Shown here: positions 1-64,000 of the stretch, one piece after another
How the letters are laid out: every line of letters begins with the position of its first letter
Position numbering within the stretch: the first letter of the stretch is position 1
From: Burkholderiales bacterium LSUCC0115
GTDB taxonomy: Bacteria > Pseudomonadota > Gammaproteobacteria > Burkholderiales > Burkholderiaceae_A
NCBI GenBank assembly: GCA_009646425.1
Contig: WJBW01000003.1
Location: forward strand, 124,001 to 188,000
Direction: 5' to 3'
DNA: 64,000 bases
Made by a program: the position numbers and the translations under genes
Notes under the pieces: generated by a model
The model's input: only the letters and a program-made list of their open reading frames with translations
The model's database searches: none
Told to the model about the DNA's origin: nothing

Positions 1-1145
1 GTTGCGGCTGCCTGTGCAGCCTCGCCCATTGGCGCTCTGGCGGCTGCCCCCAGTCGTTTGGCCAGCGAATGGACAGCGGTTGATGAGACCAACCCCAGAG
101 TGATGGCCAGAGTGACCATCTGCTCGAGGGGCTCTGGCTTTCGAAAGAGATCGTAACGAGCAAGCCATTGGACGCCACGTTTGGCCAGGTCCTCGATGAG
201 CGGGTCCTGGTCTGTTGGCGTCATGACCGAGAGCGCCGTCTCATATTGACTCGATAGTGCAGCCAGGGTTTGCGGGCCTTGGCTCGCAAAAAAAGCCTGC
301 CAATGCTGAACGGATTTTGGCAGGGCTTTGGCCAGCTGGCCGCCGCCGCTTGAGAAAAGCCAGCCAGCCAAAACATGACCATCGGTTCGCGCACTGGCCA
401 TTGCATCGAGTGTGAGCCATCGATCAGAAGCCAGCGGTGGTTCACCAACGATTCGCTCCCAGGCACCGGTCTCCACCAGAAAAGCCACCATGGCAGAGGG
501 CTTCTGAGCCTGCAGACCCTTGAGCAATTCCTGCCAGACCCGCTCGGCTACCAGGCTGTCCGCCTCTCCTTTTGAGACGATGGTCTCGCATAGCTGTCGG
601 GTCTCCGGGGCCACTTCGAAATCAGGCCACCGGGACAGGAAACGGGCCAGACGAATCAGTCGGACCGGGTCTTCCTCGAAGGCCGGGCTGACGTGCCGCA
701 GTGTTCTGTCTCGCAGATCTCTGAGTCCACCGTAGGGGTCGTGCAACTGGCCTTGTTCATCGACGGCCAAGGCGTTGATCGTCAGATCACGCCGGGCCAG
801 GTCGTCCTCGAGCGTCACCGATTCGTCGGCCTGAAAGACAAACCCCTGATAGCCCCGACCGGTTTTGCGCTCGGTTCGGGCCAGTGCGTATTCGGCATGG
901 TGGACGGGGTGCAGAAACACTGGAAAGTCTTTGCCGACTGGCACAAAACCAGCGGTCAGCAGATGCTCCGGTCGGCAACCCACCACCAGGTAGTCCCGGT
1001 CTGCACTGGACTCACCCAGCAAGGCGTCTCTAACCGCTCCGCCGACACAGAAGAGTCGCGCACTGCTCGGCAACTTCGCCATGCGAGGGTCGGATCGATC
1101 CGGGGCCAGCGCCTGAAGCGCAGGCGAGAGCGGATCAAGCACCAT
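1..1145 (-). CDS. cca: CCA-adding tRNA nucleotidyltransferase (3' end outside window)
   Basis: Adds or repairs the CCA end of tRNAs. The reading frame is open from the ATG at 1145 to the window edge (381 codons, no stop), so the C-terminus is missing only because the window ends. The class II nucleotidyltransferase core is clear: GGAVRD at residues 35-40 and the DRD metal-binding pair at 49-51, followed by the neck region (RDLTINA, DPVRLIRLARF). An internal ATG at 1082 would give an N-terminus closer to the family norm. After the body (LVAERVWQELLKGL), where beta/gammaproteobacterial homologues carry an HD phosphohydrolase domain, I see no His/His-Asp signature; the region is short and poorly conserved. 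It follows the epimerase gene on the same strand after 10 bp. Identity is solid; the HD loss is inference. Confidence 0.85.
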   Translation of the reverse strand, partial: MVLDPLSPALQALAPDRSDPRMAKLPSSARLFCVGGAVRDALLGESSADRDYLVVGCRPEHLLTAGFVPVGKDFPVFLHPVHHAEYALARTERKTGRGYQGFVFQADESVTLEDDLARRDLTINALAVDEQGQLHDPYGGLRDLRDRTLRHVSPAFEEDPVRLIRLARFLSRWPDFEVAPETRQLCETIVSKGEADSLVAERVWQELLKGLQAQKPSAMVAFLVETGAWERIVGEPPLASDRWLTLDAMASARTDGHVLAGWLFSSGGGQLAKALPKSVQHWQAFFASQGPQTLAALSSQYETALSVMTPTDQDPLIEDLAKRGVQWLARYDLFRKPEPLEQMVTLAITLGLVSSTAVHSLAKRLGAAARAPMGEAAQAAA

Positions 1146-1155
1146 CTGTCTTGGC

Positions 1156-2157
1156 CTATCGATCAACCTGCTGGCGCGCGACATGATGGCTGCGTCGATG
1201 CAGCAGCCGATTGGCGTGTACCTGGCCCAAGAAATGGGGCGCCACTGCGTGAAGACCAACGGGATGAGAGATCCCGAGCAGGGGATCCATCGGCCCGCTG
1301 GCCACATTGGGCTGGCTGGCGGAGGCCAGGTTGTCTCGGCTCAGCAGAGGTCTGCCAGGCATCCTCTCCATGATCACGGCCTGAAGCCAAGCCAGACTGT
1401 CTGGCAGCGCCAGAATGGGCCGACGACAATTGGCATAGTGCCCTGCCCAGTAGGCGATCTCATACAGGCTTAATACATCTGGTCCAGCACATTCATAGAT
1501 TTTTCCGGCCGTTTCGGGTCGATCAATGCAGCTGGTTACGGCCGTGATCAGATCGCCAATGTAGATGGGCTGAAAGCGAGCGTGTGGCGTGACCAGGGGC
1601 AAAACGGGCAGAACAGACTGCATGCTTGCGAAGAGATTCAGAAACGCGTCTCCCGGTCCAAACACCACCGAGGGTCGAAGAATCGTGAGGTCAAGGTGAC
1701 CCGCTCGGCGCAAGGCCAGCTCACCCGCAGCCTTGGAGCGCAGGTACATGGATGGCGCTGTCTCCGAGGCCCCCAAGGCACTGACATGAATCAGCCGGGT
1801 CATGCCACCACGTTGCATCACGCGTGCAATTCGAGCTGGCAGCTTGACGTGAGCCTCATCAAAATCAGGACCCCAGGGCTTGCCAGCTCTGGACTGCAGG
1901 ATGCCCACCAGGTTGATCACAACCTGACTGTCTTGAAGTGCATCTGCGATCTCACCCTCTTGGCTCAAAGGGCTTTGGATGATCTCGATACCAGGCAGGA
2001 CTCGCAAGGGATTTGTTTTGGCTGGGCCGCGTGACACCACACGAATGCCCTTGCCGCTGCCTTGTCGCAGTTTGACCAGGCGGGCGGCGAGGGCCTGCCC
2101 AATAAAGCCAGAGCCACCGATAATGATGATGAGGGTGTTGGGATCGTTTGTCAGCAT
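1156..2157 (-). CDS. NAD(P)-binding epimerase-like protein, NDUFA9 (complex I accessory) family
   Basis: Atypical short-chain dehydrogenase/epimerase of 333 residues. A Rossmann nucleotide motif GGSGFIG sits at residues 14-20 and a YxxxK pair (YLRSK) lies near residue 140, as in extended SDRs. The C-terminal half resembles bacterial NDUFA9-like proteins (PNVASG ... LHAVAPHFLG). The substrate is unknown; homologues are usually annotated as NAD-dependent epimerase/dehydratase. It lies between slt (18 bp upstream) and cca (10 bp downstream) on one strand, the order seen in many Burkholderiales, so the three are probably co-transcribed. The ATG at 2157 gives a short N-terminus directly before the Rossmann strand. 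Confidence 0.8.
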   Translation of the reverse strand: MLTNDPNTLIIIIGGSGFIGQALAARLVKLRQGSGKGIRVVSRGPAKTNPLRVLPGIEIIQSPLSQEGEIADALQDSQVVINLVGILQSRAGKPWGPDFDEAHVKLPARIARVMQRGGMTRLIHVSALGASETAPSMYLRSKAAGELALRRAGHLDLTILRPSVVFGPGDAFLNLFASMQSVLPVLPLVTPHARFQPIYIGDLITAVTSCIDRPETAGKIYECAGPDVLSLYEIAYWAGHYANCRRPILALPDSLAWLQAVIMERMPGRPLLSRDNLASASQPNVASGPMDPLLGISHPVGLHAVAPHFLGQVHANRLLHRRSHHVARQQVDR

Positions 2158-2175
2158 GATGCGTTGAGTTGGTGT

Positions 2176-4113
2176 TTATGGCGTGATGGTACCCAGCAGA
2201 TCGACCAGCCGCTCTGGTGCCTGTTGCAGAGAGACCTTGATGAGCCCTCGGTCCATGAGTCGTTGATAGACCGCCGTGTTGGCCGTCACTGCCTTGACGT
2301 AATCGCGTGTCTCGGTGAATGGAATCGACTCGGCAAAAGCAGCCCCCTCGATTGCACCACCAAGGCTGGCTCGCCAGAGTTTGCTGCGAGAGGGTCCGGC
2401 GTTGTAGGCCGCTGTGGCCAGGACGATGGAACCACCAAATTGATCTCGCAACTGGGCCATGTAATGCGTCCCCAGGCGAATGTTGGAGGCCGGATCCGAC
2501 AACTCGCCCAGCTTGAAGCGGCGGTCGCCGGTCTCTTTGGCGAGCATCTTGGCCGTGTTCGGCATGATCTGCATCAGACCAGTGGCGCCCACCGGGGACT
2601 TGATGTCAGTGATGAACCGAGACTCTTGGCGAATCAGTCCAATGACCCAAGGCCCAGACACCCCTTTTTGTTGACTGCTTTGCACGATCTCTTGGACAAA
2701 GAGATTGGGATAACGCAATTCAAGGGCGTGGAGCTGCTTGGTGCGAATGGCTGCTGCGATGGCGCGGTCGGGCACATTGGCTTTGTAGGCAATCTGAGCC
2801 AGCGCGATCAGCTCTGGGTCCCGAAGCGTGAGCATCAAATGGTTCCACTCAATGACTGCCTCTGCGCGAAGACCCGCCTTGGCCAGGCTCAGGGCACGAC
2901 GGGTGCTCGGATGATGGGACAGCCCCTGATGGGCTGCCCTCACAGCCTCTGTCTTGGGGCCCTCTAGATAGGGCTCGAGCCAATCACGGCCCAAAGCCTC
3001 TGCTGCCAGCAGACTGTAAAAACCAAGCCCTGGCTCCACCTGCCGCAAGAGATCCTTTGCGGTATCGGGGTGGCCCAACACTTCAAGAGACCTGGCACGC
3101 CAAAACAGCCAGACGTCCTTTTGACGGACGTTGTCGGGCATGTGGTCGGTTGCCGCCAGAACCGCCTGCCAGTTCCCCTGCCGCAGCGCCTGTCGGGCGA
3201 TCAGCTCCTGAATGGTGGCTGGCTGCTGAGCGACGGAAGACAGGCCTGATTGGGTGATGGTCCAGGCCTTGGGGTGCGAGCGCACCCAGAGCCAGGCACC
3301 CATGCTGAGCTGAGCAAAGCCGCGCTGGTCAGCCGACCATTGACCAGAAAGTTTTTGAAACTTGTCGAGAGCCTGGGTCGGTCGAATGCGAGTGGCCGAG
3401 AGCAGCTTGAGCAGTCCGTCTTCGTGCGAGGGGGGTGTTACCCCGACTGTTTTGGCGGTCTGCCAGAGGCGCTCTGCGTGGCCAAGTTCACCGGCCAGCG
3501 CAGCCCAACGTGCCCTTTTGGCAATCTCGGCCCGATCCATGAGTCGGGCCTCGATCAGGCTTTGTGCCAGGCTAATACAGGTCTTGCTGGACTCTTGGCC
3601 GACCACCAGCGCTGCATGGGCAGCAATGGGCTGACTGGCCAATCGGGCTCGGGCACAGGCAATGGCAGGATGGTCCACGCTCCCGGGCAGGCTGCGGATG
3701 ATGGCGGCTGACTGCGCCCACGGGCCCTGCTCCAGACTGGCAATGGCCCAGTCCTTCAGGATGGCCTGAGCCAGAACATGGCCGTTGTATTTGGCCTGAA
3801 AGGCCTCGATGTCTGCCATCACCTTCTTGTCGAAGGGCTTTTGCTGAGCGCTCAGTTTGACCAGCCAATAGTCGGCCCAGACGGACAAGGGGTCTTTGGA
3901 GAGACGGCCAGCAGCCTGTTTCAGGCCTCGGCTGTCTTTGGCGTCAAAAGCCTTTTTGGCGGCGACGATGGCGACCTGCTCGGACGGTCGGGGTTGGGGC
4001 TTTGCCTGAGCCCCAAAACTTAGACAAGTCAGCACAATCAGAGCTGTGATGGAGTTCAACAGAACCTTGCCCCCGGCTTGCGAACCGGGGATTGAGAATA
4101 AGGGTCGAATCAT
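2176..4113 (-). CDS. slt: Soluble lytic murein transglycosylase (Slt family)
   Basis: Periplasmic enzyme that cleaves the MurNAc-GlcNAc bond of peptidoglycan and forms 1,6-anhydroMurNAc. A signal peptide is visible (hydrophobic ITALIVLTCLSFG followed by AQA). A long alpha-helical superhelical domain follows, then the C-terminal SLT domain with the catalytic Glu in IRQESRF (about residue 497), the GLMQIMP motif and ATAAYNAGP. I chose the ATG at 4113 (645 aa) because a GTAGGG sequence lies 11 nt upstream; ATG 4122 is also possible. An ATG at 4182 would run past the start of the divergent fthC gene and is unlikely. Confidence 0.9.
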   Translation of the reverse strand: MIRPLFSIPGSQAGGKVLLNSITALIVLTCLSFGAQAKPQPRPSEQVAIVAAKKAFDAKDSRGLKQAAGRLSKDPLSVWADYWLVKLSAQQKPFDKKVMADIEAFQAKYNGHVLAQAILKDWAIASLEQGPWAQSAAIIRSLPGSVDHPAIACARARLASQPIAAHAALVVGQESSKTCISLAQSLIEARLMDRAEIAKRARWAALAGELGHAERLWQTAKTVGVTPPSHEDGLLKLLSATRIRPTQALDKFQKLSGQWSADQRGFAQLSMGAWLWVRSHPKAWTITQSGLSSVAQQPATIQELIARQALRQGNWQAVLAATDHMPDNVRQKDVWLFWRARSLEVLGHPDTAKDLLRQVEPGLGFYSLLAAEALGRDWLEPYLEGPKTEAVRAAHQGLSHHPSTRRALSLAKAGLRAEAVIEWNHLMLTLRDPELIALAQIAYKANVPDRAIAAAIRTKQLHALELRYPNLFVQEIVQSSQQKGVSGPWVIGLIRQESRFITDIKSPVGATGLMQIMPNTAKMLAKETGDRRFKLGELSDPASNIRLGTHYMAQLRDQFGGSIVLATAAYNAGPSRSKLWRASLGGAIEGAAFAESIPFTETRDYVKAVTANTAVYQRLMDRGLIKVSLQQAPERLVDLLGTITP

Positions 4114-4151
4114 GGGCAACATGACCCTACGATATAACGGAGAGACAACAA

Positions 4152-4769
4152 ATGAGTAATGAGCCTCTGATGGCTGAACCACCTCCAGATTCTCCGGACA
4201 AATCGCTCTGGCGCAAATGGCTTTTGCGCAGCCGTCTCTCGCTGCTGCCCGAGGAGCGTCAAAAGTTTGAAAAGCAGATGGCCGATGCCCTGTCTGCCCG
4301 GGCTGTGACCGAGGGCTGGCAAAGGGTCTTGGTCTTTCTGCCTTGGAAGGGAGAGCCCGACCTGGTCATGGTCTGGCGAGCTTGGCACAAGCGTGGCATC
4401 GCCCTGGGCCTGCCGGTTGTGCAGGCTCACGACGCACCCTTGCAGCTGACCGACTGGACACCCGGCAGCCCCATGCTCAAGGACCTCATGGGCCTGCCAG
4501 CCCCGTTTGTTGAAGACCTGTCGACCAGCAACGCGCAGTTCGACACCTGGGTGGTGCCCTGTGTCGGTGTTGATCAACTGGGCTATCGGCTCGGTGCCGG
4601 CAAGGGGTTCTACGACCGAACCATCGCCCACCGTGAGGCCAGGGGCCTGGCCAGGCCTCGTATCTACGGGGTCACGTTTAGCAGCAGCCTGATGCCCATG
4701 CCCATCGCCGAGCCGCATGACCTGCGGCTGGACGCCGTTCTGACGGAGCGCGGCTGGCGAGATTTCTAA
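4152..4769 (+). CDS. fthC: 5-formyltetrahydrofolate cyclo-ligase
   Basis: Converts 5-formyl-THF to 5,10-methenyl-THF with ATP, returning folate to the one-carbon pool. The protein has 205 residues, normal for the family (also called YgfA). The signature YRLGAGKGFYDR is at residues 145-156, and the basic N-terminus (KSLWRKWLLRSRLSLL) matches the ATP-binding start of the family. A GGAGAG ribosome site lies 7 nt before the ATG. It is divergent from slt and convergent with metF. Its product feeds the MTHFR reaction encoded next door. The 38-bp upstream spacer is too short to hold a 6S RNA gene, which accompanies ygfA in enterics. Confidence 0.93.
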   Translation: MSNEPLMAEPPPDSPDKSLWRKWLLRSRLSLLPEERQKFEKQMADALSARAVTEGWQRVLVFLPWKGEPDLVMVWRAWHKRGIALGLPVVQAHDAPLQLTDWTPGSPMLKDLMGLPAPFVEDLSTSNAQFDTWVVPCVGVDQLGYRLGAGKGFYDRTIAHREARGLARPRIYGVTFSSSLMPMPIAEPHDLRLDAVLTERGWRDF

Positions 4770-4790
4770 ACCAAGACCAAGGCCGGGCGC

Positions 4791-5627
4791 TTAGCCCGGC
4801 TGGCCCTTCAAGCCCAGGGCATCGACGATGGCCAATGTGGGCTCTGCGCGGTTCATGGTGTAGAAGTGCAACCCGGGTACGCCCGCTGTGACCAGCTGGT
4901 CAACCAGGTCTGTGATCACCTCCTGACCAAAGGCGCGGATCGAGGCCACGTCATCGCCAAACCCAGCGAGCCTCTGCCGAATCCAACGGGGGATGTCGGC
5001 ACCGCAGGCATCTGAAAAGCGAGCCAGCTGGCTGTAGTTGGTGATCGGCATGATGCCTGGGGTGATCGGGATGTCGATTCCTTGCTGGTAGGCCTCATCG
5101 ACAAACCGAAAATAAGCATCACTGTTGAAGAAGTACTGGGTGATGGCACCGTTGGCGCCGGCCTTGACCTTGTTGACGAAGTGACGCAGGTCATCCTGGG
5201 CCGTTTTGGCTTGAGGGTGAATCTCCGGGTAGGCAGCGACTTCGATCTCGAAGGCCTGACCAAAAGACTGGCGAATAAAGCAAACCAAGTCCTCGGCATG
5301 GGCGAAGGCACCGCCCTGCCCATACCCACTGGGCAGGTCACCGCGCAGAGCGACCAGCCTGGAAATGCCCTTGCTCTGATAGTCCGTCAGCAGGCTGGTC
5401 ATCTCCTCGGTGCTCGCACCAATACAGGAGACGTGCGGTGCCACTTTTTGGAAGATGCCCTGCATCTGGGTGACCGTCGACAGGGTCCCCTCTCGGGTGG
5501 ACCCGCCGGCGCCATAAGTCACCGAGACATATTGGGGGTGAAGTCGCGCAAGCGTCCTGGCGGTGTCGGCCAGAGACGCCTGGGCGCTTTCCGTTTTGGG
5601 CGGAAAGAACTCCAGGCTAATCTGCAT
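4791..5627 (-). CDS. metF: 5,10-methylenetetrahydrofolate reductase
   Basis: FAD enzyme that reduces 5,10-methylene-THF to 5-methyl-THF for methionine synthesis. The 278-residue single-domain bacterial form begins with EFFPPKT, the TIM-barrel start containing the catalytic Glu. The FAD-binding segments ALRGDLP and AAYPEIHP, and the later TQYFFNSDAYFRF, are intact. It starts 8 bp after the ahcY stop on the same strand, so it should sit on the same transcript and share control by the SAH riboswitch ahead of ahcY. A GC-rich inverted repeat overlaps its stop codon, between the convergent metF and fthC ends. Confidence 0.95.
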   Translation of the reverse strand: MQISLEFFPPKTESAQASLADTARTLARLHPQYVSVTYGAGGSTREGTLSTVTQMQGIFQKVAPHVSCIGASTEEMTSLLTDYQSKGISRLVALRGDLPSGYGQGGAFAHAEDLVCFIRQSFGQAFEIEVAAYPEIHPQAKTAQDDLRHFVNKVKAGANGAITQYFFNSDAYFRFVDEAYQQGIDIPITPGIMPITNYSQLARFSDACGADIPRWIRQRLAGFGDDVASIRAFGQEVITDLVDQLVTAGVPGLHFYTMNRAEPTLAIVDALGLKGQPG

Positions 5628-5635
5628 AAGAACCC

Positions 5636-7057
5636 TTAGTAGCGGTAAGTCTCTGGCTTGTAGGGACCTTCGACGGGCACGCCGATGTATCGGGCCTGAT
5701 CACCGCTGAGCTCGGTCAGCATGGCACCGATCTTCGTCAGGTGCAGTCGTGCCACCTTCTCGTCGAGGTGTTTGGGCAGCACGTAAACCTTGCCCTTCTC
5801 GTAGTAGTCGCTGTGGCAGAACAGCTCGATCTGGGCGATGGTCTGGTTGGCGAACGAGGAGCTCATAACAAAGCTCGGGTGACCGGTGCCGCAGCCCAGG
5901 TTCACCAGGCGCCCCTGGGCCAGCAAGATGATGCGCTTGCCGTCGGGGAAGATCACATGATCCACCTGGGGCTTGATCTCTTCCCATTTGCACTTGGCCA
6001 AAGAGGCCACGTCGATCTCGTTGTCGAAGTGTCCGATGTTGCAGACGATGGCCTGGTCCCTCATGGCAGCCATGTGGGCATAGGTGATGACGTCTTTGTT
6101 ACCAGTGGCCGTTACAAAGATGTCGGCCTTGTCGGCCGCGTACTCCATGGTGACCACTTTGTAGCCCTCCATGGCGGCCTGAAGGGCGCAGATGGGGTCC
6201 ACTTCGGTGACCCAGACCTGAGCAGACAGCGCGCGAAGCGCCTGAGCTGAGCCTTTGCCCACGTCGCCATAACCGGCGACCACAGCGATCTTGCCGGCGA
6301 TCATGACGTCGGTGGCACGCTTGATGCCATCGACCAGTGACTCACGGCAGCCATAGAGGTTGTCGAACTTGCTCTTGGTCACCGAGTCGTTCACATTGAT
6401 CGCACGGAAGGCGAGCGTGCCCTTGGCGCTCATCTCCTTTAGGCGATGGACACCGGTGGTGGTCTCTTCGGTCACACCGATCACGGCGTCGAGGTGACGC
6501 TGATAGAAACCAGGATCTTTGGCGAGCTGCTTTTTGATGGCAGCAAACAGGCAGGTCTCTTCTTCACTCTTGGGGGTACCCAACACGCCGATATCTCGAG
6601 CGGCCTCAGCTCCGAGGTGCAGCAGCAGGGTGGCATCGCCACCATCGTCCAGGATCATGTTGGTGGGCTGGCCATCCGTCCACTCAAAAATGCGGTGGGT
6701 GTAGTCCCAGTACTCCTCCAGGCTCTCCCCCTTCTTGGCGAAGACCGGCACGCCGGCCGCAGCGATGGCGGCAGCGGCATGGTCTTGGGTGGAGAAGATA
6801 TTGCAAGAGGCCCAACGAACCTGGGCACCCAGCGCCGTGAGGGTCTCGATGAGTACAGCCGTCTGGATGGTCATGTGCAGCGAGCCGGTAATGCGCGCGC
6901 CCTTGAGGGGCTGCTTGGCGGCGAACTCTTCACGAATGGCCATCAGGCCAGGCATTTCGGTCTCGGCAATGCGAATTTCTTTGCGACCCCAGTCGGCGAG
7001 CGACAGGTCGGCTACAACATAGTCTGGCTGGTTTGCGGGTTTGAGTACGGCACTCAT
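5636..7057 (-). CDS. ahcY: S-adenosyl-L-homocysteine hydrolase
   Basis: Hydrolyses SAH to adenosine and homocysteine, removing the inhibitor of methyltransferases. The 473-residue protein has [14 protein letters not shown] (substrate/NAD region), the [11 protein letters not shown]-binding loop, and the family C-terminus KPETYRY. Length fits the bacterial form. I chose the ATG at 7057 because AAAGGA lies at 7065-7070, 7 nt upstream, and the SAH riboswitch occupies 7083-7158; a longer frame to 7168 would run through the aptamer. metF follows after 8 bp. Expression should rise when SAH accumulates. Confidence 0.96.
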
Positions 7058-7082
7058 CTCGCGGTCCTTTCTGAATGGATTC

Positions 7083-7158
7083 GCGAGCGCCGTTGAAGAG
7101 CCCGGGGAACGGGCCACCCGAGCCTGGGAGGATGAGACCTCTCGCAACGCTCCTCGAG
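7083..7158 (-). promoter_or_regulatory. SAH riboswitch in the ahcY-metF leader
   Basis: The leader carries the conserved blocks of the S-adenosylhomocysteine riboswitch in order: CGAGGAGCGTTGC (7156-7144), CCAGGCTCGG (7127-7118) and AACGGCGCTCGC (7094-7083). Base pairing agrees with the known fold: GAGCG (7152-7148) pairs with CGCTC (7089-7085) as P1, and CGAG (7156-7153) pairs with CTCG (7122-7119) as the pseudoknot. The ahcY ribosome site is only about 13 nt downstream, which suggests control of translation. This class is known to switch ahcY on when SAH binds. Confidence 0.88.
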
Positions 7159-7252
7159 TGAGCCCCAATTCTCTCCCAGGCCAGACGCTTGGTCAAGGCT
7201 GAATGTCTGCAGAGGCCGGCGTCTGCCCCGGCCCCTTTTGCACTGCGGCTGG

Positions 7253-8416
7253 CTACAGGCAGCGGGCCTTGAGCGCCTCGGCCTTGTCGGTAGCTTCCCA
7301 GGTGAACTCTGGCTCTTCGCGCCCGAAGTGGCCATAGGCCGCCGTCTTTTTGTAGATGGGGCGCAGCAGATCCAGCATCTGGACGATGCCACGTGGACGC
7401 AGATCAAAGACTTCACGCACAGCGGCCGCAATCTTCTCGTCAGCGACCACCCCGGTGCCCTCGGTGGTGACCCAGACCGAGGTGGGCTCTGCCACGCCGA
7501 TGGCGTAGCTCACCTGCACCAGGGCCTTTTTGGCCAGCCCAGCGGCGACGATGTTCTTGGCCACATAACGGCCTGCGTAGGCCGCGGAGCGGTCCACCTT
7601 GGAGGGATCCTTGCCCGAAAAGGCGCCGCCGCCGTGAGGCGCCGCGCCACCGTAGGTATCGACCACAATCTTGCGACCGGTCAGGCCGCAATCGCCCTGT
7701 GGGCCGCCAATGACAAAGCGGCCGGTGGGATTGACCAGATATTTGATGTCGCCCTTGATCAGCTCTTTGGGCAGGATGGGTTTGATGATCTCCTCGATCA
7801 CGGCCTCGCGGAGCTGCTCCAGCGAGACATCGGGTGCATGCTGCGTTGAGAGCACCACCGTGTCGATGCTGTCGGGCCGACCATCGACGTAACGCAGGGT
7901 GACCTGGGATTTGGCATCGGGACGCAGCCATGAGAGACGGCCATCTCGACGGACCATGGACTGACGCTCGACCAGTCGGTGTGACAGGTGGATGGCGGCT
8001 GGCATCAGCACCGGGGTCTCGTCGCAGGCATAGCCAAACATCAGGCCCTGGTCACCAGCACCCTGATCCAGACCATCGTCGTAGGCTTTGTTTACGCCCT
8101 GGGCAATGTCTGGACTCTGCTTGTCATAGGCCACCAGAACCGCACAGCCTTTGTAGTCGATGCCGAATTCGGTGTTGTCGTAGCCAATGCCCTTGATGGT
8201 CTCGCGGGCCACCTGGATGTAGTCCACGTTGGCCCTTGTGGTGATCTCGCCGGCCAGCACGACCAGGCCGGTGTTGCACAGGGTCTCGGCGGCGACGCGG
8301 GAGGTGGGATCCTGGGCGATGATGGCATCCAGGATGGCATCAGAGATCTGATCTGAGACTTTGTCGGGGTGACCTTCGGAAACCGATTCCGAGGTAAAGA
8401 AGTAGTCTTGAGCCAT
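7253..8416 (-). CDS. metK: S-adenosylmethionine synthetase
   Basis: Makes S-adenosylmethionine from methionine and ATP. The 387-residue protein has the N-terminal [18 protein letters not shown], the [16 protein letters not shown] hexapeptide region and [19 protein letters not shown], the P-loop-like motif near two thirds of its length. The ATG at 8416 has a good site, AAAGGA at 8424-8429 with 7-nt spacing; a TTG two codons upstream is less likely. The 151-bp spacer to the divergent lpxL holds a SAM-II-like aptamer and an alternative-pairing region that could hide this ribosome site. Confidence 0.96.
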
Positions 8417-8423
8417 TCGCAAT

Positions 8424-8463
8424 TCCTTTGAAAGACAGACAGCCTGCGGTTGTCTCTAAAGGA
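8424..8463 (-). promoter_or_regulatory. Putative expression platform (SD-sequestering hairpin) of the metK leader
   Basis: UCCUUUAG (8463-8456) can pair perfectly either with CUAAAG of the aptamer (the P2 3' strand, 8499-8494) or with the metK ribosome site AAAGGA (8429-8424). The two pairings exclude each other. The segment between contains a supporting hairpin, AGACA paired with UGUCU. This predicts that SAM binding locks CUAAAG in the pseudoknot and frees UCCUUU to cover the ribosome site, turning metK off. The pairing is seen in the sequence; the mechanism is inference. Confidence 0.5.
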
Positions 8464-8489
8464 TGCGAGCAGGATTGGCCTGATGCGCA

Positions 8490-8548
8490 CGCGCTTTAGC
8501 GGTATTTAGAAGACAATCGCCCCGCAAGTTGTCGATTAAATCGGCGAT
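8490..8548 (-). promoter_or_regulatory. SAM-II-like riboswitch aptamer in the metK leader
   Basis: On the minus strand, a 6-bp P1 (AUCGCC at 8548-8543 with GGCGAU at 8521-8516) encloses a loop that starts with GAUUUAA (8542-8536) and ends with CUUGC (8528-8524). The 3' tail carries UAAA and then GCUAAAG (8500-8494). GAUUU after P1, CUUGC before the 3' side of P1, and a downstream GCUAAAG able to pair with CUUGC as the H-type pseudoknot are the hallmarks of the SAM-II class known mainly from alphaproteobacterial met genes. Two unpaired G residues before the P1 3' strand and a longer L3 depart from the usual form. Placement before metK supports the call. Confidence 0.62.
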
Positions 8549-8567
8549 AGGAATCACTATAGACCTT

Positions 8568-9455
8568 ATGACCGCTTTATTTCAAATTGCTGCCCACCTG
8601 CCTCTGTGGTTATTGCGCCTATTCGGCTCCGCCCTGGGGCTCGCCACCTGGCTGCTCTCACCCGCCTATCGCAGGATGTTTGCCCAGAACTGGACCCTGG
8701 CCATGGGCTCGAACAATGGCTCGCTCTCGGTCGTGGCCAAATGGCGTGCGGCGGCCCAGGCGGGGCAATTGGTGACGGAGTTACCGAAAATCTGGTGTGA
8801 CCCGGCTTCGGTACAACGCATGCAGATTGAGGGTTTGGAGAACCTTCACCAAAGTGTGGCCGCTGGTCGTGGCGTGATCATCCTGACCCCGCACCTTGGC
8901 GCCTTTGAACTCGCCCCCCGGGCCATTGGTCAACACCACCCCATCACAGTGCTCTATCGGCCGTCACGCCAGCCGGTGGTCGAGCGACTGCTGCAGCGAC
9001 TCAGGCCCACCCCCACCGTGGCAACAGCCCCTGCCAACGCCGCAGGCGTTCGCCAATTGCTTCGAACCTTAAAAAAGGGACAGGCCATTGGCATGCTGCC
9101 GGACCAGGTGCCATCCAAGGGCGATGGTCAGTGGGCCCTATTTTTTGGTCGACCGGCTTACACCATGGTCTTGCCGATGCGACTGGCCCAGGCCACCGGC
9201 GCCGCCCTGGTCTGGGCCTTGGCCCTCAGGACATCCGGTGGCTGGCGATTGGTACTGGAGACTTGGGAGCCGGTGCCGGAGACCGACTCTGCGATGACTT
9301 TGGAACAGATGGTGCTCCAGATGAATCGCAAGACCGAGGAGATGATTCTCCGTAAGCCCGAGCAGTACCTTTGGGCCTACAACCGTTACAAGACGCCGCC
9401 CCAAGCTGGTTCGGCCTCGGCGCAGAACCAAGCCGCCGAGGGGCTGCCTTCATGA
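8568..9455 (+). CDS. lpxL: Lipid A biosynthesis lauroyl/myristoyl acyltransferase (first copy)
   Basis: Inner-membrane acyltransferase that adds a secondary acyl chain to Kdo-lipid A precursor. The 295-residue protein starts with a hydrophobic anchor (ALFQIAAHLPLWLLRLFGSALGLATWLL) and has the catalytic HX4(D/E) motif in TPHLGAFE, followed by the YRPS and GMLPDQVP blocks typical of the LpxL/HtrB family. A TTG frame extends to 8529 but lies in the metK/lpxL control region, so I take the ATG at 8568 although no strong ribosome site precedes it. It overlaps the second acyltransferase by 4 nt (ATGA), so the pair is translationally coupled. Confidence 0.9.
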   Translation: MTALFQIAAHLPLWLLRLFGSALGLATWLLSPAYRRMFAQNWTLAMGSNNGSLSVVAKWRAAAQAGQLVTELPKIWCDPASVQRMQIEGLENLHQSVAAGRGVIILTPHLGAFELAPRAIGQHHPITVLYRPSRQPVVERLLQRLRPTPTVATAPANAAGVRQLLRTLKKGQAIGMLPDQVPSKGDGQWALFFGRPAYTMVLPMRLAQATGAALVWALALRTSGGWRLVLETWEPVPETDSAMTLEQMVLQMNRKTEEMILRKPEQYLWAYNRYKTPPQAGSASAQNQAAEGLPS

Positions 9456-10336
9456 GGCTGTTAACCGAGTGGCTGATCACCCTCGGTCTGTGGCTAGGAC
9501 GAGCACTCTCGCGCTTGCCACGGGCCCTTCGTCGCCCTCTGGCCTGGGGCTTGGGCCGGTTGTTGTTCTACCTGGCTGGCACCCGTCGTCGCGTTGCCAT
9601 GACCAATCTCAGTCTGTGCTGTCCGAGTTGGAGCGCGGACCAGCGCCGCCAGGTGACCAAAGACCACTTTGTTTGTTATGCCCGGGCTTTTTTCGATCGC
9701 TTTGAGGTCTGGCGGGCGGACGAACAGACCGTGCGCAGACTGGTCTCGGTTCGACATGCGCATTATTTTGAGGCGGTCAAAGACCGACCCACCATCGTTC
9801 TGGCGCCGCATTTTCTCGGGCTTGATGCCGGTGGTATCCGCCTGCAGCTCGATTGCCGCATGGTCTCGATGTACTCCAATCAAAGCAGCGATGTGCTCAA
9901 CAACTTTGTGCTGGCAGGACGGTCTCGGTTTAACGAGCCGGTGCTCCTGTCCAGACAAGACGGCATTGGTCGACTGGTGCGGCTGCTCAAAAAGGGCCAC
10001 ACGGCTTACTTTCTGCCGGACATGGATTTTGGGTCCCGGGATGCCGTTTTTGCGACGTTTTTTAATCAACCGGCCGCCACGGTCACCAGCGTGGTTCGCC
10101 TGGCCCAGCTAACAGGTGCCGCCGTCTGTCCGATGGTCACGCGCATGACCGATGACGGCTATGAGGCCCAGTTCTACCCCGCCTGGTTCCATTCGCCTGA
10201 CCAAGACCTTCAGGCTGCAGTTCAACAGATGAACGATTTCATCGAGCAGCGCGTCTTGGAGATGCCCAGTCAGTATCTCTGGACCCATCGACGCTTTAAA
10301 ACCAGACCAGACGGCCAGGCCTCCGTCTATGCATAA
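9452..10336 (+). CDS. Lipid A biosynthesis acyltransferase (second copy)
   Basis: Paralogue of the upstream gene, 294 residues, with the HX4D catalytic motif in APHFLGLD and a PDMDFG segment matching the PDQ/PDMDFG block. It probably adds the other secondary acyl chain of lipid A (LpxL/LpxM-type division of labour); the chain and position cannot be told from sequence. The start is fixed by the ATGA overlap with the previous stop. Divergence between the two copies is large, so this is an old duplication and not a recent tandem repeat. dapF overlaps its 3' end by 8 nt, extending the operon. Confidence 0.87.
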   Translation: MRLLTEWLITLGLWLGRALSRLPRALRRPLAWGLGRLLFYLAGTRRRVAMTNLSLCCPSWSADQRRQVTKDHFVCYARAFFDRFEVWRADEQTVRRLVSVRHAHYFEAVKDRPTIVLAPHFLGLDAGGIRLQLDCRMVSMYSNQSSDVLNNFVLAGRSRFNEPVLLSRQDGIGRLVRLLKKGHTAYFLPDMDFGSRDAVFATFFNQPAATVTSVVRLAQLTGAAVCPMVTRMTDDGYEAQFYPAWFHSPDQDLQAAVQQMNDFIEQRVLEMPSQYLWTHRRFKTRPDGQASVYA

Positions 10337-11219
10337 TTCGAAGATGACCACACGCATCCCCTTTACCAAGATGCAAGGCGCGGGCAACGACTTTATTGTC
10401 TTTGACGCCCGCGGTGGCCTGCCCGACGGCCTGCTGCGGCCTGAACGGATTCGGCGACTGTCGGATCGACGGTTTGGCATCGGGGCCGATCAAATTCTGC
10501 TGGTGGAAAACAGTCCCAGCGACCAAGCAGATTTCGTCTATCGAATTTTCAATGCAGACGGTCAAGAGGTCGAACAGTGCGGCAATGGCGCCAGGTGCTT
10601 TGCTCGTTATGTGGTGGACCAGGGCCTGATCAAAGGGCCCGCGATACGGGTGCTGACCAAGGCCGGCCTGATCCGACCGGTGGTGGAAGCCAACGGGGAG
10701 GTGACTGTCGACATGGGCCCGCCCCAACTGACCGCCCAGAGCCTGCCTTTTGAGACACAGGGTCTGCGAAGCCAATCCGTTGGCAGTCAGCCCCTGTATG
10801 AACTAGGCGCACCCCAGGACCAGCCTCGTTGGTTTGGACCCGTGTCCATGGGCAATCCACACTTGGTGACCTGGGTGCAGGACACGCAGACCGCACCGGT
10901 CGCCGATGTCGGCCAATGGCTGCAGAGTCACGATCGACTGCCCAACCGGGTCAACGTTGGCTTCGGACAGATTCAGAGTCCCACGGCCATGCGTCTGCGT
11001 GTTTTTGAGCGTGGCGCGGGAGAGACCCTGGCCTGTGGCACTGGCGCGTGCGCAGCCGTGGTGAGCGGGGTGGCCCAGGGCCTGTTGGCCGCCGGCCAGC
11101 CAGTAGCCGTCCAGACCGCTGGGGGCCAACTCACCATCCGCTGGTCTGGTGATCCAAACGACTCGGTCTGGATGACAGGTCCAGCGACCACTGTTTTCGA
11201 GGGGGAGATTCAGCTATGA
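10329..11219 (+). CDS. dapF: Diaminopimelate epimerase
   Basis: Interconverts LL- and meso-diaminopimelate for lysine and peptidoglycan synthesis, using two cysteines as acid and base. Both are present: Cys84 in QCGNGARC and the later Cys in LACGTGACAA. KMQGAGNDF near the N-terminus is also diagnostic. The 296-residue length is normal. The ATG at 10329 overlaps the preceding gene by 8 nt; a second ATG at 10344 is equally close to the family start. The downstream DUF484 gene begins in an ATGA overlap. The order lpxL-lpxL-dapF-DUF484-xerC is common in Burkholderiales. Confidence 0.95.
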   Translation: MHNSKMTTRIPFTKMQGAGNDFIVFDARGGLPDGLLRPERIRRLSDRRFGIGADQILLVENSPSDQADFVYRIFNADGQEVEQCGNGARCFARYVVDQGLIKGPAIRVLTKAGLIRPVVEANGEVTVDMGPPQLTAQSLPFETQGLRSQSVGSQPLYELGAPQDQPRWFGPVSMGNPHLVTWVQDTQTAPVADVGQWLQSHDRLPNRVNVGFGQIQSPTAMRLRVFERGAGETLACGTGACAAVVSGVAQGLLAAGQPVAVQTAGGQLTIRWSGDPNDSVWMTGPATTVFEGEIQL

Positions 11220-11989
11220 CCACGCCGCAGGAACCAACGCTGGGCCAGCTGCCCAATGCCCAGCCTCACTCGGGGCCTGCGGATGGGCTGACCGACGCAA
11301 CGGTGGCCGCTTACCTCAGAGCTCATCCCGATTTTTTTGTGCGGCACCCGACGGTCTTGGCTGAGCTCCAGGTTCCTCATGTGGCGGCCGGTGCCGCGAG
11401 CTCCTTGCTGGAGCGTCAACTCCTGGTGCTGCGAGAAAAGATCAAGGTCTTGGAGCAGAGAACCATGGAGATGGTTCACCATGCCCAAGAGAACGACGCC
11501 ATCGCCGATCGGCTCATGACCTGGCTCCGGAATTTGCTGCTCCAGGCCTCACCCGTGGCGCGTGCCGATCAATTGCCCTCAGCGCTGGCGACTGCCTTCA
11601 GCATTCCATCGGTGGGTCTGGGTCTCTGGCAGGGCCCTGCCGCCAAGGCGACCGATACCGCCCACCCACCACCCAACTGGTGGCTGGCCACCGATGATGA
11701 GATCGCCCACATGGCGCAAGACCTCAGCCGACCGCTGTGCCTCTCGGTGAACACGCATCAGGCCGGTCTCGCGGCCCGTCTGTTGACCGAAGACGTGCAA
11801 TCCGTGGCCCTGCTGCCCTTGCGACAGGGTGCGGCCCCAGAGGTCTTTGGCCTATTGGTGTTGGGGTCGCCCGATCCAAGCCGATTCACACAGGACCATG
11901 GCACCGCTTTTCTGGAACGCATTGCGGAGCTCTCGAGTGCGGCCTTGTTGGGCCTGACGGCGGCCCCCTCCAATCAACCGATAGGCTAA
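11216..11989 (+). CDS. DUF484 family protein
   Basis: Cytoplasmic protein of 257 residues, no signal peptide or membrane segment. The N-terminal part (VAAYLRAHPDFFVRHPTVLAEL, near residues 30-50) and the following leucine-rich helix (LLERQLLVLREKIKVLEQRTMEMV) are the DUF484 signature; the rest resembles a GAF-like sensory fold (VALLPLRQGAAPEVFGLLVLGSPDPSRF). The function is not established in any homologue I know. It is regularly found between dapF and xerC, here coupled to dapF by a 4-nt overlap and followed 21 bp later by xerC. Confidence 0.85.
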   Translation: MTTPQEPTLGQLPNAQPHSGPADGLTDATVAAYLRAHPDFFVRHPTVLAELQVPHVAAGAASSLLERQLLVLREKIKVLEQRTMEMVHHAQENDAIADRLMTWLRNLLLQASPVARADQLPSALATAFSIPSVGLGLWQGPAAKATDTAHPPPNWWLATDDEIAHMAQDLSRPLCLSVNTHQAGLAARLLTEDVQSVALLPLRQGAAPEVFGLLVLGSPDPSRFTQDHGTAFLERIAELSSAALLGLTAAPSNQPIG

Positions 11990-12010
11990 GGGCCACCGAG
12001 GACTCGGGGC

Positions 12011-12952
12011 ATGCAGACCGTCGAGGCCTTCCTAGCCGTGCTGGCGAGTCGCCGATACTCGGAGCAGACGCTGTTGGCCTATGGGCGAGACCTTCAAGCG
12101 TTGGCGGAGGGACTCCAGGGCAAGCCGTGGGATCAGGTGACCGCCATCGACCTTCGGGCCTTGATGGCCAAGGACCATCAGCGCGGGCTGGCCGCCCGTT
12201 CCATTCGCAGACGGCTGGCTGCCTGGCGAGGGTTTTTTAACTGGCTGGGGATGAGCGGTGTGACCGAACCCTTGCAGGCCAACCCGGCCCAGACCCTGCG
12301 CGCGCCCAAGGCGGGTCGGCCCTTACCCAAAGCCTTGTCTGTCGATGCGGCCATTGCCTATGTGTCCAGCCCAACCAGTCTGCGGGACCGGGCCATGACC
12401 GAGTTGGTGTACTCCTGTGGGCTGCGGCTCTCTGAACTGGTGGGTCTGAATGTGTCTGCCTTGCAGGCCAAAGATGACCAAGGCTATCTGGATCTGCAGT
12501 CCGCTGAGGTCGTGGTGGTGGGCAAGGGCCGGAAGACCCGCAAGTGCCCCATTGGGCAGCCCGCACTGGAGGCGCTGAAAGCCTGGCTACCCGAGAGAGC
12601 CAGTATTTTGGCCGGTCAGCCAACCCAGTCTGACCAGGCGGCTCTCTTCATCAACCGGCGCGGTCAGCGTATGTCGGGTCGGTCGGTTCAGCGTCAGTTC
12701 GCCAAACAGGCCCAGGCCGCCGGCCTTGGCCTCCAGGTCCACCCGCATATGCTTCGACACTCGTTTGCCAGCCATTTGCTGCAGAGCTGCGGTGACCTGC
12801 GGGCCGTGCAGGAGCTCCTGGGCCATGCCCAGATCTCGACAACCCAGGTCTACACCCACCTGGACTTCCAGCGCCTGGCCTCGGTTTATGACCAGTCGCA
12901 TCCGCGAGCCAAGCGGTCGTCGGATGCACCACAGGATGATCCGGCAAAATAG
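12011..12952 (+). CDS. xerC: Tyrosine recombinase XerC
   Basis: Site-specific recombinase that acts with XerD at dif to resolve chromosome dimers. The 313-residue protein has an N-terminal SAM-like core-binding domain and the full catalytic set: Arg in SCGLRLSEL, Lys in the GKGRKTR beta-hairpin, HMLRHSFASH (His and Arg), His in LGHAQISTTQ and the Tyr nucleophile in VYTHLDF near residue 285. Absence of any integrase-like accessory genes and its dapF-DUF484 context favour the housekeeping XerC over a mobile-element integrase. The next start codon is 4 bp after the stop. Confidence 0.93.
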   Translation: MQTVEAFLAVLASRRYSEQTLLAYGRDLQALAEGLQGKPWDQVTAIDLRALMAKDHQRGLAARSIRRRLAAWRGFFNWLGMSGVTEPLQANPAQTLRAPKAGRPLPKALSVDAAIAYVSSPTSLRDRAMTELVYSCGLRLSELVGLNVSALQAKDDQGYLDLQSAEVVVVGKGRKTRKCPIGQPALEALKAWLPERASILAGQPTQSDQAALFINRRGQRMSGRSVQRQFAKQAQAAGLGLQVHPHMLRHSFASHLLQSCGDLRAVQELLGHAQISTTQVYTHLDFQRLASVYDQSHPRAKRSSDAPQDDPAK

Positions 12953-12956
12953 CGGG

Positions 12957-13928
12957 ATGATTCCAGTCACCATCCTCACCGGCTTCCTAGGCGCCGGCAA
13001 AACCACCCTCCTCAAGCGCATTCTGTCCGAGGAACACGGCGAGCGCATCGCAGTGATCGAAAACGAATTCGGCCAAGAGAGCATCGATAACGAGCTGCTT
13101 TTCGAAGACCAGCAAGAACGCATCATTGAGATGAACAATGGCTGCCTGTGCTGCACCGTTCGAGGCGATCTGGTCGACATGCTGGGCAAGCTCCAGTCTC
13201 GTCGGGCCGAGGGCGAGATCCAATTCGATCGGGTCATCATCGAGACCACCGGCCTGGCCGAGCCCGGCCCCGTAGCCCAGACCTTTTTTGTGGATGACGC
13301 GATTGCGGAGCATTACCTGCTGGACGCCATCATTACCCTGGTCGATGCCTGTCATGGCCAGCAGCAGCTGGATGCCAACCCTGAGGCGCAGGCCCAGGTG
13401 GGCTTTGCCGACCGTCTCTTGGTCTCGAAGTCCGACCTGGTCACCGTCGAGCAGCGAGATGATTTGGTGGCTCGGATTCGTCGAATGAACCCCAGGGCTG
13501 CCATCGACTTTGTTCACTTCGGTGAGGCAGACCTGAAGACCGTTTTAGACATTCGCGGGTTTAACCTCAATGCCGTCCTCGAGGTCGATCCGGACTTTCT
13601 GGATGCCGATCGGCATGACCATCACCATGCAGACGATGTGGCAGCCTTTATTTTTAAGGCCGACCGCCCCTTTGATGCGGATCGATTTGAAGGCTTCATG
13701 GGAGCCGTCTCTCAGGCCTACGGCCCCCAGCTCCTGCGCTACAAGGGCGTCTTGTGGGTCAAAGGCAGCGAGCACCAGATGGTGTTCCAGGGGGTCCACA
13801 TGCTGATGGGCGGCGACAAAGGCCGGCTCTGGTCGGCAGACGAGAAACGGGAGACCAAGATGGTCTTCATTGGCCGTAAACTTCCGCGCGATACAATCAT
13901 CAAAGGCCTCAACCAGTGCCTGGTCTGA
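12957..13928 (+). CDS. COG0523 (CobW/YjiA-type) GTPase, putative metallochaperone
   Basis: G3E-family GTPase of 323 residues. Walker A GFLGAGKTT spans residues 9-17, the metal-binding GCLCC motif is at 62-66 (Cys63, Cys65, Cys66), and an ETTGLAEP switch follows. A His-rich stretch DRHDHHH precedes the C-terminal CobW_C domain. Family members insert or buffer zinc or other transition metals; the target here is unknown. It starts 4 bp after xerC and is followed by dksA after 51 bp. The neighbouring DksA lacks most of its zinc cysteines, which makes the pairing notable. Start at ATG 12957 places the P-loop at the usual position. Confidence 0.88.
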   Translation: MIPVTILTGFLGAGKTTLLKRILSEEHGERIAVIENEFGQESIDNELLFEDQQERIIEMNNGCLCCTVRGDLVDMLGKLQSRRAEGEIQFDRVIIETTGLAEPGPVAQTFFVDDAIAEHYLLDAIITLVDACHGQQQLDANPEAQAQVGFADRLLVSKSDLVTVEQRDDLVARIRRMNPRAAIDFVHFGEADLKTVLDIRGFNLNAVLEVDPDFLDADRHDHHHADDVAAFIFKADRPFDADRFEGFMGAVSQAYGPQLLRYKGVLWVKGSEHQMVFQGVHMLMGGDKGRLWSADEKRETKMVFIGRKLPRDTIIKGLNQCLV

Positions 13929-13979
13929 CCAGGCGCGGATGACTCGTTGGCATCACCAGTTGTTTAGAAGGGTTGTTCC

Positions 13980-14408
13980 ATGAAAGAAGTCGCATTCAAA
14001 CCAATCAAAACCGAAGCGGACTTGCTGGCTCAGCCAGAAGACGAGTACATGAGCCCGGCGCAACTGGATTTCTTCCGCCGCAAGCTCCAAGCCCTAGAGG
14101 CTGAGCTTCGTGCCAATGCGGGTGAGACCACCGAGCACCTGCGTGAAACCACTCTGGTGCCTGACCCGGCCGATCGGGCCACCATCGAAGAAGAACACGC
14201 CCTCGAATTGCGGACCCGCGACCGCGAGCGCAAGCTGATCAAGAAGGTCCAGCAAGCACTGGCCAACATTGAAGCCGGTGAGTACGGCTACTGCGAGGAG
14301 ACGGGTGAGCCCATCGGATTGGCCAGGCTGTTGGCGCGTCCCACGGCCACGCTCTCCATCGAGGCCCAGCAGCGCAGGGAACTGCGCCAGCGGCAATACG
14401 GTGACTGA
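13980..14408 (+). CDS. dksA: RNA polymerase-binding transcription factor DksA (one-cysteine type)
   Basis: Binds the RNA polymerase secondary channel and, with ppGpp, mediates stringent control. The 142-residue protein has the coiled coil with the essential tip DPADRA (Asp62, Asp65, Ala67). In the globular domain only Cys105 remains of the four zinc ligands (GYCEETGEPIG then ATLSIEAQQRRE); the others are Thr, Ser and Ala. Such zinc-poor DksA proteins are common in alpha- and betaproteobacteria, so it is presumably functional without a structural zinc. The weak site before the ATG is GAAGGGTT. It may share a transcript with the COG0523 GTPase upstream. Confidence 0.93.
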   Translation: MKEVAFKPIKTEADLLAQPEDEYMSPAQLDFFRRKLQALEAELRANAGETTEHLRETTLVPDPADRATIEEEHALELRTRDRERKLIKKVQQALANIEAGEYGYCEETGEPIGLARLLARPTATLSIEAQQRRELRQRQYGD

Positions 14409-15308
<900 letters not shown>

Positions 15309-15323
15309 AGAGCCCTGCGACGC

Positions 15324-16049
15324 TTGCGACGTCCGGCTGCTGAATCCCGCGCCCGCCATCAGGCGTCGCGTCTCTGGCTGATCGATCTGGACAACACCCT
15401 TCACGACGCCAGCTTTCGGATCATGGCCGAGATCAACCAACGCATGACGCATTACGTGGCTGAGCACCTGGGGGTGGATCTGGCTGCGGCCAGTGCGGTG
15501 CGAGAGCAATACTGGCGGCGGTACGGCGCCACTTTGTTGGGCCTGGTTCGTCATCACGGGGTAGACCCAGAGGACTTCCTGGCCAAGACCCATCCGGCCG
15601 ACCATGAATTACCGACCATGGTGTCCCACCGCCCAGGCCTGGCCCAGAAGCTCCGGCGGTTAAGGGGTCGACGCTGGCTGCTGACGAACGCGCCACGGCG
15701 TTACACCCTGGCCTTGCTCGATCGCCTTGGCATTCGGCGAAGCTTTGATCGACTCATCTGCATCGAAGACATGCAAGCCTTGGGGCGGCTGCAGCCCAAG
15801 CCGGCCCGTTGGCTCTGGACGCATCTGATTCGGCAGGCTGCGCTGCCAGCCTCTCGGTTGACCCTGGTAGACGACAGCTGTGACAATCTTCGGGCTGCTC
15901 ACCGGATGGGCCTGGCCACAGCACGGGTCTGGGCCTCACCGAGCTTTGTCGCCAGGACCCGCCTACAGGGTCGTCCTGCGGTGATTCGTCGCCCCGGGTA
16001 CGTTCGGCATCAAGTAAACTCTTTGGCATCTCTGGCCCGTTGGGCCTAA
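15324..16049 (+). CDS. HAD-family hydrolase, pyrimidine 5'-nucleotidase type
   Basis: Haloacid dehalogenase-like phosphatase of 241 residues. Motif I DLDNT is at residues 21-25 (nucleophile Asp21), motif II is LLTNA, and motif IV is VDDSCDN. The segment YWRRYGATLLGLVRHHGVDP is the hallmark of the SDT1/PHM8-like pyrimidine 5'-nucleotidase branch. The start must be TTG 15324: no ATG or GTG exists before motif I, and AAAGAG lies upstream. The short spacers on both sides (15 bp each) place it in an argB-HAD-slmA unit, an order common in betaproteobacteria with no known functional reason. Confidence 0.85.
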   Translation: MRRPAAESRARHQASRLWLIDLDNTLHDASFRIMAEINQRMTHYVAEHLGVDLAAASAVREQYWRRYGATLLGLVRHHGVDPEDFLAKTHPADHELPTMVSHRPGLAQKLRRLRGRRWLLTNAPRRYTLALLDRLGIRRSFDRLICIEDMQALGRLQPKPARWLWTHLIRQAALPASRLTLVDDSCDNLRAAHRMGLATARVWASPSFVARTRLQGRPAVIRRPGYVRHQVNSLASLARWA

Positions 16050-16064
16050 TTTGTCGGAGAAGTC

Positions 16065-16685
16065 ATGACCGAAGCGAACCAGGCTGAGCAGCCGCCGAGC
16101 GAACCGACTCGCAAGCGCCCCAAACCAGGCGAGCGTCGGCTTCAGATTCTGCAGACCATGGCAGAGATGCTCGAAGAGGGATCAGCCGAGCGCATCACCA
16201 CGGCCGCACTGGCGGCAAAATTGCAGGTCTCCGAGGCGGCCCTGTATCGCCATTTTGCGAGCAAGGCCCAGATGTTCGAGGGCCTGCTGGAATTCATCGA
16301 ACAGACCATCTTTGGGCTGATCAATCAGATCGACGCTGGCTCAGACCGACCCGGTGCCAAGGCCCGGGCCATGGTCATGATGCTGTTGAACTTTGCAGAG
16401 AAGAACCCCGGCATGACGCGGGTCTTGGTGGGTGATGCCATCGTCTTTGAGCATGTCCGGCTTCAGCAGCGCGTCAATCAGTTGATCGACCGGGCCCAGG
16501 CCTCGATTCGTCAGTCTCTGAAACTGGCCCAGGCCAGTGGCCAGACCACCATGGAGCCCTCGCTGCTCGCCAGCCTGGCCATGGGGTTTGTATTGGGTCG
16601 TTGGCTTCAGTTCGCCAAGAGCAACTTCACTGAAAAACCCACGCAGTCGGCAGCCGAGATAGTGGCCGCCATGCTGCCGGCTTAA
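16065..16685 (+). CDS. slmA: Nucleoid occlusion factor SlmA (TetR family)
   Basis: DNA-binding protein that blocks FtsZ ring assembly over unsegregated DNA when bound to its chromosomal sites. The 206-residue protein has a Pro/Arg-rich start (TRKRPKPGERRLQILQTMAEML), a TetR helix-turn-helix (ITTAALAAKLQVSEAALYRHFASKAQMFEGL, about residues 46-76) and an all-helical C-terminal domain typical of SlmA. GGAGAAGTC precedes the ATG. Other TetR regulators would look similar in the HTH, but the length and the YRHFASKAQMFEGLLEFIE segment fit SlmA specifically. Confidence 0.88.
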   Translation: MTEANQAEQPPSEPTRKRPKPGERRLQILQTMAEMLEEGSAERITTAALAAKLQVSEAALYRHFASKAQMFEGLLEFIEQTIFGLINQIDAGSDRPGAKARAMVMMLLNFAEKNPGMTRVLVGDAIVFEHVRLQQRVNQLIDRAQASIRQSLKLAQASGQTTMEPSLLASLAMGFVLGRWLQFAKSNFTEKPTQSAAEIVAAMLPA

Positions 16686-16745
16686 TGCCCGTTCGTCACC
16701 CTCGTGTCGTGACCCTCATGACCGGCTGGGCGTGGGGACTGAAGG

Positions 16746-17498
16746 CTAGCAGTCTCCACCACAGACGGAGCAGCCCGGGTTTTTGGGTACAACAATGCTG
16801 TCGAACTGTAAGCTCTTGGTGTCTACCAGGTGCAGCCGACCGGTCTTGACTGTAAACCCCGTCAACCATTTCAGCGCCTCGTGGGCCTGCATCAGGCCGA
16901 GCAGGCCGGCTGCTGTAGAAAACACCCCGTAGGCACCGCAGGCCGCATCGGTCTGAGGGGTCTGGGGGTCGAACACGCAGGCATAGCAGGGCGCCTGATG
17001 ATCCGAAGGGTCGACCATTAACAACTGCCCGGCCCATTGAATCACCGAGGCAATCACCAGTCGTTTGCCGAAGCGGACGCAGCAACGGTTGATCAGTTGA
17101 CGGGTTGCGAATCGGTCGGTGCAGTCGACCACCAGGTCGGCTTGCTCGATCCAGCCAGGCAGGTTGGTCTCATCGACATAGGCGACGGTGGTCTGGAGCT
17201 CGCAGTGGGGAGCGAGCGTTCGGAGACGCCCGGCCCCGACCTCGACCTTGGGCTGACCTTGGTCTGCAGGGCCATAGAGCGTCTGACGCGGCAGGTTGCT
17301 CAGGTCAACGGTGTCGCCGTCGACCCAGTGCAGCTGCCCGACACCACCACAGGCTAGATACTGAGCAACCGGGCAGCCCAGACCACCCGCACCAATCACC
17401 AACACCCGAGAGCGGCGCAGTTGTTGGAGGGCAGCTTCGTCAAAGTCCTCCAACAGCAGGCTGCGGCTAAAGAGCAGTTCCTCGGTGGCGTTCAACAA
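16746..17498 (-). CDS. moeB: MoeB/ThiF-type adenylyltransferase (HesA family)
   Basis: E1-like enzyme that adenylates the C-terminus of a sulfur-carrier protein (MoaD or ThiS). It has the nucleotide motif VIGAGGLGCPV, the DxVDLSNLPRQTLY loop, DCTDRFATRQLINRCC, and two CxxC zinc pairs (CYAC and CSVC). No rhodanese domain is fused. A frame to an ATG at 17582 would overlap ctpA by 68 nt; I prefer TTG 17498 (TTG 17495 also possible), which gives 250 residues, the usual MoeB length, and follows the ctpA stop. Whether it serves molybdopterin or thiamine synthesis cannot be decided; neither pathway is nearby. Confidence 0.85.
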   Translation of the reverse strand: MLNATEELLFSRSLLLEDFDEAALQQLRRSRVLVIGAGGLGCPVAQYLACGGVGQLHWVDGDTVDLSNLPRQTLYGPADQGQPKVEVGAGRLRTLAPHCELQTTVAYVDETNLPGWIEQADLVVDCTDRFATRQLINRCCVRFGKRLVIASVIQWAGQLLMVDPSDHQAPCYACVFDPQTPQTDAACGAYGVFSTAAGLLGLMQAHEALKWLTGFTVKTGRLHLVDTKSLQFDSIVVPKNPGCSVCGGDC

Positions 17499-17514
17499 GC
17501 GTCCCAGACCCGGG

Positions 17515-18945
17515 TTATTTTTTGGCAGCGGTTGGCTCGGGCGCAGGGCTGGTCTTGACTGGTTTGCCCTGGAGTAAGGCAATCGCCTGACTCAACTGAT
17601 AGTCCTCTTTGGAGCCAAAGGCTATGGGTTTCCGATCAGCGGCTGGCGGCTGCCCAGCAGCGCGTTGCTCTTGGTGTCCACCGCCCTGCTCGGCCTTGTT
17701 TTCCAGGTGACGATTGAGATCGGCCTCGCGAAGTCGGAAGCGATCGGAGACATCCCCGTCTGGGGTCTCCTCAACCCAATAGTCCGGGCGAATGCCTGTG
17801 GCCTGAATCGAGCGACCCTTGGGCGTGAAGTAACGCGCAGTGGTGAGCTTGATGGCGGTGCTGCTGGTCAGCGGCAGAATGGTCTGAACAGACCCTTTGC
17901 CAAAGGTCTGGGTCCCCAAGACTTTGGCGCGTCCGTGATCCTGCAAGGCACCCGCTACGATCTCGGAAGCCGAGGCAGAGCCGGCGTTGACCAAGACCAC
18001 CAGAGGCAGTTGACGGGCCTTGGGACTGAGGCCGGCCAGGGGGTCGCTGCCGCCACGAATGTAGTCTTCGGGCAGCGCCTTGTAGACCCGCTTGGCATCG
18101 TCTTGCCGCCCGTCGGTGCTGACCACAGGCAGGCCCTCTTTCACGAAAGCTGCTGTGACCCCAACGGCTGCATGCAGCAGACCACCTGGGTCATTGCGCA
18201 GATCCAGCACGATGCCCTTAACGGGCTTGGACTTGTCCTTGCTGGCTTGCTCAAGCAGCTTGTTCAGGTTGGTGGTGAGTGAGGCCACTGTGTGCTCTTG
18301 GAACTGGGTGATGCGAATGAAGGCATAGCCAGGCTCCAGCCAACTGGCCTTGACACTCTGAACCCGAATGACATCTCGCACAATGGTGAGCACAACAGGC
18401 TGAGTGGTCCCCTTGCGGGAGATCGTCAGTTCAATCTTGGTCTTGGGCTTGCCGCGCATGAGCTTGACGGCATCTTGAAGCGTCATCCCCTTGGTGGCCT
18501 TGTCGTCGATTTTGATGATCAGGTCACCAGCCATCACACCAGCGCGGGCTGCTGGGGTGTCTTCAATGGGTGATACGACTTTGACAAAGCCATCTTCCAT
18601 GCCCACTTCGATGCCCAGGCCACCGAACTCGCCCTGCGTGCCAACCTGGAGTTCCTTGAAGGCCTCTGCGTCTAGGTAAGCCGAGTGGGGGTCCAAGCCC
18701 GTGAGCATGCCGCTGATGGCCTCTGTGATGAGTTTCTTGTCCTCGACGGGCTCGACGTAATTGCCCTTGATGGCGCCATAGACCTCGGCAAACTGACGCA
18801 GCTCATCGATGGGCAGGGCCAGCCTGCTCTCGCGTTGTGCGAGCGCTGACAGACCGGTGCTGATCAGCAGGCCACTGATCAGACCTGTGCTGACCCAACC
18901 AGCGATTTTCCAGCGCGAGGTCTTTGGGCTCATCGGTTGGTTCAT
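17515..18945 (-). CDS. ctpA: Carboxy-terminal processing protease (S41 family)
   Basis: Periplasmic serine protease of 476 residues. An uncleaved signal/anchor (IAGWVSTGLISGLLISTGLSAL) is followed by a PDZ domain (GGLGIEV ... VSPIEDTPAARAGVMAGDLIIKID) and the S41 core with the catalytic Ser in GSASASEI and Lys in FGKGSVQT. A Gln/Ala-rich low-complexity tail (EQGGGHQEQRAAGQPPAA) follows. It starts directly after the gpmA stop and precedes moeB, the conserved Burkholderiales order. Probable role is processing of envelope proteins or peptidoglycan hydrolases, as for CtpA homologues; the substrate is not shown by context. Confidence 0.93.
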   Translation of the reverse strand: MNQPMSPKTSRWKIAGWVSTGLISGLLISTGLSALAQRESRLALPIDELRQFAEVYGAIKGNYVEPVEDKKLITEAISGMLTGLDPHSAYLDAEAFKELQVGTQGEFGGLGIEVGMEDGFVKVVSPIEDTPAARAGVMAGDLIIKIDDKATKGMTLQDAVKLMRGKPKTKIELTISRKGTTQPVVLTIVRDVIRVQSVKASWLEPGYAFIRITQFQEHTVASLTTNLNKLLEQASKDKSKPVKGIVLDLRNDPGGLLHAAVGVTAAFVKEGLPVVSTDGRQDDAKRVYKALPEDYIRGGSDPLAGLSPKARQLPLVVLVNAGSASASEIVAGALQDHGRAKVLGTQTFGKGSVQTILPLTSSTAIKLTTARYFTPKGRSIQATGIRPDYWVEETPDGDVSDRFRLREADLNRHLENKAEQGGGHQEQRAAGQPPAADRKPIAFGSKEDYQLSQAIALLQGKPVKTSPAPEPTAAKK

Positions 18946-19710
18946 TTAGGCCGCCTTGCCTTGATTGGCCACCGCCGCGGTGGCTGCTGCGATCTCACTG
19001 GGGTCGGCCAGATAGTCGCGCGAGCGCAGGCTGAGATCGTCGTTGAAGGTCACCAGCATGGGCTGGGCGGTTGGGATGTTGAGGTTGATGACGTCAGCTT
19101 CGGACATGTTTTCCAGCACCTTGATCAGGGCGCGCAGTGAATTGCCGTGCGCAGCGATCAGAATACGCCGACCTTGTCTGAGCAGGGGCACAATCTGCTC
19201 CTCCCAAAAGGGCTTCACCCGCTCGACCGTGTCGGCCAGACACTCGGTCAAGGGCAGTTGGTCGGGGTTGACCTGACTGTAGCGTGGGTCGCGACCGGCC
19301 CAGCTGGGATCTTCTCGGCTGATCGCATTCGGCCGGACGTCATAGGACCGACGCCAGATCAGCACCTGCTCCTCACCATATTTGGCAGCGGTCTCCGACT
19401 TGTTCAGACCTGCCAACGCACCGTAGTGGCGCTCATTGAGGCGCCAGTCACGGTGGACGGGAACCCAGAGCTGATCCAGGCTGTCCAGGGTGATCCAGCA
19501 GGTTCGGATGGCTCGCTTGAGGACCGAGGTAAAGGCCACGTCAAACTGGTAGCCCTTGGACTTGAGCAGTTCACCGGCGCGCTCCGCCTCTTGCCGGCCG
19601 GCTTCGGTGAGGTCAATGTCCACCCAGCCGGTGAAACGGTTTTCAAGGTTCCACTGACTCTGGCCATGACGCAGCAGGACAACAGAGGGCGTAGGGACTG
19701 ACTTCGACAT
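18946..19710 (-). CDS. gpmA: 2,3-bisphosphoglycerate-dependent phosphoglycerate mutase
   Basis: Glycolytic/gluconeogenic enzyme that interconverts 3- and 2-phosphoglycerate. The phosphohistidine motif is LRHGQSQWN near residue 13, followed by [25 protein letters not shown] and the second catalytic His in [12 protein letters not shown]. The 254-residue length is normal. AAAGGTTTG precedes the ATG at 19710. Its stop is immediately followed by the ctpA start, so the two are probably co-transcribed. It is divergent from the rhodanese gene. Confidence 0.96.
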
Positions 19711-19783
19711 ATCAAACCTTTGCTAGAAATGTGGGCCCCGTCCATGTCTGAGGGGCGTTTGGGGCCCGTAAATCCCTCCATTC

Positions 19784-19789
19784 TATAAT
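19784..19789 (+). promoter_or_regulatory. -10 element of the rhodanese-grxC-secB promoter
   Basis: A perfect TATAAT lies 35 nt before the TTG start of the rhodanese gene in the 114-bp spacer to gpmA. No strong -35 is seen at 16-18 nt; TTTGGGG lies about 20 nt upstream. It is the best promoter candidate for the plus-strand operon that follows. Confidence 0.5.
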
Positions 19790-19824
19790 CCTGGCTTTGA
19801 CCAGTCGCCCTTAAGGAGCCAGGC

Positions 19825-20250
19825 TTGCAGTTTCTTCTAGACAATATTTTTTTGGTGCTGGCCGCTGTCATCAGTGGGGGCATGTTGATTGCGCCAGCCT
19901 TGGCCAGGGGTGGTGCAGTCAAATCCATCAACACCTTGGCTGCGACCCAACTGCTCAACGGTCGTCACGCGATCCTGGTGGACCTTCGCGAGACCAACGA
20001 ACTGGCCAAGGGCACCGTACCCCAGGCCCGTCACATGCCGAATTCCGGTTTTGCCGCACAGGCCGATGCCCTGGCCAAGGAGGCCATGGCCGGCAAAGAG
20101 CCCAAGCCCGTCATCCTCATGTGTGCAGCGGGTTGGCGCAGCCTGCAATCTGGCAAGCGGCTCCGCAAGGCCGGTCTCCAAGAGGTGTACAGCCTGGATG
20201 GTGGCTTTGACGCCTGGAAGCAGGCCGGACTTCCCATCAAAAAAGCTTAA
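19825..20250 (+). CDS. Membrane-anchored rhodanese-like sulfurtransferase
   Basis: Single-domain rhodanese of 141 residues with an N-terminal membrane anchor (FLLDNIFLVLAAVISGGMLIAPALA). The active-site loop is CAAGWRS, with Cys near residue 102, and the LDGGFDAW ending is typical. The substrate is unknown; homologues sit in the same place ahead of grxC-secB across Burkholderiales. The start is TTG 19825, fixed by AAGGAG 6 nt upstream; there is no ATG before the membrane segment. It may contribute to thiol or sulfide handling at the inner membrane. Confidence 0.88.
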   Translation: MQFLLDNIFLVLAAVISGGMLIAPALARGGAVKSINTLAATQLLNGRHAILVDLRETNELAKGTVPQARHMPNSGFAAQADALAKEAMAGKEPKPVILMCAAGWRSLQSGKRLRKAGLQEVYSLDGGFDAWKQAGLPIKKA

Positions 20251-20268
20251 ACAACAGGAGCCAGTCTC

Positions 20269-20529
20269 ATGCAGAAAGTCACCATGTACAGCACCGCCGT
20301 CTGCCCCTATTGCCAGAGGGCGGAGATGCTCCTCAAGCAGCGTGGCGTGACCGAGATCGACAAAATTCGGATTGACCTGGATCCTGCCCAACGCGATGAG
20401 ATGATGGCCAAGACGGGGCGCCGCACGGTGCCACAGATTTTCATCGGTCAGACCCACGTGGGCGGTTTTGATGACCTGGCTGCGCTAGACCGTGAAGGCG
20501 GCCTGGCCTCTCTTTTGCAACAGTCGTAA
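20269..20529 (+). CDS. grxC: Glutaredoxin 3
   Basis: Dithiol glutaredoxin of 86 residues with the active site CPYC at residues 12-15, the TVPQIFI cis-proline motif and GGFDDL at the glutathione site. It reduces disulfides and glutathionylated proteins with GSH. It stands between the rhodanese gene (18 bp) and secB (17 bp), a conserved arrangement. Length and motifs leave little doubt about the family. Confidence 0.95.
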   Translation: MQKVTMYSTAVCPYCQRAEMLLKQRGVTEIDKIRIDLDPAQRDEMMAKTGRRTVPQIFIGQTHVGGFDDLAALDREGGLASLLQQS

Positions 20530-20546
20530 TTCTTAGAAAGCCATCC

Positions 20547-21062
20547 ATGACGGATTCAACTTCAGCAGTCGATCAAGATCAGTCTTCGCAACAGGCTGTT
20601 TTCAACCTGCAGCGGGTCTATCTCAAAGACTGCTCCCTGGAAATCCCAGAGGCACCGGCCATCTTTATCGACGGGGCCGAGCCCAAGTTGCAATTCGAGC
20701 TCGACACCGCGGACCTAGAGCTTGGACAAGACCTCTGTGAAGTCAGCATTCGGTGCACGGTGACCTGTCACATGGGCGACAAGGTTGGGTTTCTCATCGA
20801 GGCGACCCAGTCCGCCATCTTTGAAATCAAGGGGGTGTCTGATGAGCAACGCATGATGCTCAAAGGCATTTCCTGCCCCAACATTATTTACCCCTATCTG
20901 CGCGCCAACATGGCCGATGTGGTTCAGCGTTCCAGTTTCCCGCCGGTTCATCTGGCGGAGATCAACTGGGAGGCCTTCTTCCAGCAGAAGATGGCCCGCA
21001 TGGCCGCGCAGCAAGCCGATCAGCCGGGCGCCTCCGAGAGCGGCATTATCCTGCCGCAATAA
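20547..21062 (+). CDS. secB: Protein-export chaperone SecB
   Basis: Tetrameric cytosolic chaperone that keeps preproteins unfolded and hands them to SecA. The 171-residue protein has FNLQRVYLKDCSLEIPEAP near the N-terminus, the conserved YPYLRANMADVVQRSSFPPVHLAEINWEAFF split by no insertion, and a C-terminal tail. No zinc-binding role is expected for SecB itself. Its placement after grxC and before gpsA is the same as in many proteobacteria, including enterics. Confidence 0.96.
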   Translation: MTDSTSAVDQDQSSQQAVFNLQRVYLKDCSLEIPEAPAIFIDGAEPKLQFELDTADLELGQDLCEVSIRCTVTCHMGDKVGFLIEATQSAIFEIKGVSDEQRMMLKGISCPNIIYPYLRANMADVVQRSSFPPVHLAEINWEAFFQQKMARMAAQQADQPGASESGIILPQ

Positions 21063-21120
21063 GGCCGCCTTTTTGACCCAGGATCAGCCTTCCGCCTCAG
21101 TCTCGGTCAGTTCGGTGCCG

Positions 21121-22167
21121 ATGTTGGTTCTGGGTGCTGGTGCCTGGGGTACCGCCATGGCCATTCACCTGGCCAGACGAACCCAGCCCGGCTTGGTTGG
21201 GCTGTGGGCGCGATCGACGCAACAGGCTAAGGGACTCAGTGAAGACCGCGAGAACCAGCGCTACCTCCCCGGTCACGCCTTCCCTGCTGGGCTGACCATC
21301 TGTTCTGACCTGGCGGTTGCCCTGAAAGACTGGCGACAGCAGGTAGCTCATCAGGGCCGCGGTCTGCTGGTCTTGGCCAGCCCCATCTCTGGCTTGGCCG
21401 ACCTCTGCGCCTCGGTCTATGGGGTGCTTGGCCCGGCCCAGCCGGGCGAGGGCCTGGTCTGGCTCTGCAAAGGACTGGTCTTGCAGGCAGAAGGCGACCG
21501 GGCTCTGTCTTGGCCCTCTGACCTGGTCTCCCGGGGCTGTCCTGGCTGGGTTGCTGGAGCGCTGTCCGGACCCAGTTTTGCCCAGGAAGTGGCCAAAGGA
21601 CTGCCCGTGGCACTCACGCTTGCCAGCCAAGACCTGACTTGGGCCAGGCAGGCCGCACAGGATTTGCATGGGCAGGGCATGCGGGTCTACGCCAGCGATG
21701 ACCTCGTTGGGGTTCAGGTGGGTGGCGCCATCAAGAACGTATTGGCCATCGCGGCAGGCGTGGCCGACACCATGGCCCTGGGGGCCAATGCCAGAGCTGC
21801 TTTGATCACCAGGGGGCTGGCCGAGGCCGCTCGCCTGGGACAGGCCATGGGGGCCAACCCAGAGACTTTTCTGGGCCTGGCCACTCTGGGAGACTTGGTG
21901 CTGACTGCGACTGGGGATCTGTCCCGCAACCGTCGCGTGGGCATGGGCCTGGCCGCGGGCAAGACGCTGGACCAAGTGCTGGCCGAGCTGGGGCATGTCG
22001 CTGAAGGAGTGGCCACGGCGCCTGCGATTGCGGCGCTGGGCGAGCGTCTTAAGGTTGAACTGCCCATTACCCAAGCGGTCTGCCGTCTTCTGGCCGGGCA
22101 GACCACAGCCCGTCAGGCCATGGCGGAATTGTTGACCAGGGACCCGACCGACGAGGTTCGGCCCTAG
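21121..22167 (+). CDS. gpsA: Glycerol-3-phosphate dehydrogenase [NAD(P)+]
   Basis: Makes sn-glycerol-3-phosphate from DHAP for phospholipid synthesis. The NAD(P) motif GAGAWGTAMA lies near the N-terminus, followed by LSGPSFAQEVA and the catalytic Lys in GGAIKNVLAIAAG. I take ATG 21121 (348 aa) because homologues begin a few residues before the Rossmann strand, although no ribosome site is seen there; TTG 21073, preceded by AAGG 8 nt upstream, would add 16 residues. The stop overlaps the convergent trmL stop within a shared CTAG. Confidence 0.93.
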   Translation: MLVLGAGAWGTAMAIHLARRTQPGLVGLWARSTQQAKGLSEDRENQRYLPGHAFPAGLTICSDLAVALKDWRQQVAHQGRGLLVLASPISGLADLCASVYGVLGPAQPGEGLVWLCKGLVLQAEGDRALSWPSDLVSRGCPGWVAGALSGPSFAQEVAKGLPVALTLASQDLTWARQAAQDLHGQGMRVYASDDLVGVQVGGAIKNVLAIAAGVADTMALGANARAALITRGLAEAARLGQAMGANPETFLGLATLGDLVLTATGDLSRNRRVGMGLAAGKTLDQVLAELGHVAEGVATAPAIAALGERLKVELPITQAVCRLLAGQTTARQAMAELLTRDPTDEVRP

Positions 22168-22697
22168 CCCGCGAACCCCTGCTGCCGCCAGGCTTCATAG
22201 ACTGCAACGGCCACTGTATTCGAGAGATTCAAGGACCGGTTGCCCGGTCGCATGGGCATTCTCAGCAGCTGACCGTTTCCAAACCACGCCCGCTGTTGCT
22301 CGGACAGGCCCCGGGTCTCCGACCCGAAGAAAAGCCAGTCACCAGCGCAGAAAGTGACCTCGAAAAATCCCCTCTGGCCTTTGGTGGACAAACCAAAGCA
22401 TCGGCTCGGGTCTGGCTGGGCTGCCTGCAGAAAGTCCGACCAACCACTGTAGGCCGTCACTCGACTGATCTCGTGATAATCCAACCCGGCCCGGCGCATC
22501 TTGGCATCATCCAATGGAAATCCCATGGGACCCACCAGGTGAAGACTGGCCCCGGTGTTGGCTGCCAGACGAATCACGTTGCCGGTGTTGGGTGGAATCT
22601 CTGGCTCAACCAGAACGATGTGAAGCCAGTCGACTTCCCCGGATCGGTCGGATACCGTCCGGCTGCTGTTATCTGGGATGGGCTGACTCGGGATCAT
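22164..22697 (-). CDS. trmL: tRNA (cytidine(34)-2'-O)-methyltransferase
   Basis: SPOUT-class enzyme that 2'-O-methylates the wobble base of certain tRNA-Leu species. The 177-residue protein shows HIVLVEPEIPPNTGNVIRLAANTG, the FGSETRGLS loop and LRMPMRPGNRSLNLSNTVAVAVYE, the knotted SAM-binding C-terminus. About 24 extra residues precede the usual start; no ATG, GTG or TTG lies nearer, so the ATG at 22697 and a 29-nt overlap with comF appear real. Confidence 0.92.
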   Translation of the reverse strand: MIPSQPIPDNSSRTVSDRSGEVDWLHIVLVEPEIPPNTGNVIRLAANTGASLHLVGPMGFPLDDAKMRRAGLDYHEISRVTAYSGWSDFLQAAQPDPSRCFGLSTKGQRGFFEVTFCAGDWLFFGSETRGLSEQQRAWFGNGQLLRMPMRPGNRSLNLSNTVAVAVYEAWRQQGFAG

Positions 22698-23415
22698 GAT
22701 CAGTGGTTTGGTGGACGTTGAGCTTGGGGCGAGGCTTTGGCCTTTTCTGGCGTGGCTTGTGGGCCCGGCCAGAACCTTCTTGCCCCGCGACGCCCTTGAT
22801 CATAGAGGAGTCCGGCCGGGCATCGGCCAGCACCAGGCCTGCGATAACCTGCGCACCCACGGCCAGTAAAGCCTGCTGGGCTGCCGTCAGACTCGCCCCC
22901 GTCGTCATGACATCATCGACCAAGACCACCAGCTGCCCGCTCAAGCGCGCAGCGGCCTGAAAGTGATTGGACAGGTTTGCCAGTCGTTTCTGCCGGCCCA
23001 GGCTGGCCTGCTCCGGGCTGTGTTGGCGTTTGATCAGCGCGGTTCGATCCAGGGGGCAGGCTGTGAGCTTGGCCAGGTGTTTGGCCATTTCTACGGGCAG
23101 GTGAAACCCCCTTTCGCAAAGTCTTGGGGGGTCGGATGGCATGGGAATCAGCACTGGCCGCATCGCCCAAAGACCGGATTGCTGACTGTCGATCAGTCGG
23201 GCCCTCAGCGCGAGGACGCTGGGCCAGTGCCGGGCGTATTTTGCCAACCGAATCTGACGTGCCACCTCGTCGGTGTAGGGCCCACCGGAATAAAGCCAAA
23301 TGGCCTCCTGAGACGGGGCTGGCAGGCGACGGGCCGACCACCGGCCGCGGAGAGATTGTGGGATTGAAGGGGGGCGCCGCAAGGGTCGCCAAAGTTCAAA
23401 CAGCCAGCCGGTCAT
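22669..23415 (-). CDS. comF: ComF family phosphoribosyltransferase-like protein, zinc-finger-less
   Basis: Contains the type I phosphoribosyltransferase core with VVLVDDVMTTGASLTAA near residue 165 and the CERGFHLPVEMAKHLA block of the ComF/GntX family, which is linked to DNA uptake in some bacteria. The usual N-terminal CxxC zinc finger is absent: no cysteine occurs before residue 99. A basic Lys/Arg-rich tail of about 35 residues ends the protein and overlaps trmL. The start codon at 23415 overlaps an ATG on the opposite strand. A TATAAG (-10-like) ends 7 nt before the ATG, so the message might be leaderless. The function in this organism is unknown. Confidence 0.78.
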   Translation of the reverse strand: MTGWLFELWRPLRRPPSIPQSLRGRWSARRLPAPSQEAIWLYSGGPYTDEVARQIRLAKYARHWPSVLALRARLIDSQQSGLWAMRPVLIPMPSDPPRLCERGFHLPVEMAKHLAKLTACPLDRTALIKRQHSPEQASLGRQKRLANLSNHFQAAARLSGQLVVLVDDVMTTGASLTAAQQALLAVGAQVIAGLVLADARPDSSMIKGVAGQEGSGRAHKPRQKRPKPRPKLNVHQTTDHDPESAHPR

Positions 23416-23470
23416 GGCGAACTTATACTTTCAGCCCACCCTTCGGACTTCCAGTCGATCGACCGACACC

Positions 23471-24175
23471 ATGCCCCCCTCGCCACCAACTGACGCCCCC
23501 CACCCTGGGATTGCGCCAACCGACCACCCCGTTTGGGCGTGGATGTCTCAGGCCTTGGTAGATCGTCGTGCGGTGATGCGCTGGCCCAATGGTCAGACGT
23601 TGCAGGGTTACGCAGATGGACTGCTGGCGGAGCTGAACACGTGCGCCCCGGGTTCGCTCGGACTGGTCTCGTGGGTTCGACTAACGGAAAAGCCACTAGG
23701 GCCGAAGGACCTGTTGGCTCGGCTCCAGTGCTGTGCCCAGGCCATGACCGACGGCGGCTTGCTGATGGCCGCGGATTTGGGCCCAACCAGCCTGACTGAC
23801 TTGGTCAACGGCCTGGACGCGCAGTCTCCCGAAGCGCGGGCGCTAGCGGCTTGGCGGGCGACCAGACTGGACTTACACGACCTGGGAGACGCCCTGTCTG
23901 CGGCCGGCCTGGCCGAGCCTGTGATGGAGTCCGAGAGCCTGACCCTGACCTACCAGTCTGAGCAGACGGCCCTTCATGACCTGCAGGCCCTGGGCCTTTT
24001 CTTGGACCAACCGGCGCAAGGCTGGTCTCGGGCCCTCAGCGGGGTTCGGAAACCGGACGGCCTCATCAGGCTGACCCTGGAGGTGGTCATTGGCCACGCC
24101 TGGCGCATGCCCAGCCGCAAACCCAAGTTAGACCCCCATGAGCCAACGCCCATTCGGTTTGCCAGGCGAAACTGA
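23471..24175 (+). CDS. BioC-like methyltransferase homologue lacking the SAM-binding motif
   Basis: The C-terminal two thirds align by eye with BioC-like methyltransferases found beside comF in Burkholderiales: the post-motif strand (CAQAMTDGGLLMAADLGPTSLTDL) and DLHDLGDALSAAGLAEPVMESESLTLTY are clear. The N-terminal half is much shorter than in homologues, and motif I (acidic residue plus GxGxG) for SAM binding is missing, so methyltransferase activity is doubtful. I prefer ATG 23471 (234 aa); ATG 23414 would overlap the comF start codon. A TATACT at 23424-23429 could be its -10. It may be a decaying gene or a repurposed one. Confidence 0.6.
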   Translation: MPPSPPTDAPHPGIAPTDHPVWAWMSQALVDRRAVMRWPNGQTLQGYADGLLAELNTCAPGSLGLVSWVRLTEKPLGPKDLLARLQCCAQAMTDGGLLMAADLGPTSLTDLVNGLDAQSPEARALAAWRATRLDLHDLGDALSAAGLAEPVMESESLTLTYQSEQTALHDLQALGLFLDQPAQGWSRALSGVRKPDGLIRLTLEVVIGHAWRMPSRKPKLDPHEPTPIRFARRN

Positions 24176-24201
24176 CATTTATCTGTCAATCGACATATAA
24201 T
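24172..24201 (+). promoter_or_regulatory. Promoter of the cytochrome aa3 oxidase (cta) operon
   Basis: CTGACA (24172-24177) and a perfect TATAAT (24196-24201) are separated by 18 nt. The predicted transcript start is near 24208, about 40 nt before the GTG of the DUF2244 gene that opens the operon. Two inverted repeats flank and overlap this promoter and are listed separately. Confidence 0.65.
24173..24188. promoter_or_regulatory. Inverted repeat TGACA-N6-TGTCA over the cta -35 region
   Basis: TGACA (24173-24177) and TGTCA (24184-24188) form a perfect 5-bp dyad with a 6-nt centre that covers the -35 box. It could be an operator or chance symmetry; no known consensus is matched with certainty. 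Confidence 0.35.
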
Positions 24202-24204
24202 CAG

Positions 24205-24218
24205 TTGACTTTCGTCAA
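24205..24218. promoter_or_regulatory. FNR/CRP-like dyad TTGAC-N4-GTCAA at the cta transcription start
   Basis: TTGACTTTCGTCAA matches the FNR consensus TTGAT-N4-ATCAA at 8 of 10 defined positions and is a perfect dyad. It covers the predicted transcription start near 24208, a position typical for repression. Anaerobic repression of an aa3 oxidase would make sense, but the regulator is inferred. Confidence 0.45.
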
Positions 24219-24247
24219 TAAAAGGCTAGGTCCTAAGGCGGGCTGTC

Positions 24248-24727
24248 GTGCAGGTCATCCACACCCCCCAAGCGGCGCAAATCGTGCCGAATGATTGGCT
24301 GCTCAAGAAAAATTGCAGCCTGTCGCCTTACCAGTTATTGGCGATTTTTGGCTCTCTGGCCCTGGTATCACTGGCAGTTGCCGGCTACTGGGCTTACCGG
24401 GGGGCTTGGGTTGTCGTGCCGTTTGCAGTAGTGGAGTGTCTGGCGTTGGGAGTCGCGTTTTTGGTCTACGCCCGACACGCGAACGACTTCGAGCGGGTGA
24501 GTCTGGCGACGGACGAGGTGTTGGTGGAGCAAACCCATGGGCCCAAGAGGCTCAGGACTGCTTTACCCCGGCATCGGGTGCGGGCCGAGCTCGAAGACGA
24601 CCGAGGGTTGGTGTTGCTGAGGGCTGGATCGCAGCAGCTGGTGGTGGGCCGGTTTGTGGACCACGACGCCAGGCAGAGGTTTTTAAAGGAATTCAAGGGT
24701 GCGTTGGCCCTGGCTCCGTTGGCTTAG
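24248..24727 (+). CDS. DUF2244 membrane protein at the head of the cta operon
   Basis: Small inner-membrane protein of 159 residues with two transmembrane helices (YQLLAIFGSLALVSLAVAGYWAY and WVVVPFAVVECLALGVAFLVYARHA) followed by a cytosolic domain. The pattern matches DUF2244, repeatedly encoded just before cytochrome oxidase subunit II in proteobacteria. The function is unknown; a role in oxidase biogenesis is suggested only by context. The start is GTG 24248, downstream of AAGGCGGG. ctaC follows after 65 bp. Confidence 0.82.
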   Translation: MQVIHTPQAAQIVPNDWLLKKNCSLSPYQLLAIFGSLALVSLAVAGYWAYRGAWVVVPFAVVECLALGVAFLVYARHANDFERVSLATDEVLVEQTHGPKRLRTALPRHRVRAELEDDRGLVLLRAGSQQLVVGRFVDHDARQRFLKEFKGALALAPLA

Positions 24728-24792
24728 ACAAGCGGCAGAGCCCACCAGCGGTGAATTTAAAAAGTGTATTGACCATACGGGGAACAACCACG

Positions 24793-25635
24793 ATGCGCAT
24801 TAACAAAGTTCTGCAGTCACTGTCACTCTCTGTCGCCGGTCTCGCCATGCCTGTGCTGGCCCTGGCCAATGACATCACGACCAAGTACAACCTGCGGACT
24901 CCCGCATCGGGCATGGCCGAGAGCCTCTACAGCCTGCACAACTGGCTGATGATCGTCTGTGTGGTGATTTTCGTGGTGGTCTTCGGGGTCATGTTCTATT
25001 CCATCTACGCCCATCGCAAATCAAAGGGCCATCAGCCCGCCACTTTCCACGAGAGCACCACCATGGAAATTGCATGGACGGTCGTGCCCTTCCTGATCGT
25101 GGTGGTCATTGGTGTCTACGCCACCCCCATCGTGATGGCCCAGAAAGACACCACCAACGCCGACATCACCATCAAGGCCACTGGCTACCAGTGGAAGTGG
25201 GGCTATGACTACCTCAAGGGCGAGGGACAAGGCATCTCTTTCTTGTCGACGCTGTCGACCCCCTACGAGCAGCGGATCAACCAGCAGCCCAAGACCCTTA
25301 ATTACCTGTCTGAGGTCGACAATCCTGTCGTGGTGCCAGTTGGCAAAAAGATTCGGGTGGTGACCACCGCCAATGACGTGATTCACGCCTGGATGGTCCC
25401 CGCCTTCGGCGTTAAGCAAGACGCGATCCCTGGTTTTGTCCGTGACACCTGGTTCAAGGCAGATCGCATTGGCACCTTCAATGGCCACTGCGCCGAACTC
25501 TGTGGCAAGGACCACGCCTTCATGCCCATCGTGGTCAAGGTGGTCTCTGCCGAGGACTACACCAAGTGGGTGGCTGAGCAGAAGAAAAAGCTTGCCGCCA
25601 ACGCTGCGCCAGCCCAGCTGGCCCAGGCCAAGTAA
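24793..25635 (+). CDS. ctaC: Cytochrome c oxidase subunit II
   Basis: Carries the CuA centre that accepts electrons from cytochrome c. The 280-residue precursor has a signal peptide (VAGLAMPVLALA), two transmembrane helices (LMIVCVVIFVVVFGVMFYSIYA and VVPFLIVVVIGVYATPI) and the cupredoxin domain. The CuA ligands are Cys233, Cys237, His241 and Met244 in HCAELCGKDHAFM, with the upstream His in IHAWMVPAFGVKQD. No C-terminal cytochrome c domain is fused. ATG 24793 has GGGGAAC upstream. A longer frame to 24295 overlaps DUF2244 in another frame and is spurious. Confidence 0.96.
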   Translation: MRINKVLQSLSLSVAGLAMPVLALANDITTKYNLRTPASGMAESLYSLHNWLMIVCVVIFVVVFGVMFYSIYAHRKSKGHQPATFHESTTMEIAWTVVPFLIVVVIGVYATPIVMAQKDTTNADITIKATGYQWKWGYDYLKGEGQGISFLSTLSTPYEQRINQQPKTLNYLSEVDNPVVVPVGKKIRVVTTANDVIHAWMVPAFGVKQDAIPGFVRDTWFKADRIGTFNGHCAELCGKDHAFMPIVVKVVSAEDYTKWVAEQKKKLAANAAPAQLAQAK

Positions 25636-25686
25636 CCGATTCGTTGTAACGCGTTAAACCCAAGTCTCATAGTTTAGGAGAGCGAC

Positions 25687-27279
25687 ATGAGCGCAGTACT
25701 GGAACCCACCGGCCACGGCCACGCTGACGACCACGCCCACGACCATCCGCACGGCTGGCGTCGTTGGCTGTATGCAACCAACCACAAAGACATCGGCACG
25801 CTCTACCTCTGGTTCAGCTTCACCATGCTTATGATTGGTGGCGTCCTGGCCCTTGGCATCCGTGCAGAACTCTTCCGCCCCGGCCTCCAACTCATTCAGC
25901 CCGAGCTCTTCAACCAGCTCACCACCATGCACGGTCTCATCATGGTGTTCGGCGCCATCATGCCCGCCTTCGTGGGCTTCGCGAACTGGATGATTCCGCT
26001 GCAGATCGGCGCCTCGGACATGGCCTTCGCACGCATGAACAACTTCAGCTTCTGGCTGATGGTGCCTGCGGCCATGTTGCTGGTGGCGTCTTTCTTCGTC
26101 CCCGGCGGCGCCATTGCGGCTGGCTGGACGCTGTACGCACCGCTGACGACTCAGATGGGCATCGGCATGGACATGGGTATTTTTGCCATGCACATCCTGG
26201 GCGCCTCCTCCATCATGGGTTCGATCAACATCATCACCACCATCTTGAACATGCGCGCTCCCGGCATGACCCTGATGAAAATGCCCATGTTTGTCTGGAC
26301 CTGGCTGATCACGGCCTACCTGCTGATCGCTGTGATGCCGGTTTTGGCGGGTGCCATCACCATGACCCTGACCGATCGTCACTTCGGCACCAACTTCTTT
26401 AACGCAGCGGCCGGTGGCGACCCCGTCATGTACCAGCACATTTTCTGGTTCTTTGGTCACCCCGAGGTCTACATCATGATTCTGCCGGCCTTCGGCATCG
26501 TCTCAGAGATCATTCCGACCTTCTCCCGCAAGCGTCTGTTTGGCTACAGCTCCATGGTCTATGCCACGGCCTCGATCGCGATCCTGTCCTTCGTGGTCTG
26601 GGCTCACCACATGTTCACCACTGGCATGCCCCTGACGGGACAGCTCTTCTTCATGTACGCCACCATGCTGATCGCAGTGCCAACTGGCGTGAAGATCTTC
26701 AACTGGCTGGCCACCATGTGGAAGGGTTCGATGACCTTCGAGACCCCCATGCTGTTTGCCATTGGCTTTATCGTGGTCTTCACCATCGGCGGCCTGACCG
26801 GCATCATTCTCTCCGTCGCTCCGGTCGACATCCAGCTGCATGACACCTACTACGTTGTGGCCCACTTCCACTATGTGCTGGTCGCCGGCTCTCTCTTTGC
26901 CCTGTTTGCTGGCGTGTACTACTGGCTGCCCAAGTGGACCGGTCACATGTACGACGAAAAGCTGGGCAAGCTGCACTTCTGGCTGTCCATGATTACCTTC
27001 AACATCACCTTCTTCCCCATGCACTTCCTGGGTCTGGCCGGCATGCCACGTCGTTATGCCGACTACCCCATGCAGTTCGCCGACTTCAACGCGGTGGCCT
27101 CGGTTGGTGCCTTTGGCTTTGGTCTGACCCAGCTGCTGCTCCTCTACATCGTGATCAAGTGCATCAAGGGTGGCCCCAAGGCAGCAGACAATCCTTGGGA
27201 GGCTCCCGAGGGGCTGGAGTGGAGCGTGCCGTCGCCCGCGCCTTTCCACACCTTCGAGACCCCACCTGTTGTGAAGTAA
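25687..27279 (+). CDS. ctaD: Cytochrome c oxidase subunit I
   Basis: Catalytic haem-copper subunit of 530 residues with 12 predicted helices. The cross-linked His-Tyr and the D-channel Glu occur in [10 protein letters not shown], the CuB pair in WAHHMFT, and the haem a/a3 ligands in VAHFHYVLV. The Glu in GHPEVY marks a type A1 proton pump. The N-terminal 20 residues are unusually His/Asp-rich ([15 protein letters not shown]). Lack of a local heme A synthase gene leaves open whether haem A or O fills the site. GGAGAGCGAC precedes the ATG. Confidence 0.97.
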
Positions 27280-27289
27280 TCGTTCACGC

Positions 27290-27403
27290 ATGAGCGAACA
27301 ACGCAAAGCAACCAACCTACGGCTCGCCCTGATCTTGGTATCAGTGGCGGCCGTATTTTTTGTTGGTGTGATCGTCAATCACCTCATGTTCCCCGCGGCT
27401 TAA
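27290..27403 (+). CDS. Cytochrome oxidase small assembly protein (37 aa)
   Basis: Tiny single-helix protein: MSEQRKATNLRLALILVSV at the N-terminus, then a hydrophobic stretch through VAAVFFVGVIVNHLMF. Length, the basic RKATNLRLAL start and the place between ctaD and ctaG match the small protein annotated as cytochrome oxidase small assembly protein in Burkholderiales. It begins 10 bp after ctaD and ends 25 bp before ctaG. Function is inferred from position only. Confidence 0.75.
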   Translation: MSEQRKATNLRLALILVSVAAVFFVGVIVNHLMFPAA

Positions 27404-27428
27404 CACTGTTCACCATCCAAGCGATCTC

Positions 27429-28037
27429 ATGAGCCAAGCCCTTCAGACTGCCGGTCAAAACAAGACTATGTTTGGCAAGCTGTTGATGATTGCCATTTTG
27501 ATGTTCAGTTTTGGCTATGCGCTGGTGCCGCTTTACAACGCTATCTGCGAGGCCACGGGTATCAATGTCCTGACCTCCCGCGAAAAGCTCGACTATGCTG
27601 AGGCTCGTCGTTTTGCCAAGAACACTCAGGTCGATGTGACTCGCAACTTGTCGATTGAGTTTGATGCGAATTCGCATGGCCCCTGGACCTTCAAGCCCAA
27701 GAACAATGTCCTCGAAGGGCATCCGGGCGAGATCATGACCATCCTCTACGAGATCACCAACAATCTTGACCGTGAGGTTCAAGGTCAGGCCATCCCCAGT
27801 TACGCGCCCAAGCAGTCAGCCACCTATTTCAAAAAACTCGAGTGCTTCTGCTTCGAGCAGCAGACCCTCAAGCCAGGGGAGACCAAAGAATTTCCAGTGG
27901 TCTTTGTCATAGACCCCAAGCTTCCCGATGGCATTCGCAACATCACCCTCAGTTACACCTTCTTTGAGGTCGGCACCAACACAGCCCTGGGTGGGGCTCC
28001 TTCTGTCGGTCAACCAGCCAAGGGCGCGCAGCGATAG
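27429..28037 (+). CDS. ctaG: Cytochrome c oxidase assembly protein CtaG (Cox11)
   Basis: Copper chaperone that delivers copper to the CuB site of subunit I. The 202-residue protein has one N-terminal transmembrane helix (LLMIAILMFSFGYALVPLY), a periplasmic Ig-like domain and the copper-binding CFCF at residues 139-142 (KLECFCFEQQTLKPGE). A third conserved Cys is in AICEATGI next to the helix. It lies between the small assembly gene and a DUF2970 gene. Confidence 0.95.
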   Translation: MSQALQTAGQNKTMFGKLLMIAILMFSFGYALVPLYNAICEATGINVLTSREKLDYAEARRFAKNTQVDVTRNLSIEFDANSHGPWTFKPKNNVLEGHPGEIMTILYEITNNLDREVQGQAIPSYAPKQSATYFKKLECFCFEQQTLKPGETKEFPVVFVIDPKLPDGIRNITLSYTFFEVGTNTALGGAPSVGQPAKGAQR

Positions 28038-28041
28038 TTAC

Positions 28042-28263
28042 ATGGCCTCGATCGAAGAACTCAAAAAAGCAACCCAGCGCAAAGGCAGTTTTCGTCAGAC
28101 CGTCGGTGCGGTGCTCTGGTCGTTCTTTGGTGTGCGTCGTGGAGCGGCTCACGATGCCGACATGGCCCAACTGAATCCAGTGCATGTGGTGATCGTAGGG
28201 GTCGCGGCAGGTATTTTGTTTGTAACCGGTTTGGTATTTCTGGTGAGGTCCATCGTCGCCTAA
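28042..28263 (+). CDS. DUF2970 single-helix membrane protein
   Basis: Protein of 73 residues: a polar N-terminus (FRQTVGAVLWSFFGVRRG, the DUF2970 signature) and a C-terminal transmembrane helix (VHVVIVGVAAGILFVTGLVFLV). It starts 4 bp after ctaG. DUF2970 proteins sit at this place in many betaproteobacterial cta operons; the function is unknown, probably oxidase assembly or stability. Confidence 0.82.
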   Translation: MASIEELKKATQRKGSFRQTVGAVLWSFFGVRRGAAHDADMAQLNPVHVVIVGVAAGILFVTGLVFLVRSIVA

Positions 28264-28328
28264 GCGCAAGGGGCGCTCGATGACCATGATCAATCTATTT
28301 TCAAGAACTGTTCGATAGGGAGACCAGT

Positions 28329-29195
28329 ATGAGTTCAGCAACCCACGGCACCGCACCGTATTACTACGTGCCGGCGCCAAGCAAGTGGCCCATGGTAGGC
28401 GCCATTGCCATGTTCTTCTTCATGGTTGGCATGGCCGGCATGGTGAACGAGGCCGCCTATGGCGTCTACGCCTTCGGCATCAGCATGGCCATCCTGGTCT
28501 ACATGTTCTTTGGCTGGTTCGGCACGGTCATTGGCGAGTCCGAGGGTGGCGTCTACAGCGGTCGCGTGGACGCGAGCTTCCGCTGGAGCATGGGCTGGTT
28601 CATCTTCTCGGAAGTCATGTTCTTTGCGGCCTTCTTCGGCGCATTGTTCTACGCCCGGGTCATCACCATGCCTTGGCTGGGTGACCTGGATCACAAAGCC
28701 GTGCTCTGGCCCGACTTTCAAGCCAGCTGGCCCAACGCCGGTCCTGGCGGCTACATCGAGACCTTCCAGACCATGGGACCCTTCTGGATTCCCACCATTA
28801 ACACCGCTCTGCTGCTGACTTCTGGTGTCACACTGACCCTGTCCCACCACGCACTGCGTGAGAACCACCGTGACAAGGCCGTCTTCTGGCTGGGCCTCAC
28901 CGTCCTGCTGGGTATCATCTTCTTGGGCTGCCAGGCCTATGAGTACGCCCATGCCTACAAAGACCTGAACCTCAAATTAACATCCGGCATTTTTGGCTCG
29001 ACCTTTTACATGCTGACGGGCTTCCATGGTTTTCACGTCTGCGTGGGCGCCATCATGCTGGCCGTGATCTGGTTCCGCCTGCGGGCTGGCCATTTCAAGC
29101 CGGAGAGTCACTTTGGCTTCGAGGCAGCCGCCTGGTACTGGCACTTCGTGGACGTGGTCTGGCTGGGCCTCTACGTGGTGGTCTACTGGTTGTAA
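28329..29195 (+). CDS. ctaE: Cytochrome c oxidase subunit III
   Basis: Seven-helix subunit of 288 residues that stabilises subunit I and oxygen access. It has the WPM start (SKWPMVGAIAMFFFMVG), the conserved Glu in FSEVMFFAAFFGALFYAR, GVTLTLSHHALR, and the C-terminal GFHGFHVCVGAIML and WYWHFVDVVWLGLY. A ribosome site GGGAGACC precedes the ATG. A strong terminator follows 35 bp after the stop, which may separate the structural genes from SURF1 and ctaB. Confidence 0.96.
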   Translation: MSSATHGTAPYYYVPAPSKWPMVGAIAMFFFMVGMAGMVNEAAYGVYAFGISMAILVYMFFGWFGTVIGESEGGVYSGRVDASFRWSMGWFIFSEVMFFAAFFGALFYARVITMPWLGDLDHKAVLWPDFQASWPNAGPGGYIETFQTMGPFWIPTINTALLLTSGVTLTLSHHALRENHRDKAVFWLGLTVLLGIIFLGCQAYEYAHAYKDLNLKLTSGIFGSTFYMLTGFHGFHVCVGAIMLAVIWFRLRAGHFKPESHFGFEAAAWYWHFVDVVWLGLYVVVYWL

Positions 29196-29229
29196 GCGAT
29201 TGGCGCAGCTGATCAGCGCCTCTTAGACA

Positions 29230-29260
29230 AAGGGCCGCGAAAAGCGGCCCTTGGTGTTTT
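29230..29260 (+). terminator. Intrinsic terminator after ctaE
   Basis: A perfect 9-bp stem (AAGGGCCGC with GCGGCCCTT) with a GAAAA loop is followed by GGTGTTTT. It lies just after ctaE and before the antisense DUF2909 gene. The short T tract suggests efficient but perhaps not complete termination. Confidence 0.8.
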
Positions 29261-29318
29261 GGACAACCTGAAGAAGGTGGACGCCCGTCAGGCCGAACGA
29301 AAGACAGCGGGCGCCGTC

Positions 29319-29546
29319 CTAATAACGAATCCCGGTCGATTCGATCAGGCCGTATCGATGAGCCACCAGCAGGGACAGGAACAGCAGGATCGACAGTCCC
29401 ACCCGGATGGCCAAGGCCTTGACCGTGTTGTTGCTGCGTCCTTTGTCCCGCATCAGGTAGAAGAAGGCAGACCCCAGGCTCACCAGGATCCCAATAAACG
29501 CGATTCCAATTAACAGTTTCGACACAGCGCCACCCACCTCATTCAT
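29319..29546 (-). CDS. DUF2909 twin transmembrane protein (antisense in the cta locus)
   Basis: Protein of 75 residues with two helices (LLIGIAFIGILVSLGSAFFYLM and LAIRVGLSILLFLSLLVAHRYG) joined by the basic loop RDKGRSNNTVKA, the DUF2909 pattern. It is the only minus-strand gene in the cta locus. ATG 29546 leaves 22 bp to the SURF1 start; a further ATG at 29570 would overlap the SURF1 start codon and is unlikely. The function is unknown; position suggests a link to oxidase biogenesis. Confidence 0.75.
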   Translation of the reverse strand: MNEVGGAVSKLLIGIAFIGILVSLGSAFFYLMRDKGRSNNTVKALAIRVGLSILLFLSLLVAHRYGLIESTGIRY

Positions 29547-29568
29547 CAAAACCTCAGACAAGAGACCC

Positions 29569-30405
29569 ATGGTACAGCCGAATCCCAGACCTGCCCGACC
29601 CATGCGCCTGAACCTGGCCAGTGGTGTGGCCTTGCTGCTGGCCCTGCTGACCCTAAGCCTGGGCTTTTGGCAGTGGAACCGATCTCTGGAGAAGCAGGCG
29701 ATTTTCGAGGCCATTGAACGTCAGGCAGCCCAGCGCAAGGGCTCGGAGACTCCGAGCCTTGGCGCGTCACTGCCTTGGCAGTTAGGCCGACCAGCCCAAG
29801 ACCTCGACCGCAAAGAGGTGGCGATACGGGGCCGGTGGCTGCCGGATAGCACCTTCTATCTGGACAATCGGCTGCTCAACGGCAAGCCCGGTGTCAATGT
29901 CTTAACGGCCGTCGCCTTACCTGACCAGAGTCTGGTCTGGGTGAACCGCGGCTGGGCGCCCAAGCCACCGGGCCTGGACAATCCGCGTGCCCGCAGCCTG
30001 ATGTCGGGTGGACAACACCTGCCCGAACAGGCCGCCGCCGACATCCGCGCAGTCGGATTGGCCAGCCTGCTGCAGCGACTAGAGCTCTCCAGTGATCCTC
30101 AAAGTCTCAGACAAGGCGCACTCTGGCAGAACGTCGATTGGGCGGCCGCGACCCAACGCGTGGCGACCAGTGGGGGGCTGAAAACCACTCAGGCCGATCG
30201 GATCTGGCCTCTCATCTTCTGGCAGACTTCTAACTCGCCCGACGGGCTGCTGCGTCAGGTTCCAGCGCCACCATCTGATGCAGTCGACAAGCACCGAGGC
30301 TATGCCTTTCAGTGGTGGATGATGTCGCTGGCCGCCTTGGTATTTGCCTGGCGTTTGTCTCTTGAAAGGCGCCATCCCTCGTCAGCCTCAACCCAAAATA
30401 AATAA
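29569..30405 (+). CDS. SURF1 family cytochrome oxidase biogenesis protein
   Basis: Inner-membrane protein of 278 residues with two transmembrane helices at the ends (LASGVALLLALLTLSLGFWQW, residues about 14-34, and YAFQWWMMSLAALVFAWRL near the C-terminus) around a periplasmic domain. FWQWNRSLEKQ and VAIRGRWLPDSTFYLDNR ... VNVLTAVAL ... VWVNRGW are SURF1 hallmarks. SURF1 binds haem A and helps insert it into subunit I. ATG 29602 is an alternative start. The next gene begins 7 bp after the stop. Confidence 0.88.
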   Translation: MVQPNPRPARPMRLNLASGVALLLALLTLSLGFWQWNRSLEKQAIFEAIERQAAQRKGSETPSLGASLPWQLGRPAQDLDRKEVAIRGRWLPDSTFYLDNRLLNGKPGVNVLTAVALPDQSLVWVNRGWAPKPPGLDNPRARSLMSGGQHLPEQAAADIRAVGLASLLQRLELSSDPQSLRQGALWQNVDWAAATQRVATSGGLKTTQADRIWPLIFWQTSNSPDGLLRQVPAPPSDAVDKHRGYAFQWWMMSLAALVFAWRLSLERRHPSSASTQNK

Positions 30406-30412
30406 CCGCCCT

Positions 30413-31057
30413 ATGAATACGCAACAGTCGACACCACCTGCAGCCAGCACCAAGTCAAAGTCCAGTCGTACGACTCTTTATCTGGTGATTGCGGTCTGTC
30501 TGGCCCCGGTGGCGCTGTCTTATTTCATGTACTACGGTGTCAGACCGGAGGGCCGCACCAACCACGGCGAATTACTCTCGCCGCAGAAGGCGGTCTCTGA
30601 TGTCAAGACCGAGTTGTTGGCAAAGCCCGACCAGGAGTCAGGCCTGCTGGACGTCATCAAGACCTGGCCAAAAAACGACACACGACAGTCATTCTCAAAG
30701 CTGGGCGATTTCCGCGGTCGCTGGTTGATGGTTTGGGTTGGCCCCGCCGCATGCGATGCGGACTGCCGTGAGCAGCTCTGGCAGATGCGCCAAGTCCGCC
30801 TGACCACTGGCCGTGAGCGTGACCGGGTGGAACGGCTCTGGTTGGTGACCGATGGTGGGCAACCGATCCTTCGGGACGAAGAGCAGGGCCTCTGGGTGGT
30901 CCGCATGCCACCGGATCAGTCAGGCACTTGGCTGGCCAATCAGGTCCATCTGGTCGATCCTCTGGGTAACCTGATGATGCGCTTCCCACTCAAGGCTGAT
31001 CCTCAGGGCATGAAAAAAGACTTGATGAAGCTGCTGAAGGCCTCACGAATTGGATAG
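30413..31057 (+). CDS. SCO-like thioredoxin-fold membrane protein
   Basis: Membrane-anchored protein of 214 residues with one helix ([23 protein letters not shown], residues about 21-43) and a periplasmic thioredoxin-like domain. A CxxxC pair (Cys114, Cys118 in [10 protein letters not shown]) sits where SCO1/SenC proteins bind copper, and [11 protein letters not shown] and [12 protein letters not shown] resemble the SCO core. The usual SCO proline after CxxxC is absent. It lies between SURF1 and ctaB, where relatives encode a similar protein followed by ctaA. A role in CuA assembly is plausible but inferred. Confidence 0.65.
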
Positions 31058-31095
31058 CCAGGACCTCACCCTGGGTTCCGACGGATAATAGACAG

Positions 31096-31986
31096 ATGAC
31101 CACTGCCGTTCTACCTGCAGACAGTAACCTGGCTCGCCAGTACCTGGCCCTGACCAAGCCTCGGGTCAACCTGCTAATTGTCTTCTGCGCGGTGATTGGC
31201 ATGTTCATGTCGGTTCCCGGCATGGTGCCGGTGGTGCCCCTGGTGGCCGGAACGTTGGGCATTACCTTTGTGGCTGGGGCCGCCGCTGCGATTAACTGTT
31301 TGGTCGAAAGCCACATCGATGCCAAGATGGCCCGAACCGCCTGGCGGCCATTGCCCTCGGGAACGCTCACGGTCCGGCAGACCATTGCCTTCTCGGTGGT
31401 CTTGGGCGGGCTGGGCATGGCCATCCTGTTTCTCTTTGTCAATGCACTGACCGCCTGGCTCACCTTTGCCACCTTTGTCGGCTATGCAGTCATTTACACC
31501 CTGGTTCTCAAACCCCTGACGCCTCAGAACATTGTCATTGGGGGAGCCTCTGGTGCCATGCCACCAGTGCTGGGATGGGCAGCCGTGACCAACACGGCCC
31601 CACCTGAAGCCTGGGTTCTTTTTCTGATCATTTTTGTCTGGACGCCGCCGCACTTCTGGGCGCTGGCCCTTTACCGGACAGACGACTATGCTCGCTCGGG
31701 CCTGCCCATGCTGCCGGTGACACACGGGCCCCAGTTCACGCGCCTGCACATCCTGCTCTACACCTTTTTGCTGGTAGCCACCACGGTGCTACCAACTGCC
31801 ATTGGTCTGAGCGGCATTTGGTATCTGATAGCCGCTCTGTTGTTGGGTGGCCGCTTTCTGCAGCTGGCCTGGCAGCTCTATCGTGAGTACAGCGAACCCC
31901 TGGCCAGAAAGACCTTTAAGTATTCGATTTGGTATCTGGCCTATTTGTTTGCGGCCCTGCTGATCGACCACTACCTGCCGCACTAG
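31096..31986 (+). CDS. ctaB: Protoheme IX farnesyltransferase (heme O synthase)
   Basis: UbiA-family prenyltransferase of 296 residues that converts haem B to haem O. The first Asp-containing motif is [20 protein letters not shown] and the second active region is [25 protein letters not shown]. Nine hydrophobic helices are apparent. It starts 38 bp after the SCO-like gene; heme A synthase (ctaA), expected just before it, is absent. The gene ends 57 bp from the convergent rpoH stop, leaving no room for a sco gene there. Confidence 0.95.
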
Positions 31987-32043
31987 CCCCCGAGAGCCGC
32001 CTGACACCAGGCGTCTAGAGCCAAGCCAACAAAGCCAAGCCCA

Positions 32044-32910
32044 TCAGGCTGTGAGGGCGACCTTGATCTTCTTCAGGGCGTTGGCCTCGATCTGACGAAC
32101 CCGCTCCGCTGAAATCCCATAGCGGGCCGCGAGGTCATGCAAGGTGGGCGTCTGACCATCTTCATCTTGAAGCCAGCGGGCCATCAGGATGTCTCTACTG
32201 CGTTCATCCAAACTCGCCAAGGCGGCAGCCATGCGCTGCTGGTTGACCCGAGTCTCTTGGGCCTGGGCAACGATCTCGGCGGGGTCGGCATCCTCTGCGG
32301 CCAGGCTTGCAATGGGACCGGCTACTTCCTCGCCATCCTCGGTTCGACCTTCCAGCGGGGTGTCGCCACCAGACAATCGTCGATCCATCTCCATGACTTC
32401 GTCAGCGGAGACATTGAGCTCTTTGGCAATCGCCTGGGCCTGTGAGGCGTTGACGCCCTTGTCGGCACCGAGCGCTCGCTTGAGGCTTCGAAGATTGAAA
32501 AAGAGTTTGCGTTGAGCCTTGGTCGTCGCGACTTTGACCATCTGCCAGTTACGCAGAATGTATTCGTGGATTTCAGCCTTGATCCAATGCATGGCGTAGG
32601 ACACCAGCCGCACGCCCTGGGTCGGGTCGTAGCGTTTGACGGCTTTCATCAGGCCCACGTTGCCTTCTTGGATCAGGTCGGCCTGGGGCAGACCATAGCC
32701 CATGTATTGCCGGGAAACTGCCACCACCAAACGCAAGTGAGAGAGTACTAACTCTCTTGCAGCATCCAAATCTTCAAGGGTTCGGAAGCGCAGAGCCAAG
32801 GCCTGCTCACGCTCGGCTGTGAGCAGGGGGTACTGCTGGACAGCGCGCAGGTAGCCCTCCAGGTTGGCCCCTGGCGAGAGATGATTCAAGGCTAAGGCTG
32901 TACTGGTCAT
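32044..32910 (-). CDS. rpoH: Heat-shock sigma factor RpoH (sigma-32)
   Basis: Directs RNA polymerase to heat-shock promoters. The 288-residue protein has region 2 (DLIQEGNVGLMKAVKRYDP ... FVSYAMHWIKAEI-type), the RpoH box QRKLFFNLR and region 4 (ERVRQIEANALKKIK). I chose ATG 32910 because GGAGGG lies 7 nt upstream; ATG 32925 overlaps that ribosome site and is near the predicted transcript start. A perfect CIRCE operator overlaps the promoter, which would put rpoH under HrcA repression as well as its own post-transcriptional control. Confidence 0.95.
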   Translation of the reverse strand: MTSTALALNHLSPGANLEGYLRAVQQYPLLTAEREQALALRFRTLEDLDAARELVLSHLRLVVAVSRQYMGYGLPQADLIQEGNVGLMKAVKRYDPTQGVRLVSYAMHWIKAEIHEYILRNWQMVKVATTKAQRKLFFNLRSLKRALGADKGVNASQAQAIAKELNVSADEVMEMDRRLSGGDTPLEGRTEDGEEVAGPIASLAAEDADPAEIVAQAQETRVNQQRMAAALASLDERSRDILMARWLQDEDGQTPTLHDLAARYGISAERVRQIEANALKKIKVALTA

Positions 32911-32934
32911 GCAACGGCCCTCCATTGGTTCATT

Positions 32935-32961
32935 TTAGCACTCAGATACTTAGAGTGCTAA
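32935..32961 (-). promoter_or_regulatory. CIRCE operator (HrcA site) over the rpoH promoter
   Basis: TTAGCACTC (32935-32943), nine nucleotides, then GAGTGCTAA (32953-32961): a perfect match to the CIRCE consensus. On the minus strand TTAGCA (32960-32955) could act as -35 and TAAAAT (32937-32932) as -10 with 17-nt spacing, so the operator fills the promoter. The predicted start is near 32925, giving a leader of about 15 nt. It also lies 85 bp upstream of the divergent decarboxylase gene. Confidence 0.92.
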
Positions 32962-33045
32962 ATCCGAAAAAGTGCCACAAATATGACCTAACATGGCGCC
33001 CTTACGCTGCCAAAAGCAGCCAACCTCTGTTGAAAGGCTGGGCCC

Positions 33046-35337
33046 ATGAAGTTTCGATTCCCCATCGTCATCATTGACGAAGACTTCCGCTCCGAGAACA
33101 CCTCGGGCTTGGGCATCCGCGCCTTGGCCGAGGCTCTTGAAAAAGAGGGGATGGAGGTCTTGGGCGTGACCAGTTACGGAGACCTGGCCCAGTTTGCCCA
33201 GCAGCAGTCCAGGGCCTCTGCCTTCATTCTCTCGATCGACGATGAAGAGTTTGGAGCCGGCAGCAAGGAAGAGGTCACCCATGCCTTGCGCAACCTGCGA
33301 GCCTTTGTCACCGAGATCCGCTTTCGCAATGCCGAGATTCCCATCTACCTCTATGGTGAAACACGGACCTCGCGCCACATCCCAAACGATGTCCTTCGGG
33401 AGCTGCACGGCTTTATTCACATGTTTGAGGACACGCCGGACTTTGTCGCCCGCCACATCATCCGCGAGGCCAAGTCCTATTTAGACTCTCTGGCACCCCC
33501 GTTTTTCAGGGCCATGCTGCACTACGCTCAAGACGGGTCTTACTCCTGGCACTGTCCAGGCCACTCCGGCGGTGTGGCTTTTCTCAAGTCGCCCGTGGGC
33601 CAGATGTTTCACCAGTTCTTCGGCGAGAACATGCTGCGCGCAGACGTCTGCAATGCCGTCGATGAACTGGGCCAGCTGCTCGACCACACCGGCCCAGTGG
33701 CCGATTCTGAGCGCAATGCCGCGCGTATTTTTAATGCAGACCATTGCTTCTTTGTGACCAATGGCACTTCGACGAGTAACAAGGTGGTCTGGCATGCCTC
33801 GGTAGCGCCAGGCGACATTGTTGTGGTCGATCGCAACTGTCACAAGAGCGTGCTGCATGCCATCACCATGACGGGCGCCATCCCGGTTTTTCTCATGCCC
33901 ACCCGCAACCACCTGGGCATCATCGGTCCGATTCCCCTGAGCGAGTTCGACCCCCAGACCATTGAGGCCAAGATCCAGGCCAATCCTTTTGCCAAAGCAG
34001 CCTGGGAGGCGGCCAAGAAGGCCGGCCAGCCCACCAAGCCGCGGATCCTGACTATCACCCAGAGCACCTACGACGGCGTGCTCTACAACGTCGAGATGAT
34101 CAAAGACCAGCTGGGCGATTACATCGACACCCTGCATTTTGATGAGGCTTGGCTACCCCACGCGGCCTTTCATGATTTCTACAAAAACATGCATGCCATC
34201 GGCAAAGACCGTCCGCGTCCAACTGATCCCATCGTGTTCTCGACTCAGTCCACACACAAACTATTGGCTGGCCTGTCGCAGGCCTCGCAGATCTTGGTGC
34301 AAGAGAGTCAGACACGACAGTTGGACCGAGACCTCTTCAACGAGGCCTATCTGATGCACACCTCCACCAGTCCGCAGTACGCCATCATCGCCTCACTGGA
34401 TGTGGCGGCGGCCATGATGGAGCCACCTGGTGGCACCGCTTTGGTCGAGGAGAGCATCGTCGAGGCACTCGACTTTCGTCGCGCCATGCGCAAGGTCGAG
34501 GAAGAGTTCGGCAGCAACGACTGGTGGTTCCAGGTCTGGGGCCCGGAGGATGTTCAGGCCGACTCCGATGGCATGGCTCAGCGTGAACAGTGGGAGCTCG
34601 ACCCCAACGACGAGTGGCACGGCTTTGACCAGCTGGTCCCGGGCTTCAACATGCTCGATCCCATCAAATCAACCGTTGTTACACCTGGCCTGAACATCAA
34701 GGGTGAATTTGCCGAGCGCGGCATCCCAGCGTCGGTGGTGGCCAAGTACCTGGCCGAGCATGGCGTGATCATTGAGAAGACCGGTTTGTACTCCTTCTTC
34801 ATCATGTTCACCATTGGCATCACCAAGGGTCGTTGGAACACGCTGCTGACCGCCCTTCAGCAGTTTAAAGATGACTATGACAAGAACCAGCCCATGTGGC
34901 GGGTGATCCCAGAGTTTTGCGCCAAGCAGCCTCGTTACGAGCGGGTGGGTCTGCGCGACCTCTGTCAGCAGCTTCACGACACCTACAAGGCCTTTGACAT
35001 TGCTCGGCTGACCACCGAGATGTACACCTCGAACATGGAGCCGGCCATGAAGCCGGCCGAGGCCTTCGCCTGCGTGGCCCATCGCAAGACCCAGCGCGTT
35101 CCGATTGATGAGCTCGAAGGCCGCATCACCACCAGTCTGCTCACACCCTATCCGCCGGGCATTCCGCTGCTGATTCCCGGTGAGCGGTTTAACAAAACCA
35201 TCGTGGGTTACCTGCAGTTTGCCCGTGAGTTCAACGCCAAGTTCCCGGGCTTTGAAGCCGATATCCACGGCTTGGTGGAGCAAGAGGTGGATGGCCAGTT
35301 GGCCTATTTTGTCGACTGCGTTCCAGACGACCGTTAA
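33046..35337 (+). CDS. Orn/Lys/Arg decarboxylase (fold type I, inducible class)
   Basis: PLP enzyme of 763 residues with the N-terminal flavodoxin-like wing (PIVIIDEDFRSENTSGLGIRALAEALEKEG), the catalytic domain with the PLP Lys in STQSTHKLLAGLSQAS, and the C-terminal lid (TPYPPGIPLLIPGERF). Acid-inducible lysine, ornithine and arginine decarboxylases share this layout; substrate cannot be assigned by eye. No antiporter gene is adjacent, which argues for a biosynthetic or general polyamine role, not a classical acid-resistance pair. It is divergent from rpoH, with the CIRCE element in between. GAAAGG precedes the ATG. Confidence 0.88.
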   Translation: MKFRFPIVIIDEDFRSENTSGLGIRALAEALEKEGMEVLGVTSYGDLAQFAQQQSRASAFILSIDDEEFGAGSKEEVTHALRNLRAFVTEIRFRNAEIPIYLYGETRTSRHIPNDVLRELHGFIHMFEDTPDFVARHIIREAKSYLDSLAPPFFRAMLHYAQDGSYSWHCPGHSGGVAFLKSPVGQMFHQFFGENMLRADVCNAVDELGQLLDHTGPVADSERNAARIFNADHCFFVTNGTSTSNKVVWHASVAPGDIVVVDRNCHKSVLHAITMTGAIPVFLMPTRNHLGIIGPIPLSEFDPQTIEAKIQANPFAKAAWEAAKKAGQPTKPRILTITQSTYDGVLYNVEMIKDQLGDYIDTLHFDEAWLPHAAFHDFYKNMHAIGKDRPRPTDPIVFSTQSTHKLLAGLSQASQILVQESQTRQLDRDLFNEAYLMHTSTSPQYAIIASLDVAAAMMEPPGGTALVEESIVEALDFRRAMRKVEEEFGSNDWWFQVWGPEDVQADSDGMAQREQWELDPNDEWHGFDQLVPGFNMLDPIKSTVVTPGLNIKGEFAERGIPASVVAKYLAEHGVIIEKTGLYSFFIMFTIGITKGRWNTLLTALQQFKDDYDKNQPMWRVIPEFCAKQPRYERVGLRDLCQQLHDTYKAFDIARLTTEMYTSNMEPAMKPAEAFACVAHRKTQRVPIDELEGRITTSLLTPYPPGIPLLIPGERFNKTIVGYLQFAREFNAKFPGFEADIHGLVEQEVDGQLAYFVDCVPDDR

Positions 35338-35391
35338 AGCGGCTCGCTATCGGATCAGCCGTTGCATCACCAGACGGTTGGTGGTCCGAAC

Positions 35392-36318
35392 CTAGTCGAC
35401 CAGCGCACTTGCAAAAGCGTTGGGGTTGAAGACCTGAAGGTCTTCGATCCCTTCGCCAACCCCTATGTACTGAACCGCAATCGGTTTTTGTGCAGCCAGG
35501 GCCAGCAGGACGCCACCCTTGGCTGTGCCGTCGAGTTTGGTCACCACGAGACCGGTGAGGCCAAGTGCCTCATCGAAGGCCTTGGCCTGAACCAGCGCAT
35601 TCTGACCAGTGCCGCCATCCACCACCAGCCAGATCTCGTGAGGGGCATCGGTCATGGCTTTGGCAACCACGCGTTTGACCTTTTTGAGCTCCTCCATCAG
35701 GTGGAGCTGGGTGGGTAGCCGGCCAGCCGTATCCACAATGACCACATCAGCCCCCCGGGATTGGCCTGCTTTGACCGCATCAAAGGCCACGGCAGCAGGG
35801 TCTCCCTCGGTCTGGGAGATGACATCGACCCTGTTGCGTTCTCCCCAGGTCATCAGCTGTTCGCGAGCGGCAGCTCGAAAGGTGTCGCCGGCGGCCAGCA
35901 CCACCTTCTGGCCCTCGGCCTTGAATTGGTGGGCCAGCTTGCCAATGCTGGTGGTCTTGCCAGCACCGTTGACCCCTACGACCATGATGACCCTGGGGCT
36001 TGGCGGCTGATCGCTGACAGGCAGGGGGGGCGCAACGCCGCGAAGGCGATCGGCCAGGAGGCTGGCCAGCCGCTGGCGAAGACCATCGGGCCCGGCCTGT
36101 TGATCGACCGGCTGTTGTTTGAGCGAAGCCCGCAACTCGGCCACAATCTGAGCGCTGTTTTGGGCCCCTGCATCGGCCATGATCAGAGCGGATTCGACCT
36201 CTTCGAACCAGTCCTCATCGACCACGGGTCGACCCATCAGGCGACTGAGCTGATCTCGGGTTTTGGTCAGGCCAGACTTTAGCCGGGACAGCCCTGGTAT
36301 GTTCAGGAAACCAATCAT
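35392..36318 (-). CDS. ftsY: Signal recognition particle receptor FtsY (short form)
   Basis: SRP-dependent GTPase that docks ribosomes at the membrane. The NG domain is complete: GVNGAGKTTSIGKLA, DTFRAAAREQL, VDTAGRLPTQ and TKLDGTAKGG. At 308 residues the protein lacks the acidic A domain of enterobacterial FtsY; only an amphipathic N-terminal helix (GLSRLKSGLTKTRDQLSRLMG) remains for membrane targeting. It is divergent from two M16 peptidase genes, as in other Burkholderiales. Confidence 0.94.
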   Translation of the reverse strand: MIGFLNIPGLSRLKSGLTKTRDQLSRLMGRPVVDEDWFEEVESALIMADAGAQNSAQIVAELRASLKQQPVDQQAGPDGLRQRLASLLADRLRGVAPPLPVSDQPPSPRVIMVVGVNGAGKTTSIGKLAHQFKAEGQKVVLAAGDTFRAAAREQLMTWGERNRVDVISQTEGDPAAVAFDAVKAGQSRGADVVIVDTAGRLPTQLHLMEELKKVKRVVAKAMTDAPHEIWLVVDGGTGQNALVQAKAFDEALGLTGLVVTKLDGTAKGGVLLALAAQKPIAVQYIGVGEGIEDLQVFNPNAFASALVD

Positions 36319-36339
36319 GAGAGACTCAGTCTTCTAGGT

Positions 36340-37773
36340 ATGCAAAACACAATGATTCGACTCCCCGCCATTTTAGGCCTTGTGGCCGCTAGCCTGCTGA
36401 CACTGGCCAGCACCAGCTGGGCTGCTGCGACCACTGCCTCACCCACACTGGACAAGACCCTGCCCAACGGCCTTCGTGTGATTGTCTACGAAGACAACCG
36501 CGCCCCCACGGCGCTTCACATGGTCTGGCTGCGGGCAGGCTCCATGGATGAGTCAACCGGCAAGACTGGGCTGGCGCACGTCCTGGAGCACATGATGTTC
36601 AAGGGTACCAAGACCCTGGGCCCTGGCGAGTTCAGCAGAAGAGTCGCTGCGCTGGGTGGGCGTGAGAACGCCTTCACCTCCAAGGAATACACCGCCTACT
36701 TTCAGCAGATTCACAAAGATGCCTTGTTCGAGGTCATGACGCTCGAGGCTGACCGCATGCAAAACCTGGTGATCAGCGACGAGGAGTTCGCCAAAGAAAT
36801 CAAAGTGGTCATGGAGGAGCGCCGCCTGCGCACCGATGACAGCCCGTCGGGTTTGGCCTACGAGGCCCTGATGGCTCACGCCTTTGTCGCCTCGCCGGTT
36901 CGGGCCCCCATCATTGGCTGGATGAGCGACCTCGAGTCGCTGACCGCTCAAGACGCCCGAGACTGGTATGCCAGTTGGTACGCACCAAACAATGCCACCG
37001 TGATTGTGGCTGGCGATGTTAAGGCCCAGCAGGTCTATGACAAGGTGGTGTCGCTGTATGCCGACTGGCAGCGCAAGCCCTTGCCGCTGGCCCGTCCACA
37101 GCAGGAGCCGGCCCAGATCGGCTCACGTCACGTCAAGGTATCGGCGCCAGCTGAAAACCCTTTTTTCATCAAGGCCTGGAAGGCGCCCACCTGGACGGCA
37201 GCCGATGGCCCCATGAACCCGTCCAATGAAAAGGCCCGGGACATCGTGGCCTTGTCGGTGCTGTCCACACTCTTTGACAATGCTGACTTTGGTCGACTGA
37301 CCAAGCGACTGGTACGTGACTCTCGCAGGGCTCTGTCAGTTGGGCTAGAGGCCGATGGGGTATCCCGAGGTCCAGGCTTGGTCATGCTACAGGCCACCCC
37401 CTCACCTGGTGTTCCGATAGCGGATATTGAGCGGGACTTTGTTGCGGAGTTGGCTATGCTGGTCTCACAGGGCATCTCAAACGATGAAGTCGACATCATT
37501 CGACGGCAGGCCAAGGCGGCAGAGGTCTACCGACTGGATTCCTTGTTTTCCAGGGCCATGGAGGCAGGCCGTTTGGTGACGGCTGGACGCCCTTTGCAGG
37601 ACTCGGCCGACTGGCTCACGATGCTTGATGCCGTGACCGCAGAGGACTTGCAGCGTGTCGCCCTCAAATACTTCGTGGAAAACCAGGCCACGGTCGTCGA
37701 ACTGAAACCTCTGCCGGTGAACTTGGCCAGTCAGCCCAGACGAGGCTTTGGCGCCAACCTTCTTCGGCACTGA
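36340..37773 (+). CDS. M16 family zinc metallopeptidase (catalytic subunit)
   Basis: Periplasmic peptidase of 477 residues with a signal peptide (ILGLVAASLLTLASTSWAAA). The inverted zinc motif HxxEH is at residues 80-84 (HVLEH), followed by the distal Glu in EIKVVMEERRLRTDD and the C-terminal M16_C domain. It starts 22 bp from divergent ftsY and is followed 18 bp later by a homologue without the zinc motif. The two probably form an active/inactive heterodimer, as in other two-gene M16 systems. The substrate is unknown. Confidence 0.9.
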   Translation: MQNTMIRLPAILGLVAASLLTLASTSWAAATTASPTLDKTLPNGLRVIVYEDNRAPTALHMVWLRAGSMDESTGKTGLAHVLEHMMFKGTKTLGPGEFSRRVAALGGRENAFTSKEYTAYFQQIHKDALFEVMTLEADRMQNLVISDEEFAKEIKVVMEERRLRTDDSPSGLAYEALMAHAFVASPVRAPIIGWMSDLESLTAQDARDWYASWYAPNNATVIVAGDVKAQQVYDKVVSLYADWQRKPLPLARPQQEPAQIGSRHVKVSAPAENPFFIKAWKAPTWTAADGPMNPSNEKARDIVALSVLSTLFDNADFGRLTKRLVRDSRRALSVGLEADGVSRGPGLVMLQATPSPGVPIADIERDFVAELAMLVSQGISNDEVDIIRRQAKAAEVYRLDSLFSRAMEAGRLVTAGRPLQDSADWLTMLDAVTAEDLQRVALKYFVENQATVVELKPLPVNLASQPRRGFGANLLRH

Positions 37774-37791
37774 TCCAAGGGCAACTAAGCG

Positions 37792-39294
37792 ATGAAACAG
37801 TTTCGAGTGTTGGTTTCCAAATGGTCCGCAATGGCCCTGGCCTGTCTTGTCCTGGGTCAGGCGGCCCAGGCTGAGCAACAGCGCATTCAGCAATTCACCA
37901 CGGCCCAGGGCATTCCTGTCTGGTTTGTCCAGGCCAACAACATTCCCATGGTGGACCTGGCCATTGACATCGATGCTGGCAGCCGATGGGACCCTCAGGG
38001 CCTAGAGGGGCTCTCTTCGCTCACTACGGACATCGCCTCTCGGGCCGTCACCGAGATCGGTGATCGACCGGCACTGAACGAAGAGGCTTTGGGCAAAGCC
38101 ATGGCCAGGCTGGCCATTCAACGCAGCGAGTCCACCACTTCGGATCGCGTCACGCTCAAGTTTCGATTTCTCTCCGACCCCTCTGTGGTGGCCCCGGCCA
38201 GCCTGCTGATTGCCCAGCAACTGGCCAGACCGGCCTTCGAGACTAGCACCTTTGAGCGGGAGCGTGATCGCAGCCTGGCAGCCCTCAAGGATCAGCTCAC
38301 CCAGCCGCAGTCTTTGGCGACGCGGGCACTTTGGCATTCGATTTATCGAGGCCACCCCTACGGTCGAAATCCGACCATCGCCTCTCTTCGGGGTATTCAG
38401 GCGCAAGCCCTTCGGGGCTTTTATGAGCGGTTCTGGCTGCCCTCACGCATGACGGTCTCCATGGTGGGCGACCTGTCCTTGGACCAGGCCCGCAGCCTGT
38501 TAGACCAGATCTTCAACCCTCTGGCGGCATCCCTGGCCCAGCGTGAGAACGCGGCCTCCGGCTCGGTGAGCGCCTCGCCGACAGTGAAAGCCAGCACTCG
38601 CAACCGAGTGGAGCCCCGCTGGCCCAGAGCCCTGCCGGCCGTGCCTTGGACGGAGGGTCGTCGGCTGAACATCAACCATCCCGCCAGCCAGGCCCACATC
38701 TGGCTGGGCCTGCCGCTGATGGCGCGCGGCGAGCATGCCGATTACTTCCCGATGTTGGTGGCCAATCACATCCTCGGTGGTGGTGGCTTTACCTCTCGGT
38801 TGACCCATGAGGTGAGGGAGAAAAGAGGCCTGTCTTACAGCGTCTTCTCGGCCTTTCAACCTCAGGCTCAGACCGGACCCTTCTTCATCGGGCTGCAGAC
38901 CTCACGAGACAATGCGGAGCAGGCTCTGGTCATCGTTCGGCAGACCCTGATGGAATTCATTGAAAATGGCCCCACCCGCGAGGAGCTCGAGGCCGCCAAA
39001 AAGAATCTGGCCGGCGGGTTTGCACTCCGTCTGGACACCAACCGCAAGCTGCTGGACAACCTCTCTCAGATGGCCTTCTACAAACTGTCTCCGGACTATT
39101 TGGATAACTGGACCAAATCCATTCAGTCGGTGACGTCTGCTCAGGTGAGAGATGTCTTGCACCGTCGACTCCGCATGGATCGCCTCAACACCGTGGTGGT
39201 CGCTGGCGGTGCTCAGCCAGAGGCGGCGGATGCCAGTGCAGCGACAGCCGAGACCGCTCCGCCTGCGGCGGACAACGGCACCGTCCAGCAGTAG
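37792..39294 (+). CDS. M16 family peptidase-like protein (non-catalytic partner)
   Basis: Homologue of the upstream peptidase, 500 residues, with a signal peptide (MALACLVLGQAAQA). The HxxEH motif is replaced (GLEGLSSLTTDIASRAV), so it cannot bind zinc in the same way. The substrate-binding GGGFTSRLTHEVREKRGLSYSV motif, which the catalytic partner has in reduced form, is intact here. An Ala-rich tail (EAADASAATAETAPPAADNG) ends the protein. The rsmD gene begins 7 bp downstream. Confidence 0.88.
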   Translation: MKQFRVLVSKWSAMALACLVLGQAAQAEQQRIQQFTTAQGIPVWFVQANNIPMVDLAIDIDAGSRWDPQGLEGLSSLTTDIASRAVTEIGDRPALNEEALGKAMARLAIQRSESTTSDRVTLKFRFLSDPSVVAPASLLIAQQLARPAFETSTFERERDRSLAALKDQLTQPQSLATRALWHSIYRGHPYGRNPTIASLRGIQAQALRGFYERFWLPSRMTVSMVGDLSLDQARSLLDQIFNPLAASLAQRENAASGSVSASPTVKASTRNRVEPRWPRALPAVPWTEGRRLNINHPASQAHIWLGLPLMARGEHADYFPMLVANHILGGGGFTSRLTHEVREKRGLSYSVFSAFQPQAQTGPFFIGLQTSRDNAEQALVIVRQTLMEFIENGPTREELEAAKKNLAGGFALRLDTNRKLLDNLSQMAFYKLSPDYLDNWTKSIQSVTSAQVRDVLHRRLRMDRLNTVVVAGGAQPEAADASAATAETAPPAADNGTVQQ

Positions 39295-39301
39295 CATTCG
39301 C

Positions 39302-39874
39302 ATGGGGCAGGTCCGCATCATCGGGGGTCTCTGGAAGCGATCCGTGCTCCGCGTCGTCGACCGGCCAGGTCTTCGGCCTACACCCGACCGAGTTCGCGAG
39401 ACCCTGTTTAACTGGATCGAGTCCTGGGCCCAGACGCCGCTCATACAGAGTCGAGTCTGTGATGTCTTTGCGGGGACCGGTGCGCTGGCCTTTGAGGCTG
39501 CCTCGCGCGGCGCTGCTTCAGTGATCGCCCTCGAGTCTGACGCCCTTGCTGCCAAGGAGATCACCCAGGCGGTAGACCGACTGGGGGCCAACAACCTGAA
39601 AGTGCTCAAGACCGATGCCCTGTCGTTTCTGGCTCGTCAGCCAGCCAATAGCTTTGACCTGGTTTTTCTAGACCCACCCTTCGGCCAGGGCCTTTTGGCG
39701 AAAGGATTGGCTGCCGCCAAGGCAGTTCTCAGCGCCCAAGGGATGGTCCACGTCGAGGGAGAGAGGCCCTGGCGCGAGCTGCTCACCCCGGAGCAGCAGG
39801 CCGGCTGGCTAGAGCAGCGCAGTGCCAAAGCGGGCGCAGTTCACCATGCCTTGCTATCCTTAGAGCCCAATTAA
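39302..39874 (+). CDS. rsmD: 16S rRNA (guanine(966)-N2)-methyltransferase
   Basis: Methylates G966 of 16S rRNA on assembling 30S subunits. The 190-residue protein has [10 protein letters not shown] at the start, the SAM motif [19 protein letters not shown], and the catalytic DPPF ([11 protein letters not shown]). ATG 39302 gives the usual family length; a frame reaching back to 39152 runs inside the M16 gene. coaD follows after 26 bp, a pairing conserved in most proteobacteria. Confidence 0.94.
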
Positions 39875-39900
39875 AAACAACAAGGGGGGAGGCAAGCCCC

Positions 39901-40651
<751 letters not shown>

Positions 40652-40823
40652 CACCAGGCCAGATTTTGGCGAACAGGGCTTGGCGAAGTTGGCGATGGCC
40701 GATGAACTTTGAGCTTTGCGCCGCAAAGCGAGAGTGAAGAGGTCACGCCAACGAGCCCAAGTCCCAGGAATCAGAGGAGGCGCTGGCCACGAGCCGTGGC
40801 CCGGCCGGCTCAAAAGAGACGGC

Positions 40824-41915
40824 CTAGACGTTAAACCGGAAGTGCATCACGTCTCCATCCTTCACGATGTACTCCTTGCCCTCCAGCCGCATCTTGCCCG
40901 CCTCTTTCGCGCCCTGCTCACCCTTGCAGGCGATGAAGTCATCGAAGGCGATGACCTCTGCCCGAATAAAGCCTTTTTCAAAATCGGTGTGAATCACGCC
41001 AGCGGCCTGTGGGGCAGTGGCGCCGACTCGAACGGTCCAGGCCCGGACCTCTTTCACACCGGCGGTGAAATAGGTCTGTAGACCCAGCAGACCAAAGGCG
41101 GCACGGATCAACCGGTTCAGTCCTGGTTCTGCCATGCCCATGTCTGACAGAAACACGGCCTTGTCTTCGTCTGGCATATCGGCGATCTCCGCCTCGATGG
41201 CTGCGCAGATGGCGACGACAGGGGCCTTCTGAGCGGCAGCATAGTCGCGCAGCCGATTCAGGTGAGCGTTGTTCTCAAAGCCCCCTTCGGAGACGTTGGC
41301 GACAAACATCGCCGGCTTGGCAGTGATAAAGAAAAAGGGGCGAATCAGAGCGAGCTCTTCCGGCTCGAGTCCAAGGCCGCGGACAGGTTTGGCCTGGTTG
41401 AGCTGCGCCTGGCATTTCTCTAAAACGGTCAAGAGCTTGGCAGCTTCTTTGTCACCTGAGCGAGCGAGCTTCTGGACCTTCACGATCTGTTTGTCGACAC
41501 CCGCCAGATCGGCCAACGCCAATTCGGTCTCGATGGTTTCAATGTCGGCCAGGGGATCCACTTTGCCGTTCACGTGGATGACGTTGTCGTCCTCAAAGCA
41601 GCGAACCACATTCACGATGGCATCGGTCTCGCGGATGTTGGCCAGGAATTGGTTGCCCAGGCCCTCACCTTTTGAGGCGCCTGCGACCAGTCCGGCAATG
41701 TCGACGAACTCTACGGTGGCCGGCAGGATGCGCTCGGGCGAGACAATCTGCGCCAGCTGGGCCAGCCGAGGATCGGGTAATTCAACGATGCCGGTATTGG
41801 GTTCGATGGTGCAGAAGGGGTAGTTCTCGGCCGCAATGCCTGCCTTGGTCAGTGCATTAAACAGGGTGCTCTTGCCTACATTGGGCAGGCCAACGATTCC
41901 GCATTGAAGTGACAC
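40824..41915 (-). CDS. ychF: Redox-regulated ATPase YchF (Obg family)
   Basis: Ribosome-associated P-loop NTPase of 363 residues (also known as EngD/OLA1). The G1 motif is [16 protein letters not shown]3 is [14 protein letters not shown], and the altered G4 NMSE-like region (here [13 protein letters not shown]) accounts for ATP preference. A C-terminal TGS domain ends in [15 protein letters not shown]. It is the last gene of the prs-rplY-pth-ychF cluster, 24 bp after pth. Confidence 0.95.
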
Positions 41916-41939
41916 GTTAGTTCCTTGTGATGGGTTTTG

Positions 41940-42530
41940 TCATGGGTTGGGTGCGTGCAAGACGCGTTGGGCTGCCGCAAAGTCGCCTCGGACCAGTGTG
42001 GCCAACTCCTTCAGGCAACGATCCAGGGCTCTCTCAATCTCAATCGTCTCATCGACGCCAGGTCGGTGCAGTACAAAGTCAGCGACCTCCTGCCGTAGGT
42101 GCAGGGTACGGGGGTGTCCGATGCCCAGTCGTAGGCGCCAAAAATCGGGGCTACCAAGGCTGGTTGCAATGTCTCGAACGCCGTTGTGACCGCCGTGACC
42201 ACCACCCTGTTTGAGTCGAATTTCGCCCGGCGCAATGTCCAACTCGTCGTGGACCACCAATAGTTCTTCTGGCGCGAGCCGATAGAAATGAGCCAGGGCT
42301 GCAGTCGCCAGACCAGAGCGGTTCATGAAGGTCTGCGGCTTGACCAGCCAGCAGCCAGCTGCAGGCCCCGCAGTCGGTTTGGTCACCTCGGCCTGAAATT
42401 TCTGCTCGCGCTGCCAGCTGCAGGCCTGTTGGCGTGCAAGGGCGTCGACCAGCCAAAAGCCCACGTTGTGACGGGTGGCTTCGTACTGAGGACCGGGATT
42501 TCCCAGGCCAATGATCGCGCGAATGGACAT
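41940..42530 (-). CDS. pth: Peptidyl-tRNA hydrolase
   Basis: Releases tRNA from prematurely dropped peptidyl-tRNAs. The 196-residue protein has [22 protein letters not shown] with the catalytic His (about residue 21), FMNRSG and [26 protein letters not shown], all family signatures. It follows rplY after 140 bp and precedes ychF, the standard bacterial order. Confidence 0.96.
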
Positions 42531-42670
42531 GGTCTATTGTGGCCGAGGCACCTTAAAAAATTTGGGCCCACGAGACAAACATGTTGGACATGTCTGCATC
42601 ATGAGCCCAGTCAGGTGCCTGAAGCGATGGAGCCCGTCGACATCAACGGGCCCAGTCAGGCGACCCGGGT

Positions 42671-43303
42671 TTAGGCTGCCGGGGCCGCAGGGGCACCAGC
42701 TGCCGGAGCAGCGTCGTCAGCAGCCGAGCCACCCACCTTGGCGGCGGTGGCCACCACGGGGTTGTCCTGACCGTGCAGCACGATGGTCACGCCGGCTGGC
42801 AGCTTGATGTCATTGATGTGAATGGAATGACCGATGGTCAGGCCAGACAAATCAACTTCGATGAAGCTGGGCAGGTCTTTGGGCAGGCAGCTGACCTCGA
42901 CTTCGTTGAGCACGTGGTTGATCACGGCGCCATCAAGCTTGACGGCGGGGCAAGACTCTTGGCCAACAAAGTGCAGGGGCACTTTGGTGTGCAGGGCCGT
43001 ATTGGCGTCAACGCGCTGAAAATCAATGTGCAGAACCAGGGGCTTGTAGGCGTGCATCTGGAAGTCACGCAGCAGAACCTGTTCGGATTTGCCGTCGAGT
43101 TCCAGATCCAGAATGGATGAGTGGAAAGACTCAACCTTCAGGGCCAGCAGAATTGGGTTGTGGTCCATCTCGATGGACACGGCCTCACCTTTACCGCCAT
43201 AGACAATGCCTGGCAGTTTGCCATTACGACGCAGGAAGCGGCTCGCACTCGAACCCTGGGTCGAACGGCGGGTGGCGACCACTTTGGTGGTGGAAAACTT
43301 CAT
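42671..43303 (-). CDS. rplY: 50S ribosomal protein L25 (CTC type)
   Basis: Binds 5S rRNA. The 210-residue protein has the L25 domain ([19 protein letters not shown]) and the additional beta-rich TL5 domain ([28 protein letters not shown]), so it is the general-stress CTC form. An Ala/Pro-rich tail ends the protein. It lies 123 bp after prs. An imperfect inverted repeat, CCTCTA with TAGAGG, occurs in the upstream spacer and might act in prs termination or leader folding. Confidence 0.95.
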
Positions 43304-43393
43304 AGCGCACTCCGCAAAAAATAGATGAATGGGCCTCTAAGCCGCGACCAGCCTAGAGGTTAGCCCGCTACTTTAGCATGAAAGAGACGGCTG

Positions 43394-43411
43394 ACTGGCC
43401 CGGCAGGGCCA
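43394..43411 (-). terminator. Possible hairpin terminator or attenuator between prs and rplY
   Basis: A perfect 7-bp stem, CTGGCCC with GGGCCAG, around a 4-nt loop lies about 15 nt after the prs stop. Read on the minus strand it is followed by a pyrimidine-rich stretch containing CTCTTT but no clean T run, so termination may be partial. Confidence 0.4.
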
Positions 43412-43426
43412 GGGCTGGACGGGGTG

Positions 43427-44404
43427 CTACTCCAGAAAGAGCGAGCTGACCGAGTCCGACTTGGCGATCCGGATGATGGTCTCGCCAATCAGGCCGGCAC
43501 AGGTGATGGCCCGAATACGGCCACAAGCGACGGCCTCGGCTGACAGGGGAATGGTGTCGGTCACCACCAGCTCGTCTAGGGCACTGTTGGCGACCCGGTG
43601 AATGGCATCCCCTGACAAGACTGGGTGGGTACAGTAGGCGATGACCCTGGAGGCGCCGTGCGCTTTGAGGGCTGCCGCGGCCTTGGTCAGGGTGCCGGCG
43701 GTGTCGACCATGTCATCCATGATCAGGCAGGTTCGTCCCGACACGTCACCAATGATGTTCATGACCTCTGAGACGTTGGCCTTGGGCCGACGTTTGTCGA
43801 TGATGGCCAGTTCGGCATCGAGCTCCTTGGCAAAGGCCCGGGCACGAACCACGCCGCCGACGTCCGGCGAGACCACCATCAGGTTCTTGTAATCGTGCTT
43901 CCAGACATCGCCCAGAATGATCGGAGCGGCGTAGATGTTGTCCACCGGAATATCAAAGAAGCCCTGGATCTGGTCCGAATGCAGGTCCATGGTCAGCACC
44001 CGATCCACGCCAACCGCCTGCAGCATGTTGGCGATGACTTTGGCGCTGATGGGCACACGAGCAGAGCGCACGCGACGGTCCTGGCGGGCGTAGCCGAAAT
44101 AAGGAATGGCCGCGGTAATGCGGGCAGCCGAGGCCCGACGCAGGGCATCGGCCATGAGCATCACTTCCATCAGATGATCGTTGGCCGGTGCGCAGGTGGA
44201 CTGCAGGATGAACACGTCTCGGCCCCGAACATGCTCCAGGATCTCGACAGTGGCTTCGCCGTCACTAAACCGAGCCACCTTGGCACGACCAATGTGGATC
44301 GACAGGTTTTTTGCGACATCTGCAGCCAACTTGGGGTTAGCGTTTCCCGTGAACAGCATGATGCTGTCAGTTGAACCGTTACCTACGGGGAGACGTTCTG
44401 CCAT
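43427..44404 (-). CDS. prs: Ribose-phosphate pyrophosphokinase
   Basis: Makes PRPP from ribose-5-phosphate and ATP. Signatures are [47 protein letters not shown] (catalytic and flexible loops) and [16 protein letters not shown] followed by [14 protein letters not shown] (the PRPP loop). ATG 44404 gives 325 residues; ATG 44359 would give 310. A longer frame to 44506 runs into the tRNA-Gln gene and is false. It lies 62 bp after the tRNA on the same strand. Confidence 0.95.
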
Positions 44405-44466
44405 GGCCTGTTCTAAGTGTCTGCAAGTGACGCACTGCAAAGCCTTACGCGTCTGAGGATTAGGGG

Positions 44467-44540
44467 CTGGGGAGGAAGGATTCGAACCCTCGTATGCCGG
44501 AATCAAAATCCGGTGCCTTAACCAACTTGGCGACTCCCCA
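44467..44540 (-). tRNA. tRNA-Gln (anticodon UUG)
   Basis: A complete 74-nt cloverleaf on the minus strand: acceptor TGGGGAG/CTCCCCA, D arm GCC/GGC with GTTGG in the loop, anticodon stem CCGGA/TCCGG with loop TTTTGAT (anticodon TTG), T arm GAGGG/CCTTC with TTCGAAT, and discriminator G. CCA is not encoded. It sits between ispE and prs, a classic betaproteobacterial position. Confidence 0.96.
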
Positions 44541-44570
44541 ACGAATCACTACAGGTGCATATCGTAACCG

Positions 44571-45488
44571 CTAATGCGCTGGATGCCGAATCAGCCGCCT
44601 GCACACACGAATCTGCTGGCCTTCAGCCAAAGCCTGCGCAGCGAGTCTGGACGCCAGTTTGTCGGCTTGGTCACGGTCTGCACAACTGGCAAACACCGCC
44701 CCACCGCTGCCACTCATGCGCATGGCCTGCAAAGGCAGATCCAGCGCCTGACCGCAGGTCTGCAGGGTCTGCAGGGCCTTGCGAACGGCTGAAAACTGTC
44801 GGCAGGCCACAGGCTCGAGGTCGTTGTGGCCGAACGTCCAAACTGGCGCTGAGGCCGCGTCTGAAAGATCCGAGATTCTCAAGGCTTTGGAATCGCGTGT
44901 CAATTCCGCATCACGAAAGATCTGAGCGGTGGGCACGCCCACGGCCGGTACCAGCACCACGAACCACTCACAGGCAGGCTCTAGGCTTTGCATGCGTTCG
45001 CCGATGCCCTCGACAAAGGCGGCCTGGCCATGAATAAAAAAGGGCACATCGGCGCCAAGCTGCAAACCCAGGGTGGCCAGCGCCTCGCGAGAGAACTGCA
45101 GACCCCAGAGCTGGTTGAGACCCATCAAAACGGCCGCAGCATCGGAACTCCCGCCGCCCAGCCCAGCCCCGCTGGGAATGTGCTTCTCGATCAGCAGGTC
45201 TGCGCCGAGCGTATCTGCGCCTTGCTCGCCTTTGGCCTTCGCAGCGTCTCGCAACAGGTGGGCTGCACGCAGCCCAAGATCGGTCTCTGCTGGCCAGCCC
45301 AGGTCTCCGAGCCGTTGAAGGTTTCCATCGTTGCGCCTGGTGATCTGAATGCGGTCGGTCCAGTCGATGAGGCAAAACAAACTCTGCAGCTGGTGGTACG
45401 CATCAGGCTGTCGCCCCACGACATGCAAAAACAAGTTGAGCTTGGCTGGCGCGAGCAGGCTGCAGGAGGTGGTGGATGTGTCAGGCAC
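44571..45488 (-). CDS. ispE: 4-diphosphocytidyl-2-C-methyl-D-erythritol kinase
   Basis: GHMP kinase of the MEP isoprenoid pathway. PAKLNLFLHVVG is the N-terminal substrate motif and PSGAGLGGGSSDAAAVL the ATP loop; MRMSGSGGAVF is motif 3. No ATG precedes the first motif. I prefer GTG 45488 (305 aa), 14 nt past the lolB stop; TTG 45530 (319 aa) would overlap lolB by 29 nt. It is followed by tRNA-Gln and prs in the usual cluster. Confidence 0.92.
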   Translation of the reverse strand: MPDTSTTSCSLLAPAKLNLFLHVVGRQPDAYHQLQSLFCLIDWTDRIQITRRNDGNLQRLGDLGWPAETDLGLRAAHLLRDAAKAKGEQGADTLGADLLIEKHIPSGAGLGGGSSDAAAVLMGLNQLWGLQFSREALATLGLQLGADVPFFIHGQAAFVEGIGERMQSLEPACEWFVVLVPAVGVPTAQIFRDAELTRDSKALRISDLSDAASAPVWTFGHNDLEPVACRQFSAVRKALQTLQTCGQALDLPLQAMRMSGSGGAVFASCADRDQADKLASRLAAQALAEGQQIRVCRRLIRHPAH

Positions 45489-45501
45489 GGTCTTGGAGCG
45501 C

Positions 45502-46020
45502 TCAGCGACCCGATGGCTGCTTGGGTTCAATAAACAGACGAAGGGCCAGTGAGCCCCGAGGCGTGGTAATCACCCTTTGCAGACGCTGGGGCTGGGCCAC
45601 CACCAACATCTGGTCGCCCAACTCTGTCAGAAGCTGACCCAGGGGTTGCAGGCTGTCCTCTTGCAGGCCCAGGGTCTGTTGTGCCCACTGCAGGGCCTGG
45701 TCTTGACCCACTGTCTGGTCATTTGGTCCCAGTGGCTGCCAGCCGGCCCAGGGCCCGGAGCCGTCGGCCATCAGCATCAGGCTGCCCTGGGGTTGTGACC
45801 ATGGGTCGCTGAGCCAGAGTCTTTGACGCACCGGCCCACTGGCCTCCCGCCATTCAAACTGCCCAACCAAGGGCTCGGGCATACCGGGGCCGGACAAGGA
45901 AAAGCGTCCGGCGCGAGCTTGGCCATACTGAATGGGTTTATTCGGCAGGCTGCTGCAGCCAGCCATGGATCCCAGCAGGCCCAAGGCACCGATCATCCCA
46001 AGTGCAGCTCGTCTGTTCAT
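45502..46020 (-). CDS. lolB: Outer-membrane lipoprotein LolB (putative, short)
   Basis: LolB receives lipoproteins from LolA and inserts them in the outer membrane. The 172-residue protein has a lipoprotein signal with lipobox MAGC (Cys22) after GMIGALGLLGS. The mature part is short and weakly conserved: RAGRFSLSGPGMPEPLVGQFEWRE and LWLSDPWSQPQGSLMLM fit the LolB beta-barrel half. Context between a TPR gene and ispE is the conserved lolB slot, so the call relies partly on position. Confidence 0.75.
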   Translation of the reverse strand: MNRRAALGMIGALGLLGSMAGCSSLPNKPIQYGQARAGRFSLSGPGMPEPLVGQFEWREASGPVRQRLWLSDPWSQPQGSLMLMADGSGPWAGWQPLGPNDQTVGQDQALQWAQQTLGLQEDSLQPLGQLLTELGDQMLVVAQPQRLQRVITTPRGSLALRLFIEPKQPSGR

Positions 46021-46024
46021 GGGT

Positions 46025-47011
46025 CTACGGAAAGCTCACGCCAAATCGCTTGAGCGTGTCTTGCAGCAACTGGTTGTTGGGGTCTGTCTGGCGGCCGTGG
46101 CGCCAGATGGTAAAGGCCTCTGTCGCACGGTTGGCCTTCCACAAGACCTCGCCCAGGTGTGCGGCGACCTCGGCATCGGGCATGCGCACAAAGGCCTTTT
46201 GCAGCCAATCAATCGCCTGATCAAATTGTCCCAGTCGGTAGTAGACCCAGCCGACGCTGTCCAGAATATGCGCGTCATCTGGCCTGAGCTGATGGGCTTT
46301 TTCCAAAAGCGTCTTGGCCTCTTGTAACGATTGGCTGCGGTCCGCCAGGCTGTAGCCCAGGGCATTCAGGGCATGAGCATCTGCTGGGGTTCGACTGATC
46401 AGGGTTCGCAGGGCCTGCTCGGCCTGGGCGTGCTCTTTTAATTTTTCATGAAGCATGGCCTTGGTGTAGAGCAGCTTGGTGTGGTCAGGCTCTTGCACCG
46501 ACACGCGGCTCAGAATCGTCAAGGCTCGTCTGGGGTCTTGACTTCGAATCAGCAGATTGGACAGTCGCTCATAAAAGGCATCGAGCGCCTCTGGACTCGT
46601 GATGGCCTGCCGTCGTTTCAGCAGACTGTCACTCAGGTCGTGATCGAATCCGAGCAACAAGGACAGGGCATCCACGGTCTCTTGTGCGTTGGGTTCGTTG
46701 GGCTTGGCCTCAAGCCAGATCCTTGCCGCGGCCAAGGCCTGTGTGGGAGCCCGCAGGGCCAAAGCCAGCTGTGTCGCCCGTTCGGCAGCCGCAGCGTCTC
46801 GGGTCTGCTCGGCCACACCAAGGTAGGTAGCTGCTGCGATGGCCACATTGCCCTGCTGCAGCGCCAGTTCACTGGCCAGAATCTGAAAAATCAGCTGTGG
46901 TTCAGCATCGCTCTGAGCCTGCGGTGCAGCCCGACCTGACTGCGGTGGCAGCAGGCCAATCATCAGGCCAATCGTGAACAGACCTAGTTTTAGGGGCATC
47001 ATCACGCTCAA
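46025..47011 (-). CDS. TPR-repeat secreted protein
   Basis: Protein of 328 residues with a signal peptide (LKLGLFTIGLMIGLLPPQSGRAAPQ) and a run of tetratricopeptide repeats, clearest around QALRTLISRTPADAHALNALGYSLADR and AHILDSVGWVYYRLGQFDQAIDWLQKAF. Homologues in this slot before lolB are often longer (about 600 residues), so this is a reduced version. It is likely a periplasmic or outer-membrane-associated scaffold; partners are unknown. It lies 4 bp upstream of lolB and is divergent from mutM (32 bp). Confidence 0.8.
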   Translation of the reverse strand: MSVMMPLKLGLFTIGLMIGLLPPQSGRAAPQAQSDAEPQLIFQILASELALQQGNVAIAAATYLGVAEQTRDAAAAERATQLALALRAPTQALAAARIWLEAKPNEPNAQETVDALSLLLGFDHDLSDSLLKRRQAITSPEALDAFYERLSNLLIRSQDPRRALTILSRVSVQEPDHTKLLYTKAMLHEKLKEHAQAEQALRTLISRTPADAHALNALGYSLADRSQSLQEAKTLLEKAHQLRPDDAHILDSVGWVYYRLGQFDQAIDWLQKAFVRMPDAEVAAHLGEVLWKANRATEAFTIWRHGRQTDPNNQLLQDTLKRFGVSFP

Positions 47012-47043
47012 CAGTAACTCAGTTTTTTTGTTCTATCTCATCT

Positions 47044-47910
47044 ATGCCCGAACTCCCCGAAGTCGAGGTCACCAGGCTGGGTCTCATGCCAGTCCTACCC
47101 GGACTGGTCTTGCAGTCTGTTCGCACCAGCGGCAAGACCTTGCGTTCATTCTCGGGGTCCGCGGCCGACCTCAAGCCTCTGACTCACCAGCGGTTGCAAA
47201 CGATTGCCAGGCGGGCCAAGCAGCTCATCTTTGTTTTCGAGCGGCACCTCATGTCGGTCCACCTGGGCATGTCAGGGGTCTTGCAATGGCGGGGCGCCGG
47301 GCAAGACCAGCCCATGTCCGGTCATGACCACGTCGCCTGGCGTTTTCAGTCGGGTGAACTGGTGCTCAACGACCCTAGGCGATTTGGCGATGTGCGGCTT
47401 TTGGTCAGGCCAAGTGACTTTGAGGCCAACCCGACGGCGGGTCTGGCTCAATTACCTGCCGACTGGTTGGGCCAAGCAGCCAGCGGCCTGGAGCCCCTGT
47501 CCACCGATTTTCATGGCGGCGCCCTGTTCCAAGCGGCCCGTGGGGTTCGGCAGGCCATTAAGGTCTGGCTGATGCGCGGCGATGTGGTGGTGGGCGTGGG
47601 CAATATCTACGCCAGTGAGGCCCTCTATCGCGCGGGCATTTCGCCGCGTCGTGCGGCCGGACGCCTCAACCGCCAGAAGATGGATCGGCTGGCCCAGACG
47701 ATTGCCCAGGTTTTGCAAGAGGCGATTGATCAGGGTGGCAGCACCCTAAGAGATTTCTATGGTGCCGATGGCCAGCCTGGGCGGTATGGCCAGGCCCACC
47801 AGGTCTACGGTCGCGAGGGCCTGCCCTGCCTGGTCTGTGGCCAGGCGATTCGGCGTCTGGTGCAAGCCCAGCGGGCGACTTTCTTCTGTCCCAACTGTCA
47901 ACGTGGCTAG
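47044..47910 (+). CDS. mutM: Formamidopyrimidine-DNA glycosylase
   Basis: Excises 8-oxoguanine and FapyG. The catalytic N-terminus is MPELPEVE (Pro1 after Met removal, Glu2), a Lys in RRAKQLIFVF corresponds to the beta-F loop, VHLGMSG is conserved, and the zinc finger CLVCGQAIRRLVQAQRATFFCPNC ends the protein. The 288-residue length is normal. It overlaps mutY by 8 nt, so the two GO-system repair genes are translated together. Confidence 0.96.
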   Translation: MPELPEVEVTRLGLMPVLPGLVLQSVRTSGKTLRSFSGSAADLKPLTHQRLQTIARRAKQLIFVFERHLMSVHLGMSGVLQWRGAGQDQPMSGHDHVAWRFQSGELVLNDPRRFGDVRLLVRPSDFEANPTAGLAQLPADWLGQAASGLEPLSTDFHGGALFQAARGVRQAIKVWLMRGDVVVGVGNIYASEALYRAGISPRRAAGRLNRQKMDRLAQTIAQVLQEAIDQGGSTLRDFYGADGQPGRYGQAHQVYGREGLPCLVCGQAIRRLVQAQRATFFCPNCQRG

Positions 47911-48943
47911 ATCCTTCGCACAGCGCCTACTGGCCTGGGCCCGGGTTCACGGTCGACAGGGGCTGCCTTGGCAGCCTGGCCAAGGTCAGTCGGCCGATCC
48001 CTATGCGGTCTGGCTCTCGGAGATCATGCTGCAGCAGACCCAGCTCATCAATGTGCTCGGTTACTACCAGCGGTTTGTCGCCAAATTCCCAACGGTGCAG
48101 GCCCTGGCAGCGGCAGACCTCGATCAGGTACTGGCTGTCTGGAGCGGCCTGGGCTACTACGCGCGGGCTCGCAACCTGCATGCGGCTGCTCGGCAGCTGG
48201 TGGCGTCAGGTGGTTTTCCGCAGACCGCTCAGCAATGGTCTGAACTCCCTGGTGTAGGCCCCTCCACGGCGGCAGCGATTGCCTCGGTGGTCTATCGCGA
48301 GCGGGTTGCGATTCTGGATGGCAATGTCAAACGTGTGTTGGCTCGACATGGCCTGCGTCCCGAGCCCTGGAACAGTCCTGCCTTGACCAAGGCCTTGTGG
48401 CCGGTGGCCCAGTCCTTGGTCCCCAAGCAATCCGCCGACATGCCAGCCTATACCCAGGCCATTATGGACCTGGGGGCCACTGTGTGCACACCCCGGCAGC
48501 CCAACTGCCAGTCCTGTCCGGTTCAGGCCGATTGCCAGGCTTACCAGCAGCAGCGGGTCGAGGCTTATCCAAAGCCCGCTGTCCGAAGGGCTCGTCCCGT
48601 GCGAGCCAGTCTGTGGACCTTGGCCCAGCATGAGCAGTCCATCGCCCTGGTTCAGAACCCAGGCCGGGGGCTCTGGGGTGGGCTCTGGGTCTTGCCTGCT
48701 GTCGCCTTAGACCCCGCGGATCTGCACAAACGGCTGCCCGACTGTGGACAGCAGATCACGCATGACTTCACCCATTACCGACTTCAGATTGGCGTGGTCT
48801 TGAAGCGTTGCCGTGGACATCGGCCCAGACAGATCCAAGGCCAGCCCGTCGAGTGGGTTGACTGGCGAGCCGCCCTCGAGATGGGCCTGCCCAAGCCGGT
48901 CCGTCAGGCAATTGTTCAGGCCATGCAAGACGCGAGTCGCTAG
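47903..48943 (+). CDS. mutY: Adenine DNA glycosylase
   Basis: Removes adenine mispaired with 8-oxoguanine. Starting at GTG 47903 inside the mutM end, the 346-residue protein has the catalytic Glu40 in WLSEIMLQQTQ, a helix-hairpin-helix (LPGVGPSTAAAIAS) and Asp139 in ILDGNVKRVLARH. The [4Fe-4S] ligands are C-x6-C-x2-C-x5-C in CTPRQPNCQSCPVQADC. A C-terminal NUDIX-like domain recognises 8-oxoG. An ATG-started longer frame to 47759 runs through mutM and is false. Confidence 0.95.
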   Translation: MARSFAQRLLAWARVHGRQGLPWQPGQGQSADPYAVWLSEIMLQQTQLINVLGYYQRFVAKFPTVQALAAADLDQVLAVWSGLGYYARARNLHAAARQLVASGGFPQTAQQWSELPGVGPSTAAAIASVVYRERVAILDGNVKRVLARHGLRPEPWNSPALTKALWPVAQSLVPKQSADMPAYTQAIMDLGATVCTPRQPNCQSCPVQADCQAYQQQRVEAYPKPAVRRARPVRASLWTLAQHEQSIALVQNPGRGLWGGLWVLPAVALDPADLHKRLPDCGQQITHDFTHYRLQIGVVLKRCRGHRPRQIQGQPVEWVDWRAALEMGLPKPVRQAIVQAMQDASR

Positions 48944-48958
48944 GGACAAGCGCCTAGC
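48939..48958. terminator. Palindrome covering the convergent mutY and rapZ stops
   Basis: GCTAGG (48939-48944) and CCTAGC (48953-48958) form a perfect 6-bp inverted repeat with an 8-nt loop; it contains both stop codons. It may act as a weak bidirectional terminator, though no T tract is present. Confidence 0.35.
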
Positions 48959-49871
48959 TCAGGCCACGTTGGATCAGCGATCGATGGCGGACCATCACAG
49001 GCCAGCTGCCAGCAAATCGTTTAGCCAGTTGTTCAGCCCCATAGACCGATCGATGCTGTCCACCGGTGCAACCCAAGGCCACCGTGAGGTAACTGCGTTG
49101 CTCCTGTACGTAGCAGGGCAGCCACTTGTCCAGGTAGTCGCCAATGTCTGTCACCATCGCGCCCACCTGCTCATGTCCGGATAAGTAGGCTTCCACTGGG
49201 GGATCTTTGCCGGTGAGAGCCTTGAGTTCAGCCACGTAATGGGGGTTGGGCAGGCACCGAAGGTCAAAGACCAGGTCTGCATCCAGCGGAATACCGGCCT
49301 TGAAGGCAAACGACTGAAAGAGCAGGACCAGGCCAGAGGTATCTAGTTTGAGAAAGGCCCGAAGCCAGGTTCTCAGGGCGGAGGATCGCAAGTCGCTGGT
49401 GTCCACCGGGATGCCCAGGTGTTGCAGCGGCGCCAGAATTTCGCGCTCATGCTCGATGCATTCCATCAGCGTCATCGACTCACCGGTGTCGTCCCGGTTC
49501 TCTTCCGAGAGCAGCGACAGAGGATGGCGGCGGCGCGTCTCCGAGTAGCGCTGCAGCAGGATGTCGGACCGGGCATTCAGAAAGAGCACCGTCAGGCCAA
49601 TGCCTTCCGCTCGCAATTCCGACAGTGCTTTTTCCAGATGGGCCAGGTCAGCCCCTACTCGGACATCCGCCGCCAGCGCCATCTGGCGGGTGCCACGGGC
49701 CTGCTGACTCTTCACCAGTGGGCTAATCAGGGCGACGGGAAGGTTGTCCACGCAATAAAAGCCTTGGTCCTCTAAAACAGCCAATGCCACTGACTTGCCA
49801 GAGCCGGACATGCCGGTGACGACCACCAGAGAAATGGGGTCTGCTGCGCTAGGTCCGTTCGATGACGTCAA
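48954..49871 (-). CDS. rapZ: RNase adapter protein RapZ
   Basis: P-loop protein of 305 residues; in enterics it guides RNase E to GlmZ and controls GlmS. Walker A is [11 protein letters not shown], followed by [11 protein letters not shown] and the conserved C-terminus ([23 protein letters not shown] ... [17 protein letters not shown]). The start is TTG 49871, supported by GAGG 7 nt upstream, and overlaps the hprK stop by 4 nt. It ends the sigma-54/nitrogen-PTS operon. Whether GlmZ/GlmY RNAs exist here is not shown. Confidence 0.93.
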
Positions 49872-50797
49872 AAAAGATCCTCGTTGTTCATGGCACGTTG
49901 TTGACGTTCCGTGAACTCGCGCATGGTGTCAATCCCTCTGAGCTGAAGCACTGTATTGCGCACGGCGGCTTCGACCAGCACAGCCAGGTTTCGACCAGCA
50001 GCCACTGGGATCACCACTTTGCGAATGGGCAGGCCCAGAACATCCTCGTTGAGAGCCTCTAGTGGCAGTCGCTCGTATTCATCAATCGCAGATCGGCGCA
50101 CCAGTTGAACGATGAGTCGCAGCCGCATTTTCCGTCTGACACTGGTCTCGCCGAAGATCGCCTTGATGTCCAGCAGCCCCAGGCCTCGGACTTCCAGCAG
50201 ATCCTTGAGTAGGGGCGGGCAGCGCCCTTCGATGGCATCCGGCGCGATGCGCGAGAACTCCACCACATCGTCGGCCACCAGGCCGTGCCCTCGTGTGATC
50301 AACTCCAGGGCCAGCTCACTCTTGCCCAAGCCCGATTCGCCGGAGATCAGCACACCCAAGCCCAGTACGTCCATGAAGACGCCGTGCAGAGAAGCCGATG
50401 GGGCCAGTCGCTTGGAGAGCTGGATGCGCAGCAGTTCGATCACCCGGGCAGCTGTGTGACTGCTTCGCATCAGGGGCAGGTCGTCTCGGTCACAGGCCTC
50501 AAAGAGCTGGGCCGGCGGAACCAGGCCGTCTGCCACCACGATAGCGGGGGGCTTGCCCGCGACCAGCTCGGCCGTCAGGTAGTTGCGTCGCTGGGGGTCG
50601 AGACGGTTGTAATAGTCCACCTCGGCCTGGCCAAAGACCTGAATTCGGTTCAGATGAATCAGATTGAAGTGGCCCACCAGATCAGCACTCTCAAAAGACG
50701 GGCCCGAGATGTGGCGGTCACCACCGGTCTGGCCGGTGACCCAGGTTAGCCGAAGCTGCTCTTGGTAGGCCTCAAAGAGTTGTTGAACGTTGAGCAT
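49868..50797 (-). CDS. hprK: HPr kinase/phosphorylase
   Basis: Phosphorylates and dephosphorylates HPr-type proteins on Ser. The 309-residue protein has the N-terminal Hpr_kinase_N domain and a C-terminal kinase with P-loop [18 protein letters not shown] (near residue 155), followed by [11 protein letters not shown] and the signature [16 protein letters not shown]. It stands between ptsN and rapZ. No ptsH-like gene is adjacent, so its HPr substrate must be encoded elsewhere. Proteobacterial HprK is generally linked to nitrogen-PTS and virulence regulation, not carbon catabolite repression. Confidence 0.94.
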
Positions 50798-50833
50798 GGC
50801 GTCTGCTTGCTCGACGGGCCTTTCAGGCCGGTC

Positions 50834-51298
50834 TTAGGCGCCGGCAGGCTGCCAATCGCACAGGCTTTGAAAGAGAGCCTGCGGGTCGGAGGCTGCGCCA
50901 AGAGACTCGCGCAGGGTTTTGTCGGAGAGCATCTCGGCGACCTCCGAGAGGATCTCCAGGTGCTGCTGGGTGGCCTGCTCAGGCACCAGCAGAAAAATCA
51001 GGACTGAGACGGGCTTGCCGTCCGGGGCATCGAAGGCCACCGGCTCGGCCAGTCGGACCACCGCGGCCATGGCTTCTTTGAGACCCTTGATCCGGCCGTG
51101 GGGGATGGCGATGCCCTCACCCAGGCCGGTCGACCCCAGCCGCTCGCGGGCAAACAGAGAGTCAAAGACCTTGCTTCGGGCGATGCCCTTCTTCTCTTCA
51201 AAGAGAAGTCCGGCCAGCTCGAAGGCCCGTTTCTTACTGGAGGCCTCCACGCCCAACAGGACGTGGTCAGCCGTTAACAGTTCACAAATGCGGTTCAT
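50834..51298 (-). CDS. ptsN: Nitrogen PTS EIIA protein
   Basis: EIIA-Ntr of 154 residues. The phosphorylated His67 lies in GIAIPHGRI, with the flanking LGSTGLGEG and FLLVPEQATQQHLEILSEVA blocks of the PTS_EIIA_2 fold. It regulates potassium transport, carbon/nitrogen balance and envelope stress in other proteobacteria. ATG 51298 is in the usual position (MNRICELL); a frame to 51508 runs through the hpf gene region and is false. Confidence 0.94.
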   Translation of the reverse strand: MNRICELLTADHVLLGVEASSKKRAFELAGLLFEEKKGIARSKVFDSLFARERLGSTGLGEGIAIPHGRIKGLKEAMAAVVRLAEPVAFDAPDGKPVSVLIFLLVPEQATQQHLEILSEVAEMLSDKTLRESLGAASDPQALFQSLCDWQPAGA

Positions 51299-51401
51299 GG
51301 GAACACCCGCTTGAAGGCAACAAAGTTCGTGGAGTATAGACCTTTTGACGGATTTGTTGCGCTGCGAAATTGCGCTGCAGGATGACCGCCCAGAGCCGTT
51401 C

Positions 51402-51719
51402 TCAGACCTCGATAGCCCCGCGTCCTGAGTGGACATTAGTCTGGTGCTGCTCTTTGTAACGGACCACTTGGCGATCGAGTTTGTCGGCCAACAGATCAAT
51501 GGCGGCATACATATCTGTATGCTTGGCCTCAGCGTGCAGGTCCTTACCTTGAAAGTGAACTGTCACTTCGGCTTTCTGATCGAGCTTCTCGACGGAGAGC
51601 ACCACCTGGGCCTGAATCCCATGGTCAAAGTGTCGCCAGGCCTTGGAAAACTTTTGGTTTACATAATCCCGAATCGCGTCGGTGATCGTGAGGTGATGAC
51701 CAGTGATCGTGACTTGCAT
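51402..51719 (-). CDS. hpf: Ribosome hibernation-promoting factor (short HPF)
   Basis: Binds the decoding centre of idle 30S/70S ribosomes. The 105-residue short form starts with MQVTITGHHLTITDAIRDYV and has HFQGKDLHAEAKHTDMYAAIDLLADKLDRQV. AAAGGAG precedes ATG 51719. It lies 13 bp after rpoN, the near-universal proteobacterial order, and is probably sensitive to growth-phase control of the operon. Confidence 0.94.
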   Translation of the reverse strand: MQVTITGHHLTITDAIRDYVNQKFSKAWRHFDHGIQAQVVLSVEKLDQKAEVTVHFQGKDLHAEAKHTDMYAAIDLLADKLDRQVVRYKEQHQTNVHSGRGAIEV

Positions 51720-51732
51720 AGATGGGTCTCCT

Positions 51733-53154
51733 TTATTGTCGTTTTCTAAGACTAGCACTTGGGATTCTGAGGGCTTCTCGATACTTTGCAACCGTTCTTC
51801 TGGCCACCACAACCCCCTGCTCCTGAAACCGATCAGACAGGGCTTGATCGGACAATGGTTTGGCACTGTCCTCAGCCTTGATCCAGGCCTCGATCTGAGC
51901 CTTGAGGGCCGTAGCCGATGCGGCTCCGCCATCGTCGGTGCCCACGTGGCTGCTAAAGAAAAACTTCAGCTCAAAACAGCCCAGCGGTGTGAGCATGAAC
52001 TTCTGGTTGGTCACTCGAGAGACGGTCGATTCGTGCAGTTCACAGGCCTCGGCAATATCCCGAAGCACCATCGGGCGCATGGCCTTAGGCCCCTGGCTAA
52101 AAAAAGCCTGCTGGGCTGCGACAATCGCCTGGGAGACTTTGAGAATCGTCTCAGAGCGCTGAGCGATGTTCTTCAGCATCCAGCGAGCCTCCTGCAGTTT
52201 TTGCGATAGCACCGAGTCAGACTCACCATCCCGAATCAGCCGAGCGTATTCACTGTTGATCGACAGCCTGGGCAGGGACTGCTTGGAGAGCCGAGCCACC
52301 CATTTGCCATTACGACCCAGGCTCACCATGACATCCGGGGTCAGGCTCGCATCTCGCTGGGCCTGAAAACGCTCAGCAGGTCGAGGCTCCAGGCCTCGAA
52401 TCAAATCGAGGGCGGCGTTGACCAGGTCACGGTCCAGTCCGCAGGCTCGACAGAGGCTGGCCAGTGGCATCTGGCCAACCTGATCCAGATGGCTTCCCAC
52501 CAGCAGCTGAGCAGCCTGCAAGGCATCGGCATCCAAACTGATCTTGCTGAGCCCACCGAGCTGAATCTGCAGGCATTGCTGCAGGCTCTGAGCGCCGATA
52601 CCCGGGGGATCCAGGGCCTGTAGCAGTCGCAGCCCCACCATCATTTCGTCTTCGTCCAGGGCACCGCCGAGGTCGGACTCAAAGACCTCAGCATAGCCTT
52701 CGGCCAGTTCGGTCAGCGGGTCTCGAACGTAACCGTCTTCATCTAGGGCCTCGATCAGAATCTCCAGCCAGACCCGGTCCCGAGGGCTCAGGTGAAGGCC
52801 GGCCACCTGCTCCCGCAGATGGGCCTGCAGGCTGATAAAGCCAATCTCGCCGCCATCCTCCCGGCCGGCCCGGTCTTCTCCGCTGCCTTCACCCCGCCAG
52901 TCGGTCAGGCCATCGCCAATCGCATCTTCCCAGTCATCCGAGGACTCTGTCGGGGACTCGGCCTCCTGGCTGCTGGTCTCAAGCGACTCCCCTGACATCG
53001 AGTCTTCGATTTCCAGAAGGGGGTTGTCGGCGCTGAAGGCCTCGAGTTCTTGACGGAGTTCTAAGTTCGAGAGCTGCAACAGGCGAATGGCCTGCTGCAG
53101 CTGGGGAGTGAGCGTCAGCTGCTGACTGGTCTTGGTGGTCAGCGAAATCTTCAT
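51733..53154 (-). CDS. rpoN: RNA polymerase sigma-54 factor
   Basis: Alternative sigma factor that needs enhancer-binding ATPases. The 473-residue protein has region I (SQQLTLTPQLQQAIRLLQLSNLELRQEL), an acidic region II, the core-binding region III, a helix-turn-helix (SDQALSDRFQEQGVVVARR) and the RpoN box ARRTVAKYRE. It starts just 2 bp after the lptB stop. Target promoters were not searched for systematically. Confidence 0.96.
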   Translation of the reverse strand: MKISLTTKTSQQLTLTPQLQQAIRLLQLSNLELRQELEAFSADNPLLEIEDSMSGESLETSSQEAESPTESSDDWEDAIGDGLTDWRGEGSGEDRAGREDGGEIGFISLQAHLREQVAGLHLSPRDRVWLEILIEALDEDGYVRDPLTELAEGYAEVFESDLGGALDEDEMMVGLRLLQALDPPGIGAQSLQQCLQIQLGGLSKISLDADALQAAQLLVGSHLDQVGQMPLASLCRACGLDRDLVNAALDLIRGLEPRPAERFQAQRDASLTPDVMVSLGRNGKWVARLSKQSLPRLSINSEYARLIRDGESDSVLSQKLQEARWMLKNIAQRSETILKVSQAIVAAQQAFFSQGPKAMRPMVLRDIAEACELHESTVSRVTNQKFMLTPLGCFELKFFFSSHVGTDDGGAASATALKAQIEAWIKAEDSAKPLSDQALSDRFQEQGVVVARRTVAKYREALRIPSASLRKRQ

Positions 53155-53156
53155 GA

Positions 53157-53897
53157 CTACATTCGGAAGTGTTCGCCCAGATAGACCTTTCGTACGCCGG
53201 GGTCGTCGACAATCTGGCTGGGTTCGCCGCTGGCCAATACGACACCGTCGTTCATGATGGTCGCGTGATCGCAGATGCCCAGGGTCTCTCGCACGTTGTG
53301 GTCGGTGATCAAGACACCAATGTCACGATCCTTTAAGAAGCGAATGATGCGTTGGATCTCAATCACCGCAATCGGATCCACACCAGCGAATGGCTCATCC
53401 AACAAGATGAATTGTGGAGAAGTAGCCAAGGCTCGCGCAATCTCCACCCGTCGGCGTTCACCGCCTGAGAGCGACTGGCCCAGGTTGTCTCGAATGTGGC
53501 CGATCTGCAACTCTTCCAACAATCCTTCGAGTCTTCTCTCGATCTCGCTGGCCAACAGCTTTTGACCACTGGTGTCGAGCTGAAGCTCCAAGACGGCTCT
53601 AATGTTGTCAGCGACGGACAGTCGTCGAAAGACCGAAGCTTCCTGTGGCAGGTAGGACAGCCCTTGCTGTGCACGCACGTGAATAGGCTCCTGGGTCAGG
53701 TCCTGCCCATTCAGACTGATCTGTCCGCCATCGGCTGGCACCAGACCTACGATCATGTAAAAACACGTGGTCTTGCCAGCGCCGTTAGGACCCAGCAAAC
53801 CCGCCACCTCACCGCGACGAACATTCAGCGATACGTCTTTGACGACAATTCGACCCTGATAGCCTTTGCGCAGGTTTTGGACGATCAGCTCGCTCAT
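53157..53897 (-). CDS. lptB: LPS export ABC transporter ATP-binding protein LptB
   Basis: ATPase of the LptB2FGC machine that extracts LPS from the inner membrane. The 246-residue protein has Walker [10 protein letters not shown] (residues 37-45), [15 protein letters not shown] in the Q-loop region, the [16 protein letters not shown] signature and [11 protein letters not shown] Walker B. lptA overlaps by 4 nt (ATGA). lptF and lptG are not in this window. Confidence 0.96.
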
Positions 53898-54445
53898 GGC
53901 TGGGCTTCGCGTGGCATCAGGGTCATGCGGGCCCGAGGCTGACCAGGCTTGATCTCGACCTCATAGAACTCGGTGATGTTGTTGTAGCGCAGACGATCAC
54001 CGGACACCCGATCAAGCTCGTGGGCAGGCCCGACACGACGCATCACGGCATTTCCCGTCAGAACGGCAATTTCGGTCTGGTCGTTATACGTGATCAGAGC
54101 ACCCTCGCCTTCCATCCATTCGGCAACCGCTTCTCGCTTCTGCCGAAACCGAGCCGGTTTGCCTGTGACCACCGCTTGCGCTCGGCCGTCTGGCAATTGT
54201 TGGAGTTCTAGTCGATCTCCCCGAAGAATCAGGCTACCTTTGGTGAGCACCACGTTACCGGTAAAGATGCTGCGCTTGGTCTTGTCGTCGTGGTCTAGCT
54301 TGTCGGAGTCAATGTTTGTCGGTGCTTGACGGTCTGCCTTTTCCGCCTGGGCCGGTGGTGACAGGGAGCACAGGGCCATACACAGGCCGACAACGAGTAG
54401 CCCTCGAACGGTGCGATAGGGCTGGTGACAATGTGCCTCTGTCAC
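53894..54445 (-). CDS. lptA: LPS transport periplasmic protein LptA
   Basis: Periplasmic bridge protein that carries LPS to the outer membrane. The 183-residue precursor has a signal peptide ([21 protein letters not shown]) and an OstA/beta-jellyroll domain ([35 protein letters not shown]). The start is in an ATGA overlap with lptC and the end in one with lptB, so lptC-lptA-lptB are tightly coupled. Confidence 0.93.
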
Positions 54446-55041
54446 GGTCTCTTCTCCTTGGGCTTGGACTCGGGCAGCATCATGCGGGTATTAGCGAGAA
54501 TCTGTAGGCGATTTGCTTTTTCGTCTAGGCGCATGCCCACACCATACAACGTCGAGCCGCCACGATGGACGGTTACCGGGTCCTGGGTCTGGGCGATTTC
54601 CTCTCTGGAGAGAAACGTCAGTGTCTCGGTCTCGACTCGCAGGGCGGGATCGTCTGCAGAGGCGTCGCGTCTAATGATCACGGACCCCCTGAGTAGGACC
54701 TCATTTTGATCGGCACTGACTTGGGCTTCGCGCGCCGTTGCGAAAACCGGGGGGCCCTCCTCAAGAAAGGAGGTCAGATTTGGCTTCACCAGCAGGGCTC
54801 TACCATCCTCGAACTGTCGGACTGTCGGTGAGACCACAATTTGACGAGGATGACCGTCAGACCCCGTGTTGACAATGGTTGCCTCTGTCACCACAGCTGT
54901 CGGACCAGTTTGTTGCTGGCTGGCCCTCACCCAGTCAGGTACTTGGGTGAGGGTGGAAAAAACCCAGGAGCTGAGGCCCAGCGCGGCCAGCAAACCCAGT
55001 GACAACAGACTCCCAATGCGGTCGGACCAGGCAGGCCGCAT
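54442..55041 (-). CDS. lptC: LPS export protein LptC
   Basis: Bitopic inner-membrane protein that passes LPS from LptB2FG to LptA. The 199-residue protein has one N-terminal helix (IGSLLSLGLLAALGLSSWVFS) and a periplasmic jellyroll (PRQIVVSPTVRQFEDGRALLVKP ... VEKANRLQI-type ending). ATG 55041 overlaps the kdsC stop by one base (TGATG). A longer frame to 55137 lies within kdsC and is false. Confidence 0.9.
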   Translation of the reverse strand: MRPAWSDRIGSLLSLGLLAALGLSSWVFSTLTQVPDWVRASQQQTGPTAVVTEATIVNTGSDGHPRQIVVSPTVRQFEDGRALLVKPNLTSFLEEGPPVFATAREAQVSADQNEVLLRGSVIIRRDASADDPALRVETETLTFLSREEIAQTQDPVTVHRGGSTLYGVGMRLDEKANRLQILANTRMMLPESKPKEKRP

Positions 55042-55625
55042 CAATGGGTCCCGTTCTGTGCATGGGACTTGCACTTCAGAATGAAGTCGCAGACCTCGCG
55101 AACCGCCCCTGCGCCGGCAGGCCATTGGGCTGTCCACATGGCCTGCCGGCGGACCTCTGAAATAGCGGTGGGCACTGAAGCTGAAAACCCAACGGCCTGC
55201 ATCACAGGCAGGTCGGGCAGGTCGTCGCCCATGTGCCCACAGGCCTGCAGTGCCAGCGACCGTCGCTGACAGATGTCCTGTAGCTGGCTCAGTTTGTCTT
55301 GAAGGCCGAGGTGTACTTCAGTCAGGCCCAGCTCTTTGCCGCGGGCGACCACCGCCGGGTGGTTTCGTCCGCTCAGGATGCCAACCAAGACGCCGGCTTC
55401 TTGGAGCATCTTCAGTCCATGACCGTCGAGCACATGAAAGCGTTTCAGGGCCTCGCCGTTGCCGTCGTAGAACAGACCGCCATCGGTCATCACACCATCG
55501 ACATCGAAGAACATGGCCTTTAGCCCTGCTGCGCGGCTTCGCGTTAAAGAATCTCTCTGCAAGACTGTGAGATCAGTGGGCGTGGTGTCTGTCGCCATGG
55601 CTTGGGTGACGGGCGGGGTCGACAT
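55041..55625 (-). CDS. kdsC: 3-deoxy-D-manno-octulosonate 8-phosphate phosphatase
   Basis: HAD-family phosphatase that releases Kdo for LPS core. The 194-residue protein has motif I FFDVDGVMTDG, GILSGRNHPAV (motif II) and GHMGDDLPDLPVM (motif IV). It lies in a one-base overlap with both kdsD and lptC. The N-terminal 25 residues before the motif are longer than usual and an internal start is possible. Confidence 0.94.
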   Translation of the reverse strand: MSTPPVTQAMATDTTPTDLTVLQRDSLTRSRAAGLKAMFFDVDGVMTDGGLFYDGNGEALKRFHVLDGHGLKMLQEAGVLVGILSGRNHPAVVARGKELGLTEVHLGLQDKLSQLQDICQRRSLALQACGHMGDDLPDLPVMQAVGFSASVPTAISEVRRQAMWTAQWPAGAGAVREVCDFILKCKSHAQNGTH

Positions 55626-56647
55626 CAGAGAATCTTGGCTTCCAGCAGGTCGTGAAGGCCAATCGCCCCAATGAGCACCCGCTGGTCATCGACGATCAGC
55701 AGGTGGTTGATACGGGTCGCATCCATCTGGTGGGCGGCCTCGGTGGCCAGCGCCTCGGCCGAAATGGTCTGGGCCGATCGGGTCATCACCTGGTCAACGG
55801 TCAAGTCAGGTGTGAGTTGGTTTTGTCCCAACAGGCGTCGCAGGTCGCCATCGGTAAAAATGCCCTGCGCACGCCCCTGTGCATCGACGACACAGGTCAT
55901 GCCCATGCGTTTAGCGCCCATCTCTGCCAGCGCATCCGTGAGCAGGGTGCCGGCGGCAACGCGCGGTATCTGATCGCCCGTTCGCATCACATCGGCCACC
56001 CGCACCAGCAGTCTGCGACCCAGGCTGCCACCGGGGTGCGACTTGGCAAAGTCTTCGGCCCGAAAGCCGCGCATTTCCAGGACGGCTACCGCCAGGGCAT
56101 CACCCAGGGCCAGAGCAGCTGTCGTGCTGGCGGTGGGCGCCAGGTTAAGGGGACAGGCTTCCTCTTTGACCGCGGCATTCAGGTGGATATCCGCGAGCCG
56201 AGCCAGTGTGGATTGGGCATGACCGGTCACGGCAATCAGCTTGGCACCCATGCGCTTGATGTGGGGAGCAATCAAACGCAGCTCGTCGGTCTCACCCGAG
56301 TAGGAAAACGCCAAGACCAGGTCGTTGGCCTGGATCATGCCCAGGTCCCCGTGCTGGGCTTCGGCCGGGTGAACAAACAGGGCTGGGGTGCCAGTTGAGG
56401 CAAAGGTGGCGGCGATCTTACGGGCCACATGACCACTCTTGCCCATGCCGGTGACCACCAGCCGACCGGTGAGGTCATAGATCGCACGAACGGCCTGGGC
56501 GGTTGCAGCATCGAGCTGATCGATCAGTCCAGCAACAGCCTGCGCCTCAATCTGAAGGACCCGGCGGCAGCGCGCCACCATCGATACGTCGTCGGCGGCT
56601 TCACCGGTCTTGGAGGGGCTTGGATGGACGGATGGTCTGGGGTTCAT
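55625..56647 (-). CDS. kdsD: D-arabinose 5-phosphate isomerase
   Basis: Converts ribulose 5-phosphate to arabinose 5-phosphate, first step of Kdo synthesis. The 340-residue protein has a SIS domain (LVVTGMGKSGHVARKIAATFASTGTPALFVHPAEAQHGDLG) and two CBS domains (residues about 220-340, MTRSAQTISAEAL ... INHLLIVDD). It is the first gene of the operon and is divergent from the Kef-type antiporter (35 bp). Confidence 0.94.
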   Translation of the reverse strand: MNPRPSVHPSPSKTGEAADDVSMVARCRRVLQIEAQAVAGLIDQLDAATAQAVRAIYDLTGRLVVTGMGKSGHVARKIAATFASTGTPALFVHPAEAQHGDLGMIQANDLVLAFSYSGETDELRLIAPHIKRMGAKLIAVTGHAQSTLARLADIHLNAAVKEEACPLNLAPTASTTAALALGDALAVAVLEMRGFRAEDFAKSHPGGSLGRRLLVRVADVMRTGDQIPRVAAGTLLTDALAEMGAKRMGMTCVVDAQGRAQGIFTDGDLRRLLGQNQLTPDLTVDQVMTRSAQTISAEALATEAAHQMDATRINHLLIVDDQRVLIGAIGLHDLLEAKIL

Positions 56648-56682
56648 AAAACAAAGTTTCGGTTGCTACACTGGCCATAGTA

Positions 56683-58686
56683 ATGGAATCAATCCTGAGT
56701 CTCATCGTGGCCCTCTTGGCCGTTTCCGTTGGGGTGGTCATGGCAGCACGGGCTGCCAAGCTGCCACCCCTGATTGGCTATTTGGTGGTGGGCGTGGCCT
56801 TTGGTCCGCACGCCCTTGGGGTGGCGCCAGACACCGATGTGACGCTCTGGCTGGCAGAGATTGGGGTGGTCTTTCTCATGTTCTCCATCGGCGTGGAGTT
56901 CAGCCTGGCCAGACTTCGGGCCATGAAGACGCTGGTCTTGGGCCTGGGCTCAGCCCAAGTCTTGCTGACCATTGCCGCAGTCTCGGGCCTGTCGCTGGCC
57001 CTGACGCCTTTTCATGGCATGCCCTGGCAGGCCTCGGTGGTGTTGGGCTGCGCGCTGTCCATGTCATCGACCGCCATGGTCATGCGCATGGCCTCTGATC
57101 GGGGTGAGCTCGAGACAGCCCATGGCCGCCCGGTGGTGGGCGTGCTGCTTTTTCAAGATTTGGCGGTGGTGCCACTCATGATCATCGTCCCGGCCTTGGC
57201 CGGCGTGGCGGCAGTCTCGTCTGGCGGTTCGGCAGACGTGGAGATGGCCCAGACGCTGGCCCTGGCCTTGGCCAAGGCGGTCTTGGTCTTGGTGATCATG
57301 GTGGTGGTCGGTCAGCGCCTGGTGGGCCCTTGGCTGACTCTGGTGGCTCGTCGCAAATCCCAAGAACTCTTCTCGCTCAACCTGCTGCTGATGACGCTGG
57401 GTCTGGCCTGGGTGACGGAGCACCTGGGCCTGTCCTTGGCCTTGGGCGCCTTCATGGCTGGCATGCTCATTTCAGAGACCGAGTTTCGCTATCAGGTGGA
57501 GGCCGACATCCGGCCCTATCGCGATGTCCTCATGGGCCTTTTCTTCATCACCGTCGGCATGCGTCTGAACTTGTCAGTCGTGATGGAGCAGGGCTGGATT
57601 CTGTTGGCCGTGTTGCTGGCTTATGTCGCCATCAAGCTCGCAGTCATCGCTGGCCTGGCCCGTCTGTTCAGCATCCCGCCAGGGCCCTCGCTCAAGGCTG
57701 GACTCTGGCTCTTTCAAGCCGGTGAATTTGGGTTTGTCTTGCTGGACCCCTCTCTCATCGGCGGGTTGCTGCCGGATCAGGTCTTACAGCTGGTCTTGGC
57801 CGGCATGGTCATCTCCATGCTCATCACGCCTTTTGTGGTCGACCGAAGCGATGGATTGGTCATGCGCTTGGCCAGGTCTGAATTTCTTCGCCGCAGCCTG
57901 GAGATTCACCGTATCGCCAGCCAGGCCGTCAGTGCGGACAAGCATCTGATCATCTGCGGCTATGGCCGTTGTGGCCAGAACCTGGCCCAGCTCTTGGATC
58001 AAGAGCACATCGACTATGTGGCGCTGGACCTCGACCCGCAGAGAACCCGTGAAGCGGCGGCAGCGGGACACTCGGTGGTCTTTGGCGATGCCGCCCGCCG
58101 CGAGACCCTCATGGCCGCCGGTATTCACCGAGCCACTTCTTTGGTCATCACCTACGCCGATCGCGCCTCGGCCACTCGGGTCATCTTGGCGGTTCGGCAG
58201 TTGGCACCTCAACTCCCGATCATCGTTCGAGCCCGAGATGACAGCGACCTCACACCACTGCGGGATGCTGGTGCGACGGAGGTCGTGCCCGAGGTCATCG
58301 AGGGCAGCCTGATGCTGGCCTCTCATGCACTGGCCTTGGCCGGGGTTCCCTTGCATCGAGTGGTCAGGCGAGTGCGTGAGGTGCGCGACACACGTTATGG
58401 CCTGTTTCGTGGGGTCTTCCGTGGCAGTGATGACGACTACCTGGAGCGGGTCGAGGATGCCATCATGCTCCGAACCTTGGTGGTCCCCAAGGCATCGATC
58501 ATGGCCGGTCGGCCGATCACTGATTTGGGGCTGACAGGATTGGGCGTAGACATTGCAACCCTCAAGCGCGCAGGCAAGCGACACCCAGTCGCTGAGGACA
58601 CCTTGCTGCTGGCCGATGATGCCCTGGTCTTGCGCGGCACGGCCGAGGCCTTGGCCGAGGCCGAGAGCTTGATCAACGCTGGGTAG
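56683..58686 (+). CDS. Kef/YbaL-type monovalent cation:proton antiporter (CPA2)
   Basis: Membrane protein of 667 residues: an N-terminal Na/H-exchanger domain of about 12 helices (IGYLVVGVAFGPHALGV ... SMSSTAMVMRMASDRGELETAHGRPVVGVLLFQDLAVVPLMII) and a cytosolic TrkA-N/RCK domain (LIICGYGRCGQNLAQLLDQ near residue 425) plus a TrkA-C domain at the end. Such proteins exchange K or Na for protons. A CPA2 gene of this kind between kdsD and mla genes is usual in betaproteobacteria. The regulator ligand is unknown. Confidence 0.88.
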   Translation: MESILSLIVALLAVSVGVVMAARAAKLPPLIGYLVVGVAFGPHALGVAPDTDVTLWLAEIGVVFLMFSIGVEFSLARLRAMKTLVLGLGSAQVLLTIAAVSGLSLALTPFHGMPWQASVVLGCALSMSSTAMVMRMASDRGELETAHGRPVVGVLLFQDLAVVPLMIIVPALAGVAAVSSGGSADVEMAQTLALALAKAVLVLVIMVVVGQRLVGPWLTLVARRKSQELFSLNLLLMTLGLAWVTEHLGLSLALGAFMAGMLISETEFRYQVEADIRPYRDVLMGLFFITVGMRLNLSVVMEQGWILLAVLLAYVAIKLAVIAGLARLFSIPPGPSLKAGLWLFQAGEFGFVLLDPSLIGGLLPDQVLQLVLAGMVISMLITPFVVDRSDGLVMRLARSEFLRRSLEIHRIASQAVSADKHLIICGYGRCGQNLAQLLDQEHIDYVALDLDPQRTREAAAAGHSVVFGDAARRETLMAAGIHRATSLVITYADRASATRVILAVRQLAPQLPIIVRARDDSDLTPLRDAGATEVVPEVIEGSLMLASHALALAGVPLHRVVRRVREVRDTRYGLFRGVFRGSDDDYLERVEDAIMLRTLVVPKASIMAGRPITDLGLTGLGVDIATLKRAGKRHPVAEDTLLLADDALVLRGTAEALAEAESLINAG

Positions 58687-58695
58687 AATGGCCTC

Positions 58696-59556
58696 ATGAG
58701 TCTGACCACAGGCACGGCCGGTAACGCGCCTTCCAGCCAATCCATTTCGCAACCAGAGCAGGCCTGTATGGTCTTTGACGGCGTTCGATTTGGGTATGGC
58801 CCCAGAACCATCATTGCGGACCTGACCCTATCGGTGCGCCCCAGAGAAGTCTTGGCCATCATGGGTGGTTCGGGCGTGGGCAAGACCACCTTGTTGCGCC
58901 TGATTGCGGGCCTGGTGAAACCCCAGGCTGGAGGTGTCTCGGTCTTTGGTGAGTCCCTGGCCGGCTATCGCGCCGACCGCCTCTACGCCATGCGCCGCCG
59001 AATGGGTCTGCTGTTTCAGTTTGGCGCCCTGTTCACCGACTTGTCTTGTTTTGAGAACGTGGCCTTCCCCCTTCGCGAACATGCCAACCTGCCTGAGTCC
59101 ATGCTTCGCGATGTGGTGTTGCTCAAACTCGAGGCCGTCGGTCTGCGCGGTGCAGCGGATCTGATGCCCAGTGAGATCTCGGGTGGCATGGCCCGCCGAG
59201 TCGCGCTGGCCCGCGCCATCGCCCTGGACCCAGAACTCATTTTGTACGACGAGCCTTTTGCGGGCCTTGACCCCATCTCACTTGGTGTGACCGCTCGCTT
59301 GATTCGCAGACTCAATGATGCATTGGGGGCCTCCTCGGTCATCGTGACCCACGACGTAGAGGAAACCTTCGAGATCGCCGATCGCATCGCCGTCTTGGCC
59401 CCTTCGTCCGACGGCGCCCGGCTGGTGGCTCTGGGGACACCACAAGACTTGTTGGCCTCGACCGACCCCTACGTCCAACAGTTCCTGGAGGGCCGTGAGA
59501 ACGGCCCGGTCCAGTTCCACTACCCAGCCCCAAGTCTGAGCGAGACTTTTCTGTGA
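58696..59556 (+). CDS. mlaF: Phospholipid transport ATP-binding protein MlaF
   Basis: ATPase of the MlaFEDB complex that keeps outer-membrane lipid asymmetry. The 286-residue protein has Walker A GGSGVGKTTLL, ISGGMARRVALARAIALDPELILYDEPFAGLDP and the His switch VTHDVEE. About 20 polar residues precede the ABC domain. mlaE begins in a GTGA overlap with its stop. First gene of the mla cluster, 9 bp after the antiporter stop. Confidence 0.95.
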   Translation: MSLTTGTAGNAPSSQSISQPEQACMVFDGVRFGYGPRTIIADLTLSVRPREVLAIMGGSGVGKTTLLRLIAGLVKPQAGGVSVFGESLAGYRADRLYAMRRRMGLLFQFGALFTDLSCFENVAFPLREHANLPESMLRDVVLLKLEAVGLRGAADLMPSEISGGMARRVALARAIALDPELILYDEPFAGLDPISLGVTARLIRRLNDALGASSVIVTHDVEETFEIADRIAVLAPSSDGARLVALGTPQDLLASTDPYVQQFLEGRENGPVQFHYPAPSLSETFL

Positions 59557-60341
59557 GACCCCTCGACCAACTCTCTCGCCTGGGGGGCGCCAGCCTGACC
59601 TTCCTAGAAGGCTTGGGTGGTTTTGCCAGGCTCACGGCCAGTCTGCTGGGGCGACTCACGGGCATTCTCAGGCGGCCGAACCTCATCGCCAGCCAAGTGC
59701 ACTTTCTGGGCAACCATTCGCTGGCCATCATCTTGGTCTCGGGCCTGTTTGTGGGTCTGGTGCTGGGCCTACAGGGCTATTACACCCTGCGTCGGTATGG
59801 CTCCGAGGAGGCCTTGGGCCTGCTGGTCGCCCTGTCTCTGGTGCGCGAGTTGGGTCCAGTGGTCACAGCACTGCTCTTTGCGGGCCGCGCTGGCACCGCC
59901 CTGACGGCCGAGATTGGACTGATGAAGGCCGGCGAGCAACTGGCCGCCTTAGAGGCCATGGCCGTCGACCCGGTGACTCGGATCCTCGGGCCTCGGTTTA
60001 TGGGGGGCCTCATCACCATGCCGCTGTTGGCAGCCTTGTTTTCGGCCGTTGGTGTCGTGGGTGGCTGGCTGATCGGGGTTGGGCTGATTGGGGTGGACGC
60101 GGGCGCCTTCTGGTCTCAGATGACCGAGGGGGTCGATTTCTATGACGACATCGTCAACGGGGTCATCAAGAGCGTTGTCTTTGGCTTTGCCGTCACCATG
60201 GTCGCCCTCTACATGGGCTACCAGGCCAGGCCCACGCCAGAAGGTGTGGCCCGTGCCACGACCATGACGGTGGTGGCCGGCTCTTTGGCGGTGCTGGGGC
60301 TGGATTTTATTCTGACGGCCTTCATGTTCGGCGCGCTCTAA
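59553..60341 (+). CDS. mlaE: Phospholipid transport permease MlaE
   Basis: Membrane subunit of the Mla ABC transporter, 262 residues, five or six helices. Motifs are GLVLGLQGYYTLRRYGSEEALGLLVALSLVRELGPVVTALLFAGRAGTALTAEIGLMK and EQLAALEAMAVDP, diagnostic of the MlaE family when read in parts. GTG start 59553 overlaps the mlaF stop. The partner MCE gene mlaD follows after 32 bp. Confidence 0.95.
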   Translation: MRPLDQLSRLGGASLTFLEGLGGFARLTASLLGRLTGILRRPNLIASQVHFLGNHSLAIILVSGLFVGLVLGLQGYYTLRRYGSEEALGLLVALSLVRELGPVVTALLFAGRAGTALTAEIGLMKAGEQLAALEAMAVDPVTRILGPRFMGGLITMPLLAALFSAVGVVGGWLIGVGLIGVDAGAFWSQMTEGVDFYDDIVNGVIKSVVFGFAVTMVALYMGYQARPTPEGVARATTMTVVAGSLAVLGLDFILTAFMFGAL

Positions 60342-60373
60342 CCCAGCGCTGCTGGCTCTGATAGGCTATTGAT

Positions 60374-60859
60374 ATGCAACGCACCATTAACCTGTTGGTT
60401 GGCCTTTTTGTCCTGTTGGGACTGGTCGCCTTGGTCTTTCTGTCGCTCAAGGTCAGCAACCTGACGACGATTGGCTCAGGCCCCAGTTACACCATTCTGG
60501 CCAACTTCGATGACATCGGCGGGCTCAAGCCCCGGGCGGCTGTTCGCAGTGCCGGTGTGGTCGTGGGCCGCGTGCGAGAGATTGGGTTCGATGACAAGCG
60601 TTACCAGGCGGTGGTGACCCTGGACATTCAAGAGGGCGTGGCCTTTCCCAAGGACAGCTCGGCCCAGATTCTGACTGCCGGATTACTGGGCGAAAAATAC
60701 ATCGGCATCCTGCCCGGGGCCGAGACAGAGTCTCTCAAGAACAACGATCGAATCAAGCTCACCCAATCAGCAGTGGTGCTCGAGAACATCATTTCCCAGT
60801 TCCTCTATAACCGGGACAGCGGCGGTGGTAACCAGGCGGCCGACGGGGGCATCAAATAA
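60374..60859 (+). CDS. mlaD: Phospholipid-binding MCE protein MlaD
   Basis: Periplasmic hexameric ring subunit anchored by one N-terminal helix (INLLVGLFVLLGLVALVFLSL). The single MCE domain (YTILANFDDIGGLKPRAAVRSAGVVVGRVREIGFD) fills residues about 40-115. The 161-residue length is normal. Its stop TAATG-type junction overlaps the mlaA start by one base. Confidence 0.95.
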   Translation: MQRTINLLVGLFVLLGLVALVFLSLKVSNLTTIGSGPSYTILANFDDIGGLKPRAAVRSAGVVVGRVREIGFDDKRYQAVVTLDIQEGVAFPKDSSAQILTAGLLGEKYIGILPGAETESLKNNDRIKLTQSAVVLENIISQFLYNRDSGGGNQAADGGIK

Positions 60860-61662
60860 TGTCCGGCGCACGGCACTGGTTCGCCACGGCTCGCATGACC
60901 TGCGCGCTGGTGTGCTTGGCCGTGCTGTCTGGTTGTGCCAGCCTGCCGGCAGGACACCAGACCGACGCCCGCGACCCTTGGGAGCGTTACAACCGCGCCA
61001 TGTTCGAATTCAACACCCAGGTCGACGATGCGGTGATCAAGCCGGTGGCCGAGGGCTACAAGGAATACGTACCAGAACCCATTCGCACGGCTTTCGGTCA
61101 CTTTTTTAGCAACCTGGGCGATATCGTCAACACCCTGCACCACTTGTTACAGGGTGAGCCGTCCAAGGCCGGCAATGCCGCCAGCAGAGTGGTCATCAAC
61201 ACGACGGTTGGTGTTTTGGGCCTTGGTGATCCGGCCGGCTCCATGGGCTATGCCAAGACCAACGAGGATTTTGGTCAGACCTTTGGCCGCTGGGGCTCAG
61301 AGCCCGGCCCCTATTTTGTGATTCCTCTCTTGGGCCCAAGCACGGTCAGGGACACGGTGGGCCGCGTGGCCGATTTTGCAGTGGATCCCTTTGATCAGAT
61401 TTTTTCGGTAGGAACCTCTACCGAATGGACCGTACGGGGCACCCGCATCGTCGATGCTCGAGCGGGCTTCTTAGACATGGAGTCCACGCTCGATGCTCTG
61501 TCTTTTGATCGCTACCTCAGCGTTCGAGATGCCTACTTGGCGCGTCGGGCTCAGCAGGTCAACGACGGCAGAACGCCCGCCCCTCATCAGCCAGCACCCA
61601 AGGCCTCGGTCGATGGCGCAGCAGGGGACCCTGCGGCACTTCAGTTTTCCAAACGGTGGTAA
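60859..61662 (+). CDS. mlaA: Outer-membrane phospholipid scavenging lipoprotein MlaA (VacJ)
   Basis: Removes mislocalised phospholipids from the outer leaflet. The 267-residue protein has a lipoprotein signal with lipobox LSGC (Cys27) and the VacJ core (DPWERYNRAMFEFNTQVDDAVIKPVAEGY ... GDPAGSMGYAKTNEDFGQTFGRWG). A disordered Pro/Ala-rich tail ends the protein. It overlaps mlaC by 7 nt. Having mlaA inside the mla operon is typical of betaproteobacteria, whereas it is separate in E. coli. Confidence 0.94.
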   Translation: MSGARHWFATARMTCALVCLAVLSGCASLPAGHQTDARDPWERYNRAMFEFNTQVDDAVIKPVAEGYKEYVPEPIRTAFGHFFSNLGDIVNTLHHLLQGEPSKAGNAASRVVINTTVGVLGLGDPAGSMGYAKTNEDFGQTFGRWGSEPGPYFVIPLLGPSTVRDTVGRVADFAVDPFDQIFSVGTSTEWTVRGTRIVDARAGFLDMESTLDALSFDRYLSVRDAYLARRAQQVNDGRTPAPHQPAPKASVDGAAGDPAALQFSKRW

Positions 61663-62405
61663 CCAACATGTTCAGCCTTTCGCATTCGGTGATCCAAAGG
61701 TCTGCTTTAACGATTAGAACAATTGATAGGCGGGGTCTGGCCCGTCGCGCAGCATGGTCGCGACGGCTGGCATTGGCCTTGTTATCGATCAGTCTCACGT
61801 GTGTGGGCCTCGGCGCGGCTCAGGCCCAAGGCCTGCCAACAGCCCAGTCGCCCGACACACTCATCAAGATGGTGACCCAGGACATCCTGGACACGGTTCG
61901 CAATGATCGCAGCCTGCAGTCGGGCGACCTGACGCGGCTCAATGCCCTGGTTGATCAGCGGGTGATGCCGGTGGTGAACTTTTCTCGGATGACGGCTCTG
62001 ACGGTGGGCATCCATTGGCGTCGAGCCTCTCCCGAGCAGCAGGAAAAACTCATGGCAGCCTTTCGCGAACTGCTGTTGCTGACTTATTCCGATGCCCTCA
62101 AGCAGGTTCAAGACACCACCGTTCAGGTCCGCCCCGCGCGTTATGCGCCGGAGGACTTGGATGTCATCGTCCGAACCTTCGTGGTTCGTACGGGTAAGGA
62201 ACCCATCCAGCTGGACTATCGCCTGGAAAAAACGCCGACTGGCTGGAAGATCTATGACTTCAACATTCTGGGCCTGTGGCTGGTAGACCACTACCGTAGT
62301 CAGTTTGGCCAGCTCGCCAGTGCCCGTGGCATCGATGGACTGATTGCAGCGCTGAACAGCAAGAACCAGTCCCTTCGAAAACTGGCTGCAAAGTCCGGCA
62401 GCTAG
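61656..62405 (+). CDS. mlaC: Periplasmic phospholipid shuttle MlaC
   Basis: Carries phospholipid between MlaA and MlaD. The 249-residue precursor has a long signal region (RRLALALLSISLTCVGLGAAQA) and the Tol-tolerance/MlaC fold (VMPVVNFSRMTALTVGIHWRRASPEQQEKLMAAFRELLLLTYSDAL ... GWKIYDFNILGLWLVDHYRSQF). ATG 61656 overlaps mlaA; ATG 61668 is an alternative. mlaB follows after 14 bp. Confidence 0.93.
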   Translation: MVTNMFSLSHSVIQRSALTIRTIDRRGLARRAAWSRRLALALLSISLTCVGLGAAQAQGLPTAQSPDTLIKMVTQDILDTVRNDRSLQSGDLTRLNALVDQRVMPVVNFSRMTALTVGIHWRRASPEQQEKLMAAFRELLLLTYSDALKQVQDTTVQVRPARYAPEDLDVIVRTFVVRTGKEPIQLDYRLEKTPTGWKIYDFNILGLWLVDHYRSQFGQLASARGIDGLIAALNSKNQSLRKLAAKSGS

Positions 62406-62419
62406 AAGCTCTGGCCCGC

Positions 62420-62716
62420 ATGTCGACGATTCAGGTTCCCTCATTGTCAGGTCCATTGACTCGCCTGCAGGCCGTCTCCGTGATGGCTCAGGCCCAAGAC
62501 TGGTTGGCCCAGGCCGCCCAAAAATCCCAAGACGAACCCCTGGTAGTCGATCTCTCATCGCTCACTCAGGTGGACACCACCGCCTTGGCTGTTTTGCTGG
62601 GCCTTAAACGAATGGCCAGTCGCCTTCACTGTCAGTTGACCTATGCCGGTGCGCCGCGGCCCTTGCTGGCGTTGGCCCGACTCTCCTCCGTAGACCAGTT
62701 GCTCGAACTCGCATGA
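62420..62716 (+). CDS. mlaB: STAS-domain protein MlaB
   Basis: Small cytosolic STAS protein of 98 residues that stabilises the MlaF dimer. The STAS pattern VVDLSSLTQVDTTALAVLLGLKRMA is clear, with the conserved Thr replacing the anti-anti-sigma Ser. Its last codons overlap the following ABC ATPase by 4 nt (ATGA). Confidence 0.88.
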   Translation: MSTIQVPSLSGPLTRLQAVSVMAQAQDWLAQAAQKSQDEPLVVDLSSLTQVDTTALAVLLGLKRMASRLHCQLTYAGAPRPLLALARLSSVDQLLELA

Positions 62717-63441
62717 CTCCCGCCGTCTCGTTTCAGGCGGTCGGCAAAGTCTACGGGTCAGGCGCCAAGACCTTGTCGGCGCTGACCGATGTCAGCCTGA
62801 CCATTGAGCAAGGTGAGTTCTTTGCCTTGCTGGGCCCCAACGGGGCCGGCAAGACCACTATGATTGGCATCATGTCTGGCCTGGTGCGTCCTACCCAGGG
62901 CAGCGTCCAGGTCATGGGGTTTGATGTTCAGTCCCAGGGCCCAGAGGCCCGCCGGGCCTTGGGTGTGGTGCCGCAGGAATTGGTCTTTGATCCTTTTTTC
63001 ACGGTGCGCGAGACCCTGAGGATCCAGTCTGGTTTTTTTGGCCTGTCCAAGAACGACGACTGGATTGACGAATGCCTGACAGCGCTGGGCTTGTTGGACA
63101 AGGCCAATGCCAACATGCGCGCCCTGTCGGGTGGCATGAAGCGCCGGGTGTTGGTCGCCCAGGCCCTGGTTCACCGTCCACCGGTGATCGTGCTCGATGA
63201 ACCGACGGCCGGTGTTGACATTGATCTGCGAGAGAGCCTCTGGCGTTTTATTCAAAAACTCAATGGCCAGGGCCACACCATCCTCCTGACCACCCACTAC
63301 CTCGAAGAGGCCGAGCAGCTCTGCAATCGGGTGGGTTTTCTCAAAAAAGGTCGGTTGGTCTCGGTCCAAGACACCAGCTCACTGCTGGCCAGTTCCAGCT
63401 TGGAGCAGGCCTTTCGACGCATTCTGGCCGAGGCCGCCTAA
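62713..63441 (+). CDS. ABC transporter ATP-binding protein, YadG-like, without adjacent permease
   Basis: ATPase of 242 residues with Walker [12 protein letters not shown], signature LSGGMKRRVLVAQALVH, Walker B VIVLDEPTAGVD and switch TTHYLEEAEQLC. It resembles YadG/CcmA-type exporters, which usually reach about 300 residues; here the C-terminal extension is missing. In relatives an ABC-2 permease (yadH) lies next and before bolA, but here bolA starts 9 bp downstream, so the ATPase is an orphan at this locus. The substrate is unknown. Confidence 0.85.
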   Translation: MTPAVSFQAVGKVYGSGAKTLSALTDVSLTIEQGEFFALLGPNGAGKTTMIGIMSGLVRPTQGSVQVMGFDVQSQGPEARRALGVVPQELVFDPFFTVRETLRIQSGFFGLSKNDDWIDECLTALGLLDKANANMRALSGGMKRRVLVAQALVHRPPVIVLDEPTAGVDIDLRESLWRFIQKLNGQGHTILLTTHYLEEAEQLCNRVGFLKKGRLVSVQDTSSLLASSSLEQAFRRILAEAA

Positions 63442-63450
63442 AATAGCGGC

Positions 63451-63696
63451 ATGGTGACTCCACAAGACATAAAAGGCTACATCCAGGCGGGGCTGACTTG
63501 CGACCACATCGAAGTCGATGGCGATGGCCATCATTTCGAGGCGGTCATTGTCAGCCCGCTCTTCGAGGGCAAGCGACTCATTGCCCGCCACCAGTTGGTC
63601 TATGCCGCTCTGGGCGATCGGATGAAGGCCGAGATTCATGCGCTGTCCATGAAGACCCTCACACCGGCCGAGTGGGCCGAGCAGTCAGGCCGGTAG
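63451..63696 (+). CDS. BolA family protein (IbaG-like)
   Basis: Protein of 81 residues with the BolA fold: [40 protein letters not shown], read in parts, includes the invariant His of the helix-turn-helix-like loop. No Cys-containing BolA1 loop is seen, so it fits the IbaG/YrbA subgroup, which works with monothiol glutaredoxins in iron-sulfur delivery. It lies directly before murA, as ibaG does in enterics. Confidence 0.9.
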
Positions 63697-63707
63697 TCAG
63701 GACAAAC

Positions 63708-64000
63708 ATGGACCGTTTTCAAATTCAGGGTGGCCTGCCGCTACAAGGCCAGGTTCGGATATCCGGCGCCAAAAATGCAGCCCTGCCGATTCTCTGCGCG
63801 TCGCTGCTGACGGCTGAGCCCCTGGTCATTCACAACGTGCCGCCCCTTCGAGACGTCGGCACCATGCGCAAACTGTTGGCCGGCATGGGCCTACAGATCG
63901 AAGTGGATGCCCAGGCCATTGATGGTCAAGACAGCCTGACCCTTCGGGCCGACGCGGTCAACAAACTCGAGGCACCTTATGAGCTGGTGAAGACCATGCG
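63708..64000 (+). CDS. murA: UDP-N-acetylglucosamine 1-carboxyvinyltransferase (3' end outside window)
   Basis: First committed step of peptidoglycan synthesis (enolpyruvyl transfer to UDP-GlcNAc). The first 97 codons are present: MDRFQIQGG, then [11 protein letters not shown] with the active Lys22-Asn23 pair, and [11 protein letters not shown]. The fosfomycin-target Cys lies beyond the window. The ATG at 63708 is 11 bp after bolA. Loss of the end is due to the window boundary. Confidence 0.93.

Follow-up and report, generated by a model that had tools for sequence, protein, structure and literature searches.

A SAM-II-like pseudoknot upstream of metK in Burkholderiales, a candidate riboswitch acting on the metK ribosome site

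In the window analyzed here, a 64,000-nucleotide stretch of DNA from Burkholderiales bacterium LSUCC0115, the metK transcript is probably headed by an aptamer of the SAM-II/SAM-V superfamily, folded as a compact H-type pseudoknot, through which SAM would exert feedback on metK translation. In the proposed mechanism, P1 (AUCGCC/GGCGAU) and P2 (CUUGCGG with CCGCUAAAG) would enclose a SAM pocket formed by UUU of L1, UUGC, and GCUAAA. At low SAM, the joining strand of the aptamer would hold an anti-ribosome-site strand, and the metK ribosome site would be open. When SAM is bound, the joining strand and GCUAAAG would be locked in the pseudoknot, freeing UCGCAUCCUUU; the freed strand would then pair with AAAGGAAUUGCGA and block metK translation, so that the product of the enzyme limits its own synthesis. 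Comparison among relatives brought out the motif, helices P1, P2, and P2a across the family, the placement of the promoter, the link to metK, and a predicted masking of the ribosome site above chance.

A 2014 survey (Leyn et al., PMC4239095), in its available text, reported that no regulator was found for metK in beta-proteobacteria, and the element is a direct candidate for that regulator. The same text confined SAM_alpha to Rhizobiales and Rhodobacterales, and did not identify its metXZ pseudoknot as SAM-II. A published report of the metK element was not found in the accessible part of the open-access literature on SAM-II and metK.

Results and Discussion

A SAM-II-like element in the metK leader

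The landmarks reported in the earlier note, namely P1, GAUUUAA, CUUGC, and GCUAAAG, were correct by sequence read, as was the 151-bp spacer, which separates the metK ATG (8416) from the ATG of a divergent gene (8568). The whole motif, from P1 through the tail, spans 8548-8492 of the minus strand (Table 1). The divergent gene had been named lpxL; it does encode an acyltransferase, of which the best model was a lysophospholipid acyltransferase, with weaker scores for the LpxL models. CUUGC followed by GCUAAAG at the pattern spacing occurred twice in the window, against 0.14 expected. The second match (CTTGC...GCTAAAG, 55518-55563, minus strand) gave no hit with model R2 and probably reflects chance. 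Folding energy carried no signal (z-scores of -0.81, -0.45, and 0.04, from a folding program that cannot model pseudoknots), and it is because the base pairs covary in relatives that they are taken as more than chance. Given the metK-ahcY-metF cluster, the locus appears to contain one SAM-type and one SAH-type switch; with the metK leader and the SAH riboswitch before ahcY, the methyl donor and its by-product would each be sensed within a single cluster.

Table 1. Features of the metK leader and neighboring genes in the window
Feature	Position	Strand	Basis or remark
P1 5′ strand AUCGCC	8543..8548	minus	sequence read; P1 covariation in relatives
P1 3′ strand GGCGAU	8516..8521	minus	sequence read; P1 covariation
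L1 GAUUUAAUCGACAACUUGC	8524..8542	minus	GAUUUAA from 8542; CUUGC 8528-8524
L1 UUU, aligned with SAM-II U10-U12	8540-8538	minus	alignment made in this analysis; contacts from available text of PMC3764141
L1 UUGC, aligned with SAM-II U20-C23	8527-8524	minus	alignment made in this analysis; contacts from available text of PMC3764141
Linker GG, 2 nt	8522..8523	minus	pairs with CC 8502-8501, lengthening P2; covariation
Joining strand, including P2 nucleotides CC	8501..8515	minus	ends UAAAUACC
AAAU in joining strand	8507-8504	minus	aligned with SAM-II A-minor strand
3′ tail GCUAAAGCG	8492..8500	minus	forms the 3′ side of pseudoknot P2 and begins P2a; invariant in all 20 A1 sequences
GCUAAAG	8500-8494	minus	sequence read
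Anti-ribosome-site strand UCGCAUCCUUUAG	8456..8468	minus	pairs with 8429-8417 in downstream-only fold, MFE and centroid
UCCUUUAG	8463-8456	minus	sequence read
Ribosome site AAAGGA (8429-8424) with flank UGCGA	8417..8429	minus	predicted closed state: masked by 8468-8458
Alternative helix, UGUCUUCUAAA (8515-8505) with UUUAGAGACA (8460-8451)	8451..8515	minus	full-leader MFE; with aptamer unformed, ribosome-site hairpin opened
-35-like hexamer TTGAAA	8580..8585	minus	inside start of divergent acyltransferase gene; consensus scan
-10-like hexamer TATAGT	8556..8561	minus	ends 7 nt before P1; consensus scan
metK, methionine adenosyltransferase	7253..8416	minus	NCBIfam TIGR01034, 595.8 bits
SAH riboswitch RF01057, between metK and ahcY	7078..7161	minus	55.4 bits; gathering score 37
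ahcY	5636..7057	minus	TIGR00936, 609 bits
metF	4791..5627	minus	TIGR00676, 320.6 bits

The covariance-model check that had been proposed for SAM-II (RF00521; cut-off 36 bits) returned no match at the element: cmscan gave none, whether over 8200-8800 (E up to 5) or over 8470-8560 (E up to 10), and in a genome search, which scored 150 of 306 first-look candidates, none was listed there down to 10.9 bits. SAM-V (RF01826), SAM/SAH (RF01727), and other credible families likewise gave no cmscan match at the element (E up to 5; up to 10). RF00521 hits elsewhere in the genome of the window, at 14.8 bits or less, were taken as noise, since all 14 control genomes also gave hits when searched with E up to 10. 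Rfam 15 thus misses the element in the window, and annotation based on Rfam would miss it too.

P1, P2, and P2a covary in relatives

Covariation was counted over 145 distinct sequences, selected with a pattern that holds constant ACUUGC, GCUAAAGCG, a purine linker, and, in the 3′ strand of P1, the inner bases; the counts below take sequences as independent and are inflated by relatedness. The outer pairs of P1 (pairs 5 and 6) were formed in 143 and 115 of the 145, respectively, and none of 2000 permutations did as well. Pairs 7 and 8 showed nothing in the same sequences, and P1 is therefore about 6 bp long. The linker was found to pair with the two bases before GCUAAA, and partners slid along the 145 sequences showed nothing. 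In P2, pairs 24-41 (GC 80, AU 52, GU 12, one mismatch) and 25-40 (GC 141, AU 3, one mismatch) were each formed in 144 of 145 sequences, with 0 of 5000 permutations as good for either; in three of 12 leaders read later (G039, G067, and G086), the linker is a single base and pair 24-41 is absent. L1 is joined to the bases after GCUAAAGC by a short P2a, whose two variable pairs were formed in 138/145 and 132/145 (0 of 2000 permutations). The P2a of the window retains one of three pairs, and only the first can form.

In a 20-row alignment, 94.0% of cells paired, compared with 38.7-44.5% when the partners were slid; changes on both sides were seen in 15 cells versus 4.3 in shuffles, and none of 500 shuffles reached the covariation score. 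The number of pairs with a double change (4 versus 2.3; 37/500 shuffles) and of further pair types (11 versus 10.4; 236/500 shuffles) was unremarkable in this alignment. The covariation of P1 and P2 that the earlier note had proposed to look for was thus found. Because of it, chance and DNA-level conservation were rejected as explanations. The latter would make the stretch a promoter or operator between two divergent genes; it does lie between metK and the divergent gene and carries a promoter, but compensatory changes in P1, P2, and P2a that no permutation reached, and the presence of the type in tandems before other genes, render this reading highly improbable. A conserved UCGCC was also seen within 7 nt after GCUAAAGCG in 62 of 113 leaders, and it might compete with P1.

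The motif is conserved and linked to metK

When the leader of the window was used in blastn against 61 genomes (its own and 60 relatives), 30 loci were obtained, of which 28 held the SAM-II-like motif by regular expression. From these 28, 20 sequences were picked and aligned without structure (A1); TTAA, ACAACTTGC, AA, and GCTAAAGCG were invariant. The earlier note had held that a missing model hit together with missing conservation would speak against SAM-II. The model hit was missing, the motif was kept in the leaders of relatives, and the proposal is therefore not refuted. Its substance, a SAM-II-like pseudoknot before metK, is borne out by covariation and by the pocket nucleotides described below, but membership in SAM-II as Rfam defines it is not, as there was no RF00521 match.

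An exact core pattern run over species genomes matched at least 119 loci. Among the matches listed, metK lay 53-250 nt downstream (median 64.5) in 96 of 119, and 1.5 and 2.2 kb downstream in two others; three loci ended too early, and 18 had no metK downstream within the sequence examined. Record titles among these listed matches include Cupriavidus, Polynucleobacter, Bordetella, Dechloromonas, Polaromonas, Chromobacterium, and one Desulfobulbus.

Seventy genomes drawn evenly over the order were then considered, and in 22 a model hit lay no more than 400 nt from metK. In all 22 leaders, when read, (C/A)UUGC was preceded by A, which marks the metK type; canonical copies have G. In one of them (G034), P1 was GGCCACC/GGUGGCC, a compensatory change within the helix. 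RF00521 was over its cut-off of 36 bits at metK in none of these 22 genomes, one of which scored 20.9 bits there (E up to 1, strict filters). Twenty leaders were fetched from the other 48 genomes, which had no model hit this close to metK, and the motif was seen by eye in none of the 20; the 48 include one (G031) in which metK starts at a contig edge. A stray GCTAAA stood beside the start codon in one of these motif-less leaders (L226). In another of the 48 (G053:C22:46503-46702), a second metK-like gene, 60% identical, was preceded at a distance of 1.2-1.4 kb by two tandem model hits, and the main metK had none.

Hits of R2 in 311 of 399 genomes were rejected as a census of the metK type, since R2 also scores canonical SAM-II; distance to metK was used instead. 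Of 299 genomes of the phylum, 37 were hit by R2: 18 in the order (including that of the window), 14 elsewhere in the class, and five elsewhere in the phylum. One family, f55, accounted for 11 of the 14. The same core, with P2a paired differently, was present in all six f55 copies examined by reading (L197, L200-L202, L204, and L205). In the five of six that were translated, a short downstream reading frame of about 100 aa, not metK, was observed; by eye, its end resembles a methyltransferase C-terminus.

A promoter next to P1 and a masked ribosome site

A sigma-70-like promoter, TTGAAA-18-TATAGT, was the only one found (10 of 12 consensus matches; 0.2 expected). In relatives, a -10-like hexamer ended 3-12 nt before P1, mostly 6-7, in 109 of 115 metK-linked leaders, compared with 25 expected from shuffles. 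Because the -10 hexamer stands at this distance both in the window (7 nt) and in relatives, the RNA probably starts at the aptamer. No terminator-like site was found at 8380-8640.

When the sequence downstream of the pseudoknot was folded by itself, UCGCAUCCUUU paired with AAAGGAAUUGCGA and the ribosome site of the window was buried, which supports the ribosome-site hairpin that had been proposed. When the full leader was folded without the pseudoknot, UUUAGAGACA paired instead with the joining strand UGUCUUCUAAA. The predicted probability that the ribosome site is unpaired was 0.335 without the aptamer and 0.036 with the aptamer imposed, and a SAM-on, translation-off switch in the window fits this computed openness. 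By eye, the alternative helix can also be drawn in a leader of the same genus (L002), but not in L003.

These pairings differ from those first suggested, in which a downstream CUUUAG would compete for CUAAAG of the aptamer. In the full-leader fold of the window, the anti-ribosome-site strand paired with 8515-8505 and not with GCUAAAG. Moreover, among 113 non-redundant leaders (125 metK-linked rows minus one long leader and 11 duplicate cores), an exact CUUUAG downstream was present in only one, the window's own, against 1.3 expected; the same-genus leader L002 also has it, but its core is a duplicate and it is not among the 113. The exact competition is not kept across the family. When G-U pairs were accepted as well, the motif was found in 14 of the 113 leaders (5.9 expected), a slight surplus in favor of the competition as originally proposed.

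Over the 113 leaders, computed openness of the ribosome site was 0.231, compared with 0.338 in shuffles, and 27 leaders were at or below the lowest 5% of shuffles. General switching between apo and holo forms was not convincingly found across these leaders: openness was 0.250 when free and 0.240 with the aptamer imposed, falling by more than 0.05 in 17 leaders, rising by more than 0.05 in 12, and changing by 0.05 or less in 84. This last figure would agree with a ligand-free structured leader in which the hairpin alone, a protein, or a small RNA sets metK translation. Such a leader, however, would not require the triple-helix pocket to be conserved or P1 and P2 to covary, and tandems with a canonical SAM-II copy and a T-run (see below) point to the same ligand; we regard it as quite unlikely. 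The off-switch in the preferred, SAM-responsive reading is supported by computation for the window and would extend by inference to the family. SAM as the ligand, the OFF direction, and the exact switching pairs are what we infer from the whole.

The nucleotides of the SAM-II pocket are retained, with two departures

According to the available text of PMC3764141, the SAM-II pocket comprises U10-U12, U20, U21, G22, C23, and G42-A47; U11 and U21 face the sulfonium, U44 contacts the adenine, A47 holds the methionine end, and A36/A37 lie in the A-minor strand. Counterparts of all the listed pocket nucleotides are present in the window, and the equivalents of U11, U12, U20, U21, G22, C23, and G42-A47 were invariant in all 20 sequences of A1. 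The exception is U10, described as invariant in SAM-II, which is U in the window and G in 113 of the 145 sequences.

With SAM-II (RF00521), the element shares the H-type pseudoknot, GAUUU in L1, CUUGC, an A-rich joining strand, GCUAAAG, and the pocket nucleotides given in that text (PMC3764141). Unlike SAM-II, it had no RF00521 match in the window, it has G at position 10 in most sequences, and in the metK type an AA/C internal loop splits P2 into P2b and a short P2a. In canonical SAM-II, P2a adjoins P2b without an internal loop; this is our reading of the canonical sequence, as the available text of PMC6061858 gives only the lengths of P2a. The likeness to SAM-V extends to the fold, the pocket logic, translational control, and a place after a SAM-II copy in tandems (PMC2704228, PMC11508383, and PMC9481103, each in its accessible part). 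The SAM-V ribosome site, however, lies in P2a. The one found here belongs to a separate hairpin and, in the window, follows the tail GCUAAAGCG by 63-68 nt; the SAM-V covariance model had no match in the window. Like SAM/SAH (RF01727) of Rhodobacterales metK, the RNA lies directly upstream of metK (PMC2864571, available text), but the RF01727 model had no match in the window.

The two departures could mark a ligand shifted to SAH, methionine, or another adenosyl compound. The change of U10 to G in 113/145 sequences, the position of the AA/C loop adjoining A47, which holds the methionine end (PMC3764141, in part), and the 18 of 119 listed loci without metK downstream are all compatible with such a shift. 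We nevertheless consider it unlikely, as the two sulfonium-facing uridines are invariant in A1 and metK is the dominant target. In addition, the SAM-V equivalent of U10 contacts the adenine-binding uridine by one hydrogen bond and not the ligand, as far as the available text of PMC6061858 describes it, and a G could presumably give the same hydrogen bond.

Canonical SAM-II in the same order, and tandem loci

The earlier note had expected SAM-II to be unusual in a beta-proteobacterium. This was not the case: RF00521 was over its cut-off in 10 of the 70 genomes of the order, in addition to the variant before metK in 22. Twelve RF00521 loci were fetched there (35.3-45.2 bits); by eye, 11 preceded metX or metZ and one was a tandem locus. 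In the 11 metX/metZ loci (L206-L212 and L214-L217), a terminator-like hairpin followed by a T-run lay between the RNA and the gene. CAGCUUGC was present in 10 of the 12 loci where the metK type has ACAACUUGC, and by this change P2 is broken into P2b, the AA/C loop, and P2a. The metXZ element of beta-proteobacteria, as presented in the available text of PMC4239095, is found in the same bacteria and is likewise a pseudoknot, with two pairings conserved; it precedes metX or metZ and a terminator, unlike the metK element. The RF00521 matches at metX/metZ leaders suggest that the metXZ element is canonical SAM-II and a sister type of the metK element, a suggestion made independently of the alignment published in that paper.

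The two types were also found together. Among the listed pattern loci without metK inside 400 nt, 11 of 20 had a further SAM-II-like copy whose end lay 68-173 nt before ACAACUUGC, separated from it by a T-run, as did two of the three listed loci that ended too early. An upstream copy was seen in none of the 96 listed metK loci, one of which had too little upstream DNA. Tandem SAM-II with a terminator followed by ribosome-site control has already been described (44 tandem examples, some so arranged, in the accessible text of PMC9481103), and the arrangement itself is therefore not new. In all 13 tandem loci, the upstream copy had GCUUGC and the downstream copy ACUUGC, the latter fixed by the search pattern. 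In L012, L014, and L022, the upstream copies scored 24.0, 38.4, and 34.2 bits, respectively, with RF00521, and the type B copies had no match at E up to 1.

These loci bear on whether the metK element is simply an ordinary SAM-II, missed because the Rfam seed is too alphaproteobacterial, with the AA/C loop a sequence preference without consequence. That the SAM contacts are kept, and that even the canonical-looking copies of the order score just ~24-45 bits against a cut-off of 36, would agree with this; the consistent pairing of GCUUGC with ACUUGC in 13/13 tandems (again, the latter by search pattern) and the RF00521 scores confined to the upstream copies of L012, L014, and L022 argue against it. 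We hold it to be possible, with less than even weight. In function it overlaps with the SAM-feedback reading favored above and differs from it in classification, so the two are not mutually exclusive. Tentatively, and with no more confidence, the metK type could instead be a separate class of SAM riboswitch in the SAM-II/V superfamily, characterized by the AA/C loop and, in most cases, G10, and having its own affinity or selectivity. It would then set SAM synthesis in about one-third of the sampled Burkholderiales-type genomes, canonical SAM-II would set homocysteine synthesis (metX, metZ), and elsewhere both would be stacked before a small protein and a MATE-like transporter, which may in that case move a SAM-related compound. 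A second natural SAM-II fold beside the canonical one in tandems would show the effect on affinity or switching of an internal loop near the methionine end of the pocket.

Several tandems (L020, L022 [same genome as L058], L055-L057, L106, and L146) precede a protein of about 100 aa without a Pfam match and, by eye, a MATE-like protein; this pair is a possible new target of SAM regulation. In L143, from an Azoarcus bin, three SAM-II-like elements occupy about 640 nt (reverse complement, 1316-1953), with metK 1.5 kb further down, and in the third a ribosome-site-like GAGGAG comes right after GCUAAA. In L120 (1130-1177) and L161 (4950-4997), GCUAAA of a SAM-II-like element adjoins a ribosome-site-like CAGGAG before a 105-aa frame; the L120 protein had no Pfam match. 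Finally, RF02424 (Burkholderia sRNA Bp2_287) was recorded below its cut-off in L012, L014, L022, L025, and L027, on the strand opposite the SAM-II copies, and this family may be an antisense reading of SAM-II-type leaders.
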